Positions 1-64,000 of a DNA stretch of 64,000 nt are shown here, one piece after another. The translations under genes and the position numbers were made by a program. Positions within the stretch are counted from its first letter, which is position 1, and every line of letters begins with the position of its first letter. The notes beneath the pieces are model-generated. The model was not told the DNA's origin, did no database searches, and saw only the letters and a program-made list of their open reading frames with translations. Source of the stretch: a virus; IMG/VR virus record IMGVR_UViG_3300047476_000597, positions 1 through 64,000 of that record; one strand, written 5' to 3'.

Positions 1-22
1 TGGGTTGTCCTTTTATATGCAT
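1..22 (-). CDS. Partial gene at left edge (first 7 codons)
   Basis: An ATG at 22-20 follows the A-rich leader typical of this genome and opens a frame that begins M-H-I-K-G-Q-P and runs off the window edge. It lies 11 bases after the stop of the upstream gene. Only the spacing and leader support it; no function can be given. Confidence 0.35.
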
Positions 23-33
23 TTTTATATTGT

Positions 34-333
34 TTACTCATCATCTTCTAACCAGCATATATCAGGAGTAGGATCTTCTTCGTCTTCTTCATCTTCGTAG
101 TCAATATCATCTATCGTTGGTATCCCGTTTATCTTTTCTCTGTACTCATTAACTGGTTTATACGTTTTCTGTACAATATCCCCTTCAGTATCAAGAGCTG
201 AGTCCATCCAGGGGCTTGGTGATGATACAGACCCTTCAAAATTGCACAGACGATTTATCTCTGCATCTGATACATAGGCAAAATAGCTAGATGCTATATT
301 AATAGTTTTGCCGCACCCACACTCATATAACAT
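34..333 (-). CDS. Hypothetical acidic protein, 99 aa
   Basis: Family not recognised. The N-terminus has a short cysteine pair (C-G-C-G-K, residues 5-9). The last 25 residues are strongly acidic, with runs of D and E. The gene is in line with the leftward operon, but the roughly 90-base spacer upstream is longer than usual here. Confidence 0.7.
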   Translation of the reverse strand: MLYECGCGKTINIASSYFAYVSDAEINRLCNFEGSVSSPSPWMDSALDTEGDIVQKTYKPVNEYREKINGIPTIDDIDYEDEEDEEDPTPDICWLEDDE

Positions 334-421
334 ACAACATTCTTTTTACAAAACAAAACACTAATTTAGCTATCTTTTTTGTATACTACTATTGTACGTA
401 GATAGATGATGTGATTTATAG

Positions 422-754
422 CTATTTGTCTTTTTCTTCTTGTAGAGTGACTATTAGTTTTTTGTAATCTTCTTCTGAGAATACCTCTCCGTGTCCTATC
501 TCTATACTCTCTTCTTCTGTATCTGTTTTTCTTATAAGAGCTATCTCTACACACAGATACCTATCAGGATTACTGTATGACTGAGCAGTTGTAGCATATC
601 CTATAGCCCCATCTGTTATACCAGCTACAGAGTTTGCTGCATCTATCATACTCTCTACCGTAGCCATAGTATCTTCTACAAACTCCTGCAGCTGGTTTTC
701 TGTGAGTTTTATACTATCTCTTCCGTATTCTTCTATTTGTTTTTTATAGTTCAT
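422..754 (-). CDS. Hypothetical protein, 110 aa
   Basis: Family not recognised. The sequence is soluble, acidic and probably helical in its first half. The start was chosen because the ATG follows TAAACA, the usual leader here. The first 11 bases overlap the stop end of the HNH gene upstream, which fits translational coupling. Confidence 0.8.
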   Translation of the reverse strand: MNYKKQIEEYGRDSIKLTENQLQEFVEDTMATVESMIDAANSVAGITDGAIGYATTAQSYSNPDRYLCVEIALIRKTDTEEESIEIGHGEVFSEEDYKKLIVTLQEEKDK

Positions 755-1127
755 TGTTTAACAATAGCTTTTTAGCTTGTTCTATTAATACTTTGTGCCT
801 TTCTGTAGGGTTTCCGTTTGTTTTTCGGGTATGACAAACATCACATACTATAGCAATATTCTCTTTTACATACCGGAACTCCGGGTAAGGACTCTTCTCT
901 ATTAGATGTTCGATGTAGTAGTTCTTTAGTTCACCATACAACCTCTTATCACACGACTGACATACATGTTCACGTTCATTCCATACCTCATTATAGAATA
1001 CCCAGTCCTTCTCATGCTGCTCACTCTGTTCCTGCAGCTGTTCGACAGTTTTCGGCTTCCTTTTGAGAGTGCTGTTTCTTTTCAGTGTGCTTGGTGACTT
1101 TTTGAGTACTGTTCTTCGTTTTAGCAT
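744..1127 (-). CDS. HNH endonuclease, NinG-like
   Basis: Small metal-dependent nuclease of the HNH type. A lysine/arginine-rich N-terminus (residues 1-25, repeated L-K-R) is followed by C-x2-C, then E-H-L-I-E-K-S-x-Y-P-E, then C-x2-C-H-T-R-K. This is the two-cysteine-pair HNH/NinG layout in which the paired cysteines hold zinc and the histidine is catalytic. The ATG at 1127 was preferred because an A-rich ACACAAC leader precedes it; an in-frame ATG at 1157 is also possible. A role in recombination or genome processing is inferred from NinG (lambda Rap) relatives. Confidence 0.8.
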   Translation of the reverse strand: MLKRRTVLKKSPSTLKRNSTLKRKPKTVEQLQEQSEQHEKDWVFYNEVWNEREHVCQSCDKRLYGELKNYYIEHLIEKSPYPEFRYVKENIAIVCDVCHTRKTNGNPTERHKVLIEQAKKLLLNNEL

Positions 1128-1218
1128 ATGTTGTGTGTTTACTGATATAATCTGCATATCTCCCTGTCATACCTCTATATAACATCGTTGTTATCCACTG
1201 GTTCATATTGTCATTGTT

Positions 1219-1584
1219 TTATCCTTCAAAACGATCTCCTATTATTATTTTTGCTTGGTGGTATATCATATCTACTATTCTTTGTGCAAACGTGTTATGG
1301 TAACACCAGTGATGATTAAAATCATGAATCTCCATACAGCCATCCCACTTTACAAAACCGCTGAGTAGTTTAATATCTCTTTTATAAGATTCCTCAAAAG
1401 AATATGTAGTACCATTGTCTCCATCATACTCTATATCATATGGATCACCAGGAGCATCTTCCCTGTAGCTTACTATCTCTAGTCCTTGTATATTAACCCA
1501 AAAAGGACTATCTCCATCTTCTTCCCATAAAAACTTTAAGGCAAACTGCATTTCTCCATCATATACTATCTTCTCTTGTTTCAT
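1219..1584 (-). CDS. Hypothetical acidic protein, 121 aa
   Basis: Family not recognised. The protein is soluble and rich in aromatic and acidic residues, with a histidine cluster near residues 88-95 (H-D-F-N-H-H-W-C-Y-H) that could bind metal. The start overlaps the end of the previous gene by 26 bases and has a normal A-rich leader. Confidence 0.75.
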   Translation of the reverse strand: MKQEKIVYDGEMQFALKFLWEEDGDSPFWVNIQGLEIVSYREDAPGDPYDIEYDGDNGTTYSFEESYKRDIKLLSGFVKWDGCMEIHDFNHHWCYHNTFAQRIVDMIYHQAKIIIGDRFEG

Positions 1585-1822
1585 ACTGTTGTTTTATTAT
1601 ACTCTCCACTAATAGTTTTATAGCTTGCCGGTCAATAACATTGAATGGTATCTGGTCCTGAGTAACATCTTTTATGTATCTCACAGGGTCTTCTACTATA
1701 CTCTGTATTACTCTAACAGAGTATACTTTAGCTGCTTCCATAGAGAGTAACTCCCACTCTTCTGCAGAGTTGGGAGTTCTTTCTATTACCAGCTGTTCTA
1801 CTGTTTCTTGTATTGTTTTCAT
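1559..1822 (-). CDS. Hypothetical protein, 87 aa (MKTI family)
   Basis: The N-terminus M-K-T-I-Q-E-T-V-E-Q resembles the starts of the four tandem small proteins at 28.1-29.0 kb, so it may belong to the same dispersed family. The protein is helical, acidic and of unknown function. The start overlaps the recA stop by four bases (ATGA type). Confidence 0.75.
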   Translation of the reverse strand: MKTIQETVEQLVIERTPNSAEEWELLSMEAAKVYSVRVIQSIVEDPVRYIKDVTQDQIPFNVIDRQAIKLLVESIIKQQYETREDSI

Positions 1823-2826
1823 TCTTGGTTTTCTTTTAGTAGTCCTATTACTCTAGCTTCAATGTCCTCTGCATACTCACTATTGTCCATCATAAACTGT
1901 CTTACAGCTGTGTTACCTTGTAACTTTACTCCTTCTGATATAGTGAACCATGCACCACCTTTCTCTATTAGCTTAAACTCTATAGCTGCATCTATTATCT
2001 CTTGTAACCTATCTATACCGGTTCCCCATTGTATATAGAACGTAGCCTTACCAAAAGGAGGTGAGCATTTATTCTTAGTAACAGTAGCAGTAGTTCTATT
2101 ACCCTCTTTATCTTTATCAACCTCTTTCTGCAGACTTATCTTAATGTCTGGATAAAACTCCCACGCCTTACCACCTGTTGGTTTATCTGAGGCACCGTAA
2201 CCACCTACATTAGTACGCATCTGTGCAATAGCTATTATGGTAGTATTGTGTGTTTTTAAGAGCCTTTTTATCTTACCCAGTGCTACACTACTAGTTCTAC
2301 CAAAAGGAGCTATTGTTGTGTGTCCTACTTCGTTCTCTACTATTATCTTAGGCTGTATAGCTGTATGAGAGTCTATTATAACCATAGCTAGTTTACCAGT
2401 GGGTATGAGCTCCATTAGCTGGTTATACATGTCCTCTGCACATCCTGGTTGGCCTATACGTAGTTTATTGACATTAACACCTAGTTTCTTAGCATATTTT
2501 ACATCTATAGCTGCTTCACCATCCATTAATAGAACCTCTCTATCTGGGTATTTTTTCTGGCAGTTAGCAATAGCATGAAGAGTCAACGTACTCTTACCTG
2601 ACGAGAATGGCCCTGTTAGTTCTATTAGCTTGCCTTCTACATATCCACCAGTACCAAGAGCCTGATCTAGCAGCAAAGAACCAGTAGATATTACATCATG
2701 TTGTTGCTTTTCATCAGCACCAGACATTATTACTCCAGTGCCGTATTTCTTTTCAAGAGAGTCTAGTACCTTTTGAAACGCATCCTTCTCTTCCTTCTCT
2801 TCTATATTTTTTGTCGTCTTTGCCAT
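1819..2826 (-). CDS. recA: RecA/UvsX-type recombinase
   Basis: ATP-dependent strand-exchange protein, 335 aa, close to bacterial RecA core length. Visible landmarks in order are: Walker A G-P-F-S-S-G-K-S-T (about residue 72); the segment K-Y-A-K-K-L-G-V-N-V that aligns with RecA Y-A-R-K-L-G-V; Walker B V-I-I-D-S (about 149); and the L2-type stretch Q-M-R-T-N-V-G-G-Y then T-G-G-K-A-W-E-F-Y. In phages such proteins drive recombination-dependent replication and repair. The gene is coupled to a coiled-coil protein and lies close to the PD-(D/E)XK exonuclease, which would make 3' single-strand tails for it. The C-terminus lacks the long acidic tail of cellular RecA. Confidence 0.95.
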   Translation of the reverse strand: MAKTTKNIEEKEEKDAFQKVLDSLEKKYGTGVIMSGADEKQQHDVISTGSLLLDQALGTGGYVEGKLIELTGPFSSGKSTLTLHAIANCQKKYPDREVLLMDGEAAIDVKYAKKLGVNVNKLRIGQPGCAEDMYNQLMELIPTGKLAMVIIDSHTAIQPKIIVENEVGHTTIAPFGRTSSVALGKIKRLLKTHNTTIIAIAQMRTNVGGYGASDKPTGGKAWEFYPDIKISLQKEVDKDKEGNRTTATVTKNKCSPPFGKATFYIQWGTGIDRLQEIIDAAIEFKLIEKGGAWFTISEGVKLQGNTAVRQFMMDNSEYAEDIEARVIGLLKENQE

Positions 2827-3212
2827 GGTTTATGTTTTTTTATTTTTTCTTTGTACAGATCTAGTAAGACGTAAGAACGTTCTTTTGCTTGGTTGTCTTT
2901 ATATCTAGCTACATCTTTGTTGTATATATAGTATACCTCTGTTATTTGAGTAGGAAGAAACCACGGTGGTTCATATTCTGGGTCTTTATCTAACATACCA
3001 TTATACTCTGCTAGAATCATACCAGTTACATATTGTTGTTCCATCTTGTTAGCTAACTCATTGATTCTCCAATCCCACTCTTTGTCGTATTTTATCTGCA
3101 TTTCTGCTTTGAACTCTTTTATCCATTTCTGTCTTACCTCTTGTATTTTTCTTTCTTCTTCTATTTTTTTCTCCTCACGTTTCTGTAGCTGTTTCTTTAT
3201 CCACTGTATCAT
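2802..3212 (-). CDS. Coiled-coil protein, 136 aa
   Basis: The first 60 residues are highly charged and helical (K/E/Q-rich, likely coiled coil). They are followed by a more globular, tyrosine-rich region and a basic tail. It sits directly before recA with a 25-base overlap, so a role with the recombinase is possible but unproven. No family recognised. Confidence 0.8.
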   Translation of the reverse strand: MIQWIKKQLQKREEKKIEEERKIQEVRQKWIKEFKAEMQIKYDKEWDWRINELANKMEQQYVTGMILAEYNGMLDKDPEYEPPWFLPTQITEVYYIYNKDVARYKDNQAKERSYVLLDLYKEKIKKHKPWQRRQKI

Positions 3213-3529
3213 AGTTCTCTATATCTCATTAAAAACTGGTGTATATCTATATCCCCATCTGGCCAGTGTTGTAAACCTAACATTGTCCACTCATTTATCT
3301 CACTCTCTATGAGTTTCTGTGCTTTGTCTGACCACAGATGAGTCCAGTGATCTTCTACTGCTCCATCATATTCTTCTATTGGTATTGTCATCCCTTCTTG
3401 CTCTCGTAATCTTTCACAATAGCTATCTACTATTTCAGCAGCTGCTTCACTAAACTCATAGTCATCTGCTATTGTTAGACTGAGTTCTTCTATCCATATA
3501 CCTTCTGGTACATTATTATTTTGTTCCAT
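3209..3529 (-). CDS. Hypothetical acidic protein, 106 aa
   Basis: Family not recognised. The protein is acidic and helix-rich, and ends in an aromatic/acidic segment (W-P-D-G-D-I-D-I-H). The gene is coupled at both ends by short overlaps between the exonuclease and the coiled-coil gene. Confidence 0.8.
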   Translation of the reverse strand: MEQNNNVPEGIWIEELSLTIADDYEFSEAAAEIVDSYCERLREQEGMTIPIEEYDGAVEDHWTHLWSDKAQKLIESEINEWTMLGLQHWPDGDIDIHQFLMRYREL

Positions 3530-4634
3530 ATTTTAGTTGTAGTTTTACAATACCGTGGTTCTTGTATGAATCTTCAGAGCTAGTCCACACTCCTGATTCT
3601 AGAGCCCAGTGCAATGACTGTATTATCTTAGTAACACCTGTATATTTTCTACCAGATACATGGAACCCTCTCCATGCTCTTTCTACATCATCTGTAGACA
3701 GTTTGAGTATAATAGGGTCATTGAATCCTGTAGTATCTATGAATACAAACATCATAGGCATTACTGTATAACCCTCTAGTTTGTGTTGTATCAACCACTC
3801 TTTTACACCGTAGTCATAGATAGCTGCTTGTATGTAGTACCCATACTTTAGATACGACCTACCAAGATCTTGCTCTTCATCAGTATCGTAGCTGGTTTTC
3901 CAATCTACCAGCTGCACTGTTTTTGTTTCATGTTCTACTATGAGTTTGTCTGGCATACACTTGTACTGCTTACCTAGTATTTTGAACCTAATAGGCAGCT
4001 CATGGAACACCTCTTTGTACTCGTCTGTCTTAGCATTAACATACTCAGAAGAGAATGGGTGTTCTTTGAGTTTGTTGACCTGTTTCTCGGCACGTTCTAT
4101 TTGGTTGGGTACTACTACTGTCTTACCTATAGTATCTATACATTCATCGTAATACATCTGGCCACCTTCTGTCTGAAACTTGTTCAGTATCCACTCTGGC
4201 TCTTTGTCTTTAAACGCTACTATTTGTCCTTTATAGTTGTACTGAGTACGCTGTAGTGCATCACTGAATATAGTAGCAAAAGAGTCTTGCTGTATCTTTT
4301 CACCATTGTCATTAGCTCGTAGCCCTTCTAGTGTTCTTTTGAATAGATTGTCACATAGGTCACCCATCTGTCCTGTAGGCTTAGGAGTAGATGCTATATG
4401 GAACTTACTATCGAACATACCTTCTTCACCGGCTAACAGACAGTGTATTAGACTACCCATTGTGAGTGTATCTGATTCTTTCTTGTTGATAGTTTCTCCG
4501 AGTACATATTCTTTGAAGAACCCGGCCCTATCATCGTTATACTTTTTGAGTACTGAGTAGGAGATGTCCTCCTTGATGCTTCTATATGTTTGCTCCGAGA
4601 TTCTGGTTTGATTAACCTTTTTTGTTAGTATCAT
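3516..4634 (-). CDS. PD-(D/E)XK exonuclease, RecE/DUF3799-like
   Basis: Probable DNA-end processing nuclease, 372 aa. Seen in order: a G-S-L-I-H-C-L-L motif (about residue 62) typical of the first helix of RecB/Cas4/RecE-like nucleases; the active-site pattern P-D-K-L followed by V-D-W-K-T-S (around 228-246); and Q-A-A-I-Y, the usual helix after the core. Members resect double strands to give recombination substrates. Two genes upstream of recA in the same operon, it plausibly acts as the exonuclease of a phage recombination pair. The exact subfamily is an inference. Confidence 0.85.
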   Translation of the reverse strand: MILTKKVNQTRISEQTYRSIKEDISYSVLKKYNDDRAGFFKEYVLGETINKKESDTLTMGSLIHCLLAGEEGMFDSKFHIASTPKPTGQMGDLCDNLFKRTLEGLRANDNGEKIQQDSFATIFSDALQRTQYNYKGQIVAFKDKEPEWILNKFQTEGGQMYYDECIDTIGKTVVVPNQIERAEKQVNKLKEHPFSSEYVNAKTDEYKEVFHELPIRFKILGKQYKCMPDKLIVEHETKTVQLVDWKTSYDTDEEQDLGRSYLKYGYYIQAAIYDYGVKEWLIQHKLEGYTVMPMMFVFIDTTGFNDPIILKLSTDDVERAWRGFHVSGRKYTGVTKIIQSLHWALESGVWTSSEDSYKNHGIVKLQLKYGTK

Positions 4635-4852
4635 AGTTTTATTGTTTTACCTAGTTCTGTTAATATACACATATGCTCTGTGTTTATTGTAAAAACACCT
4701 TTATTCAGTAGTGCTTTAGCTGTTGTTGTTCTGATGTATTTACTAGTACCCATAAAAACAAAATAATCACCATCACTGACATATCTCATCGGGTAATCTT
4801 TCATCATACTTAGTAGCTCTCTTTGTGTCTCACTTAGTTTTATTATCTTCAT
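4631..4852 (-). CDS. Small winged-helix-like protein, 73 aa
   Basis: The pattern L-S-E-T-Q-R-E-L-L-S-M-M, T-T-T-A-K-A-L-L-N-K-G-V-F and I-L-T-E-L-G-K fits a short winged helix-turn-helix with a terminal T-E-x-G-K wing, as in small phage regulators. It overlaps the exonuclease start by four bases. DNA binding is inferred from this pattern only. Confidence 0.75.
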   Translation of the reverse strand: MKIIKLSETQRELLSMMKDYPMRYVSDGDYFVFMGTSKYIRTTTAKALLNKGVFTINTEHMCILTELGKTIKL

Positions 4853-5027
4853 TGTTTAGCATATTTATTACATAGTTTACATCTTCATCCTGTCTAAGAT
4901 CTTCTAGTGCTTCTTGTATTTCTGTAGCTGTTATATCTCTATACCTCAACACTCTAGCTGTGGTTATTATACTATCTATTAGCCCTATAGTTATTCCTGT
5001 TTCTGATCTGCAATCAGTTGTTGTCAT
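4830..5027 (-). CDS. Hypothetical protein, 65 aa
   Basis: Small helical protein of unknown function with an acidic second half. It overlaps both neighbours by 14-23 bases, consistent with translational coupling. Confidence 0.7.
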   Translation of the reverse strand: MTTTDCRSETGITIGLIDSIITTARVLRYRDITATEIQEALEDLRQDEDVNYVINMLNNEDNKTK

Positions 5028-5385
5028 CAGTTTTCTTTTTTAATTTTTCTAGTAGCATTTTATTTATTTCCATTATCTGATCATAATCTTTTCTTACATA
5101 CCTTTCTCCTTGTTGAAAACCCATACTAAACACGCTTTCTACTATCATTTTTATCATTGGCTCGTCTGATCCATTACCATGATTATTAAACTCCCACGAC
5201 TCTTCATTGATTTTTTCTTTGAGTGGTATACAGTCTGAACCTTTCATTATATCAGCTCCTTTGTATTTATTATACCACTTTACTTTTTGTTTAATGTCAT
5301 GAGTTTTTTTGATGAGTTTTACTACATCATCTATTACTTTACTTACATCTTGCAGTTTGTATTTGTCTTTTTCTTTTATCTTCAT
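5014..5385 (-). CDS. Hypothetical charged protein, 123 aa
   Basis: Family not recognised. Basic helical ends (K-rich at residues 1-45 and 100-118) flank a central segment with F-S-M-G-F-Q-Q-G-E-R, a helix pattern common in small phage proteins. It is coupled to its neighbours. Confidence 0.75.
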   Translation of the reverse strand: MKIKEKDKYKLQDVSKVIDDVVKLIKKTHDIKQKVKWYNKYKGADIMKGSDCIPLKEKINEESWEFNNHGNGSDEPMIKMIVESVFSMGFQQGERYVRKDYDQIMEINKMLLEKLKKKTDDNN

Positions 5386-5729
5386 ACCGACAATATTTTT
5401 ATCTGTCCTTTTAACCCTGCTATTTCTTTTTGTAGTTCTTTTATTCTGTGCTCTAGTAACCCTCTTCCTCTGTTGCTCTCTTCGTATTTTTTTCTGCTTA
5501 TGTAGTGCTCTGTTATTTCTTGTTTCTTTTTACTTATACTCACCAGTGTTATTCTTACTGGTGGTTCATTCCTCATAGCCTCTAGCTCTTTTCTGAGTTC
5601 TTTATTGTCTAGTTCCTGTTGTAGCAGCTGTTGATTAGTTTTCTTCTTTTCTTCCCGGCAGTTATGCAGTAACACTTTCAGCTCACTATTATCTTCCGAT
5701 AACCTCTTTATCTGTTCATCTATTGTCAT
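5382..5729 (-). CDS. Coiled-coil protein, 115 aa
   Basis: Residues 1-50 and 85-113 show heptad spacing of L and I with K/E/Q between, giving two coiled-coil blocks around a short basic linker. No enzymatic motif is visible and function is unknown. Confidence 0.75.
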   Translation of the reverse strand: MTIDEQIKRLSEDNSELKVLLHNCREEKKKTNQQLLQQELDNKELRKELEAMRNEPPVRITLVSISKKKQEITEHYISRKKYEESNRGRGLLEHRIKELQKEIAGLKGQIKILSV

Positions 5730-6010
5730 TGTTCTTCTTGTTTTTTATAAAAAGGACTACCTGGTTTACTACAGGACATCCTTCCTAGTTGCATCATTGT
5801 TATTTCTTTTGCTCCTAGCTCTACTGCTTTTTTTCTTTTAGATAGGCATATATCAAAATGCTCTAGATAGGTACCTTTATCTTGTATCCACTTTCTTTTT
5901 ATTCCTATCTTGTCTACCATCTCCAATAGCTCTTCTGTTGTGTCTGCTATCATATGACACATCTTCATTCTTCCAAAACCTGCTTTCATATTATCTACAT
6001 ATACAGCCAT
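5726..6010 (-). CDS. DUF4031 family protein, 94 aa
   Basis: The opening M-A-V-Y-V-D-N-M-K, then G-R-M-K-M-C-H-M-I-A-D-T-x-E-E-L, I-K-R-K-W-I-Q and H-F-D-I-C-L-S-K-R form the conserved series of DUF4031, a short protein found in phages and bacteria. Its biochemical role is not established as far as I know. Conserved H, D and C residues suggest a small enzyme or metal site. The length matches the family. Confidence 0.85.
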   Translation of the reverse strand: MAVYVDNMKAGFGRMKMCHMIADTTEELLEMVDKIGIKRKWIQDKGTYLEHFDICLSKRKKAVELGAKEITMMQLGRMSCSKPGSPFYKKQEEQ

Positions 6011-6013
6011 ATA

Positions 6014-6286
6014 TCAACACCCATACTGTGGGCTATCAGTTTTTGCTTGTTCCGTATTGTCAGTTAATACTCTTACTCTATGAGCAGGTACCCAACCATC
6101 TCCTACTATGCCATAGTTTACTACTACAATAAAAGAACCAAAGACCTGCCTTTGTTCTATTGTATATTCTCTAGTAGCTAGTGACATTATTTCTTCTTTT
6201 TCATCTCCTTGCCAATCTACAACAGGTACCACTATTGTTTCAGGTAGCTGTCCATCTGATTTTACCAGGTATTCTAATAGATTCAT
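6014..6286 (-). CDS. Hypothetical protein, 90 aa
   Basis: Probably a beta-rich small protein with no family recognised. It ends with a terminal cysteine (Q-Y-G-C). It is three bases from the downstream gene and has a normal leader. Confidence 0.75.
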   Translation of the reverse strand: MNLLEYLVKSDGQLPETIVVPVVDWQGDEKEEIMSLATREYTIEQRQVFGSFIVVVNYGIVGDGWVPAHRVRVLTDNTEQAKTDSPQYGC

Positions 6287-6287
6287 A

Positions 6288-6515
6288 CTACTGTTTTTTA
6301 TTGCTCAACCACTCTGCATGTTTTTCTAGTATCTCCATGTCATAATCAGCTACATCGTGTCTATTACATTGTGCTATTGACATATCTGCAGCTGTCCATA
6401 TTTCTAGCACACCAGGATGTTCTCCATACATTCTTAGGAAGGTAGCTGTACTATAGGCTAGTGCTTGTGTCCATCCTTTATCTATTGCTTGATCTATTTC
6501 TCTTTTCACACTCAT
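6288..6515 (-). CDS. Hypothetical helical protein, 75 aa
   Basis: Small helical protein of unknown function. It immediately precedes the resolvase stop-start spacing (two bases) and is one link in the tightly packed 5-9 kb cluster. Confidence 0.75.
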   Translation of the reverse strand: MSVKREIDQAIDKGWTQALAYSTATFLRMYGEHPGVLEIWTAADMSIAQCNRHDVADYDMEILEKHAEWLSNKKQ

Positions 6516-6517
6516 TG

Positions 6518-6976
6518 TTATTTGTTGTATATTTCGTTAGCAAGATTCATTATATGGAGTGCATCAGCTATATTATCATCAGTACCACTGTAACCATACC
6601 TTTGTTGTGCAGCTGTCACCATAGCTTCTTTATTAGCATTACCTTTACCTGTAGCATATTTTTTTATCTCAGCTGCTGATAATGATGCATATCCTATATT
6701 GTTGTCTATGCAGAACGTTTCTATTACAGCTACTAGTTTAGCTGCATGTATGATAGAGTTCTTATGTTGACCAGCTACACGCTCATACACTATAATATCT
6801 ACATTCTCACTAGCAACAACCTCTTTTAGTTTGTTACGAAACCGGAGCAATTTCATCCCAGAATCTTCGTCCTTGCGTGTTTTCAGGTCCCATAGCCCAT
6901 ATATCTGGTTACTAATAGCCCAACCACAGTTACTAGCTTGGTCTATTCCCAGTATTACCTTTCTGTTTTCTATCAT
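6518..6976 (-). CDS. RuvC-like Holliday-junction resolvase
   Basis: RNase H-fold nuclease, 152 aa, the usual size of phage RuvC relatives. The four acidic catalytic positions are visible: D in L-G-I-D-Q-A (residue 11), E in I-V-Y-E-R-V (about 65), and the pair D-D in G-T-D-D-N-I-A-D-A (about 131-135). These enzymes cut branched DNA before packaging or during recombination, which matches the RecA, Sak4 and exonuclease genes nearby. Confidence 0.9.
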   Translation of the reverse strand: MIENRKVILGIDQASNCGWAISNQIYGLWDLKTRKDEDSGMKLLRFRNKLKEVVASENVDIIVYERVAGQHKNSIIHAAKLVAVIETFCIDNNIGYASLSAAEIKKYATGKGNANKEAMVTAAQQRYGYSGTDDNIADALHIMNLANEIYNK

Positions 6977-6986
6977 ACTATAATAT

Positions 6987-7637
6987 TTAATAACCGTCCT
7001 TTAAAAACTTTTTCTGTTTATTTATTGTTTGTTCTTTCTTTTTGTTCTTGCTTACTATATTACCTATAGTATTTTCATGAACCTGGTATATCTCCGCTAG
7101 TTCTGCTTGTGTTATACCACCTTTTTTAAGACTATCTATTATAGCTTTCTGCTGTTCTTCTGTTAGCTTATTGAGTGGTCTTACCAATGGTTTCAGCTGT
7201 TCTAGACAGTGTTTTTTGTATGCAAGATACTCCTCTTTGAACGTTTTATCAACACTTAGCAGGTCTTTTATTCTCTGAACAGTGTGTGTAACAGTACTAC
7301 CTTCTGTATATCCTAGAATAGGATATATATCCTCTCTTGTTATCTTCATTTGCGTTAGAAGATAAGCTATCATCTGTCTTACCTTGACTAGTTCTGGTTT
7401 TCTAGAGCTACTGGTTACTAGTTCTTTTGACAGCTGCATGTACTCGCATGTTATATCCAATAGATGTTTCTTAGCAGTAGGTCCATAGTTCTGTGTAGAC
7501 ATGCCGGTAGTTTCTATACAGAATAACCTGGCACCTGTGAGTCTTTTATACTCAGCCATGTACCCATCTCTCAGCTTCTTTTTCTGTTCTGGGTCTGTTA
7601 TTATATCGTACCGTTGTTCTGTTATATTAGAGACCAT
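6987..7637 (-). CDS. DnaA domain IV-like plus HTH DNA-binding protein
   Basis: A 216-aa protein with two DNA-binding regions. Residues about 78-140 (R-K-P-E-L-V-K-V-R-Q-M-I-A-Y-L, then G-Y-T-E-G-S-T-V-T-H-T-V-Q-R-I) resemble DnaA domain IV, where the basic helix and a G-R-D-H-T-T-V-type signature read DnaA boxes. Residues about 160-195 (E-E-Q-Q-K-A-I-I-D-S-L, T-Q-A-E-L-A-E-I-Y-Q-V-H-E-N-T-I) form a classic helix-turn-helix. No AAA+ domain is present. A role in origin recognition or transcription control is inferred. Confidence 0.8.
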   Translation of the reverse strand: MVSNITEQRYDIITDPEQKKKLRDGYMAEYKRLTGARLFCIETTGMSTQNYGPTAKKHLLDITCEYMQLSKELVTSSSRKPELVKVRQMIAYLLTQMKITREDIYPILGYTEGSTVTHTVQRIKDLLSVDKTFKEEYLAYKKHCLEQLKPLVRPLNKLTEEQQKAIIDSLKKGGITQAELAEIYQVHENTIGNIVSKNKKKEQTINKQKKFLKDGY

Positions 7638-7963
7638 AGTTCTTTTAGTTGTTTTTGTATTCTTTGTGTATTCTTTTCCACTATGTCTTTATCATTTTCA
7701 TCTTCTATGCTATCTACACAATCAGCTATATTGTCTATTGCTATATCTATATTATGGTGTACATCATCTAGTTTTTCTTTCAGTTCTTCTATTTCTTTGT
7801 ATAGCTCATAAAAATACTCATAATCTTTTACATAGTTTTCTAGTAGCTGTCTAAACCTGTCAGCTGGTCCTAGAGATAATATAAAAGAGTCACCGGCCAG
7901 TTTCCTATCTAGTTCTAAGAAAAACTGGTTTATCTCGTATCTCATGTCTGGTTGTTGTGTCAT
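7622..7963 (-). CDS. Helical, partly coiled-coil protein, 113 aa
   Basis: Acidic and helical throughout, with likely coiled coil from residue 60 on (I-E-E-L-K-E-K-L, then I/D repeats). It overlaps the DnaA-like gene start by 16 bases. Function unknown. Confidence 0.75.
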   Translation of the reverse strand: MTQQPDMRYEINQFFLELDRKLAGDSFILSLGPADRFRQLLENYVKDYEYFYELYKEIEELKEKLDDVHHNIDIAIDNIADCVDSIEDENDKDIVEKNTQRIQKQLKELWSLI

Positions 7964-8211
7964 AGCTGTTCTGTTTTAATAGTTGCTATAAGATCCTCTA
8001 TGTCAACCTGCTTTACAGCTGGTTGTTTTTTTGGTAGTTGCCTTTTATACTCACTACATAGTGTTTTTATAATATCCAATATCTCTTCTACAGCTACATT
8101 GTTTTCTATACCTACGTATTCTTTTTGAAACATACTAACAGCATCAAAAAGAACCTCTGCTACCAGAGGTCTTTTCAATACGTTTAGTTTCTTTTTTATT
8201 GTGTTACTCAT
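7960..8211 (-). CDS. Hypothetical protein, 83 aa
   Basis: Basic N-terminus followed by a helical, acidic C-terminal half. Coupled on both sides by four-base overlaps. No family recognised. Confidence 0.75.
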   Translation of the reverse strand: MSNTIKKKLNVLKRPLVAEVLFDAVSMFQKEYVGIENNVAVEEILDIIKTLCSEYKRQLPKKQPAVKQVDIEDLIATIKTEQL

Positions 8212-9095
8212 ATCATATACATTTCTGCTGCTTTTCTTTTTGGTTGTGTTTTCTCGTATTCTTCCTGTGCTTTTTTACACAGATAGTCTATAGTAGACTT
8301 TCCTTCTTTTATAGCTTGTTCTACACCATCGTCACCGTAATATCCCCATACTGACTCTATAACATCATCTTCACTGTCTATTACTCTCCATCCCCACACA
8401 TCACCTGTTAGATACTGGTCATATGTTTCGACCTCACCTTCTAGATAGTTGGTTGCTTGTTCTTTTGTCCAACCTTCTTTTTCCATTGTTTCTTTAGTCA
8501 TGTAGATATAACCTACCTGGCCGGAGTCCCAACTACAGCTGAAGGAACTAGTGAACATGGTTATTCCTGAATGGTCGTACAGATACAGTGGTAGAATAAT
8601 AGTACCTCTTTTTTCTATTCTATCATACAGCTCAGAATAAGAAAGATCATCATGCCTACAACCTTTGTCATACACTGTCTCTTCCATGAACCTAGCTACC
8701 AGATACAGAGAGTAGTCGTCTTCGTCAGCATAGTTTCTACCGTACTGATAGTTATCTATAAACTCATACAGCTCATCATATGGTATTGTTTCTATCTGTT
8801 TGTTTTTACTAGCTAGCCACTCATTTAGGTTACGTATTATTCCTTGTATATAGTTCTCTTCTTGTGCTGCTTCTCTTCCTATACCAGCTAGTTCGTATAG
8901 TAGGTCTATTGGCTCACTGTAGCTGTTACTAATAGGTTTACCTCTATTCATATCTCCTAGATTGTATCTACTACTCCAACAGCACATTACCCCTGCTGGA
9001 TCCCAATCAGTACGTGGATTCTGTGGGTCATTATCTGATACTATATCTATTCTGTATCCTCTATATTCTATTGATTCTTTTGTGTAGTTACTCAT
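8208..9095 (-). CDS. Conserved phage/plasmid protein of unknown function, 295 aa
   Basis: I recognise the pattern of a widespread but uncharacterised family in phages and plasmids: G-Y-R-I-D-I-x-x-D-x-D-P-x-N-P-R near the start, R-Y-N-L-G-D (about residue 45), and later L-Y-L-Y-D-H-S-G-I-T-M then W-D-S-G-Q-V-G-Y-I-Y-M-T. The C-terminal V-W-G-Y-Y-G-D-D-G-V is also typical. The regular D, H and S residues suggest an enzyme or binding protein, but no reaction can be named. Confidence 0.85.
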   Translation of the reverse strand: MSNYTKESIEYRGYRIDIVSDNDPQNPRTDWDPAGVMCCWSSRYNLGDMNRGKPISNSYSEPIDLLYELAGIGREAAQEENYIQGIIRNLNEWLASKNKQIETIPYDELYEFIDNYQYGRNYADEDDYSLYLVARFMEETVYDKGCRHDDLSYSELYDRIEKRGTIILPLYLYDHSGITMFTSSFSCSWDSGQVGYIYMTKETMEKEGWTKEQATNYLEGEVETYDQYLTGDVWGWRVIDSEDDVIESVWGYYGDDGVEQAIKEGKSTIDYLCKKAQEEYEKTQPKRKAAEMYMI

Positions 9096-9105
9096 TGCTT
9101 CTGTT

Positions 9106-9357
9106 TTAGTTTGTTGTTACTTCTTTTACTAATAAACCTACATCTCGTATGCTAAAAACAGCAAAAGATTCTATACCTATTATTGTCCATACTTTACCAT
9201 CTATCTCTACAGGCACATCTCTTGGAAAAACACTCCATACCGTATCTCTGTCTACAGCACCATCTTCATCTCCTATACCATTTTCTTTTAGATTAACAGT
9301 ATATACTCGTCCTATATTTTTTATTTCAAACTTGTCTCTGTGTATTATCTTTTGCAT
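9106..9357 (-). CDS. Hypothetical protein, 83 aa
   Basis: Beta-rich small protein (alternating hydrophobic residues, K-V-W-T-I-I-G-I-E-S) of unknown family. Nothing but its position in the operon points to a role. Confidence 0.75.
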   Translation of the reverse strand: MQKIIHRDKFEIKNIGRVYTVNLKENGIGDEDGAVDRDTVWSVFPRDVPVEIDGKVWTIIGIESFAVFSIRDVGLLVKEVTTN

Positions 9358-9359
9358 TA

Positions 9360-9593
9360 CTATGGTTTTATCTTATTCATTTCTTCTAGTATCTCTGTTA
9401 GAATACGAGCACCAGCTACTCCTACATAGTGGTCAGCCATTCTACGTACTAACTGCTGTAGATTGTGTACAGCATCTGCGTATATTACAGGAGTTTTTAT
9501 CAGTTCCTGTAGTTTAGCTTCTGCTTTTTCTGCTTTCTTTATCCATTCTTGTTCTTCTTCTCTATCTCTTATTGCACTTAGTGAACTTCCCAT
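9360..9593 (-). CDS. Hypothetical helical protein, 77 aa
   Basis: Charged helix at residues 8-35, then a helical segment ending A-R-I-L-T-E-I-L-E-E-M. It lies two bases from the next gene. No family recognised. Confidence 0.75.
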   Translation of the reverse strand: MGSSLSAIRDREEEQEWIKKAEKAEAKLQELIKTPVIYADAVHNLQQLVRRMADHYVGVAGARILTEILEEMNKIKP

Positions 9594-9597
9594 ATTG

Positions 9598-9933
9598 TTA
9601 TAGTTTTATATTTGATAACGACTTAACTAGTTTATTTATTTCTTTTCTTAGGTATTGTTCTATGGGCTCATAATGACCAGCTGTTATATCGTCTGTACAT
9701 ATTCCACTTTCATGTTGTATAGATGGGCCAGCCTCTATCCATTCTCTTTGATCATGTATACTAGTCCATATATATTCTCCTAAAAACATTACCACAGTGC
9801 GTTCTACGTTTGTCTGTATCTCTAGATATACCCATGGCTCCATTCCATATTTTTCACTATACAGCTGCTCTTGTAGCTGGTTATTAATATTTTCTACAGC
9901 TTGTATTAGTTCTATTGTTTCTTGTTTGTTCAT
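9598..9933 (-). CDS. Hypothetical protein, 111 aa
   Basis: Soluble protein with helical ends and a tryptophan-containing centre (I-W-T-S-I-H-D-Q-R-E-W-I). It is the first gene after the hairpin that follows the helicase gene. Function unknown. Confidence 0.75.
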   Translation of the reverse strand: MNKQETIELIQAVENINNQLQEQLYSEKYGMEPWVYLEIQTNVERTVVMFLGEYIWTSIHDQREWIEAGPSIQHESGICTDDITAGHYEPIEQYLRKEINKLVKSLSNIKL

Positions 9934-9947
9934 TGGTTCTGTTTTAT

Positions 9948-9977
9948 AACGGCAGTAACGTTATTGCTACTGCCGTT
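9948..9977 (-). repeat. Perfect 10-bp inverted repeat after the helicase gene
   Basis: AACGGCAGTA and its exact complement TACTGCCGTT enclose a 10-base loop in the 49-base gap between the helicase stop and the next start. No T-run follows on the minus strand, so a simple intrinsic terminator is unlikely. RNA processing, pausing or protein binding are alternatives. Confidence 0.7.
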
Positions 9978-9982
9978 GGTTA

Positions 9983-12900
9983 TTATGCTGCTACAGGTTC
10001 TTCTTTTGGTTTCTGTAGACTCTGCTTGATCTGTTCTGATAATCTCTTCACTTCATCTTTCAGCTGTTGTAGCTCTTCTTCTCTTTCAAACGGTTTATGT
10101 TCCAATCTGTTGAGGTGACTAATCTCTAGCTCCAGTTTCTCTTGCTCTTTCTGATATGTGTTATACAACAGTCCCTCACATTTATCAATAGCTAATAACA
10201 GATTACGTGCAGCTAGTTTACTATTATCCATTAATACTGAACCATGATTATGATGGTATTTTATAGTACCTTCTGGATGTTGGGCATACACCTTATTATG
10301 ACTCAACATATTAGTACCCTGAGCAGCTGCATACCTATAGTCGTCTGTTATACTACTGCCAGCTTCTACTCTTTCTATCCATACATCAAAACCGTATATC
10401 TCACCTATCTTTTGTCTATATGTCCCTACAGCTGGTCGCCAGTTCCTGAATAGATCTATTAAGACCTCACCCTGTATTTGGCTAACATCTTTCAGTTCTA
10501 CATCTTCTTTTTCCTCGTCTTCTTCTACCTTAGCTACCTTCATCTTCAGACTACGTAACAGTTTTTTTTCTTGTTTTTCTATCTGTATACGTAGTTCGGC
10601 ACCATTTCTCTGATTGATAAGATCTACTGCATCATAGAGTAACAGTTTGTTTATTCTACCACCAGTCTCCGGATCTCTCTCTAGTACACTCTGGTACAGC
10701 TCAACATCTCTCGTCAGTTCTTTCACCAGCTGATCTACTACTACCTTACGGTCTGTTTTAGCTGCTAACATGTGTTTATTGTTGTGTTGCTCTTTGTAAT
10801 GAACGTTGCGAAGGTTCTCCAACAGTGCTACCTTCTTATCAGCCTTAGCTTTTTCCAATAGACTATTATCACCACTCAACACTGCTATATACTCTGCAAA
10901 ATTCATACCCGATGACTCATCTATACTACCCTCATCTATACTACGAGTCTGTAGCTCATTGTTCTTCATCTGTGATATGAATGTCTGCTTGTTCTTTAAC
11001 AGAGTAAACTTGTACGTATCTAGAGAACGTTCTACTGCATACACAAACACATACACCTTGTTATCTTGGGCCTGTTTAGCTAACCAGTTACCTGGTCTAA
11101 CACCTCTACCGTTCCTCTGTGTTAGCTGTGAGGGTTTCCATGGTATATCAAGATGATGCATAGCTACTACTCTTTGTTGAACATTGAGACCGGTACCTGC
11201 TTTATCTGTACTACCTAACAACACTCTAACCTCACCACTGTTAACTTTTTTGAATAGCTCATGTTTTTTCTTATCTGTCTGGTAGTCGTGTATGAACACT
11301 ATCTCTTCTCTTTTCAGCCCAAACTCATCTACGAGTTTATCACGCATAGTATCATACACATTAAACTTCTTAACAGTAACAATCTCTATGCTATTAAAAG
11401 ATTCAACCTCTACCTTATCACTATTAGGAGTACCAACATCACAGAATATTATCTGAGTACCTTTTTGAGCCATGAATCGGTAATAGAACTCGGCAACCTT
11501 AGTAGCACAAACATGTAGCTTACTATCAGGGTGATCATCGTATCTGAACTGGTCTATGAGTCGCATATCGGTACTCATCTTTTTAGCACAGTTGGTAGCT
11601 ATCAACATCTTAGCACTCATCTCTGATTCTGACAGTGGTTCTCTGAATATCCATTCTCCATCACCTGTTTCAGCAAACTTTATTAGCCTGTGTATGTAGT
11701 CTTGTTGTGCTGGAGTAGGAGTTAGTGGTACCAGCTGCTCTACCATCTCTGGTTCATCTATACCGGCCATCTTCTTGGTTTTGTAATCAGCTATCTCATT
11801 GTAGAACAGAGCTAGCTCTGGTACCTTGATAAAATGCCTGAACCTATCTTTTGGTATTATCTGATTAGTAACAGAAAACTCGTAATCAGTAGTCTTCTTA
11901 GCATATACAGCTGCCCATGAGTCAAAATTGGTTATATTCTGTCTAGCTAGTGCTCTTGGTCTCAGATACTTGAACAACAGATACATCTCTGTCAAACTGT
12001 TACTAATAGGAGTACCTGATAAGAATGTAGCTTGTATATCAGCATCTCTTAGTTTTTGCAATTCTCGAATTGCGAACAACATATTCAGAGCTTTCTGGCT
12101 ACCTTCTTGATTACCTAGACCAGCTACTCTGTCGTGCCTCGTGGAATATGTAAGATTTTTATATGCGTGCGCCTCATCAACTAACAAATGGTCTATACCC
12201 ATCTCACGGAATGTAATGTCTTCATCCTTCACCTTACCTATCTTGTCCATAGCTGTTTTCAGCTTAACCGCTAGAGTTTTCTTTCTGTTCTCTAGTCCTT
12301 TAGACATCTTCTTACTAATAGCAAAACCACTGTTTCTAGCTTGGTTAAGATCTTTCTCTAGATCCTCTAGTTCTTCTGACAGTACCTCTTTCTGTATCTC
12401 TAACGACTGCTGTATCTTACCAAACTGGTCATGGGATAATATAATGCAGTCCCAGTCGTTATTCTTGATCTCATGGAATAATCTCTTTCTATTACTCGGT
12501 TCAAAATCCTTCTCATCAGGTGCCAATATTCTAGCACTAGGGTATGCTGTTCTGTATGTACTAGCTACTTCTGCTACATTAGCTTTCAGACAGAGTATAG
12601 CTGGTTTGTTTCTGAGACCTAATCTCTTCATCTCATAGGATGCTATTATGGCTAGTAACGTCTTACCTAGGCCCACCTCATGGTCTATTATACCACCTTG
12701 ATTCTGTATTAGTCGCCATATTGCATTCTTCTGAGTAGCATATAGAGTGATAGGAGTTTTATCTTTACCCAGCTTACTAAGATCTAGGCCAGGGAATGTC
12801 TGATGACTGCCATCGAACTGACGTAACACAAAACAGTTATAGAGACTGTTGTATCTTTCTGCTATCCGGTTCTTGTTAGTATCATCCATATTCCACAACC

Positions 12901-13768
12901 ACTCTTGCCATTTTTTACGCATACTATCTATCTTATCAGCTGCCAGCTGTATAGCATCATTATCTTTTAGAGTACTATCACCACTAGTATACGTATAGAT
13001 AGGAGTAGTATTCTCCATAGCATGTTTCATGAGCTCATGGCCATAGGTAGTTGTCCTACCTAGAGAACGTACTACATACTCAGAATAAGATACAGCGTTA
13101 CCCCAGTGACCAAAACGGAAATCTATCTGATATTCATCTACTGATGGAAAATACTCTAATATAACATCACTAGCATTAAAAAACCACGCCATAAACGCTT
13201 TATAGTATTCCATTGGCACCCATCGCTCACCTAGTTGTATATCTAGTAGTTCAAAAGGTACTGGTTCTGGTTGGTTTTCACGAATAGCAGTTAGTGACCT
13301 AGCTACCTGTTTATCTTCTGGTCTCTCATTGTGTACACGTATAGCTGTCTGTAGTTTCTCATATACGTTACCTGATAACCAGGCATCAGCTGTTACCCAT
13401 TTATTAGTAGAGGGATCTACAAAAACAAGATCTCCCAGCTCCAGTATTACATCTTCTTCTTCCTTTCCTGTTATTTCTGCTATCTGTCCTATACTCACTC
13501 TACCTATCTTACCAAGAACATATACAAGAGCTTCACTACATACTGTTGTAGTGAAGACATCTTCTATGTGTTTAGTACTCTTATATATAACATCAGCTGG
13601 CTCATATTCTGAGTGTATACGTTTTTCTAATGAGCTACATATTAATAATCCATGAGCATCTTTGTTAATTAGATTCCGGTTCCTGCTCTTATTGAGCATA
13701 CCAAAAGAGTTAACAAAATACTCATAAGCCTCTCGTAGTTTTTGTCTTGCTATTTCTGTTTTTGTCAT
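9983..13768 (-). CDS. Large SNF2/DarB-like superfamily 2 helicase, 1261 aa
   Basis: ATP-driven DNA translocase. Motif I is D-H-E-V-G-L-G-K-T (about residue 365), motif II D-E-A-H (about 530), motif III L-S-G-T-P-I-S-N-S (about 578), and motifs V/VI T-D-K-A-G-T-G-L-N-V followed by Q-R-N-G-R-G-V-R-P-G-N (about 850-890). The C-terminus is charged and helical. The V-G-L-G-K-T and R-G-R-x-x-R-P-G-N style matches the helicase half of phage P1 DarB-like proteins. The adenine methyltransferase at 14559-16565 would be the other half. The ATG at 13768 was chosen because it overlaps the upstream stop (TAATG). A role in protecting or remodelling phage DNA is inferred. Confidence 0.9.
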   Translation of the reverse strand: MTKTEIARQKLREAYEYFVNSFGMLNKSRNRNLINKDAHGLLICSSLEKRIHSEYEPADVIYKSTKHIEDVFTTTVCSEALVYVLGKIGRVSIGQIAEITGKEEEDVILELGDLVFVDPSTNKWVTADAWLSGNVYEKLQTAIRVHNERPEDKQVARSLTAIRENQPEPVPFELLDIQLGERWVPMEYYKAFMAWFFNASDVILEYFPSVDEYQIDFRFGHWGNAVSYSEYVVRSLGRTTTYGHELMKHAMENTTPIYTYTSGDSTLKDNDAIQLAADKIDSMRKKWQEWLWNMDDTNKNRIAERYNSLYNCFVLRQFDGSHQTFPGLDLSKLGKDKTPITLYATQKNAIWRLIQNQGGIIDHEVGLGKTLLAIIASYEMKRLGLRNKPAILCLKANVAEVASTYRTAYPSARILAPDEKDFEPSNRKRLFHEIKNNDWDCIILSHDQFGKIQQSLEIQKEVLSEELEDLEKDLNQARNSGFAISKKMSKGLENRKKTLAVKLKTAMDKIGKVKDEDITFREMGIDHLLVDEAHAYKNLTYSTRHDRVAGLGNQEGSQKALNMLFAIRELQKLRDADIQATFLSGTPISNSLTEMYLLFKYLRPRALARQNITNFDSWAAVYAKKTTDYEFSVTNQIIPKDRFRHFIKVPELALFYNEIADYKTKKMAGIDEPEMVEQLVPLTPTPAQQDYIHRLIKFAETGDGEWIFREPLSESEMSAKMLIATNCAKKMSTDMRLIDQFRYDDHPDSKLHVCATKVAEFYYRFMAQKGTQIIFCDVGTPNSDKVEVESFNSIEIVTVKKFNVYDTMRDKLVDEFGLKREEIVFIHDYQTDKKKHELFKKVNSGEVRVLLGSTDKAGTGLNVQQRVVAMHHLDIPWKPSQLTQRNGRGVRPGNWLAKQAQDNKVYVFVYAVERSLDTYKFTLLKNKQTFISQMKNNELQTRSIDEGSIDESSGMNFAEYIAVLSGDNSLLEKAKADKKVALLENLRNVHYKEQHNNKHMLAAKTDRKVVVDQLVKELTRDVELYQSVLERDPETGGRINKLLLYDAVDLINQRNGAELRIQIEKQEKKLLRSLKMKVAKVEEDEEKEDVELKDVSQIQGEVLIDLFRNWRPAVGTYRQKIGEIYGFDVWIERVEAGSSITDDYRYAAAQGTNMLSHNKVYAQHPEGTIKYHHNHGSVLMDNSKLAARNLLLAIDKCEGLLYNTYQKEQEKLELEISHLNRLEHKPFEREEELQQLKDEVKRLSEQIKQSLQKPKEEPVAA

Positions 13769-14055
13769 TATTTTGTTTTTATTGGTACGTATACTGTATC
13801 TACTCTTTGTTCCCACTGTTGTTGTATACCTCTTTCATATCCTCTTTGTTCTATGTTTTTTTCTCTAGCACCCCCCATTAACAAAAACAAGGACACAAAA
13901 AGAAGAGTAGGCATAGTACCTATTGAACTTAGTAACAGTGCATTTATTCTTTTTATATGTTCTCTTTTGGTGTCCCACAGTCTACCTAGTGAGATTAGGG
14001 TTATCATATTTCCTATTACACATAATAACCCCATTATTATCATTCTTACATCCAT
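13768..14055 (-). CDS. Small membrane protein, 95 aa, two TM segments
   Basis: Hydrophobic stretches at residues about 5-23 and 38-60 are separated by a basic loop (K-R-E-H-I-K-R), with a charged C-terminal tail of about 30 residues. Function unknown. It lies between the methylase and helicase genes, coupled to the helicase by a TAATG overlap. Confidence 0.75.
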   Translation of the reverse strand: MDVRMIIMGLLCVIGNMITLISLGRLWDTKREHIKRINALLLSSIGTMPTLLFVSLFLLMGGAREKNIEQRGYERGIQQQWEQRVDTVYVPIKTK

Positions 14056-14285
14056 TACTTTGCTTTTTTAATCATTGTTATAGCAGTCATGCTTTTCATA
14101 TTGAGAGTAGAATGTTCGTCCTTTTCACATACAGCTAACCCACCTTCATAAGACTCGTGTACTACTATTTCATCTATTGTTCTTTTGTACTCACAGTTTT
14201 CATACACATACAGCTCATCTCCTACTGAGAATATCTCACCGTCTGATAGCCGTTGAACGCTTAGTATTTTATAGTCTTTATTCAT
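14055..14285 (-). CDS. Hypothetical beta-rich protein, 76 aa
   Basis: The sequence L-S-D-G-E-I-F-S-V-G-D-E-L-Y-V is the pattern of a small beta-barrel or cupin-like fold seen in many phage hypotheticals. No enzyme motif. Coupled to the membrane-protein gene by TAATG. Confidence 0.75.
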   Translation of the reverse strand: MNKDYKILSVQRLSDGEIFSVGDELYVYENCEYKRTIDEIVVHESYEGGLAVCEKDEHSTLNMKSMTAITMIKKAK

Positions 14286-14295
14286 TTTTTTGCTT

Positions 14296-14562
14296 TTAGT
14301 CTATTAGTCTCCAATAAGATGCACCATGTTCATCACACAGCTGTCTGATCTCTGTAAGAATGTTCTGTATTATTGTGCCTCTATCTGTATCGTGGTCTGG
14401 TTCACATATCCATATACTGTACAGGTCTTCCTCTTGTCTACTAGTATCTGTGTATGTATCTAGACCACGTACACTGTTTGTTAGTCTCCACAGTACATCT
14501 TTGTCTATGCTACTCTTTAGTACTGATACTATCTTTACTATATCTTCATCTATTTGTATCAT
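14296..14562 (-). CDS. Hypothetical protein, 88 aa
   Basis: Helical acidic protein with a central D-H-D-T-D-R segment. It overlaps the methyltransferase stop by four bases. No family recognised. Confidence 0.75.
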   Translation of the reverse strand: MIQIDEDIVKIVSVLKSSIDKDVLWRLTNSVRGLDTYTDTSRQEEDLYSIWICEPDHDTDRGTIIQNILTEIRQLCDEHGASYWRLID

Positions 14563-16565
14563 TGTTCTTCTTTTTGTAGTTCATAATAATAATCTCTAAT
14601 ATTTGCATATGCCTCTAGTATCCGCTGTTCTCTACCTTCTTTAATATCTGTTACTAGTTCTGCAACTGTCGGCTTACCTTGATCGTCTGTAGCTGTTATT
14701 ATATACAGCTGTGTCTTTTCTTCAAACAGGTTCTGTTGATTACCAGTTGTTACAGATATTATGGTACCTATCTTATACTCTAGAGCAGGATTATTACACA
14801 ACAGCTGCAGGGATTCTCCTGTCAGGGTACTGGTGGTATTTTCTGTTATAACACTTTGATTGTCAGCTGGTTGTAGGATTTCCTTGTCGCATTTATCTAC
14901 TATATTTGCGACAGTTAAACCAGCTTGACTGAATGTTACCTCGTCTTCTACCCATCTACTACTAGTTATTAGCTTTTCTGGTATTCCCACTAGCTGTTGC
15001 ATTTGTTCTAATAGAGTATCTTCTTTCTCATCTGTATAAACAGAACCTTCTACAGGCATTTTGTATGAATGACCAGTGTCTGACTTGTCAAAACCTGTTT
15101 CTTTTAGTTTCTCACTCCACGAATCTCCTTTTGGATAATAGCTAGGATCACTCATAACATTCTCATCGTAGCAGTTACTGCAAAACAACTCACTACCAAA
15201 CATTCCTACTCCACAGCTAATACATGTGCCTGTAATATCTTCAGATTTTTCAGTACTAACAGCTGTCTCTTCTATCTTAGGGATTGTAGCTACTATGATG
15301 TGGGCTTTTATCCAAGGGTCTACTATGTCTTCAGTTGTATCCCATGGAGCTGGTTCGTCTATTATATCACTCTCACCAGAGGTATCTAACCATTTCTTAC
15401 TCAGACCATAGCGTTGATTAAAATCCCTACGCAATATATCAGCAAACGGCTCCTTTATCTCATCTATAGGACCATCCCACCATGTTTCTACAGCTGGTTT
15501 ACCATATTGATTTTTGCCTGGTTTTACTGATGTAGCTACTGTTATATTCTTATCTGGGTTATCTGTCTTGTGTATGCTATTTATATAGCTATTTATTGCT
15601 ACTTTTATTCCTTGTATATCTTGTACACTACTCTCACACAACAGCTGCTCTTCTTCTGACATATCTGCCTCTGTCTTATCGAATCTTCTACGTACTACAA
15701 GAAAATGGCTAGGTGCCTCAGTATTAGCAGACTCTTTCATCAGATTATCCGGCATCACTGTAAGAGAGATAAAATCGCAGTTACTGAATAAATACTTTCT
15801 AGCTGTTCTATTAGTAGGAGTATCTAGAAATGCATTAGTTACCAGATATGCTAACAGACCACCATGGTTGAGTTTACTAATACCTTTGGCAAAAAAATAG
15901 TTATGTACCTTGCCTGTGAGATTCTTGTCTGCTATTGTTGGATCAAACACTGGGAATGAACCATATGGTGGATTAGTAGCTACAAGATCATACTGACCAT
16001 CTTCACTCTTATCAGATTCTTCAAAACCTTTATTGTGCACTGTATAACGACTCTTAGCTGGTAGTGTACTCATGACACATTCTAACACCTTGCTAGTCAG
16101 CATATCCTTCTCATACATAGTAACCTTCTGTAGATTCTCTATATTCTGAATAGCTGACAGAGCAAAAACACCACCACCAGCTGCAGGGTCGTATACTGTT
16201 TTTATATCAGCATATTCTTGTACTATCTCCATGAATGTATCAACCACTACAGCTGGTGTGTAATATGCATCTAGTACTGCTGCTTTTATTGATGCTACTA
16301 CTTCTTTGTACGCTTTTTCACTCAGTTTATCCTGTAACAGATCATGCAGCTGTTGTATTACTGGTCGTAGTTGTTTATCTCCTTCTGCTACTGTTATCCA
16401 CTCTTGATCGTTGTATGGATTGTACAACAGTGCTTTTACAAACCCCCAACCTTTAAAAGATAACATAGTTTCTACTTCCTCTTCAGAAAGAGTCAAACCT
16501 TCGTGCCATTTAAAAACTGCTCTTATTGCTTCTATATTATTTTGTAGTGCTTGTTTCTGATTCAT
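14559..16565 (-). CDS. N6-adenine DNA methyltransferase, DarB-like half
   Basis: 668 aa. The N-terminus (N-N-I-E-A-I-R-A-V-F, then K-G-W-G) is the lead-in seen in large phage methylase/helicase proteins. The SAM-binding motif I is Y-D-P-A-A-G-G-G-V-F (about residue 120) and the catalytic motif IV is N-P-P-Y-G-S-F (about 190), which marks an N6-adenine enzyme. A zinc ribbon, C-x2-C and C-x2-C, follows near residues 450-466. No helicase motifs are present; those lie in the separate gene two positions downstream. It may modify phage DNA to escape host restriction. The first 29 bases overlap the homing endonuclease gene. Confidence 0.9.
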   Translation of the reverse strand: MNQKQALQNNIEAIRAVFKWHEGLTLSEEEVETMLSFKGWGFVKALLYNPYNDQEWITVAEGDKQLRPVIQQLHDLLQDKLSEKAYKEVVASIKAAVLDAYYTPAVVVDTFMEIVQEYADIKTVYDPAAGGGVFALSAIQNIENLQKVTMYEKDMLTSKVLECVMSTLPAKSRYTVHNKGFEESDKSEDGQYDLVATNPPYGSFPVFDPTIADKNLTGKVHNYFFAKGISKLNHGGLLAYLVTNAFLDTPTNRTARKYLFSNCDFISLTVMPDNLMKESANTEAPSHFLVVRRRFDKTEADMSEEEQLLCESSVQDIQGIKVAINSYINSIHKTDNPDKNITVATSVKPGKNQYGKPAVETWWDGPIDEIKEPFADILRRDFNQRYGLSKKWLDTSGESDIIDEPAPWDTTEDIVDPWIKAHIIVATIPKIEETAVSTEKSEDITGTCISCGVGMFGSELFCSNCYDENVMSDPSYYPKGDSWSEKLKETGFDKSDTGHSYKMPVEGSVYTDEKEDTLLEQMQQLVGIPEKLITSSRWVEDEVTFSQAGLTVANIVDKCDKEILQPADNQSVITENTTSTLTGESLQLLCNNPALEYKIGTIISVTTGNQQNLFEEKTQLYIITATDDQGKPTVAELVTDIKEGREQRILEAYANIRDYYYELQKEEQ

Positions 16566-17280
16566 TTTTTTTATTTTTACGTAGTTCTCTTCTTCTTTTA
16601 TTTTTACAATTTTTACAATAACTTTCCAATCCGTTTCTTTTTTTGTTTCTCTTATTTTCTAAAAAAGACTCTGGTAAAAGATATTCTTTACATATACTGC
16701 ATTTATATTTTCCATTGTTCTTTTCTTTTTTCTGTATTATTTTATTATAGATTACTTGATCTTCTTTTGTTAATATATTATGACATGCAAACTCACCATG
16801 ACATTTAGTAGCTAGTTCGTTATACCACATAGCTGCCTCTACTTCTGTGTTAAAATTTCTAGTATAACTTTTATGTTTACCTATACATTTCGTTATCCAT
16901 GTCCACTTTTTCTTTAGTAGTCGGTATTGTACCCCTGTATATTTAGAAGATGTAAGTATCCCCTTTCTTGTTTTTATTTTTAGTTTATTTCCAGCATTTT
17001 GTCTTACAGTAGCTTCTCTTAGATTTGATCTTTGATTATTTAAACCATTATGATCTATATGATCTATATGAATAAAAGAATCAGCAGGTTTCATAATTGC
17101 TCTATGCATTGATATTTTAGGTCCTCTTCCTTTTTCGAGTCTTCCCATTACATACAATGTATTACTATTAGCACATTTGCAAACATGCCAGTTTAATTTG
17201 TTTAACCAGTCATAGTCTTCATCTGATACTTGAGCATAAAGACCGTTTCCGTTTTTTCCATTTAATTTTATCAACTTCAT
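16537..17280 (-). CDS. HNH-AP2 homing endonuclease, free-standing
   Basis: 247 aa. An HNH core, H-I-D-H-I-D-H-N-G-L-N-N-Q-R-S-N-L-R (about residues 72-90), is followed by an AP2-type DNA-binding domain beginning S-S-K-Y-T-G-V (about 112-165), then a zinc-finger-like C-x2-C / C-x2-C block and a very basic tail. This layout is typical of phage homing endonucleases that copy themselves into related genomes. It has its own promoter and a structured leader, and its 3' end overlaps the methyltransferase start, as expected of a late insertion. Confidence 0.9.
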   Translation of the reverse strand: MKLIKLNGKNGNGLYAQVSDEDYDWLNKLNWHVCKCANSNTLYVMGRLEKGRGPKISMHRAIMKPADSFIHIDHIDHNGLNNQRSNLREATVRQNAGNKLKIKTRKGILTSSKYTGVQYRLLKKKWTWITKCIGKHKSYTRNFNTEVEAAMWYNELATKCHGEFACHNILTKEDQVIYNKIIQKKEKNNGKYKCSICKEYLLPESFLENKRNKKRNGLESYCKNCKNKRRRELRKNKKNESETSTTK

Positions 17281-17291
17281 AAAAATAGTTT

Positions 17292-17362
17292 TGCCGGTTT
17301 AGGTACAGCTATCTAGTCCATAGCAATACCCTTACCGGCAGTTTCTTTGTACCTAGGACTAG
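17292..17362 (-). other. Leader RNA with three mutually crossing helices
   Basis: Between the promoter and the HNH start codon three complementary pairs occur: TGCCGGT/ACCGGCA (17292-17298 with 17334-17340), TAGGTACA/TGTACCTA (17300-17307 with 17348-17355) and CTAGTCC/GGACTAG (17313-17319 with 17356-17362). The order is A-B-C-A'-B'-C', so no two can nest. They must form a pseudoknot or compete as alternative folds. A role in translation or transcription control of the endonuclease is inferred. Confidence 0.65.
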
Positions 17363-17379
17363 TAGGTATTTTATCCCTA

Positions 17380-17387
17380 CAAAGGTA
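17380..17387 (-). promoter_or_regulatory. Bacteroidota-type promoter -7 element, TACCTTTG
   Basis: TACCTTTG on the minus strand matches TAnnTTTG and lies about 100 bases upstream of the HNH endonuclease start, just before the structured leader. No clear -33 element was found. Confidence 0.55.
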
Positions 17388-17394
17388 CTATTCT

Positions 17395-17733
17395 TTATTT
17401 ATTTTTCAACATTTCCAATGACATTATTTTAGCTATTTTACCCCACATTCTGTAATTTCTGAATGTTGTTTTTATCCAGTACACACCATCTTCTTTCATC
17501 AGGTCTCTACTGTCCCATATCCAGTTATTTACATGGTCAAATAGCCATGGACTATCATCGAGATTCTCCCATTCCATTTCTATTATCTTTCTATCTGATC
17601 CCCCATACCCACTCTTTGCTACTAGTATTTGGCCTTTGTAGGTTACATTCTTTTTGGGTGCCAGATGTCCCCATGTATCTTGATATACTGCTTCCTGATA
17701 CTCTTTTATTGGTTCCAGATGATTTAGTCCCAT
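17395..17733 (-). CDS. Hypothetical protein, 112 aa
   Basis: Aromatic-rich soluble protein (W-G-H-L, W-L-F-D-H-V-N-N-W-I-W, Y-W-I-K-T) of unknown family. The ATG at 17733 has the usual AAAAACAATAA leader; a TTG at 17754 is less likely. The start overlaps the end of the small methylase-like gene by 10 bases. Confidence 0.75.
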   Translation of the reverse strand: MGLNHLEPIKEYQEAVYQDTWGHLAPKKNVTYKGQILVAKSGYGGSDRKIIEMEWENLDDSPWLFDHVNNWIWDSRDLMKEDGVYWIKTTFRNYRMWGKIAKIMSLEMLKNK

Positions 17734-17873
17734 ATCTTTATTGTTTTTATCCAACCTGTCCAGCCTAACAGATACTCAACTTGTTCTTCTTTTAGTACTA
17801 TTCCTTCATGCCACTGAAACACTGCTTCTAGTGCTTTGATGTTATCCTCTATTACCTGTTTCTGTGTTCTCAT
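17724..17873 (-). CDS. Truncated paralogue of the methyltransferase N-terminus, 49 aa
   Basis: The 49 residues align without large gaps to the first 47 residues of the methyltransferase at 14559-16565: both share Q-K-Q, N-I-x-A, A-V-F-x-W-H-E-G, E-E-x-V-E and G-W. After this the gene stops, so no SAM-binding part is present. ATGA overlap with the upstream gene and overlap with the downstream start suggest it is translated. It is a duplicated remnant or a stand-alone small domain. Confidence 0.75.
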   Translation of the reverse strand: MRTQKQVIEDNIKALEAVFQWHEGIVLKEEQVEYLLGWTGWIKTIKIWD

Positions 17874-18082
17874 ACTATTTCTGTTTTTAGTAACGTTATT
17901 CCGTTTTCGTATATATGAACACTATCTTCTATCCATGTTTCTGCTTCATCTGTTACATAGTGAACAGCTTCATTAACAGCGTTTTCACCTTTTGCACCAC
18001 CAGATACCCCATAGTCTAGTTCATCAGTATCTATTTCTACTGTTATTCTTACTGTTATATCTATCTCTCTAGTTGTCTTCAT
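17870..18082 (-). CDS. Hypothetical protein, 70 aa
   Basis: Starts with alternating hydrophobic and charged residues (D-I-T-V-R-I-T-V-E-I-D-T) like a beta-strand, then an acidic helix. Unknown family. Coupled both ways by overlaps. Confidence 0.75.
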   Translation of the reverse strand: MKTTREIDITVRITVEIDTDELDYGVSGGAKGENAVNEAVHYVTDEAETWIEDSVHIYENGITLLKTEIV

Positions 18083-18291
18083 TAATCTTTTATTTTATAT
18101 TTACCAGGAAACTTACTATTTATCAGATACTGTAATTGACTAATAGAGAATACTTTATAGCCTAGCCAACCATTTTCTAGTATTTCTTGTAGTCGTTTAC
18201 AGTTTCCTTGTTCTAGCAGCTCATTTTTAATAACAGCTATATCGTCTAATGCAAGAATCTTCATTGCTGTTTCCTTACGTATTTGTTTCAT
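18082..18291 (-). CDS. Hypothetical protein, 69 aa
   Basis: Helical small protein of unknown function. An internal ATG at codon 10 is an alternative start. It overlaps the next upstream gene by 17 bases. Confidence 0.7.
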   Translation of the reverse strand: MKQIRKETAMKILALDDIAVIKNELLEQGNCKRLQEILENGWLGYKVFSISQLQYLINSKFPGKYKIKD

Positions 18292-18574
18292 CTTTGTATC
18301 GTTTTTTATTTAAACATTCTATAGCAGCTTTCTCAAACACAGTAAGGTTTATTGTTGGTGCTTGATATACCTCTTGTTGTTGAACAGTTAGTTCACTCAG
18401 ATCTACATCAGCTCCATTTCTTATTCGTGTGATTAGCTTTCTTTTTCTTTTGTTGTATTCTGGTATTGCTTGATCTATTGTCAACATTACACAGTTACCT
18501 AGTTTTTCGCATGTTTTTATATTAATACACTGGTTACAGCCACTCAATACTACCCACTGTTCTTGTTTACTCAT
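18275..18574 (-). CDS. Hypothetical cysteine-containing protein, 99 aa
   Basis: The N-terminal C-x2-C then C-x4-C spacing (residues 13-28) could bind zinc. The rest is basic and helical. No family recognised. Confidence 0.75.
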   Translation of the reverse strand: MSKQEQWVVLSGCNQCINIKTCEKLGNCVMLTIDQAIPEYNKRKRKLITRIRNGADVDLSELTVQQQEVYQAPTINLTVFEKAAIECLNKKRYKDETNT

Positions 18575-18756
18575 TTCTTAAACTGTTCTTTGTGCTTTAT
18601 TATAGTGTCTATAACATCTTCTTCATACCATGCTGTACTATGAGCTATTGGTTGCCATTTTTTGAACCAACCTGATATACCAGCTGGTCTGTATACTGCC
18701 CAATATACTGTCTTGTCCTTTGACATTGCTTGTTTTCTTATTTTATATGTATACAT
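18571..18756 (-). CDS. Hypothetical protein, 61 aa
   Basis: Small basic protein with a beta-like tyrosine/tryptophan-rich first half. ATGA overlap with the downstream gene. Function unknown. Confidence 0.7.
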   Translation of the reverse strand: MYTYKIRKQAMSKDKTVYWAVYRPAGISGWFKKWQPIAHSTAWYEEDVIDTIIKHKEQFKK

Positions 18757-18767
18757 GTTGTTTATTT

Positions 18768-19628
18768 TTAAAAGGGCAGATCATCAGGAACAGTAACATT
18801 ATCCCACGGCATGGATCCTCGTACCCATTCTCCTGTTATCTTATCTTTTTTACCACCTGGTAGATCTTCCCATTTTGTTCTAGTTTCTTGCCATATTCTA
18901 GCTCTTTTCCATTTTATCTTCTCATGGTAGCCGTTATCATTCTCTACTATTGTGTTTATCCACCGGAACATATTACCATGATTCCACATTCTGTTTTGGT
19001 ATGCAGCAGCTGCCATGTGTTCTACCTTAAGAATATGATGCCGGAATGGGTCTATATCTTTCTCATATTGTTGTGCTTGCTTGCCTACTAGTACTATTGG
19101 TAGACCAGAGAAGAATACATTAATAACTTCACTGAAGAAGAACGACATAAATTCTGCCCATATAGCTACATGACTACCTGGTGTATTCTCTACTACTGTG
19201 AGTGAGCTATTGAGTAACAGAACATGTTCTTCTGTTAGCAGGTAGCTGATGTCGTTCCTCTGTTCCATATCAGGATCAAAACCGTACTCCTCTGTCAAAG
19301 CCCCGTAAAACTGTTGGAGTGACGGTTGTGCTACATTAGTGTTTGAGCAGTCCAGTGGTATGCCGTTACTAACCTTTACAGCATTTTTACCTATCTGTTT
19401 TATGGTAGGATATGGATCCATGAGTAGTATAATAGCCTTTACCTTCTTACTGTCCACTAACTGAAAACTACGGAATAATAGAGCAGAATCTGGTATCACC
19501 GTTTTCTTATTAGCCACTTCTTGTTTTAAAAACGCCAGTATCTTATCGAACCTATCTGATGTAATGAACGGCTCCAGATAAACTAGCCAGCTGCCGAGTT
19601 GTTCTCTTAACCTATCTGTTACTATCAT
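18768..19628 (-). CDS. Uracil-DNA glycosylase-like protein with SSB-type tail
   Basis: 286 aa, family 1 UDG by pattern. L-L-M-D-P-Y-P-T replaces the usual G-Q-D-P-Y-H (the catalytic Asp is kept, the Gln and His are lost). N-V-A-Q-P-S-L, L-L-L-N-S-S-L-T-V (usual L-L-L-N-x-x-L-T-V), G-S-H-V-A-I-W, V-G-K-Q-A-Q and E-H-M-A-A-A-A-Y (in place of H-P-S-P-L-S) follow. The protein ends P-D-D-L-P-F, the form of a bacterial SSB C-terminal peptide. It may remove uracil or act as a replication accessory factor. dCTP deaminase and ThyX lie directly upstream. Confidence 0.85.
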   Translation of the reverse strand: MIVTDRLREQLGSWLVYLEPFITSDRFDKILAFLKQEVANKKTVIPDSALLFRSFQLVDSKKVKAIILLMDPYPTIKQIGKNAVKVSNGIPLDCSNTNVAQPSLQQFYGALTEEYGFDPDMEQRNDISYLLTEEHVLLLNSSLTVVENTPGSHVAIWAEFMSFFFSEVINVFFSGLPIVLVGKQAQQYEKDIDPFRHHILKVEHMAAAAYQNRMWNHGNMFRWINTIVENDNGYHEKIKWKRARIWQETRTKWEDLPGGKKDKITGEWVRGSMPWDNVTVPDDLPF

Positions 19629-20163
19629 CTGTATAGTTTTTATAGTTCATTGATTCTTTGGCTACATTATCACCATTGTATTTACTGTCTGGTTTTTTAT
19701 CATAAGGTACAGCTACCTCGCCTCTTACTTCACTAAACTCTATCTGACCTATCTTCATACCGGCATACACTCTGGTTGGTTTTATTACTGTTATTTCTAG
19801 TGTCCAGCTGTTACCGCTGAACCCTACATCTCCATAACCAGCTGTCACATGTATTGATATACCCAACCTACCTATAGAAGATTTCCCATTAATACTAGGT
19901 CTGTATAGTCGACTATTAACACGTTCTACAGTAGAACCTAGATACAATATTCCTGGTATCAATACCATACCCTGCTCAGAAATAGTCATTGTAGCTGTCT
20001 CATTATGTTCTTTGGCATCTAATATTGATGACGTATATACTCGTATGGTATCACCAAGACACACATCGTAGCTGTTAGGATTAACATGCTCTGGTTTGAA
20101 TGGCTCTATTACTATATCACCTGTCTGTATTGCTTCTATTATTGCTGTATCTGATAGTATCAT
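19612..20163 (-). CDS. dcd: dCTP deaminase (Dcd/DUT family)
   Basis: 183 aa, full length for the family. Conserved segments: N-P-N-S-Y-D-V-C-L-G (about residue 28), G-K-S-S-I-G-R-L-G-I (about 95) and H-V-T-A-G-Y-G-D-V-G-F-S-G (about 107-119), the trimeric dUTPase-fold core. It deaminates dCTP to dUTP, or to dUMP if bifunctional; bifunctionality cannot be decided from sequence alone. With ThyX next door it supplies dUMP for dTMP synthesis. A 17-base overlap joins it to the UDG gene. Confidence 0.92.
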   Translation of the reverse strand: MILSDTAIIEAIQTGDIVIEPFKPEHVNPNSYDVCLGDTIRVYTSSILDAKEHNETATMTISEQGMVLIPGILYLGSTVERVNSRLYRPSINGKSSIGRLGISIHVTAGYGDVGFSGNSWTLEITVIKPTRVYAGMKIGQIEFSEVRGEVAVPYDKKPDSKYNGDNVAKESMNYKNYTDDSNR

Positions 20164-20468
20164 TGTCCTGTGTTTTCTTCTGTTATTGTATATTGTTCAT
20201 ACTCATCTTTCCACTCTTGTTCTGTTATTAGGTACCCTTGTCTGTTTATGTATCTATATCCAGCTACTATACCATACCAACCATCATTATCATCTATTAT
20301 TGTCCATATTCTTTTTGGGGATGTAATAGCAGTATTTACTACATAAACAATGTCTGGTCCATAGGTATCAAAAAAACAGTTACCAAAAGATCCTTCTTCT
20401 GTATTTGGGTTATCTTCACATGTGTATTTCTCAAAAAACACATCGTCACTCTGTTTTTCTTGTGTCAT
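20160..20468 (-). CDS. Hypothetical acidic protein, 102 aa
   Basis: Acidic, aromatic-rich protein with the segment W-T-I-I-D-D-N-D-G-W-Y-G-I-V-A-G-Y-R, similar in style to other small phage proteins. Coupled between the dcd and thyX genes by four-base overlaps. No function assigned. Confidence 0.75.
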   Translation of the reverse strand: MTQEKQSDDVFFEKYTCEDNPNTEEGSFGNCFFDTYGPDIVYVVNTAITSPKRIWTIIDDNDGWYGIVAGYRYINRQGYLITEQEWKDEYEQYTITEENTGQ

Positions 20469-21127
20469 AGTCCAAATGCTTTTATTGTGTACTCAAAAGG
20501 ATTACCTTCTATTGCTTTTATCTGTCGTAACATTTCTTTTGCTATTTCTTGTATTTCTAATTGTGCATGATTGTCAGCACGTAGGTTGTAAAAATGCATG
20601 AATGATCTCCAGTTAAAAGACACATCAGCTGTTATCTGGCTGTTGTATGTTTTAAAGAACCTAGCAGACTCTTTTGCTCTTTTTCTACCTAGTACTGGTG
20701 TTAGTTCTTCTAGACACTGATGATACAGCTGGTTGCCTTGTTCTGTGTATAGCTGTAGTGCGTGTTTCCATGTGTCAGCTCTTTCTTCATTTATATACAC
20801 ATCATCTGTTGGCACATCAAAATCATCTGGCAGATAGTACTTATCTTCTTTCAGCTCTTTATACCTAGCAGATTCTCCGTTAATAGGAACACCTATACGA
20901 TGTTTTAACATATGTATATGGGTTGCTATATCTGTAGTAACAAGAAAATGGATCATACTCTTTTCAAACGGAGTACCATGCCCACTATCTGCTAGGTCTT
21001 TCAGCAGTTTTGGTATTCTTGCTTCTTTATCTGGTGTTAGTTCTCTATTTGTTGATGTCCAAGCTGATAAAGAGTGCGTATTATCCCCACCGTAGTGGCC
21101 AATTAGTTCTACTGTATTACTATTCAT
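20465..21127 (-). CDS. thyX: Flavin-dependent thymidylate synthase ThyX
   Basis: 220 aa. The ThyX signature R-H-R-x7-S appears as R-H-R-I-G-V-P-I-N-G-E-S-A-R-Y (about residues 77-91). F-N-W-R-S-F-M-H-F and L-R-A-D-N-H-A-Q-L-E-I (about 175-195) are the usual substrate- and flavin-binding segments. It makes dTMP from dUMP using FAD, NADPH and methylene-tetrahydrofolate. The neighbouring dCTP deaminase supplies dU nucleotides. Confidence 0.95.
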   Translation of the reverse strand: MNSNTVELIGHYGGDNTHSLSAWTSTNRELTPDKEARIPKLLKDLADSGHGTPFEKSMIHFLVTTDIATHIHMLKHRIGVPINGESARYKELKEDKYYLPDDFDVPTDDVYINEERADTWKHALQLYTEQGNQLYHQCLEELTPVLGRKRAKESARFFKTYNSQITADVSFNWRSFMHFYNLRADNHAQLEIQEIAKEMLRQIKAIEGNPFEYTIKAFGL

Positions 21128-21428
21128 GTGTTGTTAGTTTTTTATCTAGTTCTTCACATTCCTCTAGTAGCTTGTATACTGAGTGTTTTTCATGCTGTGG
21201 ATAATTTTTTAACATTGCTGATAACCACCAGTGCAGCTTACCTACCAGCTGTCTCATTTCAGGAGCTGCTGCACAGAGTTTAGCATTTTTCTCTGCTTGT
21301 TGTTCCCCTACATCAAAGGTATCTAATACATTAGTAGTACATAGGTTTTCGTCTTTTGGGTCTGTTGCACTTATTATCCAGTATTCTTTGCAGTATTTCT
21401 CAGCATACCATTTGTTATTCTGTTCCAT
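21120..21428 (-). CDS. Hypothetical protein, 102 aa (AAAPE type)
   Basis: Contains the phrase N-A-K-L-C-A-A-A-P-E-M that recurs in many small phage proteins of unknown function, followed by a helical charged C-terminus. Overlaps thyX by eight bases. Confidence 0.8.
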   Translation of the reverse strand: MEQNNKWYAEKYCKEYWIISATDPKDENLCTTNVLDTFDVGEQQAEKNAKLCAAAPEMRQLVGKLHWWLSAMLKNYPQHEKHSVYKLLEECEELDKKLTTHE

Positions 21429-21429
21429 G

Positions 21430-21621
21430 TTACAGCTTTTCTAGATGACTAATACTCACACATCCTGATATACCTTCTACATTACATACTGGATGTTGTA
21501 CTCCTACATACCATACAGCTGATGTTATGGTGGTGTCTGTTGGGCCATATCGTTCTCCTGTTGGTGTTATTACTGACCAGTATCTTACTGGTGTACCTGG
21601 TATTATTTCTTGTTCTTTCAT
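21430..21621 (-). CDS. Hypothetical protein, 63 aa
   Basis: Small, probably beta-rich protein of unknown family, with one C-N and one G-C-V-S segment. It sits between thyX-linked genes and the structured RNA region. Confidence 0.7.
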   Translation of the reverse strand: MKEQEIIPGTPVRYWSVITPTGERYGPTDTTITSAVWYVGVQHPVCNVEGISGCVSISHLEKL

Positions 21622-21628
21622 GCTGTTA

Positions 21629-21841
21629 TTAGTTTTCTAGCCATGTTTTTAGTTCTGGTATTGTTCTAGTTTCCAAGGCTTCCCACACAAGGTCGTATAT
21701 AGTTCCTTGGTAGTTTCCTTCATCTTCTTTGAGCATTGTTACTATTGCTTGTATTAGCTCTCCTTTTATAGTAGCTGACATCTCTTCTGATACTTTTTTG
21801 TGATACTCTTTATATGCAGATTGTTTACCTATATTCTTCAT
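21629..21841 (-). CDS. Hypothetical helical protein, 70 aa
   Basis: Small helical protein, unknown family. It is the first gene transcribed after the 550-base non-coding RNA region, so that region may act as its long leader. Confidence 0.7.
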   Translation of the reverse strand: MKNIGKQSAYKEYHKKVSEEMSATIKGELIQAIVTMLKEDEGNYQGTIYDLVWEALETRTIPELKTWLEN

Positions 21842-21883
21842 ATATTATTTTTTTACTATGTTACTAGATATGGTGAGGTTTTC

Positions 21884-22200
21884 CTGACAAGACCTTTCCT
21901 TTTTTACTAGGAGTATCTTACACAGGACCTGAGAGGAGATTATATAGAGTATCCTCTCTGCATCAGTAGCTACCTCAGTCTAACAGTTCACCACGCTGTC
22001 TTTCCTGAATCTCGAGGGAATGTGGTATTAGCAGTTTCTTGTCAGCCCTGTTGTCACCTTCAGACAGAGCAGGTATTTATGCCACATTCATGCTTCTTCC
22101 TGTGTCCAAGCTGTTCCTTACGGGGACCACTGCAACTACACAGGCTTTCTGGTACTACTGTGTTTATTGATTTATCAGTTATACTCTGTTTCTGACTGTG
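21884..22200 (-). ncRNA. Unassigned large structured RNA region
   Basis: This belongs to the non-coding stretch 21842-22395. Strong paired segments are a 9-bp outer stem (21884-21892 with 22037-22045), a 7-bp hairpin GAGAGGA/TCCTCTC (21931-21937 with 21952-21958) and a 7-bp hairpin CCTGTGT/ACACAGG (22099-22105 with 22138-22144). Base composition is richer in G and C than the surrounding genes. I tried and failed to match RNase P RNA, tmRNA and tRNA. A large phage RNA of the GOLLD/ROOL type, or a long structured leader, is possible. Confidence 0.5.
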
Positions 22201-22215
22201 GGGGACAATAACAGT

Positions 22216-22262
22216 AATAAGAAAACCCCAACCAATGAAACCGTGGAAAGGTTTGGTCGGGG
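22216..22262 (-). terminator. Intrinsic terminator or attenuator
   Basis: On the minus strand CCCCGACCAA (22262-22253) pairs with TTGGTTGGGG (22235-22226) and is followed by TTTTCTTATTA. It lies only about 65-110 bases downstream of a promoter. Its 17-base loop contains CTTTCCACGGTTT, complementary to the start of the transcript (22311-22323), so the two pairings can compete. The layout fits a short sRNA or an attenuator that controls entry into the structured region. Confidence 0.65.
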
Positions 22263-22333
22263 CATCTTATTTCCCTTACTTTTATTATTAGTTTATGATT
22301 GTCAGGACTACTTTCCACGGTTTCTTGACACAA

Positions 22334-22341
22334 CAAAGATA
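22334..22341 (-). promoter_or_regulatory. Bacteroidota-type promoter -7 element, TATCTTTG
   Basis: TATCTTTG on the minus strand, just upstream of the complementary segment 22311-22323. Transcription would start near 22327 and run into the terminator/attenuator and the structured RNA. No convincing -33 element. Confidence 0.6.
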
Positions 22342-22395
22342 CTATTTTACTGTTGTTTCCTAATAGATATTTTCTATAGATTACCTGTAGCTGGT

Positions 22396-23127
22396 CTATA
22401 GATCAACCAGTTGTACTTTTTCTGTCTTCTTAGCTCTGTAGTTGTATATCTCTTGTATGAGTGCTAGATACTGTACTACATTAGCACATTTCACCAGCTT
22501 GCGTGATTGGTATGTCATCTTCTCATTAAAGAATATATCGAATATGAACGATGGATTTTTGATAGCCCTCATCATAGCATAACAGAAACTACGGTCTTTA
22601 TAGAACGGCACATACTGACTCATCTTTACTATCTTACTGGCTATATCTTCTGCTTCTAGGATATTATCAGCAACGAACTGACCTCTAGAGAACTTGTCCT
22701 GTTGTTCTTTTATATTACCACTACCAGTGAGTAGGAATAGATTGGTTGTGGTACCTAGTCCGTACTTCTCTTTGAACTGCTTATATACTACATATTCCCT
22801 ATTACCAGTTGCTATGTAGCTGGTTATATAGTCTTTGTGGTCCCACGGTCTGTTATGAGTATTCAGTGCTTGTACATCTTCGATTTTAGCTCCTTTTACT
22901 ACGTAGTAATATATAGGCTTACCCATCTTAGAAAGAGCTGTAAAACGATGCTGACCATCTATTATCTCCATTTTCTCATTAACCTGTATAGGAGACACAG
23001 CCATGTACTCAGACATTGTTTTTATCAACCTGTTTACATGCAGCTGGTCTACTACTCTATTGCCACCTATTATTGAGAACTTCTTATAGTCGGTTGTTTT
23101 CTCTATTGTCATTCCTGTTGTACTCAT
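22396..23127 (-). CDS. ParB/Srx-fold nuclease-like protein, 243 aa
   Basis: The core pattern V-S-P-I-Q-V-N then I-I-D-G-Q-H-R-F-T-A-L (about residues 45-65) is the ParB N-terminal (ParB/sulfiredoxin) fold motif. The rest is helical. Phage proteins of this kind can be DNA-binding factors, CTP-binding switches or nucleases, and the sequence does not say which. It lies directly upstream of the non-coding RNA region. Confidence 0.8.
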   Translation of the reverse strand: MSTTGMTIEKTTDYKKFSIIGGNRVVDQLHVNRLIKTMSEYMAVSPIQVNEKMEIIDGQHRFTALSKMGKPIYYYVVKGAKIEDVQALNTHNRPWDHKDYITSYIATGNREYVVYKQFKEKYGLGTTTNLFLLTGSGNIKEQQDKFSRGQFVADNILEAEDIASKIVKMSQYVPFYKDRSFCYAMMRAIKNPSFIFDIFFNEKMTYQSRKLVKCANVVQYLALIQEIYNYRAKKTEKVQLVDL

Positions 23128-23141
23128 TGTTTAGTTTTTTA

Positions 23142-23699
23142 TTAGTTATCAAACCACATTACTACTCTTACATCTGCTGGTTCTCCCAGTGTTTTTAATA
23201 TTTCTATCTCATTAAAGAACCACTCACCTAAAAACTCCCTGATAGTAGTCTGTTTCCCTTTTCCTTCTTCTGCTATAGCTGCTCCATTAAAAACATTAGG
23301 GCTTTCCTCTTTTGTATACCTACGGTCTTCAAAAACACGATCATAGTCATACTCTATTAGTTCTTTTAGAGTCACATTGTTAAAAGAGTGATAGTTACCA
23401 TCATTGAATAGTTCTTGTTTTACTGATTCTTCATAGTCTCCCATACCAGAAAAGTAGCTGGTTACTTTATTTAGATACTCACTGTCTTCTGGTAGTCCCC
23501 TAGTTTCTCCTGTTATACACTCTATATGACTGTAGTTTCTTACATCAGCAAGAAAACCAAAAATGCCATACGACCTTATACTAAAAGGCTTCGATGTATT
23601 ATTCCATGTAGCTGTACCTGGATCGAATATTTCTTCTGTTACTCGTTCCCACCTATTGTTTATTTTTCTCTCTGCAAAAGCATGTATATCAGCTCCCAT
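23142..23699 (-). CDS. Conserved phage protein of unknown function, 185 aa
   Basis: The start M-G-A-D-I-H-A-F-A-E, then F-G-F-L-A-D-V-R-N-Y and G-L-P-E-D-S, matches a family I recognise from many phages and bacteria (proteins opening M-G-x-D-I-H) whose function is not established. The D-x-H near the start could bind metal. It has a normal leader and length. Confidence 0.85.
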   Translation of the reverse strand: MGADIHAFAERKINNRWERVTEEIFDPGTATWNNTSKPFSIRSYGIFGFLADVRNYSHIECITGETRGLPEDSEYLNKVTSYFSGMGDYEESVKQELFNDGNYHSFNNVTLKELIEYDYDRVFEDRRYTKEESPNVFNGAAIAEEGKGKQTTIREFLGEWFFNEIEILKTLGEPADVRVVMWFDN

Positions 23700-23735
23700 T
23701 GTTTTAGTTTTTAGATTGTAGTTTGTCGAATGTTT

Positions 23736-24458
23736 TTATTTGTATCTCCATTTAAATCCTCCAGCAGTTTTATAGTTTTTTACTTTTTTACATACTTTTG
23801 CTATAGCATGTGCTGTTGTAGGTAAAAATAAACTAGCTTCTTTAGCACTTTTCCATTCTTTTATTATGTTTTCTTTTTCATCTAGTTGTAATACAGCTAT
23901 AGACCTATGATCCATCTTTTTTCTATTTTCAGGATTAGATAGATATTTTCTTTTAGCTTCTGACATTTTTCTACGTCTTTCTGGAGAAAAATAGTAACCT
24001 ATTTCTGCCTTAGTTTTTAGAGTTTTTTCTATTTCTTCTTTACTTCTTTTATATCCTTTTAGGCCTTTAGATATATTTTCTTTATGTTTTTCTGTTATTA
24101 TTTGTTTACTTCTAGCTGCTTTTATTTTATTTATAGATTCTGTTGCTTGTTTTATGATACCTCTTTCACCAGTAGGTGATATATTGTAACCGCAGCTTCT
24201 ATTATGTGCATTGTATATTTTAGCCCAATAGTGTTCTCTTTCTTTCAGTTTTTCTATTTCACATATTTCTATTCTTTCAAACTTAAAAGATTTTTCACCA
24301 TATTTATTCCAAGCTCCTTGAAGATGTTGATTTACGTGTCTATTACATTTTAACTTTTTTCTATGCCCATCAAACCATCTTCTAGTAAAACTATTAGCAT
24401 AGCCAATATATACCTTGCCATTTATTTTGTTTATAATACAATATATACCTGTTTCCAT
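23736..24458 (-). CDS. GIY-YIG homing endonuclease, free-standing
   Basis: 240 aa. The GIY-YIG catalytic domain starts T-G-I-Y-C-I-I-N then K-V-Y-I-G (residues 3-19). The catalytic arginine lies in F-T-R-R-W and a downstream E in A-W-N-K-Y-G-E-K-S-F. Basic repeated K-I/K-A helices (NUMOD-like, about 100-175) and a C-terminal NUMOD1/helix-turn-helix-like module (Q-L-D-E-K-E-N, A-K-E-A-S) follow. It is a self-spreading element between DUF932 and MGADIH-type genes, preceded by a pseudoknot-capable leader. Confidence 0.9.
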   Translation of the reverse strand: METGIYCIINKINGKVYIGYANSFTRRWFDGHRKKLKCNRHVNQHLQGAWNKYGEKSFKFERIEICEIEKLKEREHYWAKIYNAHNRSCGYNISPTGERGIIKQATESINKIKAARSKQIITEKHKENISKGLKGYKRSKEEIEKTLKTKAEIGYYFSPERRRKMSEAKRKYLSNPENRKKMDHRSIAVLQLDEKENIIKEWKSAKEASLFLPTTAHAIAKVCKKVKNYKTAGGFKWRYK

Positions 24459-24467
24459 AAAATAAGA

Positions 24468-24539
24468 ATCCTTTAAAGGTTCACAGCGGCAACTGATCCC
24501 CTTTAAAGGATTGATAATGTTTTTAATAGTTGTTGCCGC
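24468..24539 (-). other. H-type pseudoknot in GIY-YIG leader
   Basis: Two crossing complementary pairs precede the endonuclease start. ATCCTTTAAAGG (24468-24479) pairs with CCTTTAAAGGAT (24500-24511), 12 bp. GCGGCAAC (24486-24493) pairs with GTTGCCGC (24532-24539), 8 bp. The order A-B-A'-B' makes an H-type pseudoknot whose last strand ends nine bases before the ATG. Translational control is a reasonable inference. The CCTTTAAAGG core is itself palindromic, so protein binding is an alternative. Confidence 0.7.
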
Positions 24540-24575
24540 AACTTAATGCGAATATACAACTACATTATAACATTT

Positions 24576-25724
24576 TTAGTTTTTACTCATTTTATTTTCT
24601 TTATCGAATCCTTTTAGTTTAGGTAACAGCTCAAAAATACCTGCTTCTACAGTATACTGAAGGTCTGCTTGCATATTCTGTGCTTCTTTAGTTACAGCTT
24701 GCATCATACCAAAACTACTTTCATCTGAATCTCTATAAAAATGCTTGAGAATAGCTTGTTTATGGTTATCTGTTATCTGCAGCTCTTTTCCTATTGTCTC
24801 TATTATACTAGTAGGATGATTTAGTTTATCCTGAGTATACTTAGCTAGTTTGCTTACAAGATTTCCTAGATATTCTTTACTAAGATACACTTTTACAGCA
24901 TCTTGAATTTGACTAAGAACAAGCTCATAGTTTTTCTGTCGTGTGTTTTCTGACCAGTCCACAAAACCTTCGTTTATCATTGCTCCTATATGCGTTTTTC
25001 TTATTCTAGCATCTTTGTCAATAGCTCCGTTGTTACATATTTTAATCATTGCTCTTCCGGCTATTTCAAAAGCCCCAAGACCTAGTTCTGAGTTAGATAC
25101 TATAAAACCAGAAACAATACCTTCATTTAGTTTTGCTTTTTTGTCAACCATATAGTTTTGTAACAACTCCTCTGCTTTATGATGTATCTCAGGAGCTATA
25201 ACATGCAGATACATTCTACTGTCTGTTATCTCTGCTTTTACTATCTCTACATTGATACCTGTTTTCTGTATTGCCTCTAGAGCTGCTATCAGTACATCGT
25301 AGTTGTCTAGAATGTTATACCGGTTACTCAACATAGCCCTACACATATTCTGTACTCCTTCTTCTCCGTAGTTGAATGTACGTAGCAGATACTTCGTCTT
25401 TTCTTTCTTACCTAACCAGCCATTGATATTCTCACCTAGCAGCTGTGGGAACTCTGTCTTGAGTTTCTGATAATATGCACGAGGAATACCTAGTTTTTCA
25501 CTGATCTGGTCATGTGCTACATCTGTTAGGCTGTAACCTGTTTCTTCTATAGAAGAGGCTCCTACGAGCAGCAATCCACTACCTGGGTCATAACGTACAT
25601 GTCCTGTTGGTACTACCCTATCTTCTTTTATCTTATTCTGGTATTCTAGTTTCTGTACTATAGAGCCTAGTGGACTCATCATACTCATTATACTCTCTAC
25701 CTCTTGATCTATTGTTGCTGTCAT
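24576..25724 (-). CDS. DUF932 phage/plasmid-like protein, 382 aa
   Basis: Sequence style and length match the DUF932 (TIGR03299-like) family carried by phages and plasmids: an N-terminal region on target/substrate recognition (T-G-H-V-R-Y-D-P-G-S-G), R-A-M-L-S-N-R-Y-N-I-L-D-N-Y-D-V in the centre, and a helical C-terminus. The family is frequent near replication and recombination genes, but its activity is not known to me. Confidence 0.8.
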   Translation of the reverse strand: MTATIDQEVESIMSMMSPLGSIVQKLEYQNKIKEDRVVPTGHVRYDPGSGLLLVGASSIEETGYSLTDVAHDQISEKLGIPRAYYQKLKTEFPQLLGENINGWLGKKEKTKYLLRTFNYGEEGVQNMCRAMLSNRYNILDNYDVLIAALEAIQKTGINVEIVKAEITDSRMYLHVIAPEIHHKAEELLQNYMVDKKAKLNEGIVSGFIVSNSELGLGAFEIAGRAMIKICNNGAIDKDARIRKTHIGAMINEGFVDWSENTRQKNYELVLSQIQDAVKVYLSKEYLGNLVSKLAKYTQDKLNHPTSIIETIGKELQITDNHKQAILKHFYRDSDESSFGMMQAVTKEAQNMQADLQYTVEAGIFELLPKLKGFDKENKMSKN

Positions 25725-25736
25725 TTTGCTTCTGTT

Positions 25737-26375
25737 TTAGCTGTGAAGAAAACCCCAGAACCCTTTTTTGGTTTCTAGTTCTTGTATTCTTTGTTCTAGT
25801 TTGGCTATTATCTGATCTTTTGTATAGTCTACTGTCTCACCTTGTAGCTCTTTTATTATGTTAGACAGTTTTTCTATCTCTGTTCTGTTATCATCTTCTA
25901 GAGTTTTTATTTGTTTTTTGTGGTTTTCTTCTTTGGTATTTAAGATGTCTTCATAGTCTTTTCTGATATGACTTATATCTTTACTGTGTTTAGTAACAAG
26001 ATCTTCTTTTTCTCTCAGCAGATTATCACTTTTCCGTATAGCTGTACCTAGTTCCTCTTGTACTGTTTCTTTAGCTCTTTCGTAGAGTTTTCTTTCTATT
26101 TCTTCTAGCTTTATGTACTCTTCTTTCTGTTCTATTATTCTGTGTTTTTCATTTACCACAGTTTCTAGAAGACGCACACCACTATAACTGCTACGACCTC
26201 TTTCTACTACATCATAACTACCATATTTCTCAGTAACAGTTATACTAACCTTAACCTGTCCTTGTTTATCTAGTAGCTGGTTGTTTTGTGTTGTCAGAGT
26301 AGTTATCTGATTACGTAGATTATCTAACTCATTTATACTAAGCTGCACTGTCCCCTCTGTTCTTACTGTACTCAT
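25737..26375 (-). CDS. Coiled-coil protein, 212 aa
   Basis: From residue 75 to 205 nearly continuous K/E/L/I heptads predict a long coiled coil. A beta-like segment (V-K-V-S-I-T-V) precedes it, and the tail G-F-W-G-F-L is hydrophobic. It may be a scaffold or tether; no family assigned. Confidence 0.8.
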   Translation of the reverse strand: MSTVRTEGTVQLSINELDNLRNQITTLTTQNNQLLDKQGQVKVSITVTEKYGSYDVVERGRSSYSGVRLLETVVNEKHRIIEQKEEYIKLEEIERKLYERAKETVQEELGTAIRKSDNLLREKEDLVTKHSKDISHIRKDYEDILNTKEENHKKQIKTLEDDNRTEIEKLSNIIKELQGETVDYTKDQIIAKLEQRIQELETKKGFWGFLHS

Positions 26376-26385
26376 TGTTTCTGTT

Positions 26386-26637
26386 TTATACTTTATGTTC
26401 TGATATATCCTCTATCTCTGCTTCCCATTTGTAACAATCTTCTTCTCTTGTATTGTCTTGTAACCAGCTAAACAAACCATCTTTATCAAGCCCACCCATC
26501 TGTATAGTACCAGATTCTTCAGCTGTTTTTAACAGTGCTTTGTATATACTCTTAGGCATTTTTATATCTCCATACCCTATTGTATATGTTACCTTAACCT
26601 GCAGGTCTTTTACTACTATTGTCTTTTTCTTTGCCAT
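26386..26637 (-). CDS. Hypothetical protein, 83 aa
   Basis: Basic N-terminus (M-A-K-K-K) followed by a beta-rich half and an acidic tail. The ATG at 26637 has the AAAACAACAAC leader, so the longer GTG start at 26658 was rejected. Function unknown. Confidence 0.75.
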   Translation of the reverse strand: MAKKKTIVVKDLQVKVTYTIGYGDIKMPKSIYKALLKTAEESGTIQMGGLDKDGLFSWLQDNTREEDCYKWEAEIEDISEHKV

Positions 26638-26647
26638 GTTGTTGTTT

Positions 26648-26857
26648 TTAAAACTCACTAATCACACATATCATTCCACTTTCGTCAGCACCTAGATGCT
26701 TCTGTGCCCACTGTATTGCTTCTTCTTTTGTTTTAAACGTTGCTAGATTAGTCCACTCACCGGATTCTATTCTGTTTACATGTGGTATATCTACTGCAAA
26801 AGAGTCTTCATTGTTATCATCGTAGTCGTACTCTGTACTGTTTGTTATCTCACTCAT
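26648..26857 (-). CDS. Hypothetical acidic protein, 69 aa
   Basis: Very acidic N-terminus (D-Y-D-D-N-N-E-D), then F-K-T-K-E-E-A-I-Q-W-A-Q-K-H-L, a helix pattern shared by many small phage proteins. Function unknown; ATGA overlap with the downstream gene. Confidence 0.75.
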   Translation of the reverse strand: MSEITNSTEYDYDDNNEDSFAVDIPHVNRIESGEWTNLATFKTKEEAIQWAQKHLGADESGMICVISEF

Positions 26858-27144
26858 TGTTTTAGTTTTATTAGAGTACCATCATTCATTGCTTTTCTTA
26901 TCCAGCGCATATATGTTATAGCTTTATCTTCTGATAACAGGGTTGCATTACCTATATCTTCTACAGGTACTGGAAACTGGTATATGTCATATTCAGTATT
27001 CCATTCTTCTACTTCTTCTGAGCCTACAGATATTACTGGAACATCTCTTTCATTTGTCATTACATTGTAATAGAATATACCAGCTCTGTAGCTGTCGAAT
27101 ATTACTATGTTGTCTTTTACTAGTTCTTTTATTGTTGGTGCCAT
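26854..27144 (-). CDS. Hypothetical protein, 96 aa
   Basis: Soluble mixed alpha/beta protein of unknown family. The ATG at 27144 is preferred because AAAATAAAGACA precedes it and it clears the upstream stop; the alternative start lies 72 bases earlier. Confidence 0.75.
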   Translation of the reverse strand: MAPTIKELVKDNIVIFDSYRAGIFYYNVMTNERDVPVISVGSEEVEEWNTEYDIYQFPVPVEDIGNATLLSEDKAITYMRWIRKAMNDGTLIKLKQ

Positions 27145-27149
27145 TGTCT

Positions 27150-27410
27150 TTATTTTATACTGTTTATATAACCTTGTATTGCTTTCTCGTATATCATAGA
27201 CTGTATTCTGTTCCAATCTGCTTCTATCTCTGAGTTTTCTATATTTCCCTTGTAGTCTTCTACTAACAGCTGATAAGCACTGTCTCCTTCTTCATATTCT
27301 CCTGTCACTAGTTTGTACAGATCTTGCTCATTTGCTATCCAGCTACATGAGTAATAGTCAGGATAGTACTGTTCCACGAATGACCACACATCTTGTTTAT
27401 GTTCTAACAT
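27150..27410 (-). CDS. Hypothetical acidic protein, 86 aa
   Basis: Tyrosine- and acid-rich helical protein of unknown family; a seven-base overlap couples it to the upstream gene. Confidence 0.75.
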   Translation of the reverse strand: MLEHKQDVWSFVEQYYPDYYSCSWIANEQDLYKLVTGEYEEGDSAYQLLVEDYKGNIENSEIEADWNRIQSMIYEKAIQGYINSIK

Positions 27411-27886
27411 TGGTAGCTGTTTATTGCATTTATAATATCTGCTAGACTGATAGTTTCTGTAAAGAACTCCTCTCCAGTGTGCTTACCTAGTCCGGTCCAG
27501 TTTACATGATTCTCTCCATAGAACCTTATAGTATGTCCTTCTACTGTTTGTTCTGGTATATGAGTAAGATGTTCATCATTTTCCTCTATTTCTACGAATG
27601 CCCAACCTTGTTTTGGTAGCTGTTCTGCAATATTCATTTCTTGCCATTCTTCATCTACACCAGTTAGATCAAGAAACTCCACTTTATGAGTAAGAATCTC
27701 TATGGACAACATATTAGAATACTCATCTTTTAATAGATTAGCTTTTCTATTCAGGTTTCTCCACACATGATGATGTTCGTTTGCTATATTATCTATAGTT
27801 ACTAGAGCACAATCTGACGAATCCCACTCACTATTTGTATGAGCCCGTACTAGTATATACTCTGTTGGTTTTTGTGATATTCTCAT
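27404..27886 (-). CDS. Hypothetical protein, 160 aa
   Basis: Soluble, acidic, mixed alpha/beta protein with histidine-rich patches (N-E-H-H-H-V-W) that could bind metal. No family recognised. Coupled to neighbours by short overlaps. Confidence 0.8.
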   Translation of the reverse strand: MRISQKPTEYILVRAHTNSEWDSSDCALVTIDNIANEHHHVWRNLNRKANLLKDEYSNMLSIEILTHKVEFLDLTGVDEEWQEMNIAEQLPKQGWAFVEIEENDEHLTHIPEQTVEGHTIRFYGENHVNWTGLGKHTGEEFFTETISLADIINAINSYQC

Positions 27887-28113
27887 GAGTTTTTCTTTAT
27901 TAGTTCAACAACTTCTTCATCACTCATATTCCACTCATTTTCTGATAGATAGAAATAGACTAAACTATCTATATCTTCTGCTCTTTCATCTCCTTGTGCT
28001 AGACCTATTAGTATCTCATCTTCTAGGCCTTTTGTACTGACAAATACTCTAACATCATCTTGTATTTCTACCTGTTTATAAGGATACTTCTCTCCTTTAT
28101 ACGTTAGTTCCAT
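27883..28113 (-). CDS. Hypothetical acidic protein, 76 aa
   Basis: The N-terminal half looks like beta-strands, the C-terminal half like an acidic helix. Unknown. Overlaps the MKTI-family gene by 17 bases. Confidence 0.75.
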   Translation of the reverse strand: MELTYKGEKYPYKQVEIQDDVRVFVSTKGLEDEILIGLAQGDERAEDIDSLVYFYLSENEWNMSDEEVVELIKKNS

Positions 28114-28327
28114 CTATCTCTTTTACTATTCGGTGAATAAAAATACCACTATCGGATAACCAACCAAATTCTGTTGTTATAGCTTCTTCTATGGTAGCTG
28201 GTGCTGGTTCTTCTATATCAGCATTATTAGCTGCACATATCTGCATTATCTCTTCAGCTACTACTATCTCTACTAAGAACTTCCTTGTTTTGTGCGCTTT
28301 TTCTACAATGCTTTTTATTGTTTTCAT
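28097..28327 (-). CDS. MKTI-family small protein, 76 aa
   Basis: First of four adjacent genes whose products start M-K-T-[IA] followed by an amphipathic helix of E, I and V residues. It is acidic with a central P-A-P-A-T turn. Function unknown. Confidence 0.75.
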   Translation of the reverse strand: MKTIKSIVEKAHKTRKFLVEIVVAEEIMQICAANNADIEEPAPATIEEAITTEFGWLSDSGIFIHRIVKEIDGTNV

Positions 28328-28506
28328 AGTTCTCTTTTTACGTCATCTACTCTTTGTTCTAGATTACATGCCACATCTCTATATCTTTCTGCATTATATT
28401 TACAGCTGTCAACAATAGAATGAGCCCACTCTTTTAATATATCGTGCTTACGATGCCATTTATTAATAGCATGTATTTCATCTGTTATTTGTTCTATTGT
28501 CTTCAT
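28324..28506 (-). CDS. MKTI-family small protein, 60 aa
   Basis: Starts M-K-T-I-E-Q-I-T-D-E-I and carries W-A-H-S-I-V-D-S-C, which resembles W-S-H-S-I-I-D-Q-C in the 95-aa neighbour at 28694. The two are therefore probable tandem duplicates. ATGA couplings. Confidence 0.7.
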   Translation of the reverse strand: MKTIEQITDEIHAINKWHRKHDILKEWAHSIVDSCKYNAERYRDVACNLEQRVDDVKREL

Positions 28507-28694
28507 AGATTATCTATTAGATTGAGTATTCTACGTTCTGTAGCATTATCTACTGCTTGGTCAGCACATTCACTGATTAGTTCATTGCTGAATGTTTTTA
28601 TTCTTTCTTGTATTAGGCTATATAGATCATAGCCTATATGATAGCTCTCTAGTATATCTAGTATCTCTTCTGTTAGCTGTTCTGCTGTTTTCAT
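28503..28694 (-). CDS. MKTI-family small protein, 63 aa
   Basis: Starts M-K-T-A-E-Q-L-T-E-E-I and ends with an R-R-I-L-N-L-I-D-N-L helix. It contains F-S-N-E-L-I-S-E-C at the position of the shared H-S-I-x-D-x-C segment. Helical, acidic, unknown function. Confidence 0.7.
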   Translation of the reverse strand: MKTAEQLTEEILDILESYHIGYDLYSLIQERIKTFSNELISECADQAVDNATERRILNLIDNL

Positions 28695-28981
28695 TAGAGT
28701 TTGTTTTTTACATCAAGAATAGACTGTCTGTTTAGTACTGGATGTACAGGATCTCCATCTTTGTCATCATACATTTCATCGTACCAGCTACCCATCTCGC
28801 ATTTTTCCATCTCACACTCAAAAGAACCAGCGCATTGATCTATTATACTGTGACTCCATTCTTCCAGCAGTTTTTCTATTTTACCCAGACCTTGTACACT
28901 GATACTTGTTTTTTCTACATTATCACATTCTTCGTAACCTATCTGGTTTATTTCTTCTACAATATCCATTATTGTTTTCAT
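28694..28981 (-). CDS. MKTI-family small protein, 95 aa
   Basis: Starts M-K-T-I-M-D-I-V-E-E-I, shares W-S-H-S-I-I-D-Q-C with the 60-aa member, and has an inserted cysteine/acid segment (F-E-C-E-M-E-K-C-E-M) before an N-R-Q-S-I-L-D-V helix. Probably a longer duplicate. Confidence 0.75.
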   Translation of the reverse strand: MKTIMDIVEEINQIGYEECDNVEKTSISVQGLGKIEKLLEEWSHSIIDQCAGSFECEMEKCEMGSWYDEMYDDKDGDPVHPVLNRQSILDVKNKL

Positions 28982-29208
28982 AGTTTGTTTTTTACATTGT
29001 TACTGAGATACACATATATATCTTCTATTTTCTCAAACACCTCTTCTTCTTTTCTTTCTTGCTGATAGTCAAAATAGTACTTTACATAGTAACCAGATGA
29101 CATAGTATTTGGTCTTGCTTCCCAGTTTTTTATTTGTGTTTGTATTACATGATTATTGCATAATATAAACACATTTTGGTTTACTGCATATTTTATTTCT
29201 ATTTTCAT
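28978..29208 (-). CDS. Hypothetical protein, 76 aa
   Basis: Beta-like N-terminus, then a tyrosine-rich, charged middle and a terminal N-N-V-K-N-K-L similar to the end of the previous protein. ATGA overlap links it to the primase gene. Unknown function. Confidence 0.75.
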   Translation of the reverse strand: MKIEIKYAVNQNVFILCNNHVIQTQIKNWEARPNTMSSGYYVKYYFDYQQERKEEEVFEKIEDIYVYLSNNVKNKL

Positions 29209-30197
29209 ACTATTTGTTTTTGTTTAAACTGCTCTATTATTACTTCGCTACCATACTCAGCATATATATCGGCCCAGTCTTTTAAGAATCTTTCTTCCCA
29301 GAACCATCTAGGAACATTCACGTAATGCATCCACGGATATTTTTTTTGCATATCCAGACTAGCTTTGACTCCTGCTGGATCTGAATCAAAACTGATATAT
29401 ACTATCTTGTTTTTTAGTTTTTCTATAACATCTTCTGTATAAGAAGCAGCCGATTCATTTTGTAGAGATATAATACCCAGCTGTGGGAATATGTTTGAGA
29501 GTGTCATACGATCTTTTCTACTCTTACTGATTACTATTTTATCACACGTATCTATGACCTTTGTATTCTCTACTATCTTACCGATATTAGTTATCCATTT
29601 CCACTTTCCGTCTCTATGAGGATAGTATATCTTGAACCCATTAGGAAACCAGTATGCAAAACACAGCTCACCTTTATCTATTTTTTGTGGCCTACGATTA
29701 ATACACCAGCTCTTAACATTGTATATTCTCTCTCTGTGTAGTTGGTCTTTAGAGATTCCATACTGTGCCCAGTACTGTAGTGCAGCTGTATCCCAATCTT
29801 TACTATCAACCTGTATGAGCTTATATCTCTTTTCTTCTAGTACTGGTGCTACATACTGCTGCTTTATACTCTCATACCGGTTACTACCGTCTAGGAGGCC
29901 AAAATCCTGTGCTATTTTCTCTACAGCTGCTTCTGTACTGAGACTGTACAGCTGTCTGACAAACGCTATACAATCACCATGATATTCATCTTGTTCTGGA
30001 TCAAAATCTCTATGGTATATTCTATTATCTTTCTGATATATACCGAATGAAGGAGAACGTTGTTTGATGAATGGAGACTCTATCATTTCACCTAGAGAGA
30101 AACTACGAGGCATGTAGTATCGGTAGACATCATACTCAGATATTTTCTTGAACATATCTGGTATCTTAATCATGTCCTTCTTCTTGATTAGTATCAT
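29205..30197 (-). CDS. DnaG-type TOPRIM primase without zinc-finger cysteines
   Basis: 330 aa. The N-terminal region (S-P-F-I-K-Q-R-S-P-S-F-G-I-Y, then D-C-I-A-F-V-R-Q-L-Y) aligns by pattern with the CHC2 zinc domain of DnaG, but the zinc-binding Cys/His set is absent. The TOPRIM part shows I-S-K-S-R-K-D (about 225), S-L-Q-N-E-S-A-A, the metal-binding I-S-F-D-S-D-P-A-G (about 272-280) and K-D-W-A-D-I (about 310). It would make RNA primers for the PolA replisome. Confidence 0.85.
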   Translation of the reverse strand: MILIKKKDMIKIPDMFKKISEYDVYRYYMPRSFSLGEMIESPFIKQRSPSFGIYQKDNRIYHRDFDPEQDEYHGDCIAFVRQLYSLSTEAAVEKIAQDFGLLDGSNRYESIKQQYVAPVLEEKRYKLIQVDSKDWDTAALQYWAQYGISKDQLHRERIYNVKSWCINRRPQKIDKGELCFAYWFPNGFKIYYPHRDGKWKWITNIGKIVENTKVIDTCDKIVISKSRKDRMTLSNIFPQLGIISLQNESAASYTEDVIEKLKNKIVYISFDSDPAGVKASLDMQKKYPWMHYVNVPRWFWEERFLKDWADIYAEYGSEVIIEQFKQKQIV

Positions 30198-30200
30198 ATA

Positions 30201-30449
30201 CTACTCCTCTTTTTGGAACTGCTCTATAACCTTTTTGTATTTTTCTCTTATACTGAAAAAGATATTAGCGTAATAGGGTCTAACTTCTTTTTTCATTCCT
30301 GTATCTTTTTCTACTATTATATGATAGAGTTTTTCTGTACTCACTTCTTTTGTTTCATTCTCCCATGCCTCTTCTGCAAGAGCTGTTGCTAATCCTTCTA
30401 TGTCTACCTGACTGTATATTACATCTTCTTTCTCGGCCATTATCACCAT
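30201..30449 (-). CDS. Hypothetical protein, 82 aa
   Basis: Acidic, helical protein with two tandem Y-Y/F-F segments, unknown family. The in-frame ATG at 30440 is an equally good start. It lies right after the terminator that ends the upstream unit. Confidence 0.75.
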   Translation of the reverse strand: MVIMAEKEDVIYSQVDIEGLATALAEEAWENETKEVSTEKLYHIIVEKDTGMKKEVRPYYANIFFSIREKYKKVIEQFQKEE

Positions 30450-30473
30450 TCTATTCTGTCTTTATATTATTAG

Positions 30474-30500
30474 AAAAGGGTACGGCATTACACCGTACCC
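30474..30500 (-). terminator. Intrinsic terminator
   Basis: GGGTACGG/CCGTACCC, an 8-bp perfect stem with a 7-base loop, followed on the minus strand by TTTTCT. It lies 11 bases after the stop of the gene at 30511 and ends the SSB-like/Sak4 unit. Confidence 0.8.
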
Positions 30501-30510
30501 CTCATTATTT

Positions 30511-31161
30511 CTACAGCTCCTGTGTCATTATCACATATTTCTCAATAAGAGCGTTATACTCTTTGTGGAACCCTAGCAACAGTTTTTTACTGTCATTGCT
30601 CAGATCCTGTGGAAACTCTGGTAGCTTAACAGCATCTAGTGTTTCTATGATGAGTATCTTTTCTTGCATTTGCTGCTTGAACTCACTGATACTCATGGCC
30701 TTTTTCTTACTAGCTGTAGTGGCTACATTAGGACCTCTCTTTCTTACTGTTGTACCAGCTGCTGGTGTTTCTGGTTTCTGTTCTACTGTTGATTCCATTA
30801 TTGGTTGTTTTGGTTGTTCTATTACTGTTTCTTTCTTTTCTTCTACTGTATCTTGCTTGAATGGAAGATCATCATCCTCATCTGTAACAACAGGTGCAGC
30901 CGATTGTTCATTCTCAGCTACTATGAACATAGCAGTGATCTCTTCTTTTAAGAACTCAGCCTCATCAGGAGTCAACCTATTGTCATCTACCTGAGAGTCT
31001 ATATACGACTCTATCTTTTTCTGTGAGTATTCCTCGTTCCACATCTCTACTACTCTACTAATCACTATAGGATTAATATCATCTGTATTCATTATTACTA
31101 GCCCATCTGTTGCATCTAATATGCAGTTATCAGTTTTTGCATTATATATCCACTTCTTCAT
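30511..31161 (-). CDS. Low-complexity protein with internal DDDLPF, 216 aa
   Basis: A globular acidic N-terminus is followed by a disordered middle (about 95-150, rich in E, P, Q, T and V) and a helical C-terminus. At about residue 97 the string E-D-D-D-L-P-F matches the SSB C-terminal peptide that recruits repair proteins, but here it is internal. Next to the SSB-like gene and before a terminator, a replication-accessory role is inferred. Confidence 0.8.
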   Translation of the reverse strand: MKKWIYNAKTDNCILDATDGLVIMNTDDINPIVISRVVEMWNEEYSQKKIESYIDSQVDDNRLTPDEAEFLKEEITAMFIVAENEQSAAPVVTDEDDDLPFKQDTVEEKKETVIEQPKQPIMESTVEQKPETPAAGTTVRKRGPNVATTASKKKAMSISEFKQQMQEKILIIETLDAVKLPEFPQDLSNDSKKLLLGFHKEYNALIEKYVIMTQEL

Positions 31162-31186
31162 TGTTGTTATATTGTTTTAGTTACGA

Positions 31187-32164
31187 TTAATAGTCAAAAG
31201 ATACTGGTGCATTACTAGTTGTTGCAGCTGGTGTACTACTGCTCTCATGCCTAAGAGTCTCATTAGTAGTCTGTATAGGAGCAGCACTACCTGCTTCATT
31301 AGGGTTGTACACCTTTAATAGTCCTAGGTGATATATATGCTTAGTAGGATAAGCACCTTCTAGTTTCTCATTAATATACTTTTTAAGAGTAGGATTATTA
31401 TTCCAGCTATTAGAAGCCTCACACACTTTAATAACATCCAATGTTGGCAACCAGCGATTACCATCTTTTATTGTCATAGGGAATACTCCAAGAATATTCT
31501 GATAGTACTTCACATTGTTATCTTTATCAGTACCAGTAGTTACTGTAGCGTGGGCTATTACATTAGTAACATAATCACTACCAATAAGATGTTTTAGTTC
31601 TTCTCTAACAAACTTATCGATATTTTTAAACAACGCTTTCTTGTTTATGCGAATATCAGCACAAACACCGTCTTCATCTGGTTTAGACAAACCTACACGA
31701 CCCAGCCATTTACTAGTAAACTCATATAGTCTAGCCTCACCTTCTATAGCCTCTCTAATATCTCTTTCAGCTATTACATTATCTTCTTTATCAGTAAAAG
31801 CAGTAAAGAACAATGGAAACCCTTTTTCTGTTTTATAAGAGCTCATACCAGACTGATTAACATACTGTGTGTTACCTTTCTCGGATACACAAGGTTTATC
31901 TATCAACATAAACTCTTTCTTCATTGGTGGTAGCTCTTCATTTTTTGGTTGTAACCAAAACACCAGTTTTACGTAGTCTTCTTTTTTCTCTTTTGTGGTA
32001 CCTTCATATACCAGTTCCTTAGCATCTTCTTTTGGTGTATATCCCTGCAGTTCTGCTAGTTCTGTTAGTGTTGGGTTGATTGCTACTACTGTACCTTCAA
32101 AGAACCCGGTATAGACATCTCTACTACCATAATCTACTACCTGTTTTGCTTTTCCTAGTTTCAT
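31187..32164 (-). CDS. Putative single-stranded DNA-binding protein, 325 aa
   Basis: Resembles in layout the SSB-like proteins of large phages: V-K-L-V-F-W-L-Q (about 68), Y-V-N-Q-S-G, the long W-L-G-R-V-G segment, and a serine/alanine-rich disordered C-terminus (E-S-S-S-T-P-A-A-T-T-S) ending F-D-Y, not the D-D-x-P-F tip. The tip appears instead in the UDG-like protein and, internally, in the neighbour at 30511. The assignment rests on pattern and context with Sak4 and RecA. Confidence 0.6.
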   Translation of the reverse strand: MKLGKAKQVVDYGSRDVYTGFFEGTVVAINPTLTELAELQGYTPKEDAKELVYEGTTKEKKEDYVKLVFWLQPKNEELPPMKKEFMLIDKPCVSEKGNTQYVNQSGMSSYKTEKGFPLFFTAFTDKEDNVIAERDIREAIEGEARLYEFTSKWLGRVGLSKPDEDGVCADIRINKKALFKNIDKFVREELKHLIGSDYVTNVIAHATVTTGTDKDNNVKYYQNILGVFPMTIKDGNRWLPTLDVIKVCEASNSWNNNPTLKKYINEKLEGAYPTKHIYHLGLLKVYNPNEAGSAAPIQTTNETLRHESSSTPAATTSNAPVSFDY

Positions 32165-32197
32165 TTTTTGTTTGTTTTTAGTTGTTTGTTTAATTTA

Positions 32198-32923
32198 TTA
32201 TATTGTATAGTATTTCTCAATAGAGTTGAATATAAACATAGCATCGTTTGGTATTTCTAGAGGGGTTTCTCCATAACCATCTTTAGAGAACATACCTTCT
32301 GGTACTTTTGTAGAAGTATCTTCTTCAAACGTCCTAAGAAAATACTGAGGCTTATTGTCTTTTATTCTTGTATCTGTATACAGTATTACAGAGTAGTGTT
32401 GCTCTATCTTGCCTTCAAACTCCTTACCATGAGTAGACATTCTTCTTACCTTGTCTCCTTCGTTGAGTTTTATTAGTTCATCGTGAGATATTACTATGAT
32501 GTCTTTCTGTATATTTTTTATCAGTTCAAGATACTCATATACTTGTCTGTTGTAGTTTTTATATACATCAAAACCAGTAAAAGAGGTTCCCATTTCTCTT
32601 ATCAACACATTAAACGCCATAGTTTGACTATCTATGATAATAGTTTTTACAGCTGGATTGTTACCGTAATCTTCTAGATTCTTCTTAAACCCTATCCATG
32701 TTTTGGGCTGTCCTATGAATGTGAATGGAGTTTCTTGTCTGTATGGAAGGGGTTTTCTTTCCATATTGATGTAACCAGTAGTAAGATGGTCAGCTGTCTT
32801 AGATAGATAGCTCTTACCAGTACCAGATTGACCAACAATAGCTACTTTACAATAAAAGTTTCTTGTTGTCTCTTTTTGTTTTTCTTGTGGCAGTATTACA
32901 CTGTCTGTTTTTTGTTCTGACAT
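32198..32923 (-). CDS. Sak4-like RecA-fold ATPase, 241 aa
   Basis: Walker A G-Q-S-G-T-G-K-S (about residue 31) and Walker B T-I-I-I-D-S-Q-T (about 97) are followed by I-V-I-S-H-D-E-L (sensor-like) and a basic T-H-G-K-E-F. This matches the small P-loop Sak4 type of phage single-strand annealing/recombination ATPase, usually next to an SSB gene, as here. DNA repair or recombination-driven replication is the expected role. Confidence 0.8.
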   Translation of the reverse strand: MSEQKTDSVILPQEKQKETTRNFYCKVAIVGQSGTGKSYLSKTADHLTTGYINMERKPLPYRQETPFTFIGQPKTWIGFKKNLEDYGNNPAVKTIIIDSQTMAFNVLIREMGTSFTGFDVYKNYNRQVYEYLELIKNIQKDIIVISHDELIKLNEGDKVRRMSTHGKEFEGKIEQHYSVILYTDTRIKDNKPQYFLRTFEEDTSTKVPEGMFSKDGYGETPLEIPNDAMFIFNSIEKYYTI

Positions 32924-32948
32924 ATTGTTTATTTTTTGTTTTTAGTTT

Positions 32949-33230
32949 TTATACAAAACAAGCTAGATAAGAAGCATCTTCTATCATCCAGTTTAGTTTT
33001 CTTAGTTTTATTACATCTTCTTCTGTTATACCAGCTGCTATCAGATCGTCTATATCTGGGCCATATATTATATCATGACCAGCTGCTTGTAGTATCTCGT
33101 TTTCTGTAGGATCAATGTATTTAGCTATTATCTACATACCTTGAAAGGCGTTATCACCACTCCATTCTGCTTTATATAGCTCTTCATCATCGTGTAGTAT
33201 CTCTATTACTCTTTCTTCTGTTAGTTGCAT
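32949..33230 (-). pseudogene. Small gene with one in-frame amber codon
   Basis: A good start at 33230 reads 32 codons, then meets TAG (33132-33134), and the same frame continues open for another 60 codons to TAA. Both parts are acidic and helical and have normal codon use. Replacing TAG with TGG or CAG restores a 93-codon protein. It may be a recent mutation, a sequencing error or readthrough. No family recognised. Confidence 0.6.
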
Positions 33231-33240
33231 ATTGTTTGTT

Positions 33241-33459
33241 TTATTCGTTTTCTTTATTTTGTTTTAAACCCTCTTGTAGTTGTTTTATAAGAGTTTCAGT
33301 TTGTTCTGTTGTTAGAAACCAATCATGCCAATTATCTTCTCCAGTTCTTGCTAGAGACAACATAATATCCCTATTATGACGTACACAACCTTGTACTTTT
33401 TTGTTGTAAACTACTAGATGTTCAACAACATCGTCTACATGTTTTACTTGTCTTTCCAT
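33241..33459 (-). CDS. Hypothetical protein, 72 aa
   Basis: Helical protein with D-N-W-H-D-W-F-L in the middle and a charged C-terminus. Unknown family. Confidence 0.7.
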   Translation of the reverse strand: MERQVKHVDDVVEHLVVYNKKVQGCVRHNRDIMLSLARTGEDNWHDWFLTTEQTETLIKQLQEGLKQNKENE

Positions 33460-33478
33460 TGTTTGTATTTTATTGTTT

Positions 33479-33760
33479 TTATAGTATTCCTGCTATTTTT
33501 AGAGCCTTTTCAGCTACTAGCTCTACTTCCTCATCTCTCCATGTATCTTCTTCATTTTTATCTTTATTGAGGTTGTCCATTGTTTGATAGAGTTCCTGCC
33601 ACTTCATACCATCTTCTATTAGTTGTTTGTAGTGTTCTGTGCAATCTTTCCAACCATTGTTGTATCCATTGTAGTCGTTGTTTATAGCTCCATCTATACT
33701 TCCACACTCAGTTGCATATTGACTAGCTCTTACTCTTATCTGTTCATTTGTTAGTATCAT
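33479..33760 (-). CDS. Hypothetical protein, 93 aa (GWKDC type)
   Basis: Begins like many small phage helical proteins (R-A-S-Q-Y-A) and has Y-N-N-G-W-K-D-C-T-E-H-Y, a recurrent phage pattern. Acidic C-terminus. Unknown function. Confidence 0.75.
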   Translation of the reverse strand: MILTNEQIRVRASQYATECGSIDGAINNDYNGYNNGWKDCTEHYKQLIEDGMKWQELYQTMDNLNKDKNEEDTWRDEEVELVAEKALKIAGIL

Positions 33761-33763
33761 AAC

Positions 33764-34027
33764 CTACTGTTTTATCTTGAATATTACCTTCTCTCCACCT
33801 AGTATTATACGATCTACTACCCACTCAGTACTAGGTATTTTACTACCTACTGATATATACGGACCACCACTAGGATCTATAGCTGTAGGATTCTCTATGT
33901 GTCCATTGATTACTTCTCCTCCTGTTATTCCCATGTAGTGAAGAGTACCTGTCATCTCTACTGTGTCTGGTTCTATTTGTGTGAATAGGATAATATCACC
34001 GTCTCTATTTTTGTACTCTGTTTTCAT
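33764..34027 (-). CDS. Hypothetical beta-rich protein, 87 aa
   Basis: Repeated beta-strand-like segments (D-I-I-L-F-T-Q-I, V-V-D-R-I-I-L-G-G) with glycine turns. It shares a one-base junction with the Nampt-like gene upstream, so it is part of the same operon. Function unknown. Confidence 0.75.
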   Translation of the reverse strand: MKTEYKNRDGDIILFTQIEPDTVEMTGTLHYMGITGGEVINGHIENPTAIDPSGGPYISVGSKIPSTEWVVDRIILGGEKVIFKIKQ

Positions 34028-35529
34028 TATTTTATTGAGTTTTTTATTCTGTTTCTTATTTCTTCTAGTGTTGTTTCTGTTATTACACCATCTTTTAGTA
34101 ATGTTTTTAGTTCACAGTTGTTGACTTCTTTCCATGATACCCGGTCTATTAACATAAAACCACCTATTGGATCTTTATAAACAGCTATCAGTCCTTTTGC
34201 TGATTTTTTAGAGCCACTATCTGTTATCGGGTCTTTGTATATTTCCCTTGGTTGACCAGCTACCTCGCAATATGTGGCTTTTATTGCGCAACCTTGACTA
34301 TCTCTAGTAGCATATCCTAGAGAGTATGAACCAACACCAAACACAACATTAGTAGATGCAAACCCTTTACTTTTGAGTCTTTTACATATTTCCTCTGCTC
34401 TGTCTAGTGTAATAGAATCCCCATATATACAGCCTATGTGAGAATCTAGTACTTTATACCCTTGTTCATTAACTGTACCACCAAAAACATCCCACAGTAG
34501 TTCTACAACACCTTTTTCTTTAGGTAACATTTGTACTTCATTCCAGTTATCTCCTTTATACTCTGAGTGATTAGATACTCTTAAACGTTCTCCGCATATA
34601 ATATCAACAGGATCACCGCTGTCAGGCCGTATTACTATTTTACCATTTCTATTCAGTATTTCATCTTTCAACTGGCAAAGATAGTCAGTACAAACTTTCC
34701 AAAGATCAAAACTATCACTAACAATAGATAGTATACCAGTAGGAAACTGTTTCATTAGTCTTCTGAAACCTTCTATTTCACTTTCTTTTCCATAAGCTGT
34801 CATTACTGCATGTTCACTAGCCGGTACACTAACACCAGCTGAGTATGGTTCATTGTAATAGTACCTAGCAGCTGCAAGAGTAGGTACGGTATCTGTACCA
34901 AAAGAAGAGGTTAAAAACCCAAGACCTGAACTAATAGCAGACTCTGGATGTTGCATACCCCTAAAAGAAAAATCGTGTAGTTGGTAATCTACAAACCACA
35001 TATTGTTACTATCCGTTTCTTTAGCTTCTTTTACTAGTAGTTTTTTGTAGGCATAAACTAAAGAGGCACTATGAAGAGGTTTCCATAATAGACTACTAAT
35101 CAGAGTTTCTAAAAAATTAGTCAACCAAAAAAACTCTGGTAGGGTATTGTGTACTGTTACTATTGGTATTTTTTCTTGCACTACACTACCTTCTGCTAAT
35201 GCCTTTATCTCTATAGGAAGATAGCCTAGGTCATGTAATGCTTCAAAATGACTAACATCATACTCAGAACCAAGATAAGCACTGAGATATTGTCTGGCTT
35301 CTTGACATACTAGATCCTTTGGTTTACTAAAAAACTCTTTGTTATACAAATCTACTATGTATTTTATAGTATACTGAACACCAAAAACCACAATAGCTTT
35401 AGCTTTTTCTGGCATAAAACCAGTGCTTCTAGGAGTAAAATTAGAAAACACTAGTTCTGTATTTTCTGGGTACATAAGATGATGAGATGTTTTATAACCA
35501 TCTGTCATCAATAATGGGTTGTTATTCAT
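34027..35529 (-). CDS. Nicotinamide phosphoribosyltransferase-like (Nampt/Namat-like)
   Basis: 500 aa, full length for Nampt. Core landmarks: F-S-N-F-T-P-R-S near the start; H-D-F-S-F-R-G-M (about 190); G-T-D-T-V-P-T-L (about 215); the catalytic-His segment S-V-P-A-S-E-H-A-V-M-T-A (about 236-247); I-V-S-D-S-F-D; and R-P-D-S-G-D-P (about 301). In the phage NARP1 route a Nampt relative (Namat) joins ADP-ribose pyrophosphate and nicotinamide to give NAD+. Its coupled partner is the Prs-like gene. Nampt versus Namat specificity cannot be told by eye. Confidence 0.92.
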   Translation of the reverse strand: MNNNPLLMTDGYKTSHHLMYPENTELVFSNFTPRSTGFMPEKAKAIVVFGVQYTIKYIVDLYNKEFFSKPKDLVCQEARQYLSAYLGSEYDVSHFEALHDLGYLPIEIKALAEGSVVQEKIPIVTVHNTLPEFFWLTNFLETLISSLLWKPLHSASLVYAYKKLLVKEAKETDSNNMWFVDYQLHDFSFRGMQHPESAISSGLGFLTSSFGTDTVPTLAAARYYYNEPYSAGVSVPASEHAVMTAYGKESEIEGFRRLMKQFPTGILSIVSDSFDLWKVCTDYLCQLKDEILNRNGKIVIRPDSGDPVDIICGERLRVSNHSEYKGDNWNEVQMLPKEKGVVELLWDVFGGTVNEQGYKVLDSHIGCIYGDSITLDRAEEICKRLKSKGFASTNVVFGVGSYSLGYATRDSQGCAIKATYCEVAGQPREIYKDPITDSGSKKSAKGLIAVYKDPIGGFMLIDRVSWKEVNNCELKTLLKDGVITETTLEEIRNRIKNSIK

Positions 35530-35539
35530 GTTTTTATAT

Positions 35540-35974
35540 TTAAAACTCTACAGTTTGTTCATTTATATTTTTTCTTTTGCTTCTTACTGAGTATGCAGCA
35601 AACTCCAGAATCTCAAGAGCCTCTTCTAGACCAGCTCTATCATCTACGAATATATTAGCGTATATTTTATTCTGATTACCATAAGGAAGATCTATAGGAT
35701 TATTATTGATAGTATCTATTAACAGGCCTTTTTCTTCACAAAACTGCATAATCTCAGGATGCCTTTCTTCTTTACAAGCAGTGAATACTACTATATAGGC
35801 ACCTACTTCCCTGGCTAGTTTTATTTTTTCTATAGTTTCATCACACTGTGCTTGTGTTTGTAATCTCCAAGAGCTTATAGTATCATCATAGTCCACAGCT
35901 ATAATAATCTTACCATGCATCATCCATTCATCTACTAGACGTAAAACGTATTTATTTTCTTTTAGGTTTCTCAT
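35540..35974 (-). CDS. HAD-superfamily phosphatase-like protein, 144 aa
   Basis: The HAD catalytic motif is I-A-V-D-Y-D-D-T-I-S (residues about 24-33). V-V-F-T-A-C-K-E (about 68) supplies motif II and I-F-V-D-D-R-A (about 118) motif III/IV. It lies between the Prs-like and Nampt-like genes with an ATGA overlap, so it is probably part of the same nucleotide pathway. The substrate is unknown. Confidence 0.85.
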   Translation of the reverse strand: MRNLKENKYVLRLVDEWMMHGKIIIAVDYDDTISSWRLQTQAQCDETIEKIKLAREVGAYIVVFTACKEERHPEIMQFCEEKGLLIDTINNNPIDLPYGNQNKIYANIFVDDRAGLEEALEILEFAAYSVRSKRKNINEQTVEF

Positions 35975-36795
35975 ATTACTTTATATTGTTTTACTATACT
36001 ATTATCAATGTCTGAGTAGCTGTTAGTGCAGTGTACAGTAGATATATACTCTTTTATAGTATTAAAACCACTGCTGAATATACCATGAGTAACGGCTAAC
36101 ACTATCTCTGGGCAATCTAGCTGTGATAGTTTTTTTGCTATTTCTATGAATGTTCTACCACCATCACATATATCATCTATAATAAGGGCTTTTTTGCCCT
36201 TCATAGACACTAGGTTGCCTACAGAGGTAGTTGTAATATTACCATGTACATCTCTTGTTTTAGAGCATACAATGGGTATTTTATCTATGTGCAGCTGTTT
36301 TAATAGTGAGTATATCTTTTTACTAGCCCCCTCATCTGGGCACACTATCTCATAGTCAGACAGCTGGTCTATTACATGGGCTATAAAAACAGCGTTAGAC
36401 TCTACTACAAGATTGTTTATACAAGCATCTGTAACAGCTTCATTATGAGGATCTAATACAGATACATAAGAGTAGTTCTGACTGTTTATAATAGGAGCTA
36501 TTATATCTTTTAGATAAGATGTTCCTCCCTTTTTAAACTGTCTATCACTCCTTCCACCTAGTAGATAAGGAATAAATACTCCTATATCTTTACACCCTAT
36601 TCTTTTTAGTGCAGCTGTAATACATAACAGTATCTCAATATCTTGAAAAGAATTTATTCTGTGTTGTATTTCTATTTTATCATCTTTTTCTATTTTAATA
36701 GGATCAACCCAAGCATCTTGTTGACTATCAGGAAACCATGTTATAAACACAGTGTCATTGTATATGTTAACACTCTTTCTTTGTTGCATTCTCAT
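35971..36795 (-). CDS. Ribose-phosphate pyrophosphokinase-like (Prs/Adps-like)
   Basis: 274 aa, shorter than cellular PRPP synthase (about 315). Visible parts: I-P-Y-L-L-G-G-R-S-D-R (about 90), V-L-D-P-H-N-E-A (about 125), C-P-D-E-G-A-S, the flexible-loop region S-K-T-R-D-V-H-G, and the PRPP loop A-L-I-I-D-D-I-C-D-G-G-R-T (about 210-222). In NARP1 an enzyme of this type (Adps) adds pyrophosphate to ADP-ribose. The pairing with the Nampt-like gene makes that role more likely than ordinary PRPP synthesis. Confidence 0.88.
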   Translation of the reverse strand: MRMQQRKSVNIYNDTVFITWFPDSQQDAWVDPIKIEKDDKIEIQHRINSFQDIEILLCITAALKRIGCKDIGVFIPYLLGGRSDRQFKKGGTSYLKDIIAPIINSQNYSYVSVLDPHNEAVTDACINNLVVESNAVFIAHVIDQLSDYEIVCPDEGASKKIYSLLKQLHIDKIPIVCSKTRDVHGNITTTSVGNLVSMKGKKALIIDDICDGGRTFIEIAKKLSQLDCPEIVLAVTHGIFSSGFNTIKEYISTVHCTNSYSDIDNSIVKQYKVI

Positions 36796-36997
36796 ATGTT
36801 TTTATTAGTTCCTCATATATACTCTTGTAATCACTATGCTGCCCTACATTCATATCAGGAAACATCTCTCGTTTCATATGGAGGGCATCAAAGATAATCT
36901 GTTTTACTTTTTCATCTTGCATTAATAACAGTTTTTCTTCTGCATCTGTCTTTTTTGGTGGTGGCCATACCATGTCATACATTGAGTCGTCTTTCAT
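36767..36997 (-). CDS. Hypothetical protein, 76 aa
   Basis: Acidic, helical protein with a W-P-P-P-K turn near the start. It bridges the DnaB and Prs-like genes with a one-base junction and a 29-base overlap. Unknown function. Confidence 0.7.
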   Translation of the reverse strand: MKDDSMYDMVWPPPKKTDAEEKLLLMQDEKVKQIIFDALHMKREMFPDMNVGQHSDYKSIYEELIKTYENATKKEC

Positions 36998-38169
36998 TAC
37001 GTTGCTTTATTTAGTATTAACGATTTCTTTGGTGGTTCTATTGATGCCTGTGGTGTTTTGAACCACTCACCGGATGTTACCTCTTTGTACAGATACTCTG
37101 GTGGTGGATTATCTGGTGCTGTTCTTGGCAATATTTTCAATGTACCATATTGAGGATGTATACCTAGTGGGTACCCTATGTTAGCTGCACCAAAATTGTT
37201 CTTAATAATATGCATTGATCTAAAATACTCTAACCCTTCTTCATCTTTCATTTTATGAAGATCATAACCAAGATAGTGATGTCCTGACTCTTTAGTTATG
37301 TGTACGTTGGGATTCAATAGAGCTATTACTATATCTGCTGCTTTTTGTGTTTGTGATGTATCTGCAAAATCACTGAGTTTAGGTACCAGATCTCCTAATC
37401 TCTGTCTTTGTGTACTAGATATATCTCTATTTAGGTGTTGTACTATTACTGGTGACATACCATACACATCTCTTGCGTGTACCATAGTTCTATTGAATTT
37501 GTTTACTAATCCTCTTTCATCTAACCCTTGTTCCTGGTCTAGTACAGATGCATTATCGCCTATTACCAGCACTATGTGATTAGGATGATTAGGCTCGTAT
37601 GTATCTGCAGCCAGTATATTATCATAGCTTTTATCCTCTTTATTCTTTTTGTGTATTGTACCATGTCTTTTAGCAAATGCTTCTATGAACATACTGATAC
37701 CACTAGGATTCTTACTACCATTGATACATACTAGCAGATCATCTTTCTCCCAATCATCTAACAGTTTATACCAGCTGCTTACTAGTTCGTACTGACCTTT
37801 AGTTAGCTTAGTTGTATCTCTACCCAATATTCTTTTAGCTGTTATCTCTTCGCCTACACTCTCATATATCTTTCTTGAGACCCATCGAGCTGTGTATTCT
37901 ACCTGTTTTCTTTCCATCAGGAATGAGATTATAGATAGTCTCACACCTTTTGGTTGATTCTGTAGGTACCAGTCTATAGGGTCTGTTATAAACGTTGTCT
38001 GTACCATGGTTGATTTACCAGCTGTAGGTTCACCGCCTATTAGAATCAACCTATTCTTGGTTATCTCTACATGTTTATTGACTCTTTCTAGATTGACTGG
38101 TATACTGATAGTAACATCTGGATTCATTCCCAGTTTGACCGCTTCATCTAGATCTTTTGCTAAACTCAT
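36997..38169 (-). CDS. dnaB: DnaB-type replicative helicase, 390 aa
   Basis: RecA-fold ring helicase without the usual N-terminal primase-interaction domain. Walker A is G-G-E-P-T-A-G-K-S-T (about 46), Walker B H-I-V-L-V-I-G-D-N (about 200), followed by Q-H-L-N-R-D (DnaB H3-like) and D-S-A-D/F-A-D-T-S-type H4 segments near 260-270. It unwinds DNA ahead of PolA. The missing N-terminal domain suggests a special loader or primase contact. Confidence 0.88.
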   Translation of the reverse strand: MSLAKDLDEAVKLGMNPDVTISIPVNLERVNKHVEITKNRLILIGGEPTAGKSTMVQTTFITDPIDWYLQNQPKGVRLSIISFLMERKQVEYTARWVSRKIYESVGEEITAKRILGRDTTKLTKGQYELVSSWYKLLDDWEKDDLLVCINGSKNPSGISMFIEAFAKRHGTIHKKNKEDKSYDNILAADTYEPNHPNHIVLVIGDNASVLDQEQGLDERGLVNKFNRTMVHARDVYGMSPVIVQHLNRDISSTQRQRLGDLVPKLSDFADTSQTQKAADIVIALLNPNVHITKESGHHYLGYDLHKMKDEEGLEYFRSMHIIKNNFGAANIGYPLGIHPQYGTLKILPRTAPDNPPPEYLYKEVTSGEWFKTPQASIEPPKKSLILNKAT

Positions 38170-38180
38170 TCTATTATTTT

Positions 38181-38666
38181 TTATCCACAGTTAAACTCTT
38201 CAAACTCTTGTACTTCCGGCAAAGATACATTCAACCAGTTTCTCCATTGTTTTTGATTTAACCAGGGTTCCATACCAGAGACATACTCCATTTCATTCCT
38301 ACCTTTTCTATAGCTGTCTTCCATTGTATTAGTAAGAAACACCTTAGCTGCTTTTAGTAGCTGGTCTGCAGTTACTTCTCCACTGTCTATTATTCTGTTG
38401 TATTTTTCTCTTAACAGTTCCTCATTCTTTTTGAATGGTTTATTGCAAACAAAACGCTGTTCTTTATACTCAAAAGACCTCATTGATGGCCATTGATTCC
38501 AAAACGCATCCCATTCTTCAGCTAGATGACCGGCTGGTTTAGTTCTTTTTTTACTTTTCTTGTTAACACTCTTCCAGTGCTCATAGGTACACTCTGTTTG
38601 CATACCCAGCTGGAACTGTTTACCATAGAGTAGTATACTCTCAAACTCTTTCTCTGTAACAGCCAT
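38181..38666 (-). CDS. Hypothetical protein next to DnaB, possible loader, 161 aa
   Basis: Tryptophan-rich segment (E-E-W-D-A-F-W-N-Q-W-P-S-M-R-S-F), then a helical domain (E-E-L-L-R-E-K-Y-N-R-I-I, T-A-D-Q-L-L-K-A-A-K). Similar layouts occur in phage replisome organiser or helicase-loading proteins. The only evidence for a loader role is this pattern and the position directly upstream of dnaB. Confidence 0.75.
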   Translation of the reverse strand: MAVTEKEFESILLYGKQFQLGMQTECTYEHWKSVNKKSKKRTKPAGHLAEEWDAFWNQWPSMRSFEYKEQRFVCNKPFKKNEELLREKYNRIIDSGEVTADQLLKAAKVFLTNTMEDSYRKGRNEMEYVSGMEPWLNQKQWRNWLNVSLPEVQEFEEFNCG

Positions 38667-38677
38667 AGTCGTGTGTT

Positions 38678-39382
38678 TTAATCTTCATACGCTTCTTTTG
38701 TTGCCTCATATTCAGCATCATCTTCATCTATCTCTATAGTACAACTGTTCATCCATAGTGATGCTAACCATGCTTCTATACTGTGATTGTATATCTTTGT
38801 TTTTCTAGAATCTACTACATCTTCTTTATACCAGACATTACTTATTATATTAGTTTTTTTGTCTATTATCATTTTTATATCATAGCTTTGGTTACTAGAA
38901 TATCTGCTGGTAGATTCTTGTTTCTCTCCTATATTAACCCAGGTATGCCCATAATCAGTTAGTTTTATCTGTAACACTAGCTCCGGGTTTTCATACAGCT
39001 GTCCTCTGTATTTGTTTACTATCTCAGACAGTTTCCAGTTCTGTTTTTCTGGTACAGCCAGTATACTACTGATAGTATCCTTCATCTTTTGTTTGTGTAC
39101 CTCTAGTATACCAACAGCTGACTCCTCTATGACACGTACCATCATTGTTGAGTATGATGACAGCTGAAGAGCATCTAGATTGATCTCTAATTTCTCTTTC
39201 ATTATTTTCTTAACAGAGTCTGCTATATCTTCATATGATGACAGTGCGTTTTCTATTACACCACTCATCATCTTTGTCAGCTGTGTTTCTACCATTTTCT
39301 CTATGGCACCAGACTGTATTTGTTCTTCTATTTTACTTTCGATTATACTCTGTATATCGAGTCCTGTTTTTGTTGTGTTCAT
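38678..39382 (-). CDS. Hypothetical protein, 234 aa
   Basis: The helical N-terminal half (coiled-coil-like, M/I/L repeats) and a more globular, tryptophan-containing C-terminal half resemble other large-phage hypotheticals. No function assigned. The C-terminus is acidic (E-D-D-A-E-Y-E). Confidence 0.8.
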   Translation of the reverse strand: MNTTKTGLDIQSIIESKIEEQIQSGAIEKMVETQLTKMMSGVIENALSSYEDIADSVKKIMKEKLEINLDALQLSSYSTMMVRVIEESAVGILEVHKQKMKDTISSILAVPEKQNWKLSEIVNKYRGQLYENPELVLQIKLTDYGHTWVNIGEKQESTSRYSSNQSYDIKMIIDKKTNIISNVWYKEDVVDSRKTKIYNHSIEAWLASLWMNSCTIEIDEDDAEYEATKEAYED

Positions 39383-39558
39383 TGTTTGTTTTTTATCTTG
39401 TTTAATTTCCGTATAACATTACTCTTTAACCGTATTTCTTCAGCAGCTGTATCAGCTATTGGTCCACTCCATGGATGTTTTACTACCATCTCCCAGTAAT
39501 CCAGTCCTACCTGATGGTGTTTTATTCTTTTATCTATCTCTCTAGTTCTACACCACAT
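39379..39558 (-). CDS. Small basic protein, 59 aa
   Basis: Reads M-W-C-R-T-R-E-I-D-K and ends in a lysine-rich tail. Its TAATG start overlap with the upstream gene and ATGA overlap with the downstream gene support translation. It contains W-E-M and H-P-W-S-G-P turns. Unknown function. Confidence 0.75.
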   Translation of the reverse strand: MWCRTREIDKRIKHHQVGLDYWEMVVKHPWSGPIADTAAEEIRLKSNVIRKLNKIKNKQ

Positions 39559-39782
39559 TACAGAGAGTTTAAGAGTTCTTCTTTTGTGTGAAACAGCTGC
39601 GATTCTGTATACTTTCCAACACCCATACTTTCCAGCTGGTACACTATTTCTAACAGCTGTTTGCTGTCTACTGGATGTAATTTTTCAGTAATAGTTAGTT
39701 CTCTTACTATAGCTGTCTTAACCTTATCTTGGCTTATTAGCCACACTAGATCTCCTGCTTGGTATTTTGTTTCTATTGTCAT
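39558..39782 (-). CDS. Hypothetical protein, 74 aa
   Basis: Starts with a beta-barrel-like pattern Y-Q-A-G-D-L-V-W-L-I (typical of small KOW/SH3-like proteins) followed by helical segments. TAATG coupling to the next gene. Unknown function. Confidence 0.75.
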   Translation of the reverse strand: MTIETKYQAGDLVWLISQDKVKTAIVRELTITEKLHPVDSKQLLEIVYQLESMGVGKYTESQLFHTKEELLNSL

Positions 39783-39793
39783 GTTTTTTGTTT

Positions 39794-40087
39794 TTACTTT
39801 TTGTAGAATATGTGATAGGATTCTTCCAGTTTTATAGTTACCGTACTTAAAAAGGCATACTGATCTTGGATAACATTTGGTATTCCTTGATTATCTTGTA
39901 GTACATAGAATCTTCTTGGTTCTAGTAGTTTTCTTTCAGTGTTATACTCATAAAACTGGTACTCTTTAGCCCATACTACTATATTACCCATCTCTGTACC
40001 GCAAGACAGTATTTCTGCATCTACTATCATTAGTACACTATTTTCACCTTTGTATGGTAGCTGGTACTTTGTTATTTGTGCTGACAT
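39794..40087 (-). CDS. Hypothetical beta-rich protein, 97 aa
   Basis: Beta-rich soluble protein downstream of the polymerase; no family recognised. It may be an accessory of the replication cluster by position only. Confidence 0.75.
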   Translation of the reverse strand: MSAQITKYQLPYKGENSVLMIVDAEILSCGTEMGNIVVWAKEYQFYEYNTERKLLEPRRFYVLQDNQGIPNVIQDQYAFLSTVTIKLEESYHIFYKK

Positions 40088-40100
40088 GCTTTTTGTATTA

Positions 40101-42311
40101 CTAATGATTCCAATATGTTGTTAATACTCCTTCTGCGTCCATCTTTACTTTACTACAGTACATCTGAGCTCCTACTTTCATTAGAGTTTCTATCAGCTGT
40201 CTGCCTTGTTCTCCGTACTCTTCTTTTACTTCTGCAAGACTCTCATCGTGTATTAGGTTAATGAGCCATATCTTATCACGTAGATTATTCTCTATTTGAT
40301 ATTTTCTGAACAGAACACCAAACGTCTTAGTTTGACTACCGGCCTGGCCCTGAATACGGTAATTTTGGGCGCACCTTTTGAGGGATCCTTCTATTATTGC
40401 ATACAGTTTTACTAGATTACTGAACCCTGGGTGTTTATTCTCAGCCTCTTCTTTAGCTGCTTGTTTATCATGGTATTTCATATTTTGGTAGTTACTAGGC
40501 AATATTTCCGCTATTTTATTTTTAGCTTCTAGCATACGTTCATAGTCCGGTTCCCAGTATCTTCTACCAGTTATTGAATCTATATCTATGTATCCATGCT
40601 CCAGTGCTTCTCTATGACTGTCATCAAAATACTGTTTGAGGCCAGGAAAGGCTTCTAGGTAGCTGTCTATAAACTTCTGAGCAGTATCTTTATCCACATT
40701 AAGATCATCTTTTAATGTGAATGCGCTTCCACCATATATAATCTTGAATGACAAACTCTTAGCATCATTACGTTCTTTTGGGTGTGTACTCTTACTAATG
40801 AGTAGATTAGGGTCACTACGCAGTACTCTGAATAGTTTAGTAGCTGTCATACTGTGATAGTCTTTACCATGAATAGGATCTCCTTCATTAAAAAACCGTA
40901 ACATAGTAGGGTCTCCAGATACATCAGCTACTATTCGAGCTTCTTGTGATGAATAGTCACAATTTACTATTTTACAACCAGCTGCAGCTGTAAAGGCTTT
41001 TCTGTAATCAGAATCTGAAGGTACGTTTTGAAGATTTGGCCCCCTAGAACTCATCCTTCCCGTATTAAGAATTTGCTTATATGATGTGTGTACACGGCCT
41101 GTTATAGGGTGTATATATTTCAACCAGTCTTTACCGAATGTAGTTACACACTGTTCTGATACCTTGAATAACAGATAGTTGAGTATTAGATCTTTCTCTT
41201 CTACGATGTCTGTCTCTTTATCATCATTGTATCGTTCTTTATACGGCCCATCTAGTAGCTTAGTAAGACTCTTAGCACCAGCTGTATACTCCATTTTGCC
41301 TGTCTGTTTACTCTTTTCCATAGGACAGAATCCTAGGTGCCGAAACAGCTCAATAACCTGCTTACTACTGGTCCATTGTATGCTACATGTATACTCAGCT
41401 CGGAACATATCAGGGGGTGCACAGAATGACCTATGATTAGCTACTACCCAGTCATCTAGTTTCTTCTTACGATGATTGTATATCAGTAGATTCTTCTCAT
41501 AGGTACGTAGCCATTGCTCTTTATCAAACTCCATACCCTTCAGTTCTATATCAGCCAGCACTAAACAGAACTCATTCTCTAGCTGGTGTACAACAACCGG
41601 ATTATACCCTCTAAAACCCTTCAGCTGTTTATCTCTGATATACAGAGGATAGATGATGTCATCAGCACCATATAGTATCTGAGATTCTGTGAATGGAGTA
41701 TCTCTGATTGTCAGGAACCCTTTACGTATTCTCTTATCTATATACAGCTGTTCAGTATCTTCTTCTCCTGTATCTTCTGTGAATAGGTCTCTCTCTTGTA
41801 CAGCTGCAACACCTAGGTATCTGTTAGCCATTGCTTCCAGAGAATAGCTGAATCCTTTCGGGTTGGTTTTACTCTTACCTAGGCCGTTTGTAAGATTTTG
41901 CTCTACTAACATGACGTCCCATATATACCAGAATAGAATACCGTAGTTGTGTAATAGATGTTTAGCCTCGAACCGAATATTAGCACCTACCCACAACCGG
42001 CTCTTATCAGAAAACAGAGGTTTCAATGGTTCTATATCAACAGTACGAGTGTCTATAACATAGACACGTTCTTTAGTGCCTATCTGGAGCATGACCACAG
42101 CTGACAGGTATGGGTCTAGTCCTGGCTGATACACATTTTCATTACGGTATGTATTCAGTCTATAACGTCTTGTAGTTTCAATATCAATCGCCAGTATACT
42201 ATGTTGAGAACAGTACTCATAACACTCATCTATTGTTGCATATACTATCTTCCTAGAGTACTGTTCATTCTTAGGACCAATGAACCTAATCTCTGCTTCT
42301 GGTATTTTCAT
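40101..42311 (-). CDS. polA: Family A DNA polymerase with 3'-5' exonuclease
   Basis: 736 aa. The exonuclease domain shows Exo I L-A-I-D-I-E-T-T (about 42-49), A-N-I-R-F-E-A-K-H (Exo II) and Y-G-A-D-D (Exo III). The polymerase domain carries motif A N-C-D-Y-S-S-Q-E-A-R-I (about 442-452), motif B K-S-L-S-F-K-I-I-Y-G-G (about 520) and motif C L-I-H-D-E-S (about 697). No 5'-3' exonuclease part is present, as in T7-like and many phage polymerases. It replicates the phage genome with the DnaB-type helicase and primase of this window. Confidence 0.96.
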   Translation of the reverse strand: MKIPEAEIRFIGPKNEQYSRKIVYATIDECYEYCSQHSILAIDIETTRRYRLNTYRNENVYQPGLDPYLSAVVMLQIGTKERVYVIDTRTVDIEPLKPLFSDKSRLWVGANIRFEAKHLLHNYGILFWYIWDVMLVEQNLTNGLGKSKTNPKGFSYSLEAMANRYLGVAAVQERDLFTEDTGEEDTEQLYIDKRIRKGFLTIRDTPFTESQILYGADDIIYPLYIRDKQLKGFRGYNPVVVHQLENEFCLVLADIELKGMEFDKEQWLRTYEKNLLIYNHRKKKLDDWVVANHRSFCAPPDMFRAEYTCSIQWTSSKQVIELFRHLGFCPMEKSKQTGKMEYTAGAKSLTKLLDGPYKERYNDDKETDIVEEKDLILNYLLFKVSEQCVTTFGKDWLKYIHPITGRVHTSYKQILNTGRMSSRGPNLQNVPSDSDYRKAFTAAAGCKIVNCDYSSQEARIVADVSGDPTMLRFFNEGDPIHGKDYHSMTATKLFRVLRSDPNLLISKSTHPKERNDAKSLSFKIIYGGSAFTLKDDLNVDKDTAQKFIDSYLEAFPGLKQYFDDSHREALEHGYIDIDSITGRRYWEPDYERMLEAKNKIAEILPSNYQNMKYHDKQAAKEEAENKHPGFSNLVKLYAIIEGSLKRCAQNYRIQGQAGSQTKTFGVLFRKYQIENNLRDKIWLINLIHDESLAEVKEEYGEQGRQLIETLMKVGAQMYCSKVKMDAEGVLTTYWNH

Positions 42312-42322
42312 GTTTTTGTTTA

Positions 42323-42547
42323 TTAGTCCATTATATAGTCAGCTGGTGTATTATCTACCTGTTCTGCTTGGTCTATTTTTTCTTGTACTATTTTGTTTAA
42401 AAGATCATAATACAGGTCTAACCATTTAACAGTCTCAGCTCTACATCTTTCTATTTCTTTTTCATAGTCTTTTATTATGTGATTATGTGCTATATTACAC
42501 ACTATTAAAACTACTATTGCTGTTATTGTTGCTGCAAACATTTCCAT
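42323..42547 (-). CDS. Small membrane-anchored coiled-coil protein, 74 aa
   Basis: One N-terminal transmembrane helix (residues 3-20, I-T-A-I-V-V-L-I-V), then a charged helical tail with heptad-like E/I/L. First of three adjacent membrane proteins. Unknown function. Confidence 0.75.
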   Translation of the reverse strand: MEMFAATITAIVVLIVCNIAHNHIIKDYEKEIERCRAETVKWLDLYYDLLNKIVQEKIDQAEQVDNTPADYIMD

Positions 42548-42548
42548 A

Positions 42549-42839
42549 TTATTGTTCTTTTTTGTTGTATCTACTAGAAAGATATTCTCTCATGTACTTT
42601 TGTTGTTCTGGTGATAGATTAGACAGATCTATTATAGGCTCTAACATGTTCTTCAGCTGGTCTATTTGTTGCTCTAAAGTATCTATTAGCTTATCTGCAT
42701 TCTTTTCTAGATTCTTGTAGGACTGTATTTGTTCTTCGTAGTCAGTCACCATCTTATTATAGCTGATTATAAACATAGCTACAACCCAACCAAAACCTGT
42801 TACTAAAATTCCTAATATTATTGTCTCTACTGTATTCAT
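42549..42839 (-). CDS. Membrane-anchored coiled-coil protein, 96 aa
   Basis: An N-terminal transmembrane helix (about 6-27) is followed by a coiled coil (30-65) and a globular end with L-S-P-E-Q-Q-K-Y. It could be a lysis or membrane-reorganising factor; nothing specific is visible. Confidence 0.75.
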   Translation of the reverse strand: MNTVETIILGILVTGFGWVVAMFIISYNKMVTDYEEQIQSYKNLEKNADKLIDTLEQQIDQLKNMLEPIIDLSNLSPEQQKYMREYLSSRYNKKEQ

Positions 42840-43039
42840 GATTTTTCTTTTTTATTGATTACCTCTATTTCAGCAAAAAGAAAAGAGCCAGCTATTAGTG
42901 CGAACAAACATAAGAACCTTGGAAACTCTCCCCATGTCCTAGGATCAAAAGACCAAAACAAAAAAGATGCTGCTGGATATATAATAGCTGCTATTATTAC
43001 TAAGAGTACTATTATCCTTTTTATTGTTATTGATTGCAT
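42836..43039 (-). CDS. Small membrane protein, two TM segments, 67 aa
   Basis: Two hydrophobic helices (about 7-27 and 40-57) around a short W-S-F-D-P-R-T-W-G loop. Positively charged start, lysine-rich end. Unknown role; adjacent to two other membrane genes. Confidence 0.75.
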   Translation of the reverse strand: MQSITIKRIIVLLVIIAAIIYPAASFLFWSFDPRTWGEFPRFLCLFALIAGSFLFAEIEVINKKEKS

Positions 43040-43233
43040 AGTTGTTCTTTTCTTTTGTTAAAAATTACTGTAGTATCTACTAGCTGTTTGTCTAACAGCT
43101 GTAGGGTTTTGTGTTGTACTATTGTTACCCCTTCAGGGTTAGAGAAAAGCTGATCTAGTTGTAGTTTTTCTATCTCATTCTCTGGAGTAAGAGCTATCTG
43201 GGTGATTCCATTACTTAATATATGTACTTTCAT
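43027..43233 (-). CDS. Hypothetical protein, 68 aa
   Basis: Mixed strand/helix small protein with no family match. The 3' end overlaps the membrane gene by 13 bases. Confidence 0.7.
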   Translation of the reverse strand: MKVHILSNGITQIALTPENEIEKLQLDQLFSNPEGVTIVQHKTLQLLDKQLVDTTVIFNKRKEQLCNQ

Positions 43234-43251
43234 ATTGTTTTCTTTTGTAGT

Positions 43252-43292
43252 TAAAAAAGAACACTAGGAGAGTAGTTATCTCTCAATAGTGT
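43252..43292 (-). terminator. Intrinsic terminator
   Basis: On the minus strand ACACTA...GAGAG pairs with CTCTC...TAGTGT (outer arms 43287-43292 with 43261-43266), followed by TCTTTTTT. It lies six bases after the stop of the secreted/anchored protein gene at 43298. Confidence 0.75.
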
Positions 43293-43297
43293 ATTAG

Positions 43298-43669
43298 TTA
43301 TGCTTGTTCTGGTATTGTTACTATACGATAGTTGTCATCTGTTAGCAGCTTTTCAGTTTGTCTTATAGTCATAGCTGTTATGGTAGCTGTTGCCAATTTT
43401 TCACACATCATAGCTAGTTCATGTTGCTTACGTAGTTGTTCACGTAATTGACGGATCTCAGTCAGCAGCCTCTTACTTTCTTGCTGTGCAGCTGTTCTAA
43501 TAGCTTTTTTCCTCTTATCACTAGCATAGGGACTGGCTATACCATTACGAATATACGTAGATTCTATAAACTCTCTACTAGGAGCTGGTTTAGGAGTTGG
43601 TGTGTATGCCATATTACCTATTGCGAATATGGTACCTGAGAATACGAGTACTGCTTTTGTGTTTTTCAT
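43298..43669 (-). CDS. Signal-anchor protein with coiled coil, 123 aa
   Basis: A hydrophobic N-terminus (V-L-V-F-S-G-T-I-F-A-I) precedes a proline-rich T-P-T-P-K-P-A-P linker, then a coiled coil of R, Q, L and E (about 55-88). The layout is like an inner-membrane spanin or a membrane-tethered structural protein, but no family match. It is followed by a terminator. Confidence 0.75.
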   Translation of the reverse strand: MKNTKAVLVFSGTIFAIGNMAYTPTPKPAPSREFIESTYIRNGIASPYASDKRKKAIRTAAQQESKRLLTEIRQLREQLRKQHELAMMCEKLATATITAMTIRQTEKLLTDDNYRIVTIPEQA

Positions 43670-43690
43670 TTTGTTTCTGTTTTTAGTTTG

Positions 43691-43765
43691 TTAATCAATG
43701 AATACCCAAGATGGGACATCTAGCTCTATTGCTAGTACTGATATTACTTCTTGTATACTACTCAT
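43691..43765 (-). CDS. Very small protein, 24 aa
   Basis: ATG at 43765 has a clear A-rich leader (AAAAACAAAACT) and reads 24 codons rich in hydrophobic and acidic residues (V-L-A-I-E-L-D-V-P-S-W-V-F-I-D) to TAA. It fills the gap between two genes. Support is only the leader and spacing. Confidence 0.45.
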   Translation of the reverse strand: MSSIQEVISVLAIELDVPSWVFID

Positions 43766-43775
43766 AGTTTTGTTT

Positions 43776-44525
43776 TTAGAGATTCTTTTTAATCTTTTCA
43801 ATGCAACCCATATATCCAGCGCAATCTACTAGACTGTCTACATGATTACCGTTATCTTTGTTAGCCCTACATATCTTTAACCATGCCATCATTAAACATA
43901 CCTGCTCTGGTGTGACAGCTGTATGTACTATTGTAGACCAACCAGTAGCTATATCTGCAAAATTCTCTGATGCACTACCATACTCTTTTTCCCGGTCTCC
44001 ATATATAAGACCTTTAGCTGTATCTAAAATAGTATGACCAGCTGCAGTACTGTTTATTGAGTCTGTTTTTGTTGTTTTTTGTCTATCAGCTGCTCTTTCT
44101 ATTACTTCTAGTATTTGTGGTCTGTACCAGTACCAGTCTGTTTTATCAGGCAACCACAGCTGAACATCTCCATGAGTACCTATTATTTTTACTTCTTGTG
44201 GCTGTCCCATGCATAGTTCCATTGCACCATTCCAACCATGAATACCATTATCCTTGCTTATTACTCTTACTATATCACCCGGTTGTAGCTGTAACCTATC
44301 TGGTGCTTCTTGGTTTGTTTCTTCTAGGAGTATACACTGTGGTTTGCTATGTTTAGGCCAGAAAGGAATAGCCTTTACTCCATTATCCATTTTTACTAAC
44401 CATACAGCTCCATCATCATCTAGTACTGTTCCTTCATTAATACCACCTCTTACGTATTTTGGATTATCATCTATATACTCATCTGTCAGTTTTACTTTTC
44501 TACCTATGTAGCTTGTTGTGCTCAT
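43776..44525 (-). CDS. DUF6378-like protein with N-terminal SH3-like part, 249 aa
   Basis: The first half has repeated beta-segments with G-G, R-V and I-P turns (about 5-125) like tandem SH3/KOW-type domains. The C-terminal 95 residues contain G-D-R-E-K-E-Y-G-S-A-S-E-N-F, then M-M-A-W-L-K-I-C-R and D-S-L-V-D-C-A-G-Y, which is the DUF6378 pattern and resembles all-helical NTP pyrophosphohydrolases. A nucleotide-pool role is inferred. Confidence 0.75.
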   Translation of the reverse strand: MSTTSYIGRKVKLTDEYIDDNPKYVRGGINEGTVLDDDGAVWLVKMDNGVKAIPFWPKHSKPQCILLEETNQEAPDRLQLQPGDIVRVISKDNGIHGWNGAMELCMGQPQEVKIIGTHGDVQLWLPDKTDWYWYRPQILEVIERAADRQKTTKTDSINSTAAGHTILDTAKGLIYGDREKEYGSASENFADIATGWSTIVHTAVTPEQVCLMMAWLKICRANKDNGNHVDSLVDCAGYMGCIEKIKKNL

Positions 44526-44537
44526 TGTTTTATGTTT

Positions 44538-44867
44538 TTAGTTGTTTACTTCATAGATTCCTAACCATATGTCTCCATTATCAGCTACATAGCTGCCTGC
44601 TATAGAGAACACCGGTTTTCTTGTTTGTTGTTTCAGCTGCACTAATCCCCAATCTACCAATAGCTGGTTGTTACATAGCCAGTTGTAGTACCATTCTTCA
44701 TGCTTGATTATATACCTGAATGTTTTCCCTGAGAACTTGCCATATGGTAGGACTGCATCTAGGTTATACTCATGTATCCTGTGGTCCATTGGAGTACCTT
44801 TCTTATACTGTACTGGTTGTGTACTCGTATTTGTATTGACAGCTGCTGGTTTTTTGGGTAGTTTCAT
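44538..44867 (-). CDS. ExoX C-terminal-like domain protein, 109 aa
   Basis: Residues about 38-80 read L-P-Y-G-K-F-S-G-K-T-F-R-Y-I, then W-Y-Y-N-W-L, the small module found at the C-terminus of exodeoxyribonuclease X-like proteins and in DUF3820. The start at 44867 overlaps the upstream gene by 65 bases. The ATG at 44789 avoids this and may be the real start. A DNA- or protein-binding role is inferred. Confidence 0.7.
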   Translation of the reverse strand: MKLPKKPAAVNTNTSTQPVQYKKGTPMDHRIHEYNLDAVLPYGKFSGKTFRYIIKHEEWYYNWLCNNQLLVDWGLVQLKQQTRKPVFSIAGSYVADNGDIWLGIYEVNN

Positions 44868-45120
44868 AGTACTCTTTTATTTTGTAGTATGTACGCAATA
44901 TTTCTATTCTGTCATCTGTTACTGCTTTATGCATATGCTCTATTGAGTTATACTTTATCATTACAGCTGTGTATCGTTCTCTTATATCAGTTCTTGCTTT
45001 GTGTATTTCTTCTTGTATACCAGCTATCTGTCCTGTCTTATTAGCTACATACATTGCCATACAACCATTTAATATTGTTACAATTGCTGATATTATTAGC
45101 ACTGCTATTTCTATTGTCAT
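44803..45120 (-). CDS. Membrane-anchored protein, 105 aa
   Basis: One N-terminal transmembrane helix (residues 4-25, with a G-C-M-A-M turn) is followed by a charged helical region and a tyrosine/serine-rich tail. It overlaps the next gene by 65 bases if that gene's long start is used. Unknown function. Confidence 0.75.
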   Translation of the reverse strand: MTIEIAVLIISAIVTILNGCMAMYVANKTGQIAGIQEEIHKARTDIRERYTAVMIKYNSIEHMHKAVTDDRIEILRTYYKIKEYYETTQKTSSCQYKYEYTTSTV

Positions 45121-45272
45121 TATGTTGTGTTTTTGTTGTTATTTTTTTCTTTATACCCTACACTTAAACATACAACGAGTAACAGGCTACCTGTTATCCA
45201 GTGATTATTCATATACAGAGCTGTTGAGCATATTATATCTACTACTACGATTGTTCATATTAGTATTTTCAT
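45120..45272 (-). pseudogene. Small membrane-protein gene with in-frame TGA at codon 6
   Basis: ATG at 45272 (leader AAACACAATATA) is followed by M-K-I-L-I, a TGA (45255-45257), and then 44 open codons to a TAA that overlaps the next ATG (TAATG). Read through, the product would be a two-TM protein (V-V-V-D-I-I-C-S, L-L-L-V-V-C-L-S). TGG at the stop would fit the hydrophobic context. Alternatively translation could start at the internal ATG at codon 21, giving 30 residues. Confidence 0.5.
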
Positions 45273-45284
45273 TATATTGTGTTT

Positions 45285-45323
45285 TAAAAAAGACTCCTGC
45301 TACCATATAGATAACAGGAGTCT
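45285..45323 (-). terminator. Strong intrinsic terminator
   Basis: Minus-strand stem AGACTCCTG/CAGGAGTCT (9 bp, 45323-45315 with 45299-45291), with a 15-base loop, followed by TTTTTT. It follows the gene at 45340 by about 16 bases. Confidence 0.85.
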
Positions 45324-45339
45324 ATTGCTGAATATACTA

Positions 45340-45711
45340 TTAGTCTTGTACCCTCATTGCTTTCCAGTTTGGAAACAGTTGGTTTCTATACTCTTTCAGA
45401 CGAGCCAGACCTTTTTCATAACCTTCTATTTCTTGGTCTTTTTTAGCCAGTTCTGACCAATCTACACTAGTAGTATCTAACATGGTCTCACGGAATCTAC
45501 GAGTTTTGTCCAGTTGTCTAGCAGTTTTTTCGATACTATCTGACAATGTACTCAGGTTGTCCACACAGGCATACTGCAGCTGTTGTTCTTCTCTCTCCTG
45601 GGCAGATTGTTTCAGGATCTGTTCGTAGGTTAACACTGGTGCCGTAGCTACTACTGTTTTCGATGTTGCTGATACAGCTGTCTTGTTGCGGTTGTTGTTT
45701 GTTGTTGCCAT
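45340..45711 (-). CDS. Hypothetical protein, 123 aa
   Basis: Asparagine/threonine-rich, disordered-looking first 25 residues followed by a helical charged region (S-I-E-K-T-A-R-Q-L-D-K-T-R-R-F-R). The start has a good ACCAAACAACAAACA leader. An overlapping frame of the upstream gene runs 176 bases into it. The strong terminator right after it suggests it is well expressed. Confidence 0.75.
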   Translation of the reverse strand: MATTNNNRNKTAVSATSKTVVATAPVLTYEQILKQSAQEREEQQLQYACVDNLSTLSDSIEKTARQLDKTRRFRETMLDTTSVDWSELAKKDQEIEGYEKGLARLKEYRNQLFPNWKAMRVQD

Positions 45712-47203
45712 TGTTTGTTGTTTGGTTTTTTGTTTTGTTATTAGTTGTATTATCGTCTTTTTCTTTACTGCTTTTTGGCCACGATCTGTGGTCTGGTACC
45801 CAGTGACCAGAGTTTATGTATTCATCTATTTCTTTTGCTGTGTAGTCCCAATCAGTGAGACCTTTTGCTGTTTCTACTTTGTATAGATTGTTTGAGTGTT
45901 CTCTTATATACCAACCACCAGAGTTATCCCCTGGTATACAGTACTTATCACTTACTTTCCATTTTCTATTAGCTGTCTCTTTCTGCTTACTAATATATTC
46001 TTCAGCAGCTTCAAAGGTACTGAACAGCAGTTTATTATGGTCTTTATGGTTCTCTTTATCTGTATGCAGTACTTTATTACCATTTTCATTACCATACCAG
46101 CTACCGTCTGGATTCAGCCACCATACTATATCCCCTTCATACACTCTAACACCATCAGTAGTAACAATAAACCATTTCTCTACAGCTGGTTCTTCTGTGT
46201 AGTGTACTATATCAACACCGGTACCATTTTCTCCACTAAACATAGCTGTTCTATCTCCACTATCAAGATTTACCCAGTAAAGAGAATCAGTAGTAAAAGC
46301 CATATTGTCTACAGTTCCTATACATCCTTCGTAAGCACCTCTTACAACCTTTACTCTATCACCTTCCTTGAACATCCTTTTTTTTACAGCTGCTTGCTCT
46401 GCTTGGTTGTCTGGTGCTGTGAGGATCTGTTTCCAGAGTTCGTAGGGTACTATTGGTAGTTCTGTATTAGCATTACTATAGTTATGAGAGTCTATACGTT
46501 TTGAGTTTTTTACATGGTACCATTTATGAGCACCAGATATACCATTACGCTTTCTCATACTATTAAAAAACTCAACAAACTCTGTATTATCTTCACCTGG
46601 CCACGGATTCTCTACATAATACTCATCTGGTAGTACATCACCATCCCATATGTATGATTCTGGTTTACCAAGAGCTACAGGCTTATCTTGTGTAACAGAT
46701 GCTATTTCTTCAGGAGTAGCTGGTCTTAGGTTTTTTGCTGTGTAGTTTATCCTATATTTATTAGGAGATATTGGGACTTCTGCTCCATTATTTAAAGCTG
46801 TTACTATACATCCTCCAGTTTCTTTATCTACTGGTATTTGTACTATATATCCTACAGCTTCTTGTTTACGACTCCAATCAGTAGTTAATATATGCTCTGT
46901 TACTACCACCCAATCACCTATTTCATACTCTATTGTTCCTTGATACTGTTGTAAGAACTGAGCAGCTGTTAGTGTATCAGATTGGTACTTACTACCTCTC
47001 AACAGTGTTTTATTGTTTTCTGTAATCACTACAGGTAGAATATCCTCCTCTGCATACTCTTTTACAGTTTCAGTAGGAGTACTGCCACTACCCCACATCC
47101 ATCCAGCATCTTCAAACACCTGCATTACATCTTTCCATTCTTGTTCCCCATTGAGGGTTATCCTTAATCCTTCAGGAATAGGAGGAGCGTTTGTTCTTTT
47201 CAT
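45536..47203 (-). CDS. Large multi-domain hypothetical protein, 555 aa
   Basis: Repeated beta-rich units with D-R-V-K-V-V, G-D-I-V-W-W, G-D-W-V-V and G-D-R-T turns suggest several KOW/SH3-like domains, and the family is not recognised. After about residue 495 the sequence becomes asparagine/glutamine-rich, and the last 58 codons overlap the next gene in another frame. The natural end may be near 45711 with the real stop lost. Confidence 0.75.
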   Translation of the reverse strand: MKRTNAPPIPEGLRITLNGEQEWKDVMQVFEDAGWMWGSGSTPTETVKEYAEEDILPVVITENNKTLLRGSKYQSDTLTAAQFLQQYQGTIEYEIGDWVVVTEHILTTDWSRKQEAVGYIVQIPVDKETGGCIVTALNNGAEVPISPNKYRINYTAKNLRPATPEEIASVTQDKPVALGKPESYIWDGDVLPDEYYVENPWPGEDNTEFVEFFNSMRKRNGISGAHKWYHVKNSKRIDSHNYSNANTELPIVPYELWKQILTAPDNQAEQAAVKKRMFKEGDRVKVVRGAYEGCIGTVDNMAFTTDSLYWVNLDSGDRTAMFSGENGTGVDIVHYTEEPAVEKWFIVTTDGVRVYEGDIVWWLNPDGSWYGNENGNKVLHTDKENHKDHNKLLFSTFEAAEEYISKQKETANRKWKVSDKYCIPGDNSGGWYIREHSNNLYKVETAKGLTDWDYTAKEIDEYINSGHWVPDHRSWPKSSKEKDDNTTNNKTKNQTTNNGNNKQQPQQDSCISNIENSSSYGTSVNLRTDPETICPGERRTTAAVCLCGQPEYIVR

Positions 47204-47214
47204 ATTGGTTGTTT

Positions 47215-47424
47215 TTATTCGTTAACAATAGTATTACTATCTTGTTCTGTGTCTAGCACATACCCTCAGCGCATATAACTATCAGCAGCAGTTGCAGGAT
47301 GTATTTGCTCATTTTCTCTACTGTATTTTTTACCTATTGACCAACCAGAACCATAACCGTCGTCATAACCAGCTCTATAGGCTTCTCTTATTAGATTGTA
47401 CACATCTTTGCTTACAGCTGTCAT
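47215..47424 (-). pseudogene. Small gene with in-frame TGA after 52 codons
   Basis: ATG at 47424 reads 52 codons (V-Y-N-L-I-R-E-A-Y-R-A-G-Y-D-D-G-Y-G, a pattern common in small phage proteins). It then meets TGA (47266-47268), and the frame stays open 16 more codons to TAA. A TGG would give M-R-W-G-Y-V-L. A simple 52-aa protein that ends at TGA is also possible. Confidence 0.55.
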
Positions 47425-47828
47425 ATCGTTTGGTTTTGTTTTTTCTGTTCAATATACGTAATAACATCTTCTATATCCTCATCAGAGAGATACGTAATAT
47501 TCTCTAGTATAACATGGATACTGTTGATGTAGTCTTCAGCCAGATCTTTTGCTATAGTGTTCCAGGTGCCGGGTTCAATAACCTTCATCATCTTAGGTAT
47601 CATACTGTCCAGCTGTCTCATAGTGTCTGCAGCTACTACAGTGAGATCTACGAATCCTGTAGCTTTGTTCTTTTTAGCCTGTTCTCTGTAGAATAACAAG
47701 GTCTCACTAGTGCGTATGTCATCCAGAGTCTTTCTGAACAGCTGTCTTTCTATGAACAGTCTCTTATAAGAGTCAGCTAGTATCTTTCGTCTGGTCTCAG
47801 TAATCTGTGAGTAGTCCGTTATCTTCAT
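47421..47828 (-). CDS. Hypothetical helical protein, 135 aa
   Basis: Mostly helical (Q-I-T-E-T-R-R-K-I-L, R-K-T-L-D-D-I-R-T). An acidic C-terminal stretch (D-E-D-I-E-D-V-I-T-Y-I) precedes a K-K-Q tail. Unknown family; coupled to both neighbours by ATGA overlaps. Confidence 0.75.
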   Translation of the reverse strand: MKITDYSQITETRRKILADSYKRLFIERQLFRKTLDDIRTSETLLFYREQAKKNKATGFVDLTVVAADTMRQLDSMIPKMMKVIEPGTWNTIAKDLAEDYINSIHVILENITYLSDEDIEDVITYIEQKKQNQTI

Positions 47829-47956
47829 TGTCTGTTTTCTTTGTGTATTTTAATAAGAGCCCATAATAGTACAGCTAACAGTAAAAAAGCAGCTGCACCC
47901 ACTGTCTGTATTATTGTGTTTTTATCTACGTATTGTATTGTGATATATAGTGTCAT
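47825..47956 (-). CDS. Single-TM small protein, 43 aa
   Basis: One hydrophobic helix (residues 19-36, A-A-A-F-L-L-L-A-V-L-L-W-A-L-I) with a charged C-terminus. The start has a normal leader and the stop overlaps the next ATG (ATGA). Could be a small membrane or lysis protein. Confidence 0.7.
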   Translation of the reverse strand: MTLYITIQYVDKNTIIQTVGAAAFLLLAVLLWALIKIHKENRQ

Positions 47957-47957
47957 G

Positions 47958-48254
47958 TTATTTGTTTTTAACCAGTTTCCATATACAATACAGCTGGTGT
48001 GTTGTTAATTCTGTATATGTTCCTTGTCTACCAAGATAATCATCTGATGCTTCTCCATTAACCCACATAGGGGGACTACTAGACCATCCATTTTCACATA
48101 GCCAATCAGCAAACTCAATAGCATTATTAGCTTCTTTTTGTTCTTGCCACTTTACTCCTTTGTGGAAAGATTCTGATGCAACTATTTGATTATCTGGAAA
48201 AGCATAATATTTTTTCCATTTATCTGCAGCTGCTTCTATTGTCTCTTTATTCAT
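47958..48254 (-). CDS. Hypothetical phage protein, 98 aa (GVKWQ type)
   Basis: The phrase S-F-H-K-G-V-K-W-Q-E-Q and W-L-C-E-N-G-W are shared by many small phage proteins of unknown function. The next upstream protein has a similar helical repeat in its C-terminus, so the two may be related. Eight-base overlap. Confidence 0.8.
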   Translation of the reverse strand: MNKETIEAAADKWKKYYAFPDNQIVASESFHKGVKWQEQKEANNAIEFADWLCENGWSSSPPMWVNGEASDDYLGRQGTYTELTTHQLYCIWKLVKNK

Positions 48255-49002
48255 ATCCTAGATCTTTTAGTGCTTGTTTGTAACCTTCTTCATAACCACA
48301 ACAATAATCTTGCTTGGCCCATTCTTCTTTTTGCTCATCATGTAGCTCTGTATTAAAACTACCAGCTAACCATTCTGTAGCCGATTCTTCTGCTTTCTTT
48401 TCTATCTCTTCATCAGTAGGAATAGATGGTTTGTCAATACTCTTGTGTATCAGTTTACTATTTCGAGGTTTGATTGGTTCAAAATCAACACCATCATATG
48501 CAGATATAGGAAACTCTAATAGTAGATTACCTTGACGATCAACATCAGGTTCTGTATTATCGCTACAATTACAATGTGTTTGTTTTTCGCACCCTGATAA
48601 AGAGTCGCCATTCTTACACCAATAAAGCATATCAACACTACCTTCTCCAGGTGTACCAGCATCTATCCAAGCTTGTATTGTTTCTTTAGAGATTGGTAGA
48701 GTACCTTCTATCTGTGGATAACTAGCTATTATTTTCTTTACCCAACATCTAGGTATACAGCCACCAGACCTACTGATTATAGCTTTATCAAAGCCTTCAG
48801 TAATATCTTTCTCTAAAAAAGAATCTCCTGATTGTATCTCATCATCACTAAGAACTAGCAGCTGTTGTGCTTGCCAATCTACATCTATGCAGCTTTTTAT
48901 TGCTATAGAATACTCTTTGTTTGTATTATCAAACAATAGATCACCCTCACTCCAACGTTTCTTATTCAGTGGAATAGTTACTATCTGTACTGTCTTTTTC
49001 AT
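48247..49002 (-). CDS. Hypothetical protein with cysteine cluster, 251 aa
   Basis: N-terminal part has beta-like segments. Around residues 128-145 a C-K-N-G-x4-C-E-x3-H-C-N-C cluster could bind metal. The C-terminal helix is typical of small phage proteins (C-C-G-Y-E-E-G-Y-K-Q-A). Candidate -7 element TATCTTTA lies just upstream on the minus strand (49023-49030), between the tmRNA terminator and this gene. Confidence 0.75.
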   Translation of the reverse strand: MKKTVQIVTIPLNKKRWSEGDLLFDNTNKEYSIAIKSCIDVDWQAQQLLVLSDDEIQSGDSFLEKDITEGFDKAIISRSGGCIPRCWVKKIIASYPQIEGTLPISKETIQAWIDAGTPGEGSVDMLYWCKNGDSLSGCEKQTHCNCSDNTEPDVDRQGNLLLEFPISAYDGVDFEPIKPRNSKLIHKSIDKPSIPTDEEIEKKAEESATEWLAGSFNTELHDEQKEEWAKQDYCCGYEEGYKQALKDLGYE

Positions 49003-49036
49003 GTTTATTGTTTTTTAGTGTAAAGATATAATAAGA

Positions 49037-49075
49037 ATAAAAAAGAGAGTAGTGATCGAACAACACTGCTCTCTT
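49037..49075 (-). terminator. Intrinsic terminator after the tmRNA
   Basis: Minus-strand stem AAGAGAG-CAGTG / CACTA-CTCTCTT (arms 49069-49075 and 49043-49049), followed by TTTTTTA. It lies about 68 bases after the tmRNA 3' end and closes that transcription unit. Confidence 0.85.
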
Positions 49076-49142
49076 AGTTTGTCGGCATACGTTTGTCAGG
49101 AGACAACACTCATGTATACCTGTATAGCCATGGCAGCTATTG

Positions 49143-49519
49143 TGGAACCGACGGGAGTCGAACCCGTGTCCAAACGATTTTCCTCTCAAAAAAGTTACGA
49201 CTATGACTTGTTTTTACTCTGCTGTCTTCAGAGATGCTTGTGTAGCTGTTATGTTATTCGGACAACTGCTACTGTACTTTTCCTTCCCTGTGAGTTATAC
49301 ACTCAGGTATGTGTTTTGAATTAGGCTGCTACTGCAAACTCACCATACATTACTGGAGCATTTGCAAAAGCAAGATTAATTAGTCTTGCACCTTCTTCTT
49401 GACGAGCAACTTTTTTGTTGTTTGCATCTATTGTTTGAATCTATTTATTTAAAGGACTACATCCTTGTCCTTAGTCGCCTTTTCTACTATACTAGTCGCT
49501 GTCAAAACCAAACGGCCCC
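49143..49519 (-). ncRNA. ssrA: Phage-encoded tmRNA (transfer-messenger RNA)
   Basis: The 5' GGGGCCG (49513-49519) pairs with the 3' CGGTTCC (49144-49150), forming the 7-bp acceptor stem. The discriminator is A (49143) and CCA is not encoded. A perfect 5-bp T stem with TTCGACT loop lies at 49151-49167, and a shortened D-like arm GGTTTTGACAGCGACT follows the 5' strand. The tag frame begins at a probable GCA resume codon (49423-49425) and ends V-A-A then TAA (49321-49323): up to 34 residues, starting A-N-N-K-K-V and ending E-F-A-V-A-A. It rescues stalled ribosomes and tags their products. Confidence 0.93.
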
Positions 49520-49530
49520 ATATTGTTTTA

Positions 49531-49680
49531 CTAGTTTAATGAAAACAAAGATACGCTAATTCCTGTAGCTGTCACAATATATACCATTTCATACAGCTGA
49601 TCATCTTCTGAGAATGGTATCAGGTAGCTGTCTATGTTGTATATGCACCAGATATTAAGGTATCTTTGTTTAGTTGTCAT
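49531..49680 (-). CDS. Small protein overlapping the tmRNA promoter, 49 aa
   Basis: ATG at 49680 has a normal leader and reads 49 codons to TAG. The protein is mixed strand/helix with two acidic residues in a row (S-E-D-D-Q). The tmRNA -7 promoter element lies inside its last codons. Unknown function. Confidence 0.65.
   Translation of the reverse strand: MTTKQRYLNIWCIYNIDSYLIPFSEDDQLYEMVYIVTATGISVSLFSLN
49546..49553 (-). promoter_or_regulatory. tmRNA promoter -7 element, TATCTTTG
   Basis: TATCTTTG is placed about 27 bases upstream of the mature tmRNA 5' end, with a TTG about 21 bases further upstream, close to the known Bacteroidota -33/-7 spacing. It sits within the 3' end of the small gene at 49531. 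Confidence 0.75.
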
Positions 49681-49690
49681 ATTGTTTATA

Positions 49691-49945
49691 TTAATCTACA
49701 TTAAAAGAAATTACAGTTGTCCCTGTTAGTGGTGTGAAACAATCTTTTGCCCAGGCATTAATATACTCTCCTATTTGTGGATCACCAGACATAGTATCTA
49801 CTAATAATGTTCCACTAAACTCTTCTTTACTATGTTTTCCATTTGTCAGTACTATTTTTTCTCCATTTGTAGTTTTGAATCTTACTAACATAACTTTATC
49901 CCAATTTATGTTCTCTTTCTTGTTTGTTATTAGTTCTGTTGTCAT
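49691..49945 (-). CDS. Hypothetical protein, 84 aa
   Basis: Beta-rich soluble protein with G-D-P-Q-I-G-E-Y-I-N-A-W and a terminal V-I-S-F-N-V-D. Unknown family. Confidence 0.75.
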   Translation of the reverse strand: MTTELITNKKENINWDKVMLVRFKTTNGEKIVLTNGKHSKEEFSGTLLVDTMSGDPQIGEYINAWAKDCFTPLTGTTVISFNVD

Positions 49946-50007
49946 TTTGTTGTTTTTATTATTGATTGTTGTTATACATATGCACTATAGCGAAAGATTC
50001 ACGCTTT

Positions 50008-50253
50008 TTACCTATATAGAGGGTCACTGTGAGATGGTAGAAACACTGTTGCTTCGGTGGTTATACCATTGCTGCTGAACGTATCTATCAGTATTGTTTG
50101 ACCTTCCTCTTCTACATAAGATAGTAGCTCTATTAGAGTACTTTTCTTACAGCTGCCTGCTATTTTGATGATTGCTTTTCTCCTGCCTAGATATACTACA
50201 TCTATTAGAGTAATGTATTTACTCAGTGTGTTGAGTGTTGATGTTTGTTTCAT
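50008..50253 (-). CDS. Hypothetical protein, 81 aa
   Basis: Strand/helix mixture with K-A-I-I-K-I-A-G-S-C-K-K-S. It ends in S-D-P-L-Y-R. Unknown family. Confidence 0.75.
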   Translation of the reverse strand: MKQTSTLNTLSKYITLIDVVYLGRRKAIIKIAGSCKKSTLIELLSYVEEEGQTILIDTFSSNGITTEATVFLPSHSDPLYR

Positions 50254-50256
50254 ATA

Positions 50257-50643
50257 CTACTGTATTTTTATAATGTTACGATACTCTGTTATAAAACTCT
50301 TTCCCCAACCACATACAGTTAGTGTGTATGTTTTACCGGTATCCAGTGACATGAACAGCTCACTGTTGTTATAGGCACCGTTGATGAGACTGTTCTCTAT
50401 TACGAATAGCTCTTTATCTGTTTTTACTAGATACCGGTATTCAGTTGTTATATCTCCACCGGCACCAGACATTCTTGTTTGTACCTGTTTACTCCTGATA
50501 GTACAGCTGATGGTTTCTCTTTTTGTGTCACCTATTACTGTTCTTATAGAATATACTAGGATTATTAGAACTATTATACCAGCTACTATGTATGTTCTGT
50601 TACGCATTGTTTTGTATTTTTTGTGTATGCTCATTGTTATCAT
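50257..50643 (-). CDS. Single-pass membrane protein, 128 aa
   Basis: A basic N-terminus (H-K-K-Y-K-T-M-R-N-R) precedes a transmembrane helix (about 18-36, I-V-A-G-I-I-V-L-I-I-L-V), followed by a soluble beta-rich domain with C-T-I-R-S-K. Type II orientation is likely. An ATG at codon 4 or 13 could be the true start. Function unknown. Confidence 0.75.
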   Translation of the reverse strand: MITMSIHKKYKTMRNRTYIVAGIIVLIILVYSIRTVIGDTKRETISCTIRSKQVQTRMSGAGGDITTEYRYLVKTDKELFVIENSLINGAYNNSELFMSLDTGKTYTLTVCGWGKSFITEYRNIIKIQ

Positions 50644-50646
50644 AGT

Positions 50647-50886
50647 TTACTCTGGATTATTTACTGTTTCGACTACATTGTACTCTTTTTCTGTAAGAGC
50701 TACCCACTGATTACTATTCCTATCTGTAGGGATATGTCTCAGATTGAGTATATACACTATCTTACTATCATCGTCTGGTTCTCTGAGCTGTATACGAGTC
50801 TCATATTCTTCAGTAGCTACTAGGCCGTAACATTTTAGTCTACCTATTGCTTTTTCTTTTATTGTTATTACTGATGGTTGTTCCAT
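50647..50886 (-). CDS. Hypothetical protein, 79 aa
   Basis: Mixed beta/alpha with charged surface residues and a Y-E-T-R-I-Q-L-R strand; unknown family. Confidence 0.75.
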   Translation of the reverse strand: MEQPSVITIKEKAIGRLKCYGLVATEEYETRIQLREPDDDSKIVYILNLRHIPTDRNSNQWVALTEKEYNVVETVNNPE

Positions 50887-50953
50887 TGTTATTGTTGTTT
50901 TTTGTTTGTTTTTAGAAAAGAGATAGGATTTATAGGTATACGTATGAATATTA

Positions 50954-51208
50954 TTAGTCTATTATTTCTGGTATTACATAGATAGAAGATACTATATAGT
51001 TTTTAAAATACTCTGGATTAGTTGATTTGTGATTGACAAAATACACAAAGTTGTGTAGTATTACCTGAGATTGTATTATTGTATCCTCTTCTGTTGTTAT
51101 AGTATATACCTTAGCATGTTTTATATCCTCAGACATATCACACATTGTACTACAGTGATAACCAATAAACTCTCCATCTTTACTGGTGTATTTGAATACT
51201 TTTTTCAT
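50954..51208 (-). CDS. Hypothetical protein, 84 aa
   Basis: Contains two cysteines and an acidic centre (M-C-D-M-S-E-D-I), with beta-like strands on both sides. Unknown function. Confidence 0.75.
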   Translation of the reverse strand: MKKVFKYTSKDGEFIGYHCSTMCDMSEDIKHAKVYTITTEEDTIIQSQVILHNFVYFVNHKSTNPEYFKNYIVSSIYVIPEIID

Positions 51209-51235
51209 GTTTGTTGTTTTTATTGATTAATAATA

Positions 51236-51727
51236 CTAATGAGCATAGTCGTATCTAGACAGAGGATTAGTATCTCTCCAAGCTACAGGATGTAATATCA
51301 TGTTTTTATGCTGCGCTTTTTTAACAGCATTAGGTTGAGTGAGTCCTGGTCTATTGTGGTCTTCTGCTAGTGCTAATCTACTACTATTGAATGCGATGAG
51401 CTCATTAAACTTGACAGCTGGTATGTATGGTACTATTACTACAGCTTCTTGGTTTCCTAATCTCTGTAGCTGTTGACTATTAGCATACCGGATAGCTAGT
51501 TGCAGACCTAGTTTTGTTGTAGCTGGTCGTATCTTAGTTTTCTTATTAATAGCCTTATTGACAGCTTTACTCACACTCTCAGGACACATGTCTTCACCTA
51601 GTAGGTATTTTACTAATGCTGATCGTTCTTTGAATATAGCTATACACTCTGGTACAGCTGTATTGTATATAGCTATTGGTGCCATGTTAGATAATGCTTC
51701 TTGGATACTGTGTGTTGTGTTTTTCAT
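51236..51727 (-). CDS. Hypothetical protein, 163 aa
   Basis: Soluble, mostly helical, basic centre (K-A-I-N-K-K-T-K-I-R-P) and an unusual arginine/asparagine-rich C-terminal third. No family recognised. Confidence 0.8.
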   Translation of the reverse strand: MKNTTHSIQEALSNMAPIAIYNTAVPECIAIFKERSALVKYLLGEDMCPESVSKAVNKAINKKTKIRPATTKLGLQLAIRYANSQQLQRLGNQEAVVIVPYIPAVKFNELIAFNSSRLALAEDHNRPGLTQPNAVKKAQHKNMILHPVAWRDTNPLSRYDYAH

Positions 51728-51739
51728 ACGTTGTTTGTT

Positions 51740-52078
51740 TTATTTTTTGTAACGCTTTAGTGTATAGTTGTCTTTTACCCACTGCATAAACTCTTTCCAG
51801 CAATTCTCTGATATGTAATTAGCTATTTTATTGTGGTGCTCATATCTATTAAGGACTTCTTCACCATAACGTAATACTAATCTATCATAACATGTTATAC
51901 CACAATAGTTTTTACCTAGATTACACAGCCACTGATTTTTCAACCAGCTGTAAACACCTATATAACCCTTATCTTTTTGGTATCCTTTCTCTCCACCCCA
52001 CTTTTTCTCTTTTTTAGGCTCAGATACTATTATATCATCTAGCTCATCTTCTATAGCCCAGTCTGCATATTCTCCCAT
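51740..52078 (-). CDS. Hypothetical protein, 112 aa
   Basis: Acidic N-terminus, basic K-K-E-K-K-W linker, then tryptophan- and tyrosine-rich helical domain with C-N-L-G-K-N-Y-C-G-I-T-C, where three cysteines could bind metal. Unknown family. Confidence 0.75.
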   Translation of the reverse strand: MGEYADWAIEDELDDIIVSEPKKEKKWGGEKGYQKDKGYIGVYSWLKNQWLCNLGKNYCGITCYDRLVLRYGEEVLNRYEHHNKIANYISENCWKEFMQWVKDNYTLKRYKK

Positions 52079-52080
52079 GA

Positions 52081-52668
52081 TTAGTTATTTATTGGATTAG
52101 AAATAGATTGGTCATTAGCTTCTAGTCCCCATTTTGATACTATAACAATACCACCATTGTTTAAAACAGCATATACTATAGGATCTTTGTTTATTGGGTT
52201 TTCTTGGAACATATCTTGTGGTGCTAATATAAACAAACAGCTAGAAGCAGGAGTACCGTCTTCATAAAATGCTTTACATACAGCATTTTTGATATTGTCT
52301 TTCAGTACCTGTTCTGTTTTTACTTTTTCTAGGAATCCTTTTATCTCTCTTAGATTTTTCATAGGTACATCTCCTATATACCTATCTATTGTTCCTTCTA
52401 TTAGGTTGTATTTTCTCGCTACCCTGTTTAAAGAAACACGTTCTACTACATTGTAACCTAAAGATCTTATATTGTTTACAAGATTATTCTTTTCTGTTAT
52501 TTTGGTATTACGTACATATTTTTTTACATCTGGATGACCATAAAAACCCGTTTGTAACATTAGTTGAGCTTTTTCTTCTGTTATAAACAGTGGTTCAGTA
52601 ATACCCAACGTAAAAGATTCTGACAGAGCTGTATGTATTTCTTGTATTTCTGTTCTAGTGAGTACCAT
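52081..52668 (-). CDS. Hypothetical protein, 195 aa
   Basis: Contains a possible small DNA-binding helical region (R-V-S-L-N-R-V-A-R-K-Y-N-L-I-E-G-T-I-D-R-Y, about 88-110), which resembles a helix-turn-helix, and a beta-rich C-terminal half. Function unknown; a regulator is possible. Confidence 0.75.
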   Translation of the reverse strand: MVLTRTEIQEIHTALSESFTLGITEPLFITEEKAQLMLQTGFYGHPDVKKYVRNTKITEKNNLVNNIRSLGYNVVERVSLNRVARKYNLIEGTIDRYIGDVPMKNLREIKGFLEKVKTEQVLKDNIKNAVCKAFYEDGTPASSCLFILAPQDMFQENPINKDPIVYAVLNNGGIVIVSKWGLEANDQSISNPINN

Positions 52669-52702
52669 GTTTTTGTTTGTTTTTGATTATTAAACGAATA
52701 TA

Positions 52703-53086
52703 CTAAAAACCTGCTGCAATCATGTCAGTAAGAAGATGCATAACCCTGTCTTTTGGTGTTTCTTCTGTGTAGATAGCTATATCCTTAGCATCATTTACTG
52801 ATGCTAATAGATCAAAAGATTCTTTTATATTATGTTGTTTTTCAAAAAACATCTTTATTGCTGCTGATAAACTACTATTGTAACCCCATCCTCTAATACT
52901 TATATCTATAGGATAATCATTAGGATTAAGAGCATTTAGTCTATTAAGATGGCCTATTGCACAATAAGAGTTTTTTCCATTACTATACATATTAGTACAC
53001 CACTGTTCAGCTGGTATAGGATATAATAACCTGTATGCTTTTTGTGCTATTGTTTCATTCTCTGGTATTTGTGTTTCTGTGTTCAT
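52703..53086 (-). CDS. DUF6197-like protein, 127 aa
   Basis: The pattern W-C-T-N-M-Y, Y-C-A-I-G-H-L-N-R-L and L-A-S-V-N-D-A-K-D-I-A-I-Y with a P-K-D-R-V-M end is what I recall of DUF6197, a family seen in phages and actinobacteria. Its role is not known. Confidence 0.75.
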   Translation of the reverse strand: MNTETQIPENETIAQKAYRLLYPIPAEQWCTNMYSNGKNSYCAIGHLNRLNALNPNDYPIDISIRGWGYNSSLSAAIKMFFEKQHNIKESFDLLASVNDAKDIAIYTEETPKDRVMHLLTDMIAAGF

Positions 53087-53160
53087 GTTGTTTGTTTTTT
53101 ATGATTGTTGTTTACTATACTCTTTACATGTAGTAGTGTTGTAGTACATTGTACGCTCAT
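53083..53160 (-). CDS. Possible 25-aa peptide
   Basis: ATG at 53160 opens 25 codons ending in ATGA overlap with the next start. The frame is short and threonine/asparagine-rich and could be chance; the surrounding 116-base gap also has a GTAGTAG/CTACTAC hairpin. Only the overlap supports it. Confidence 0.3.
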   Translation of the reverse strand: MSVQCTTTLLHVKSIVNNNHKKQTT

Positions 53161-53202
53161 ATTTTAGCTAGATTACAACAACTACTACAGCAAAGAGCAA
53201 TG

Positions 53203-53535
53203 TTATTCATTCTTAGGCCATACATTCTTTTCATACCAGCTGCAGAATGCTACTGGATCTTTCATCATATCAGCTAGTGTTTGATCTTTAGCTGGGGATA
53301 CCCTATACACCATTGGTTTTTGTGGGAACTTTATATACGTACCCTGAGTAACATCTGTATATGTCATTGTGAGACCTAACAATGTACCAACCTCTAAACA
53401 TACTAGACAGCCATTGTCCTCACTGACTACTGGTACATACCTGTCTGCTGGTTGATACTTAGATCTGAATAGACCTATTGTTCTTGATTGTGCTTCTTCT
53501 AGCACTTCTTGTAATGATTTGCTTTCTGTTGTCAT
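53203..53535 (-). CDS. Hypothetical protein, 110 aa
   Basis: Mixed protein with C-L-V-C-L and F-C-S-W-Y-E segments, acidic-to-basic balance. Unknown family; normal leader. Confidence 0.75.
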   Translation of the reverse strand: MTTESKSLQEVLEEAQSRTIGLFRSKYQPADRYVPVVSEDNGCLVCLEVGTLLGLTMTYTDVTQGTYIKFPQKPMVYRVSPAKDQTLADMMKDPVAFCSWYEKNVWPKNE

Positions 53536-53552
53536 TGTTGTGTTTTTGATTG

Positions 53553-53979
53553 TTAACTACTGAATGATACTAGATACCCTTGTCTTTGATAGTTTGCTAC
53601 TATACTAGCTATAGAATCTGATGAACAGCTGCCACCTGCTACATAATGTCCTTGATTGTGTATACTGAATATGTTATCATCTTGTATGTAGTTTATGTGG
53701 GTGAACTTTTGATTGTTGGTTGCCTTCAGCTGTTATAGGAGTGGTAGGTATTTCTACCCATGTTTCAGATATTTCCATTTTGACCAGCTGAATACCTCTA
53801 CGTTCTAGTATACCAGCTATCAGATCATCTTGTTCTTGTTCTGTGAGTGTGATAGCACTAGTAGTATTGAACAGATCATCAGATATAATCATCATTATTT
53901 TGTTATTGTCTTCTACTGCTAATAGGTCTATTATACTACCTTTTTCTTGCAGCTGTTGTGAATAATAATGATTAGTCAT
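53553..53979 (-). pseudogene. Gene with probable one-base frameshift in a short A-run
   Basis: The first frame (53677-53979) codes for 100 aa and ends in a basic, unnatural-looking tail after S-K-V-H-P-H. In the next frame, from the same position, about 50 sensible residues (F-T-H-I-N-Y-I-Q-D-D-N, G-G-S-C-S-S-D-S) run to TAA at 53553. Reducing AAAA to AAA at about 53,705 joins the two. Sequencing error, mutation or +1 slippage are all possible. Confidence 0.55.
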
Positions 53980-54307
53980 TGTTTTCGTTTTTGAATGTTT
54001 TTAGAATATTTACTCTAGTTTGTAAAGCTGTTATGATGTCTGGAATAGTTTCACACATTGCAGGAACATTTGTAATATAATCAGAGTTTATTATTACAAA
54101 CTTTGACTTCTCAAGAAGCCATTGACAACCATATACTGCTTCATCAAAAACAATATTAGCACAATAACATACCCCACGTTCTACAGAGTATTCTTTACAT
54201 ATTGCTTTTGCACCTTCAAGAGTATAAAAGAGTTGAACATCTTTTATGCATTTCTCATAGTGTTTTATCAGCTGTTTAGCCAGCTGTTCTGTCATTAGTA
54301 TTGCCAT
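53972..54307 (-). CDS. Hypothetical protein, 111 aa
   Basis: Helical N-terminus (A-K-Q-L-I-K-H-Y-E-K-C-I), then cysteine-containing beta segments. Unknown family. Confidence 0.75.
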   Translation of the reverse strand: MAILMTEQLAKQLIKHYEKCIKDVQLFYTLEGAKAICKEYSVERGVCYCANIVFDEAVYGCQWLLEKSKFVIINSDYITNVPAMCETIPDIITALQTRVNILKTFKNENND

Positions 54308-54333
54308 GATTGTTGTTTTTATGTTGTTAATAA

Positions 54334-54513
54334 TTAGATATATCTCCAGTGAGTTGGTGTATAATACACATACATACTACCGTCAGCTAACCACCATAGG
54401 TTGCCTTTACGTTTTAGGTATTGTACATTTCTTTCGCCAGATGCATCGACTATTCTTGTTTCTACTATTAGATTATCTGGTGGCAACATGTTATTTACTG
54501 ATGTCCAGTTCAT
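54334..54513 (-). CDS. Small tryptophan-rich protein, 59 aa
   Basis: Starts M-N-W-T-S-V-N-N at 54513 after an A-rich leader and contains N-L-W-W-L-A-D-G-S-M-Y-V-Y-Y. It fills the gap between two coding genes. Unknown function. Confidence 0.7.
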   Translation of the reverse strand: MNWTSVNNMLPPDNLIVETRIVDASGERNVQYLKRKGNLWWLADGSMYVYYTPTHWRYI

Positions 54514-54535
54514 TGTGCTGTGTTTTATATTGTGA

Positions 54536-54790
54536 TTAATAGCATTGTTGATAAAACTCTACGACAGCTGCAATAGGATGTATAACAGCTTCATCTATAT
54601 TATGTGGTTTTGTCACAGTTTTGTGTACAGCTGCTATAAAAACAGTTCCTACAAATGCAGCTGTTATATATTCTTCTACAGTTTCTACTTCATTATCAGG
54701 ATCAATGTCTTTAGTACCTTTGATAATAGCATACAAAAAATATTCTTTTGTTGTGTAATAACGATTGTTTATTGTTTTTATGACTAGCAT
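54536..54790 (-). CDS. Hypothetical protein, 84 aa
   Basis: Acidic (D-P-D-N-E-V-E-T-V-E) then hydrophobic (F-V-G-T-V-F-I-A-A-V) segment; a marginal membrane association is possible. Unknown family. Confidence 0.75.
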   Translation of the reverse strand: MLVIKTINNRYYTTKEYFLYAIIKGTKDIDPDNEVETVEEYITAAFVGTVFIAAVHKTVTKPHNIDEAVIHPIAAVVEFYQQCY

Positions 54791-54835
54791 TGTGTTTGTG
54801 TTTTTTATGATTAATATTATTACACCAGCTACATA

Positions 54836-54869
54836 GTAATAATGATATAGTTGTATCTATCATTATTAC
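54836..54869 (-). repeat. Perfect 11-bp inverted repeat
   Basis: GTAATAATGAT and its complement ATCATTATTAC flank a 12-base spacer in the gap downstream of the 72-aa gene at 54882. No T-run, so probably not a terminator. Protein binding or RNA processing are options. Confidence 0.7.
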
Positions 54870-54881
54870 CAACTAGCTGTG

Positions 54882-55100
54882 TTAGTTGCCGATGTCACTC
54901 ATAAACTGAGTATCTATATCTTGGTTATCTGAACTATGCATTGCTTTTAGTTTTAACAATGCAGCATCTGCTATTAATGCTATTCTATGTTCTGTAGATA
55001 GATACTTACAGGTATCTATGTATTGTTCTACGAACTCAATATCTCTGTCTAGGTTTTGCATATCTGTGTATGCTGTACCTCTTGCTTTATATTCTGTCAT
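54882..55100 (-). CDS. Hypothetical protein, 72 aa
   Basis: ATG at 55100 has the typical AAACAAAATAAA leader. The longer frame upstream would read through the structured element at 55147-55245 and is rejected. Helical, acidic protein; function unknown. Confidence 0.7.
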   Translation of the reverse strand: MTEYKARGTAYTDMQNLDRDIEFVEQYIDTCKYLSTEHRIALIADAALLKLKAMHSSDNQDIDTQFMSDIGN

Positions 55101-55146
55101 TTTATTTTGTTTTAGTTTGTTATAAAAATACCTATAGATGAGTATG

Positions 55147-55245
55147 GGGTATGGTCCATTGGGCTTCGACTCTCGTATGAGTCCCTGCTGAACGTATCCA
55201 ACATAGGGCTTAGGCCGTAACGGCACCTGTGACCATCTCATACCC
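55147..55245 (-). other. Structured non-coding element
   Basis: GGGTATG and CATACCC close a 99-base element. Inside are GCCG/CGGC (loop TTA), GACTC/GAGTC (loop ATACGA) and ATGGTC/GACCAT, the last partly competing with the outer stem. It precedes the 72-aa gene as a leader and shares no T-loop with tRNAs. A regulatory RNA or protein-binding site is possible. Confidence 0.5.
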
Positions 55246-55263
55246 ACCTACAGGCATTGATTG

Positions 55264-55638
55264 TTATTCAACTGGTTCAACCAACCTAATGTTCAATGGA
55301 TTACAGTATATTATCTGACCATCATCACATATAACTGCTATAGGCATAGTTATCTCAACATTACTCCATATTCTTCTTATACCAGTAGTCTGCATACTAT
55401 CTGTCTTTACTATACGGCCTTGTCTATGAGTATAATCATTAAGAGATGTACCAGCTGGATACATAGCAGTCCATTCATCATCTCTGAGTCCTATAGTATT
55501 AATATGACAATCACGTAGACCACTGTTATCTACGAATACCACTCTACCACCTATAGATGCTTCTATAGTATGACATTCTCTAGAGGTTTCTTTGTTGTTA
55601 TCATTGTATCTTATCCAATATCCTGTTATTGTGTTCAT
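55264..55638 (-). CDS. Hypothetical protein, 124 aa
   Basis: The real start is the ATG at 55638 (leader CACAAAC) and not the hydrophobic extension before it. Beta-rich soluble protein with W-T-A-M-Y-P-A-G and R-R-I-W-S-N-V. Unknown function. Confidence 0.75.
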   Translation of the reverse strand: MNTITGYWIRYNDNNKETSRECHTIEASIGGRVVFVDNSGLRDCHINTIGLRDDEWTAMYPAGTSLNDYTHRQGRIVKTDSMQTTGIRRIWSNVEITMPIAVICDDGQIIYCNPLNIRLVEPVE

Positions 55639-55681
55639 GTTTGTGTGTTTTAAATTGTTAGTATTGTTACTGATTAGACAG

Positions 55682-56038
55682 CTATCTGATATTAGACTCA
55701 GGATAATAACCATAAGATAGACCACCTGTATCAGCTGGTAATATATCTACAGGTAGTTTATCCAGATCGTAATAGTATACGGTATCTGTTTTACCATCTA
55801 ACCAATCTTGTAACAGCTGCTGCCCTATCTTCAGTCTTTCTATAGTATCCTTCACATTAGCCTTGAACCTGTCATCATTTACGAATGTATCTGACCACAC
55901 TTTATTCCTTCTAGGCTGGTACTGATCCGCTTGTACTGATTCATTTGTTACTGAGCCCCTTATCTGTAACATAAAATTCATTGACCCAAAAACAGTTAGG
56001 TTGTCTTTATTGATGTCTGATTGCTTTATTGATTGCAT
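55682..56038 (-). CDS. First gene of the leftward early block, 118 aa
   Basis: ATG at 56038 was preferred over a GTG at 56068. The protein starts M-Q-S-I-K-Q-S-D-I-N-K and ends Y-G-Y-Y-P-E-S-N-I-R. Unknown family. It sits at the start of about 56 kb of minus-strand genes. Confidence 0.75.
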   Translation of the reverse strand: MQSIKQSDINKDNLTVFGSMNFMLQIRGSVTNESVQADQYQPRRNKVWSDTFVNDDRFKANVKDTIERLKIGQQLLQDWLDGKTDTVYYYDLDKLPVDILPADTGGLSYGYYPESNIR

Positions 56039-56068
56039 AATACGATAGCCACTATAGTAGGCACACAC

Positions 56069-56495
56069 TGTTATGAATGATTGTTGTTGTCGTTATTGTT
56101 TGTATTAGAGAATGTTGTATGTGCGTATATATAGCAGAAAAGAAAAAGAATGAAAGAAAGGACAAAAGGAATAGTCACCCTCCCTCACTCTCACCAACTC
56201 ACAATATTTTTTCCACCAACACATATTAAAAGCGCTATTAATACGTTACAGCTGTAACAATCTACTAGCTGTCGTTAGTATTCTAGCTGGTATCTGATGT
56301 TATGCTCCGTTAGTTATTGTACTCATATCTACTAGGTAATAAGAATAAGGGAATCGGCTACAATCGTTACTGGTGGCTGCTTTCAATATTGGAAACTATC
56401 CCAAAAAGGATACTTTTTCCGGGAATACTATCCTTTTTTGGATACTTTTCCTTTAATATTGTTGACATTAGTATCCTTTTTTGGATAGAATAAAC
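56069..56495. promoter_or_regulatory. Divergent intergenic control/origin-like region
   Basis: This 430-base gap separates the leftward early block from the rightward RepL-like gene. It holds a purine-rich tract (AGAAAAGAAAAAGAATGAAAGAAAGG), a TTACAGCTGTAA palindrome (56246-56257) and three operator-like palindromes (separate entry). No clean minus-strand -7 element was found, so the leftward promoter is unassigned. An origin of replication is possible but not shown. Confidence 0.6.
56397..56487. repeat. Three TATCC-N6-GGATA palindromes
   Basis: Copies at 56397-56412, 56429-56444 and 56472-56487 share TATCC...GGATA arms with A- or T-rich centres. Start-to-start distances are 32 and 43 bases. 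They precede and abut the promoter of the RepL-like gene, so they fit operators for autoregulation or iterons of an origin. Confidence 0.8.
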
Positions 56496-56503
56496 TATCT
56501 TTG
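56496..56503 (+). promoter_or_regulatory. Promoter -7 element of the RepL-like gene, TATCTTTG
   Basis: TATCTTTG lies 15 bases before the ATG and directly beside the third palindrome (ends 56487), so a bound repressor would block polymerase. The resulting leader would be only about 10 bases. Confidence 0.7.
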
Positions 56504-56518
56504 TACAAAAGAAACAAT

Positions 56519-57028
56519 ATGCAAAAGACAGTATTCCACAGCACAAACAACAGTATAAGAGGTGACGAGTATGAAAACCCTTTAACAGGAGCTACACTGC
56601 ATGATGATGTTGAAGGTGATAGAGTATATCATAAGAAGCAGACTGGAACATTTCATATTGATAGTAATAACTACGTAATATTTGATGATGCTGCAGCAGC
56701 TTATCTATGTAGAGAGTTATCTGATCCAGACTATGCTCGTGTTGTTAAGATAGGTAGTATGCTATACTCAGATTGTTCTGTGGTGTATAACAGAGAGAAA
56801 AGAACAGCACACTCATCTGAAACACTGAGTACAGCTCTTAACATGGATCTTAATAAGTTCTATGTTATGGTACGTAAGCTGGTTAAGAAGAACATACTGT
56901 CGTATTGTGTATGTGCTCCATCAGGCTATGTGCAGAAGATATACATGCTTAATCCGTACATTATACGTAAGACTAAGAACCTAAACTGCGAACTACACTC
57001 ATTCTTCAGAGACGTAACACAAGAATAA
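56519..57028 (+). CDS. RepL-like winged-helix DNA-binding protein, 169 aa
   Basis: The C-terminal half shows a winged-helix pattern: L-S-T-A-L-N-M-D-L-N-K-F-Y-V-M-V-R-K-L-V-K-K (about 100-125), then Y-V-Q-K-I-Y-M-L-N-P-Y-I-I-R-K. The last phrase is typical of RepL-type plasmid initiators (a M-x-N-P-x-[IL]-x-x-K end). The N-terminal 70 residues are acidic and tyrosine-rich. The ATG at 56519 follows the -7 element closely, so the TTG 18 bases earlier was rejected. It probably binds the three adjacent palindromes to repress itself or start replication. Confidence 0.75.
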   Translation: MQKTVFHSTNNSIRGDEYENPLTGATLHDDVEGDRVYHKKQTGTFHIDSNNYVIFDDAAAAYLCRELSDPDYARVVKIGSMLYSDCSVVYNREKRTAHSSETLSTALNMDLNKFYVMVRKLVKKNILSYCVCAPSGYVQKIYMLNPYIIRKTKNLNCELHSFFRDVTQE

Positions 57029-57030
57029 CT

Positions 57031-57183
57031 ATGAGCAACTACTATCTAGTATGGGACGGAAAAGAACCTGACAGTCAGCTAATGATTGCGTATGATTACC
57101 AAAGAGCAATAAAATATGCTAGAGAACACAGCAGCTATGTCAAGGACTACAACGGGAATATGTTATGTGATTACAGGCATTGA
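57031..57183 (+). CDS. Small protein, 50 aa, co-transcribed with RepL-like gene
   Basis: ATG two bases after the RepL-like stop. Acidic, tyrosine-rich, with I-A-Y-D-Y-Q-R-A-I-K-Y-A-R-E, a helix pattern similar to the one in the 74-aa gene at 58079. Unknown function. Confidence 0.75.
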   Translation: MSNYYLVWDGKEPDSQLMIAYDYQRAIKYAREHSSYVKDYNGNMLCDYRH

Positions 57184-57224
57184 TAACCCGAAATCGAGTA
57201 TACAGATTACAGACTAATAAAGAA

Positions 57225-57254
57225 CAGCCTACTACCAGTTACGGTAATAGGCTG
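57225..57254. terminator. Bidirectional terminator
   Basis: CAGCCTA/TAGGCTG with an inner CC/GG-type extension, flanked by T- and A-rich sequence on both sides. It lies between the rightward pair at 56519-57183 and the leftward gene at 57266, so it can stop both transcripts. Confidence 0.7.
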
Positions 57255-57265
57255 CTTTGTTTGTA

Positions 57266-57868
57266 CTATTTGGTTGTACCAGCTAACATGTTAGCAGCTG
57301 CATTCTGTATAGCACCAGTGTTTGCTTTACCAGATTGTGCAGTGAATGCCTCTAGTTCTTGCTGATTAGTATGCTCTATACGTACATCATGAGCTGTACC
57401 AGTTGGTTCCCAATAACGGATGTTATAGATAGGTTGGTCATTCACCTTCATAGGTATACCAGCTGTACGTAATGCCTCACTACCAAACTTCAGGTCTTGT
57501 AGAGGATTAGCTGGATTAGGCGGTGTTAATGTATCTTCCGATACTATCTTACCACCGATGTTCATTCCAGCCTTGTATTGAGCTTGTAATGAGGTCACAC
57601 GCCCTCTTTGGAGACATGCACGTACTACATCATACTGCACACCCTTCTGAAACTCTGTAGTTGCACTATACAGCTGTATGTAACCAAAGCCCTTATCACC
57701 ACGAGCTGTTACAAAATCTCCTGGTAGCTGGTGTACACTACCGTCTTCATCTTCCATGAATTCAGGCATTACTATTACTGCACCTGGTTTTCCTTGTTTT
57801 GCATACTCCAGACTCATTTTCTCTGCGTATGTTCTTTTTGCGTCTCTTACTTTCTGCGAATTTGCCAT
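57266..57868 (-). CDS. Hypothetical protein, 200 aa
   Basis: Soluble, basic N-terminus, then a beta-rich region with G-D-F-V-T-A-R-G-D-K-G-F-G-Y-I-Q-L-Y and I-Y-N-I-R-Y-W-E-P-T. It ends in an alanine/asparagine-rich helix. It is a single-gene unit with its own terminator. No family could be named. Confidence 0.8.
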   Translation of the reverse strand: MANSQKVRDAKRTYAEKMSLEYAKQGKPGAVIVMPEFMEDEDGSVHQLPGDFVTARGDKGFGYIQLYSATTEFQKGVQYDVVRACLQRGRVTSLQAQYKAGMNIGGKIVSEDTLTPPNPANPLQDLKFGSEALRTAGIPMKVNDQPIYNIRYWEPTGTAHDVRIEHTNQQELEAFTAQSGKANTGAIQNAAANMLAGTTK

Positions 57869-57993
57869 AATACTTCTGTTTTTGTATTGGATTGTTATAA
57901 AAATGGTTAAGACACATTAGTGTTTCGGCTATTAAAGCCATAGTATTACTACTATCTGGATAATACCAGTCATCAGTTAACCTTTATTGAAAG

Positions 57994-58073
57994 ACCCATT
58001 ATTAACTATTAGTTAGTAGAGGTGTGGTTCTCATAGGAGACAAAACCTGTTTAACTTTCAGTTAATAATGGGT
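57994..58073. repeat. Perfect 14-bp inverted repeat
   Basis: ACCCATTATTAACT (57994-58007) and its complement AGTTAATAATGGGT (58060-58073) enclose 52 bases in a 210-base gap. It lies next to the stop of the gene at 58079 and upstream of the gene at 57266. It may act in processing, termination or protein binding. Confidence 0.75.
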
Positions 58074-58078
58074 AGATA

Positions 58079-58303
58079 TTATGTAGTAACAGGTGTTAGC
58101 TCTTCTATTGTAGGGAGTTGTCCTTCTTCTAGTACTACTTGTTCGCCTATAGTACAGTATATGTTTTCAAATACACCAGCACGTACCTCTAAGATGTAAT
58201 TAGCTGCTTCAACAGCTGCCTCTCTATTAGAGTATACAAACTCTCTTGTAGTATACGTCTTATTGTGGTGTACGTGAACAGTAACCAGATATACTTTATT
58301 CAT
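58079..58303 (-). CDS. Hypothetical protein, 74 aa
   Basis: Starts M-N-K-V-Y-L-V-T-V-H-V-H at 58303; the longer hydrophobic version is rejected because the short one has a normal leader. Helix with R-E-A-A-V-E-A-A-N-Y-I similar to that in the 50-aa gene at 57031. Unknown function. Confidence 0.75.
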   Translation of the reverse strand: MNKVYLVTVHVHHNKTYTTREFVYSNREAAVEAANYILEVRAGVFENIYCTIGEQVVLEEGQLPTIEELTPVTT

Positions 58304-58381
58304 TGTTATAGATTGAGAGATTAATAAAAACCAGCTGACTGCATTACACAACCAGCTGGATAAACACAACACATAATCACA

Positions 58382-58552
58382 CTATCGGAACTTGTTCTCA
58401 ATAAGAGCACAACAAGCTGCAAGACACAAGAAAACACCAGCATACAGGAACGTAATCCCATTACCAGTATACATACTACTCATCATTGCAGCAGCAGCTG
58501 TAACAGTGAGTAATACAACAAATAACATAATCACTATAGAACGTATAGTCAT
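58382..58552 (-). CDS. Small membrane protein, 56 aa, two TM segments
   Basis: Two hydrophobic segments (about 4-22 and 33-50) joined by a Y-T-G-N-G loop. ATG at 58552 was chosen; an earlier ATG adds another hydrophobic stretch. Unknown function. Confidence 0.7.
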   Translation of the reverse strand: MTIRSIVIMLFVVLLTVTAAAAMMSSMYTGNGITFLYAGVFLCLAACCALIENKFR

Positions 58553-58613
58553 AACACAATAGATTAAGAGAGTGAGAGAATGAGAATATATAACAATAAC
58601 CAAACACTAGGGA

Positions 58614-58835
58614 TTAACCTAGTGCTTGGAGTTTAGCAATGAGAACAGGTAATTCAGCCTCGTATTGGGCTGATATACCAGCATTACGTACACGTTGTGC
58701 AAGATATTGCTCACGTAACTCAATAGAGTCCATGAGATATTCTTTACGACATATGTTCGTAAAATGAGTAAGAGTCTGCTCATCAACATGAGGAGCTAGA
58801 AGATGCAGGATACGTGACACTGTATTACTGTCCAT
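58614..58835 (-). CDS. Hypothetical helical protein, 73 aa
   Basis: Starts M-D-S-N-T-V-S-R-I-L-H-L-L, helical throughout, ends A-K-L-Q-A-L-G. Divergent from the rightward gene at 59117; the 280-base gap between them holds the structured element at 58877. Unknown function. Confidence 0.75.
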   Translation of the reverse strand: MDSNTVSRILHLLAPHVDEQTLTHFTNICRKEYLMDSIELREQYLAQRVRNAGISAQYEAELPVLIAKLQALG

Positions 58836-58876
58836 GAGTTGTGCGATTTTAGAGTGGATAAAACATTTCGATACGG

Positions 58877-58946
58877 GGTACCGAGGCTAATGGATTGAAG
58901 GGGAGTCGGATTTGGCATAGTCCTACCCACAGACATTTCCATTAGG
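58877..58946. other. Structured non-coding element in divergent gap
   Basis: CTAATGGA (58888-58895) pairs with TCCATTAG (58939-58946), while GGGTA (58877-58881) pairs with TACCC (58925-58929). The two cross, so a pseudoknot or alternative pairing is implied. It lies between divergent genes, and a TTTTT run follows the right arm on the plus strand. Unassigned. Confidence 0.45.
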
Positions 58947-59063
58947 TTTTTATAAAAAATTTTCTACTACTCCCAGTCACAGCTATCTTTATGTTTTTAT
59001 TTTTAAAAAAAATTTCAAAATATCCGATAGTTGTAGTACCCTTGTTTTATCCTATACTATTCC

Positions 59064-59071
59064 TACCTTTG
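59064..59071 (+). promoter_or_regulatory. Promoter -7 element, TACCTTTG
   Basis: TACCTTTG lies 46 bases upstream of the ATG at 59117. Its presence shows that the long hydrophobic extension 58991-59116 is untranslated leader and not a signal peptide. Confidence 0.65.
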
Positions 59072-59116
59072 TTATTCACTAGCATCTACCGGTGTAAAGA
59101 CGAACCGGATTATACA

Positions 59117-59815
59117 ATGACTAATACACAGAGTTTTGCTGCAAGAGAGTTAGACATACTCTCTAAGACATGGGATAAGAATAACCCAGATGAGGAACCA
59201 GTTATCCTAGAGTTTACTCCTGAGATACTAGCACTATGTGAGAGGTTTGGTAATAGTGGACAGAGTGGAGGATCTGCACCTTATGTAGCTGGTGCTATAT
59301 GTAATGCACTGAAGAAGCTGCTGTTACAAGAACCTATTGCACCTATAACAGGAGTAGAGGATGAGTGGTTCAGTGTCTATGGTATGAACCCTAAAAAACC
59401 AGAAGGTTATCAAAACAGTCGCTGTAGTTCATTGTTCAAGGATGCTAATATACAAGACGGTAATCCTTATTATCTAGATGCTATAGTGTGGAAAGGCGAT
59501 ACAGAAGGAGAGTCTGGTACTGATTGGGAAACATTCTCCGGTACTGTAGCTGGTATAACTAGTAGGCAGTTCATTAAAGGGTTTCCATTCATTCCTAAAA
59601 CATTCTACATAGATGTTACTAGAGAATATCTACCAGCTGACCATACAGAGGAACCATTCTATGAGTTTGATTACTATGATCAAAAGATATACGAGGCAAC
59701 TGGTGTTAGAGAGTGGGTAAAAGAAAAATACCGATATAAGATAAAGGACCCTAAGCAGCTAGAAAAGGTTTGGAAATACTATAAACAACCAAAACAGCAA
59801 CATGACAACATCTGA
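59117..59815 (+). CDS. Conserved phage protein of unknown function, 232 aa
   Basis: Recognisable phage-wide pattern: I-L-A-L-C-E-R-F-G-N-S-G-Q-S-G-G-S-A-P (about 38-57), W-F-S-V-Y-G, Y-Q-N-S-R-C-S-S-L-F-K, Y-Y-L-D-A-I-V-W, then F-P-F-I-P-K-T-F-Y-I-D-V (about 185) and acidic E-F-D-Y-Y-D. The family occurs in many tailed phages without an assigned role. It overlaps the next gene by 14 bases. Confidence 0.85.
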   Translation: MTNTQSFAARELDILSKTWDKNNPDEEPVILEFTPEILALCERFGNSGQSGGSAPYVAGAICNALKKLLLQEPIAPITGVEDEWFSVYGMNPKKPEGYQNSRCSSLFKDANIQDGNPYYLDAIVWKGDTEGESGTDWETFSGTVAGITSRQFIKGFPFIPKTFYIDVTREYLPADHTEEPFYEFDYYDQKIYEATGVREWVKEKYRYKIKDPKQLEKVWKYYKQPKQQHDNI

Positions 59816-60179
59816 GATACGCATACCACTCCCACTAACAGACCTATCTGATAGAAGAGTACTATCAGTAAAAGAGTGTAGTATGGTATTATACCCACAA
59901 CACATAGAGTATAAGGTCATTACTAAATACGAGCAGATGGACAAGTCTACCGGTATATGGGAAGAGGTTTCTGCTAACTACCGGTGGACTAGAAAAAGAT
60001 CTAGTATGGCTGAGGTTAATATGCTGTATTGTAATAAAGAAAAGATGTATGTTGTAGGTATTGATGTGTTAGGAGCTGATAGTAACTGCTGGCACTGGGC
60101 TGATCCAAAAGCTGCACTAACTATATACAACCAGCTGCGAGATTATATGTTAGGTAAAACCTTGTTTGTTTCAGAATAA
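59802..60179 (+). CDS. Hypothetical protein, 125 aa
   Basis: Soluble, mixed alpha/beta with R-W-T-R-K-R-S-S and W-A-D-P-K-A-A-L-T-I-Y. Unknown. Coupled to the previous gene and followed by a terminator. Confidence 0.8.
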   Translation: MTTSEIRIPLPLTDLSDRRVLSVKECSMVLYPQHIEYKVITKYEQMDKSTGIWEEVSANYRWTRKRSSMAEVNMLYCNKEKMYVVGIDVLGADSNCWHWADPKAALTIYNQLRDYMLGKTLFVSE

Positions 60180-60215
60180 TTACTACCTTTGTTATGTATT
60201 CATAGAATTGATTTT

Positions 60216-60243
60216 CCCTGGCTTGGTCTCAAGCTGGGGTTTT
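60216..60243 (+). terminator. Intrinsic terminator
   Basis: CCCTGGCTTG / CAAGCTGGGG, a 10-bp stem with two G-U pairs and loop GTCT, followed by TTTT. It ends the 59117-60179 unit. Confidence 0.8.
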
Positions 60244-60294
60244 CTTGTTAATTTCTTAATATACTATTACCAACCTTTTTATTATTATTCTCTG

Positions 60295-60302
60295 TACATT
60301 TG
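60295..60302 (+). promoter_or_regulatory. Promoter -7 element, TACATTTG
   Basis: TACATTTG lies 43 bases before the phosphoesterase start. No clear -33 element. The position just after the terminator supports a new transcription unit. Confidence 0.6.
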
Positions 60303-60344
60303 CAACATCACATCTTTATTATAGTTTCATACTAAACACATAAC

Positions 60345-61580
60345 ATGTCTAAGACATTGTACGCAAAGTATTTAACAGACACAGTTTTACCGAATGTAAA
60401 ACTAGCATACGAGACACAAGCACCTGGTACTCGTGTAATAGCAAAGAATAACGAGATCAGTGAGACTACTGTACTAAAATGGGCAAAAGAGTTTGGGTGG
60501 AAAAGATACCAGGCACCTGTCATAATAAAAGAACCACCAGTAGTAAAAAAGAAAGAAGAGCCGGCCCCATTCATCCCGAAAGAGGCTATTAAGAATAAAA
60601 ATACAGAAGAAGCTCTCAACAGACACAGAAAAGAAAAAGAAGAAGTACTCAAAGAACTAGAAGAGCTGTACATGGCACATGATATAGCTCTAGGTCTAAC
60701 TAAACCAATCAACTATACTATACCAGAAATACTATTTAACGAACATGAAAAAAGTCAGGGTATAGGTATTATACAATACTCTGACTGGCACGTAGAAGAA
60801 AGAGTAGAAAAAAAGACTACACACGGCCTCAATGAATATAACCCAGATATAGCTAGACGAAGAGTAGACAAGCTGACCGAGAATACAATCAAACTAATAA
60901 GAAAAGAACGTCAGGATATTAACCTAGACAAGCTGCTAATAGTACTAGGTGGTGACATGATTAACAGTTTCCTACACGATCATGATGTGCAACAAAACTA
61001 CATGGCACCAATAGAAGCCTGTGAGTTTGCTAAAGAACTAATATGTCGGTCTCTAGCCACTATAGCTGAATATGCAAATGTCCAGAGTATAGACGTTATG
61101 TGTATCAGAGGCAATCACCCACGCTTAACAAAAAAGATGTCCAGCAGCACAGATTATAAAATGAACCTAGAGGCTCTTATATATAACTCTGTAAAACAGG
61201 ATGAGAAGATGAAGAGTGACCTATTCAAATGGCATATTCCTGAGTCACAGTTTGGTTATATAAAGATAGGTAACAAGACTGTAAGAGCTATGCATGGTCA
61301 CGAGATTAACTACAAAGGTGGTATAGGTGGTATCACAATCCCTCTAGTAAAAGCTGTTATGCGATTGAATGATACAATAAAAGCAGACTACACATGTATG
61401 CACCACTACCATACACTGGATATGATAGGAGCTTGTAACACATCTATCAACGGTAGCCTAGTAGGGTATAACAGTTATGCAATGGCTATACAAGCAAAAT
61501 ATGATGCACCCAAACAAGCATTCCAGCTGTTAGATATGGAAAGGGGTTTTACTACCCGGATACCAATATTCTGTGAGTAG
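60345..61580 (+). CDS. Calcineurin-like metallophosphoesterase, 411 aa
   Basis: N-terminal residues about 25-55 form a helix-turn-helix-like segment (I-S-E-T-T-V-L-K-W-A-K-E-F-G-W). The catalytic part shows the five metallophosphatase motifs: S-D-W-H (about 145), G-G-D-M-I (about 203), R-G-N-H-P (about 255), M-H-G-H-E (about 313) and M-H-H-Y-H-T (about 345). These bind two metals and cleave phosphate esters in DNA, RNA or small molecules; the substrate is unknown. It forms its own unit with promoter upstream. Confidence 0.9.
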   Translation: MSKTLYAKYLTDTVLPNVKLAYETQAPGTRVIAKNNEISETTVLKWAKEFGWKRYQAPVIIKEPPVVKKKEEPAPFIPKEAIKNKNTEEALNRHRKEKEEVLKELEELYMAHDIALGLTKPINYTIPEILFNEHEKSQGIGIIQYSDWHVEERVEKKTTHGLNEYNPDIARRRVDKLTENTIKLIRKERQDINLDKLLIVLGGDMINSFLHDHDVQQNYMAPIEACEFAKELICRSLATIAEYANVQSIDVMCIRGNHPRLTKKMSSSTDYKMNLEALIYNSVKQDEKMKSDLFKWHIPESQFGYIKIGNKTVRAMHGHEINYKGGIGGITIPLVKAVMRLNDTIKADYTCMHHYHTLDMIGACNTSINGSLVGYNSYAMAIQAKYDAPKQAFQLLDMERGFTTRIPIFCE

Positions 61581-61585
61581 TACAG

Positions 61586-62212
61586 CTACAGACGTTCTAT
61601 CTTATACTCTAGCATCAGTTTCTCTATTACAGCTGGCATTCTATAGAAATGAGTACGGTCATATCGTATCATACGTAAACCAGCTGTACTACAGAATCTA
61701 TTCTTAGCTGCATCAGCTTTTTTTCTCTTCTCAGTAGCGTGAGAACTAACACCATCATATTCTATAACCAGGCCCAGAGTAGGTAGATAAAAATCGTACC
61801 GGTAATAACCATAGTCACTACTCTTATTATCCGCAAACTCTACCTCTCGGTACCACTCCACATTATACAACGACAGCTGGTTAATAATCTGCCATTCTGC
61901 AGCTGATGGTTGTGGTAGGTCTTTTCTAGGACATTGCCTATACGCTAGTTTCTTCTTCTCTTTCACTGCTACTGGTTTGCGTACAGCTGCCTGCCTCACA
62001 GGAGTAGCTACTACAGCTGGTGCAACAATCTTCTCTTCCTTCCTACCATATTCCGCACATACTAGTTTCCAAAAAAGATCATCTCTCCTCTTAAACTCTT
62101 CTTGTGTAATACCTTGCTCATACAGATAATACTCATGTGATCTCTTATTGTGTTGTAAGCTGTATAAAAACAGGTCTACTCTTCTCCATAGTTTTTCTAT
62201 AATATTCTTCAT
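61586..62212 (-). CDS. PD-(D/E)XK (DUF559/DUF2726-like) endonuclease
   Basis: 208 aa. The C-terminal domain shows Y-D-F-Y-L-P then L-V-I-E-Y-D-G-V-S-S-H (about 150-168) and R-M-I-R-Y-D-R-T-H-F, the core of Vsr-like small endonucleases (D in D-F, E in I-E-Y). The first 110 residues are basic and linker-like (V-R-K-P-V-A-V-K-E-K-K-K). ATG at 62212 follows the -7 element by only six bases, so the mRNA is nearly leaderless. Convergent with the phosphoesterase gene. Confidence 0.85.
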   Translation of the reverse strand: MKNIIEKLWRRVDLFLYSLQHNKRSHEYYLYEQGITQEEFKRRDDLFWKLVCAEYGRKEEKIVAPAVVATPVRQAAVRKPVAVKEKKKLAYRQCPRKDLPQPSAAEWQIINQLSLYNVEWYREVEFADNKSSDYGYYRYDFYLPTLGLVIEYDGVSSHATEKRKKADAAKNRFCSTAGLRMIRYDRTHFYRMPAVIEKLMLEYKIERL

Positions 62213-62218
62213 GTACAA

Positions 62219-62226
62219 CAAAGGTA
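62219..62226 (-). promoter_or_regulatory. Promoter -7 element, TACCTTTG
   Basis: TACCTTTG ends directly beside the endonuclease ATG at 62212, predicting a nearly leaderless transcript. It is back to back with the rightward promoter at 62261. Confidence 0.65.
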
Positions 62227-62260
62227 GAAAAATATTTTTGGTTTATAACAAACAACATTA

Positions 62261-62268
62261 TACATTTG
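62261..62268 (+). promoter_or_regulatory. Promoter -7 element, TACATTTG
   Basis: TACATTTG lies 21 bases before the ATG at 62290 and starts the rightward operon that runs off the window edge. Confidence 0.65.
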
Positions 62269-62289
62269 CTTTATTATAAAACTAAAACA

Positions 62290-62646
62290 ATGGCAACAAT
62301 AGATTTTAAAAAAACATTTGCTGAAAAAGCAGCTAGTGGAGAGGAGTTAACACCTGAAGAACTAGCGGAATTAAGAAAACGTCTAGATGAAGAAACTAGT
62401 CGTATGAGAGAAAAACTAGATGAGCTTACTGTACGTAAACAATATTTTGAAATAGCTGCTCTTATGGGTATTATTAAGGTAGAAGAGGTGCCAGGGTTAT
62501 TAGGACTAGAGATGCAAAAAAGAAAGATAGAAGCTATATGGGTACTCACACAGTTTGAACAAGGACAAGCTGCTGCTAGAAAAGAACTAGAAGAGCAGCA
62601 GAGCAGAAAAGAATCTCCTATAATCACAGACGGACAAACAAAATAG
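62290..62646 (+). CDS. Helical protein, 118 aa
   Basis: Glutamate- and lysine-rich helices (E-E-L-T-P-E-E-L-A-E-L-R-K-R-L, then R-K-E-L-E-E-Q-Q) suggest coiled coil. ATG at 62290 was chosen over the upstream TTG. First gene of the right-end operon; function unknown. Confidence 0.8.
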   Translation: MATIDFKKTFAEKAASGEELTPEELAELRKRLDEETSRMREKLDELTVRKQYFEIAALMGIIKVEEVPGLLGLEMQKRKIEAIWVLTQFEQGQAAARKELEEQQSRKESPIITDGQTK

Positions 62647-62647
62647 T

Positions 62648-62899
62648 ATGGCACAGCTAACCAAAAAGATTCAAGAGATACAAAAAGATGAAGTGTTTAC
62701 AATACCAGAACAAGAAGGAGAGTATTGTAGAAAAGGTATGGTATATAGTAAAACCTATAGCTACTATGTAGCAGCTGACATAGCAGCACTAGTACTACCT
62801 AAGTTCTTGAACGAAGATACTATTGTAATACCAACAGGGCAGTACTTTAATACAGATCCCTCTTTTCCTGAAACAAAAGAAACTGAATACAAACAATAA
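62648..62899 (+). CDS. Hypothetical protein, 83 aa
   Basis: Small mixed protein (Y-Y-V-A-A-D-I-A-A-L-V-L-P-K) in the right-end operon; unknown family. One-base spacing to the next gene. Confidence 0.75.
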   Translation: MAQLTKKIQEIQKDEVFTIPEQEGEYCRKGMVYSKTYSYYVAADIAALVLPKFLNEDTIVIPTGQYFNTDPSFPETKETEYKQ

Positions 62900-63261
62900 T
62901 GGCACAGGTCAATGTATGGAACCAAATAGTGAGGATGGAACTGGATGAGATAATCCGGTTCCAACTCTCTATGCACTGTACATTCAATAGTGTACACATA
63001 ACAGAAGGGGAGCTAGACGTATTGCTAGACATAACAAAAGCCGGTGATAGAGAGCTCAACATACTGTGCAAAGAGATGATAAAAACAGGTAGGTTTGCAT
63101 CACAGCAGTCTATCAGGAATACCATAGACTCTCTAGTAGCTAAGAAGCTGATAGTAAAAGCTAGGAATAACGGCAGTAGAAAAAGGGTATCACTAGCTAA
63201 GAACGTTGTTATTAATACTCAGGCACCTATACTAGTAGATATTAAGGTACTATGCAACTAA
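62899..63261 (+). CDS. Winged-helix-like protein, 120 aa
   Basis: Ends with a helix-turn-helix/wing pattern: F-A-S-Q-Q-S-I-R-N-T-I-D-S-L-V-A-K-K-L-I-V-K-A-R (about 75-98), as in MarR-like or RepL-like DNA-binding domains. Possibly a late regulator. Overlaps the next gene by 10 bases. Confidence 0.75.
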   Translation: MAQVNVWNQIVRMELDEIIRFQLSMHCTFNSVHITEGELDVLLDITKAGDRELNILCKEMIKTGRFASQQSIRNTIDSLVAKKLIVKARNNGSRKRVSLAKNVVINTQAPILVDIKVLCN

Positions 63262-63650
63262 AAGAGCTTGTTAAACAATATGCTGCAGATAACAACATAC
63301 CAGAAGAAGATGCTCTGAGTATTGTGATAGGGATGTACAACAGTATCAAGATCTCTATGAACCGGTTAGAACACATCAGAATCAAGGTGCCAGGATTAGG
63401 AGTATTCTCTATGAAACACTGGAAGGCGCAGAAGGAGCTAGAGTCACTGATAAAAAGACGCAATAAGGTAGGGCCGGAACACAAACACTGGTACAATAAA
63501 GGGATAGAACTCATGAAACGTGCATCTGTTCTATCTACTAAAGAGGCTGAAAAAAAACAAGCATTCAAACTAAAGAAAAAACAATACAAAGATGAGCAAC
63601 TGGATACAGAAGCTGCAAACGGCCTGGAGATTGAGAAAAGAAATAGCTGA
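63252..63650 (+). CDS. HU/IHF-like DNA-binding protein, 132 aa
   Basis: The first 60 residues resemble a nucleoid-protein core (helical start, then H-I-R-I-K-V-P-G-L-G-V-F-S-M-K, the strand/turn of the HU family). The C-terminal 60 residues are basic helices (K-A-Q-K-E-L-E-S-L-I-K-R-R). It may bend DNA during packaging or gene expression. HU-like assignment by pattern only. Confidence 0.65.
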   Translation: MQLKELVKQYAADNNIPEEDALSIVIGMYNSIKISMNRLEHIRIKVPGLGVFSMKHWKAQKELESLIKRRNKVGPEHKHWYNKGIELMKRASVLSTKEAEKKQAFKLKKKQYKDEQLDTEAANGLEIEKRNS

Positions 63651-63951
63651 GGGCTTTCTTAATGTATACACATCGCATAGTGAAGATATACAAAAGACTA
63701 TAGACGAGAGGGTAGCTATATGTGAGAGTAATCAATGTGGTTATTACGATGCAGCTGGTACTGGAGATAACGTATTCCTAAAAGGACAGCCGGCATGTGG
63801 GTTATGTGGCTGTAATGTACCAGCTAAACCATCGTGCTTGTCCTGCACATGCACACTCAGAGACATAGGTAAGCTGCCTCTGTGGGAAGCAGTACTAACA
63901 CCAGAACAAGAAAAAGAACTAGATAACGCACAAAAAAATACTAATGGTTAG
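63592..63951 (+). CDS. Cysteine-rich zinc-binding protein, 119 aa
   Basis: From residue 44 onward seven closely spaced cysteines occur: C-E-S-N-Q-C, then C-G-L-C-G-C, then C-L-S-C-T-C, consistent with two zinc or Fe-S sites. Helical ends flank the cluster. Proteins of this layout precede structural genes in some large phages. It starts inside the previous gene and overlaps the next one by eight bases. Confidence 0.8.
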   Translation: MSNWIQKLQTAWRLRKEIAEGFLNVYTSHSEDIQKTIDERVAICESNQCGYYDAAGTGDNVFLKGQPACGLCGCNVPAKPSCLSCTCTLRDIGKLPLWEAVLTPEQEKELDNAQKNTNG

Positions 63952-64000
63952 GTTCATAGAAGAAGGTCATAGCTATCTAGACAAAGACAACAACAAACTC
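63944..64000 (+). CDS. Partial gene at right edge
   Basis: ATG at 63944 reads M-V-R-F-I-E-E-G-H-S-Y-L-D, open to the window edge. The E-x-H-x-Y opening recalls nuclease-like proteins of large phages, but only 19 codons are visible, so no function is assigned. Confidence 0.55.
   Translation, partial: MVRFIEEGHSYLDKDNNKL

What the first reader, a model, noticed from the sequence alone, without database searches (positions are those of the whole stretch)
49143..49519. Phage-encoded tmRNA with its own promoter and terminator
The tRNA-like ends, perfect T arm (49151-49167), D-like arm, tag frame ending V-A-A-TAA, promoter -7 element (49546-49553) and terminator (49037-49075) make a complete ssrA unit inside a phage early region. 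Phage tmRNAs are known but uncommon (established knowledge). It may replace or compete with host rescue when the host's own system is shut off.
Basis: partly seen in the sequence, partly recalled or inferred. Interest (0 to 1): 0.85.

Follow-up and report, generated by a model that had tools for sequence, protein, structure and literature searches.

The report
Phage tmRNA with conserved long tag
This virus of bacteria carries its own complete copy of the RNA (tmRNA) that frees stuck ribosomes, and instead of the host's usual 9-10 residue destruction label it encodes a 34-residue label whose core is kept, as a peptide, in about 20 other viral tmRNAs and was found in no bacterial genome searched, which suggests the label does more than mark proteins for destruction.

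Summary
The tmRNA is real. Window 49140-49519 (-) scores 88.7 bits against Rfam RF00023 (E 4e-33) and is ARAGORN's only hit in the window. The 7-bp acceptor stem has the alanine identity pair G3·U70, and the T arm and pseudoknot PK1 form. The terminator is supported. The "promoter" is not: the TATCTTTG motif lies in the end of a conserved 49-aa ORF and is no commoner than chance. Phage tmRNAs are known (about 2.3% of phage genomes), so this alone is ordinary.

The unexpected part is the tag. By homology it starts at GCA 49425 and reads ANNKKVARQEEGARLINLAFANAPVMYGEFAVAA, 34 codons against 9-10 in Bacteroidota hosts. Its core, (A/S)RQ(E/N)(E/I)GA(R/S)IINM(A/C)FAN, recurs in 20 further viral tmRNAs. 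In tmRNAs collected without using the tag, the reading frame shows purifying selection (pN/pS 0.32; 0 of 400 shuffles as low). It was absent from 396 Bacteroidota genomes, a GTDB scan and named phages. None of the 19 phage records tested encodes SmpB, so host SmpB is presumably borrowed. I read it as a working phage tmRNA adding a conserved, probably helical module before an ordinary AVAA degron. What the module binds is unknown.

The parts
49140..49519 (-). one-piece tmRNA (ssrA) gene; mature RNA probably 49143-49519 plus CCA added after transcription
   Evidence: RF00023 88.7 bits, E 4.1e-33; ARAGORN
49513..49519 (-). acceptor stem, 5' strand GGGGCCG
   Evidence: pairs 7/7 with 49144-49150; G3.U70 present; positions 4-7 covary across the family
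49144..49150 (-). acceptor stem, 3' strand CGGUUCC, discriminator A at 49143
49151..49167 (-). T arm ACGGG-UUCGACU-CCCGU
   Evidence: 5/5 pairs
49437..49472 (-). pseudoknot PK1 upstream of the tag (S1 AAGGAC/GUCCUU, S2 GGAU/AUUC)
   Evidence: same architecture with changed sequences in L045, L041, L044 and L052
49324..49425 (-). tag reading frame, 34 codons ANNKKVARQEEGARLINLAFANAPVMYGEFAVAA; resume codon GCA 49423-49425
   Evidence: RF00023 alignment places AAUAGAUGCAAAC on the consensus resume site; start conserved in relatives
49360..49407 (-). conserved tag core ARQEEGARLINLAFAN (codons 7-22)
   Evidence: 20 further viral tmRNAs, pN/pS 0.32 in frame on the tag-independent set
49321..49323 (-). 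tag stop codon TAA
49043..49075 (-). intrinsic terminator hairpin followed by a T run
   Evidence: -12.0 kcal/mol; conserved and fully paired in L017, -17.1 kcal/mol
49546..49553 (-). TATCTTTG, Bacteroidota -7-like motif (not shown to be a promoter)
   Evidence: lies inside the ORF 49531-49680
49531..49680 (-). small ORF (49 aa) directly upstream, conserved in L017
48247..49002 (-). 251-aa protein of unknown function downstream of the tmRNA; homologues in several tmRNA-bearing relatives
   Evidence: no PHROG

Best explanation
A functional one-piece phage tmRNA. Inferred chain: it is transcribed, trimmed and given CCA by host enzymes, charged with alanine through G3.U70, bound by host SmpB, and enters ribosomes stalled on broken mRNA. 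The ribosome then resumes at GCA 49425 and adds Ala plus a 34-residue tag before stopping at TAA. The tag's last residues (AVAA) are an ordinary Clp-type degron. Its first ~22 residues are a phage-specific module kept by selection on the peptide. I think the most likely role of the module is to be recognised as a short helix by a protein, either an adaptor or protease partner that steers phage-tagged chains, or a host target that the tag inactivates. Shown: the RNA gene, its pairings, the tag and its selection, and the absence of detectable phage SmpB. Inferred: charging, SmpB use, degradation and the module's binding role.
For: RF00023 and ARAGORN hits. Acceptor stems across the family use several sequences and still pair, with G3.U70 in 18 of 19 as scored and 19 of 19 if L039 is read one base earlier. 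PK1 present. Tag core in 20 further viral tmRNAs. With tmRNAs gathered by downstream RNA sequence or by a neighbouring gene, not by the tag, pN/pS is 0.32 in frame against 1.64 and 1.29 in the other two frames, 0 of 400 column shuffles as low. Tag profile: 5 of 5 tag phages hit, 0 of 4 other tmRNA phages, 0 of 396 Bacteroidota genomes; GTDB scan negative; named phages negative. Host tags in Bacteroidota are 9-10 residues in 61 of 65 genes. No SmpB in this genome or in 18 other phage records. AlphaFold2 gives helix 4-21 with pLDDT about 83 in residues 11-20 and a loose C-terminus; conservation is periodic near 100 degrees, p 0.026.
Against: No expression, charging or tagging data. The helix model is of modest confidence (mean pLDDT 68) and the periodicity weak. 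No binding partner found, and no tag-like motif elsewhere in the window's proteins. Hosts are not known directly. The RNA patterns used for the tag-independent set were themselves derived from tag-family tmRNAs.
Confidence: 0.68

Rival explanations
1. An ordinary phage tmRNA: the long tag is only an unstructured extension or spacer that helps proteases grip, and the core is alike because these genes spread recently among phages.
For: Phage tmRNAs are common enough (2.3% of phage genomes, PMC9004378). The modules look mosaic: window and L038 share the 5' half, window and L017 share the tag and 3' half, so recent exchange does occur.
Against: Synonymous sites differ at about 0.48 per site while the peptide is kept. 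Residues Q9, G12, I16, N17, F20, A21 are invariant in all aligned tags. A mere spacer would not hold its sequence.
Confidence: 0.2
2. The tag region is conserved for RNA structure or resumption of translation, not for its peptide.
For: A local hairpin GCAAGA/UCUUGC can form in the window tag.
Against: All 16 third codon positions of the core vary, pN/pS is low only in the tag frame, and the arms of the window hairpin are not kept in relatives.
Confidence: 0.05
3. A decoy: the phage RNA titrates host SmpB or ribosomes to block host trans-translation, as the tRNA-like-domain-only RNA of mycobacteriophage DS6A is thought to do.
For: The DS6A-type RNA strongly inhibits tmRNA (PMC4131195). No phage SmpB found.
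Against: A complete tag frame with degron and stop is under peptide-level selection, which a decoy would not need.
Confidence: 0.05
4. A remnant of host ssrA picked up by imprecise excision, or an attachment site, with no function.
For: ssrA is a common integration site (general knowledge); the 5' signature GGUUUUGACAGC equals that of a Bacteroidales tmRNA.
Against: Compensated acceptor stems, intact PK1, intact tag frame, and recurrence in phages of different lineages. The tag is unlike any host tag found.
Confidence: 0.02

Closest known systems
Bacterial one-piece tmRNA (Rfam RF00023), Bacteroidota type
   Same: Full-length covariance-model match, tRNA-like ends, G3.U70, PK1, resume site, degron-like tag end; 5' signature GGUUUUGACAGC as in a Bacteroidales tmRNA
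   Different: Host tags are 9-10 residues of the GENNYALAA type (61 of 65); this tag is 34 residues with another sequence
Other phage tmRNAs: Bacillus phage G, crAss-like cr10_1 and cr50_1, Chryseobacterium phage MA9V-3, OM43 phage Melnitz
   Same: tmRNA gene in a phage genome; MA9V-3 likewise has no detectable SmpB
   Different: Phage G: one-piece, tag AKLNITNNELQVA. cr10_1, cr50_1 and MA9V-3: permuted genes with tags of 13-17 residues. Melnitz: two-piece (PMC9004378). None of the named phage records has the core; cr10_1 and MA9V-3 also fail the tag profile
Mycobacteriophage DS6A RNA (tRNA-like domain only)
   Same: phage-borne tmRNA relative that would act through SmpB
   Different: has no tag frame (PMC4131195)
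Intron form of tmRNA (group I intron in the T loop)
   Same: family members L040 and L053 carry such an insertion (48 bits to RF00028 in L040)
   Different: the window gene has none

Membership tests
tmRNA (RF00023, one-piece) | covariance-model match above the curated cut-off over the full length | tested here: met
   88.7 bits against 47, positions 1-374
tmRNA (RF00023, one-piece) | tRNA-like domain: acceptor stem, T arm, alanine identity pair G3.U70 | tested here: met
   7/7 and 5/5 pairs, G3.U70, covariation in relatives
tmRNA (RF00023, one-piece) | pseudoknot PK1 before the tag | tested here: met
   window alone 3 of 60 shuffles as good, L045 and L044 0 of 60
tmRNA (RF00023, one-piece) | pseudoknots PK2-PK4 | tested here: inconclusive
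   only the weak central part of the RF00023 alignment; not tested by covariation
tmRNA (RF00023, one-piece) | resume codon and short reading frame ending in a hydrophobic degron and stop | tested here: met
   GCA 49425, ends AVAA-TAA
tmRNA (RF00023, one-piece) | charged with alanine, binds SmpB, tags proteins | not testable with these tools
   needs experiment
self-contained phage tmRNA-SmpB system | phage smpB gene | tested here: not met
   none in the 133,627-base record; the same search finds 10 of 14 control genomes. The record may be incomplete
permuted (two-piece) tmRNA | circularly permuted gene | tested here: not met
   standard order; ARAGORN reports the unpermuted form
new sub-family: phage tmRNAs with the RQ..GA.IIN..FAN tag | tag matches the profile of the 20 aligned tags | tested here: met
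   G000:49324-49425, E 3.1e-16 (the window tag is itself one row of the profile)

The most novel reading that the evidence does not exclude
These phages have turned trans-translation into a delivery route: their tmRNA appends a conserved helical peptide module to every rescued chain, and the module binds a specific host or phage protein (an adaptor, protease or defence factor), so that broken-mRNA events during infection serve the phage in a way the host tag cannot.
Probability: 0.3. Interest if true: 0.85.

Novelty: new variant of a known kind. Interest (0 to 1): 0.6.

Why it matters
Why some phages carry tmRNA is an open question, usually answered with general remarks about ribosome rescue. 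A tag core held by peptide-level selection across phage lineages, and not found in bacteria, points to a specific job and can be tested by swapping or scrambling one short peptide. It also gives a sensitive marker (a 29-position profile) for finding these genes, whose tags ARAGORN often truncates or whose genes it misses.

Tried and rejected
Exact search for the window's 3' end in viral contigs: no hit. Nucleotide search of the tmRNA in named phages: mostly short T-arm matches, no full-length relative. Megablast of 24 kb of the window in named phages: nothing. Tag against PDB, Pfam, PHROGs and the window's own six frames: nothing meaningful. ClpX-type ATPase in this genome: none. ClpP-like hits occurred in three relatives; the one examined (L197) is best matched by head maturation proteases, so I do not count them as tag readers. 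The idea that pN/pS was low only because the tag was used to find the genes was tested by re-collecting with RNA-only patterns; the signal held. The exact tag string was found in no paper of the library. Two attempts to fetch mycobacteriophage Bxz1 failed.

Full report
ARAGORN finds a single RNA gene in the 64-kb window, a one-piece tmRNA at 49142-49519 on the minus strand, and Rfam's tmRNA model matches 49140-49519 over its full length with 88.7 bits, E 4.1e-33. The window is part of a 133,627-base IMG/VR virus record in which no tRNA and no SmpB was detected. The terminal CCA is not encoded, so host CCA addition must be assumed.

Relatives strengthen the RNA. In 19 family members with both ends held, the acceptor stem keeps its pairing through sequence changes at positions 4-7, and the third pair, the alanine identity element G3·U70, is present in 18 as scored. 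The one exception, L039, becomes G3·U70 if its 5' end is read one base earlier (direct reading); L045 pairs at only five of seven positions. PK1 forms before the tag with different sequences in window, L045, L041, L044 and L052. PK2-PK4 were not tested separately.

Transcription. The terminator hairpin folds at -12.0 kcal/mol and in relative L017 at -17.1, because the window's one C·A mismatch is U-A there. The claimed promoter is weaker: TATCTTTG at 49546-49553 is a Bacteroidota -7 motif, but TAnnTTTG is not enriched in the window (55 against 70.6 expected), and the motif lies within the last codons of a 49-aa ORF (49531-49680 -) conserved in L017, which could by itself explain its conservation.

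The tag. ARAGORN reports 28 codons beginning at GCU 49407. The Rfam alignment, however, places AAUAGAUGCAAACAAC on the consensus resume site, and relatives share the frame from there, so the resume codon is most likely GCA 49425 and the tag is ANNKKVARQEEGARLINLAFANAPVMYGEFAVAA. A relative found through the downstream gene (L017, the same contig as L042; 39% identical neighbour protein) has VNNEKVARQNEGARIINMCFANVEEAIAA. Peptide searches of viral contigs then gave 16 loci, and two searches with patterns from the RNA downstream of the tag, blind to the tag itself, gave 16 loci, all of which carry the tag (L189 read by eye as DHQAIGAKIINMAFAN). In all, 21 tmRNAs including the window were compared (two of them, L040 and L041, have nearly the same tag region). 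Q9, G12, I16, N17, F20 and A21 are invariant. Two members, window and L191, have a longer insertion between core and degron.

Selection. On 15 tags from the tag-independent set (window, L042, and those recovered by RNA patterns), pN/pS over codons 7-22 is 0.32 in the tag frame and 1.64 and 1.29 in the other two; none of 400 column shuffles is as low, shuffle mean 0.91. The tag-selected set gives 0.23. All 16 third codon positions of the core vary. So the peptide is what is conserved, not the RNA. The sequences are related, so these shuffles are a guide and not an exact probability.

Specificity. A profile of 20 tags finds all 5 tag-family records tested (each of which contributed a row) and none of 4 other phages with tmRNA, none of 396 Bacteroidota genomes and none in three genomes searched first, one of which is among the 396. 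A scan of 84,980 species genomes with the core pattern gave 63 chance stretches and no confirmed relative. tblastn in 50,697 named phage records gave nothing. In 65 Bacteroidota-dominated ssrA genes the predicted tag is 9-10 residues in 61; the commonest tag length in the tmRNA database is 10 residues (PMC11915505). The tag family crosses phage lineages: the window's DNA polymerase A is shared with L057's record (60%) but is absent or very distant in the other tag-family records held, several of which are fragments.

Host. Bacteroidota is inferred: the 5' signature GGUUUUGACAGC equals that of a Bacteroidales tmRNA, and two family members (L040, L053) carry a group I intron-like insertion between UUC and GAC of the T loop (for L040, direct reading), which looks like the loop position that PMC11915505 reports only in the class Bacteroidia.

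Mechanism. The simplest account is standard trans-translation with host AlaRS, host SmpB and host ribosomes, ending in a Clp-type degron (AVAA). The conserved module before it is what needs explaining. AlphaFold2 on the tag alignment gives one helix over residues 4-21 (pLDDT about 83 for residues 11-20, mean 68) and a loose end, and conservation has a helical period (p 0.026). Both are modest evidence for a conserved helix face, hence a binding site. No partner was found; a phage ClpX was sought only in this genome and ClpP hits in relatives look like head maturation proteases where examined.

What is known. Phage tmRNAs were reported in 402 of 18,146 phage genomes (PMC9004378), in mycobacteriophages and phage G (PMC4131195), and in huge phages (PMC7162821); phage G's tag is AKLNITNNELQVA, and crAss-like and Chryseobacterium phages have permuted genes with short tags. 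I found no report of a conserved long tag family, and no paper held contains the core string; subscription papers and the tmRNA database files were not searchable. I therefore rate the gene a known kind and the tag family a new variant.

Noticed in passing
window 34027-36795 (-): NAMPT-like protein (PF04095, E 7e-42) next to a phosphoribosyltransferase / PRPP-synthetase-like protein (PF00156): resembles NAD+ rebuilding pathways that phages use against NAD-depleting defences.
   Followed up: partly
window 58991-59815 (+): Protein matching Tad3, a type I Thoeris inhibitor (PF25185, E 3e-19); homologues 47-53% identical in two other tag-family loci, L191 and L192.
   Followed up: partly
L040 5221-5498 and L053 near 5280-5470: Nearly identical group I intron-like insertion of about 200 bases in the T loop (UUC^GAC) of two different phage tmRNAs; Rfam Intron_gpI 48 bits in L040 against a cut-off of 50.
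   Followed up: partly
L017 4524-4618: tRNA-like gene directly after the tmRNA with an odd anticodon loop (ARAGORN: 4-base anticodon gaga); its 3' flank is homologous to the 3' flank of the window's tmRNA.
   Followed up: partly
L038 5230-5276, L058 near 5265, L018 tmRNA: T loops without the usual UUCGA (e.g. GGCAGUG in L058), although the stem still pairs in L058.
   Followed up: no
window 49076-49139 (-): The 64-base trailer between tmRNA and terminator is strongly conserved in L017 and folds into hairpins; function unclear.
   Followed up: no
window versus L038 and L017: tmRNA modules look exchanged: the 5' half is shared with L038, the tag and 3' half with L017, whose tRNA-like domain differs.
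   Followed up: partly
window 9983-16565 (-): SNF2-type helicase (1277 aa) close to an N6 adenine methyltransferase (668 aa), with weak matches to DISARM/BREX-type helicases in PADLOC.
   Followed up: no
L018 (G005, 168 kb): tmRNA with tag VESEFALAA among many tRNAs in a phage sharing NAMPT with the window's phage.
   Followed up: no
L195 (NC_055889, cr53_1): T-arm-like match to the L041 tmRNA and a second short match to the window's tmRNA region about 100 bases away, in a stretch with no annotated RNA; ARAGORN finds nothing there. Possibly an unannotated permuted tmRNA.
   Followed up: no
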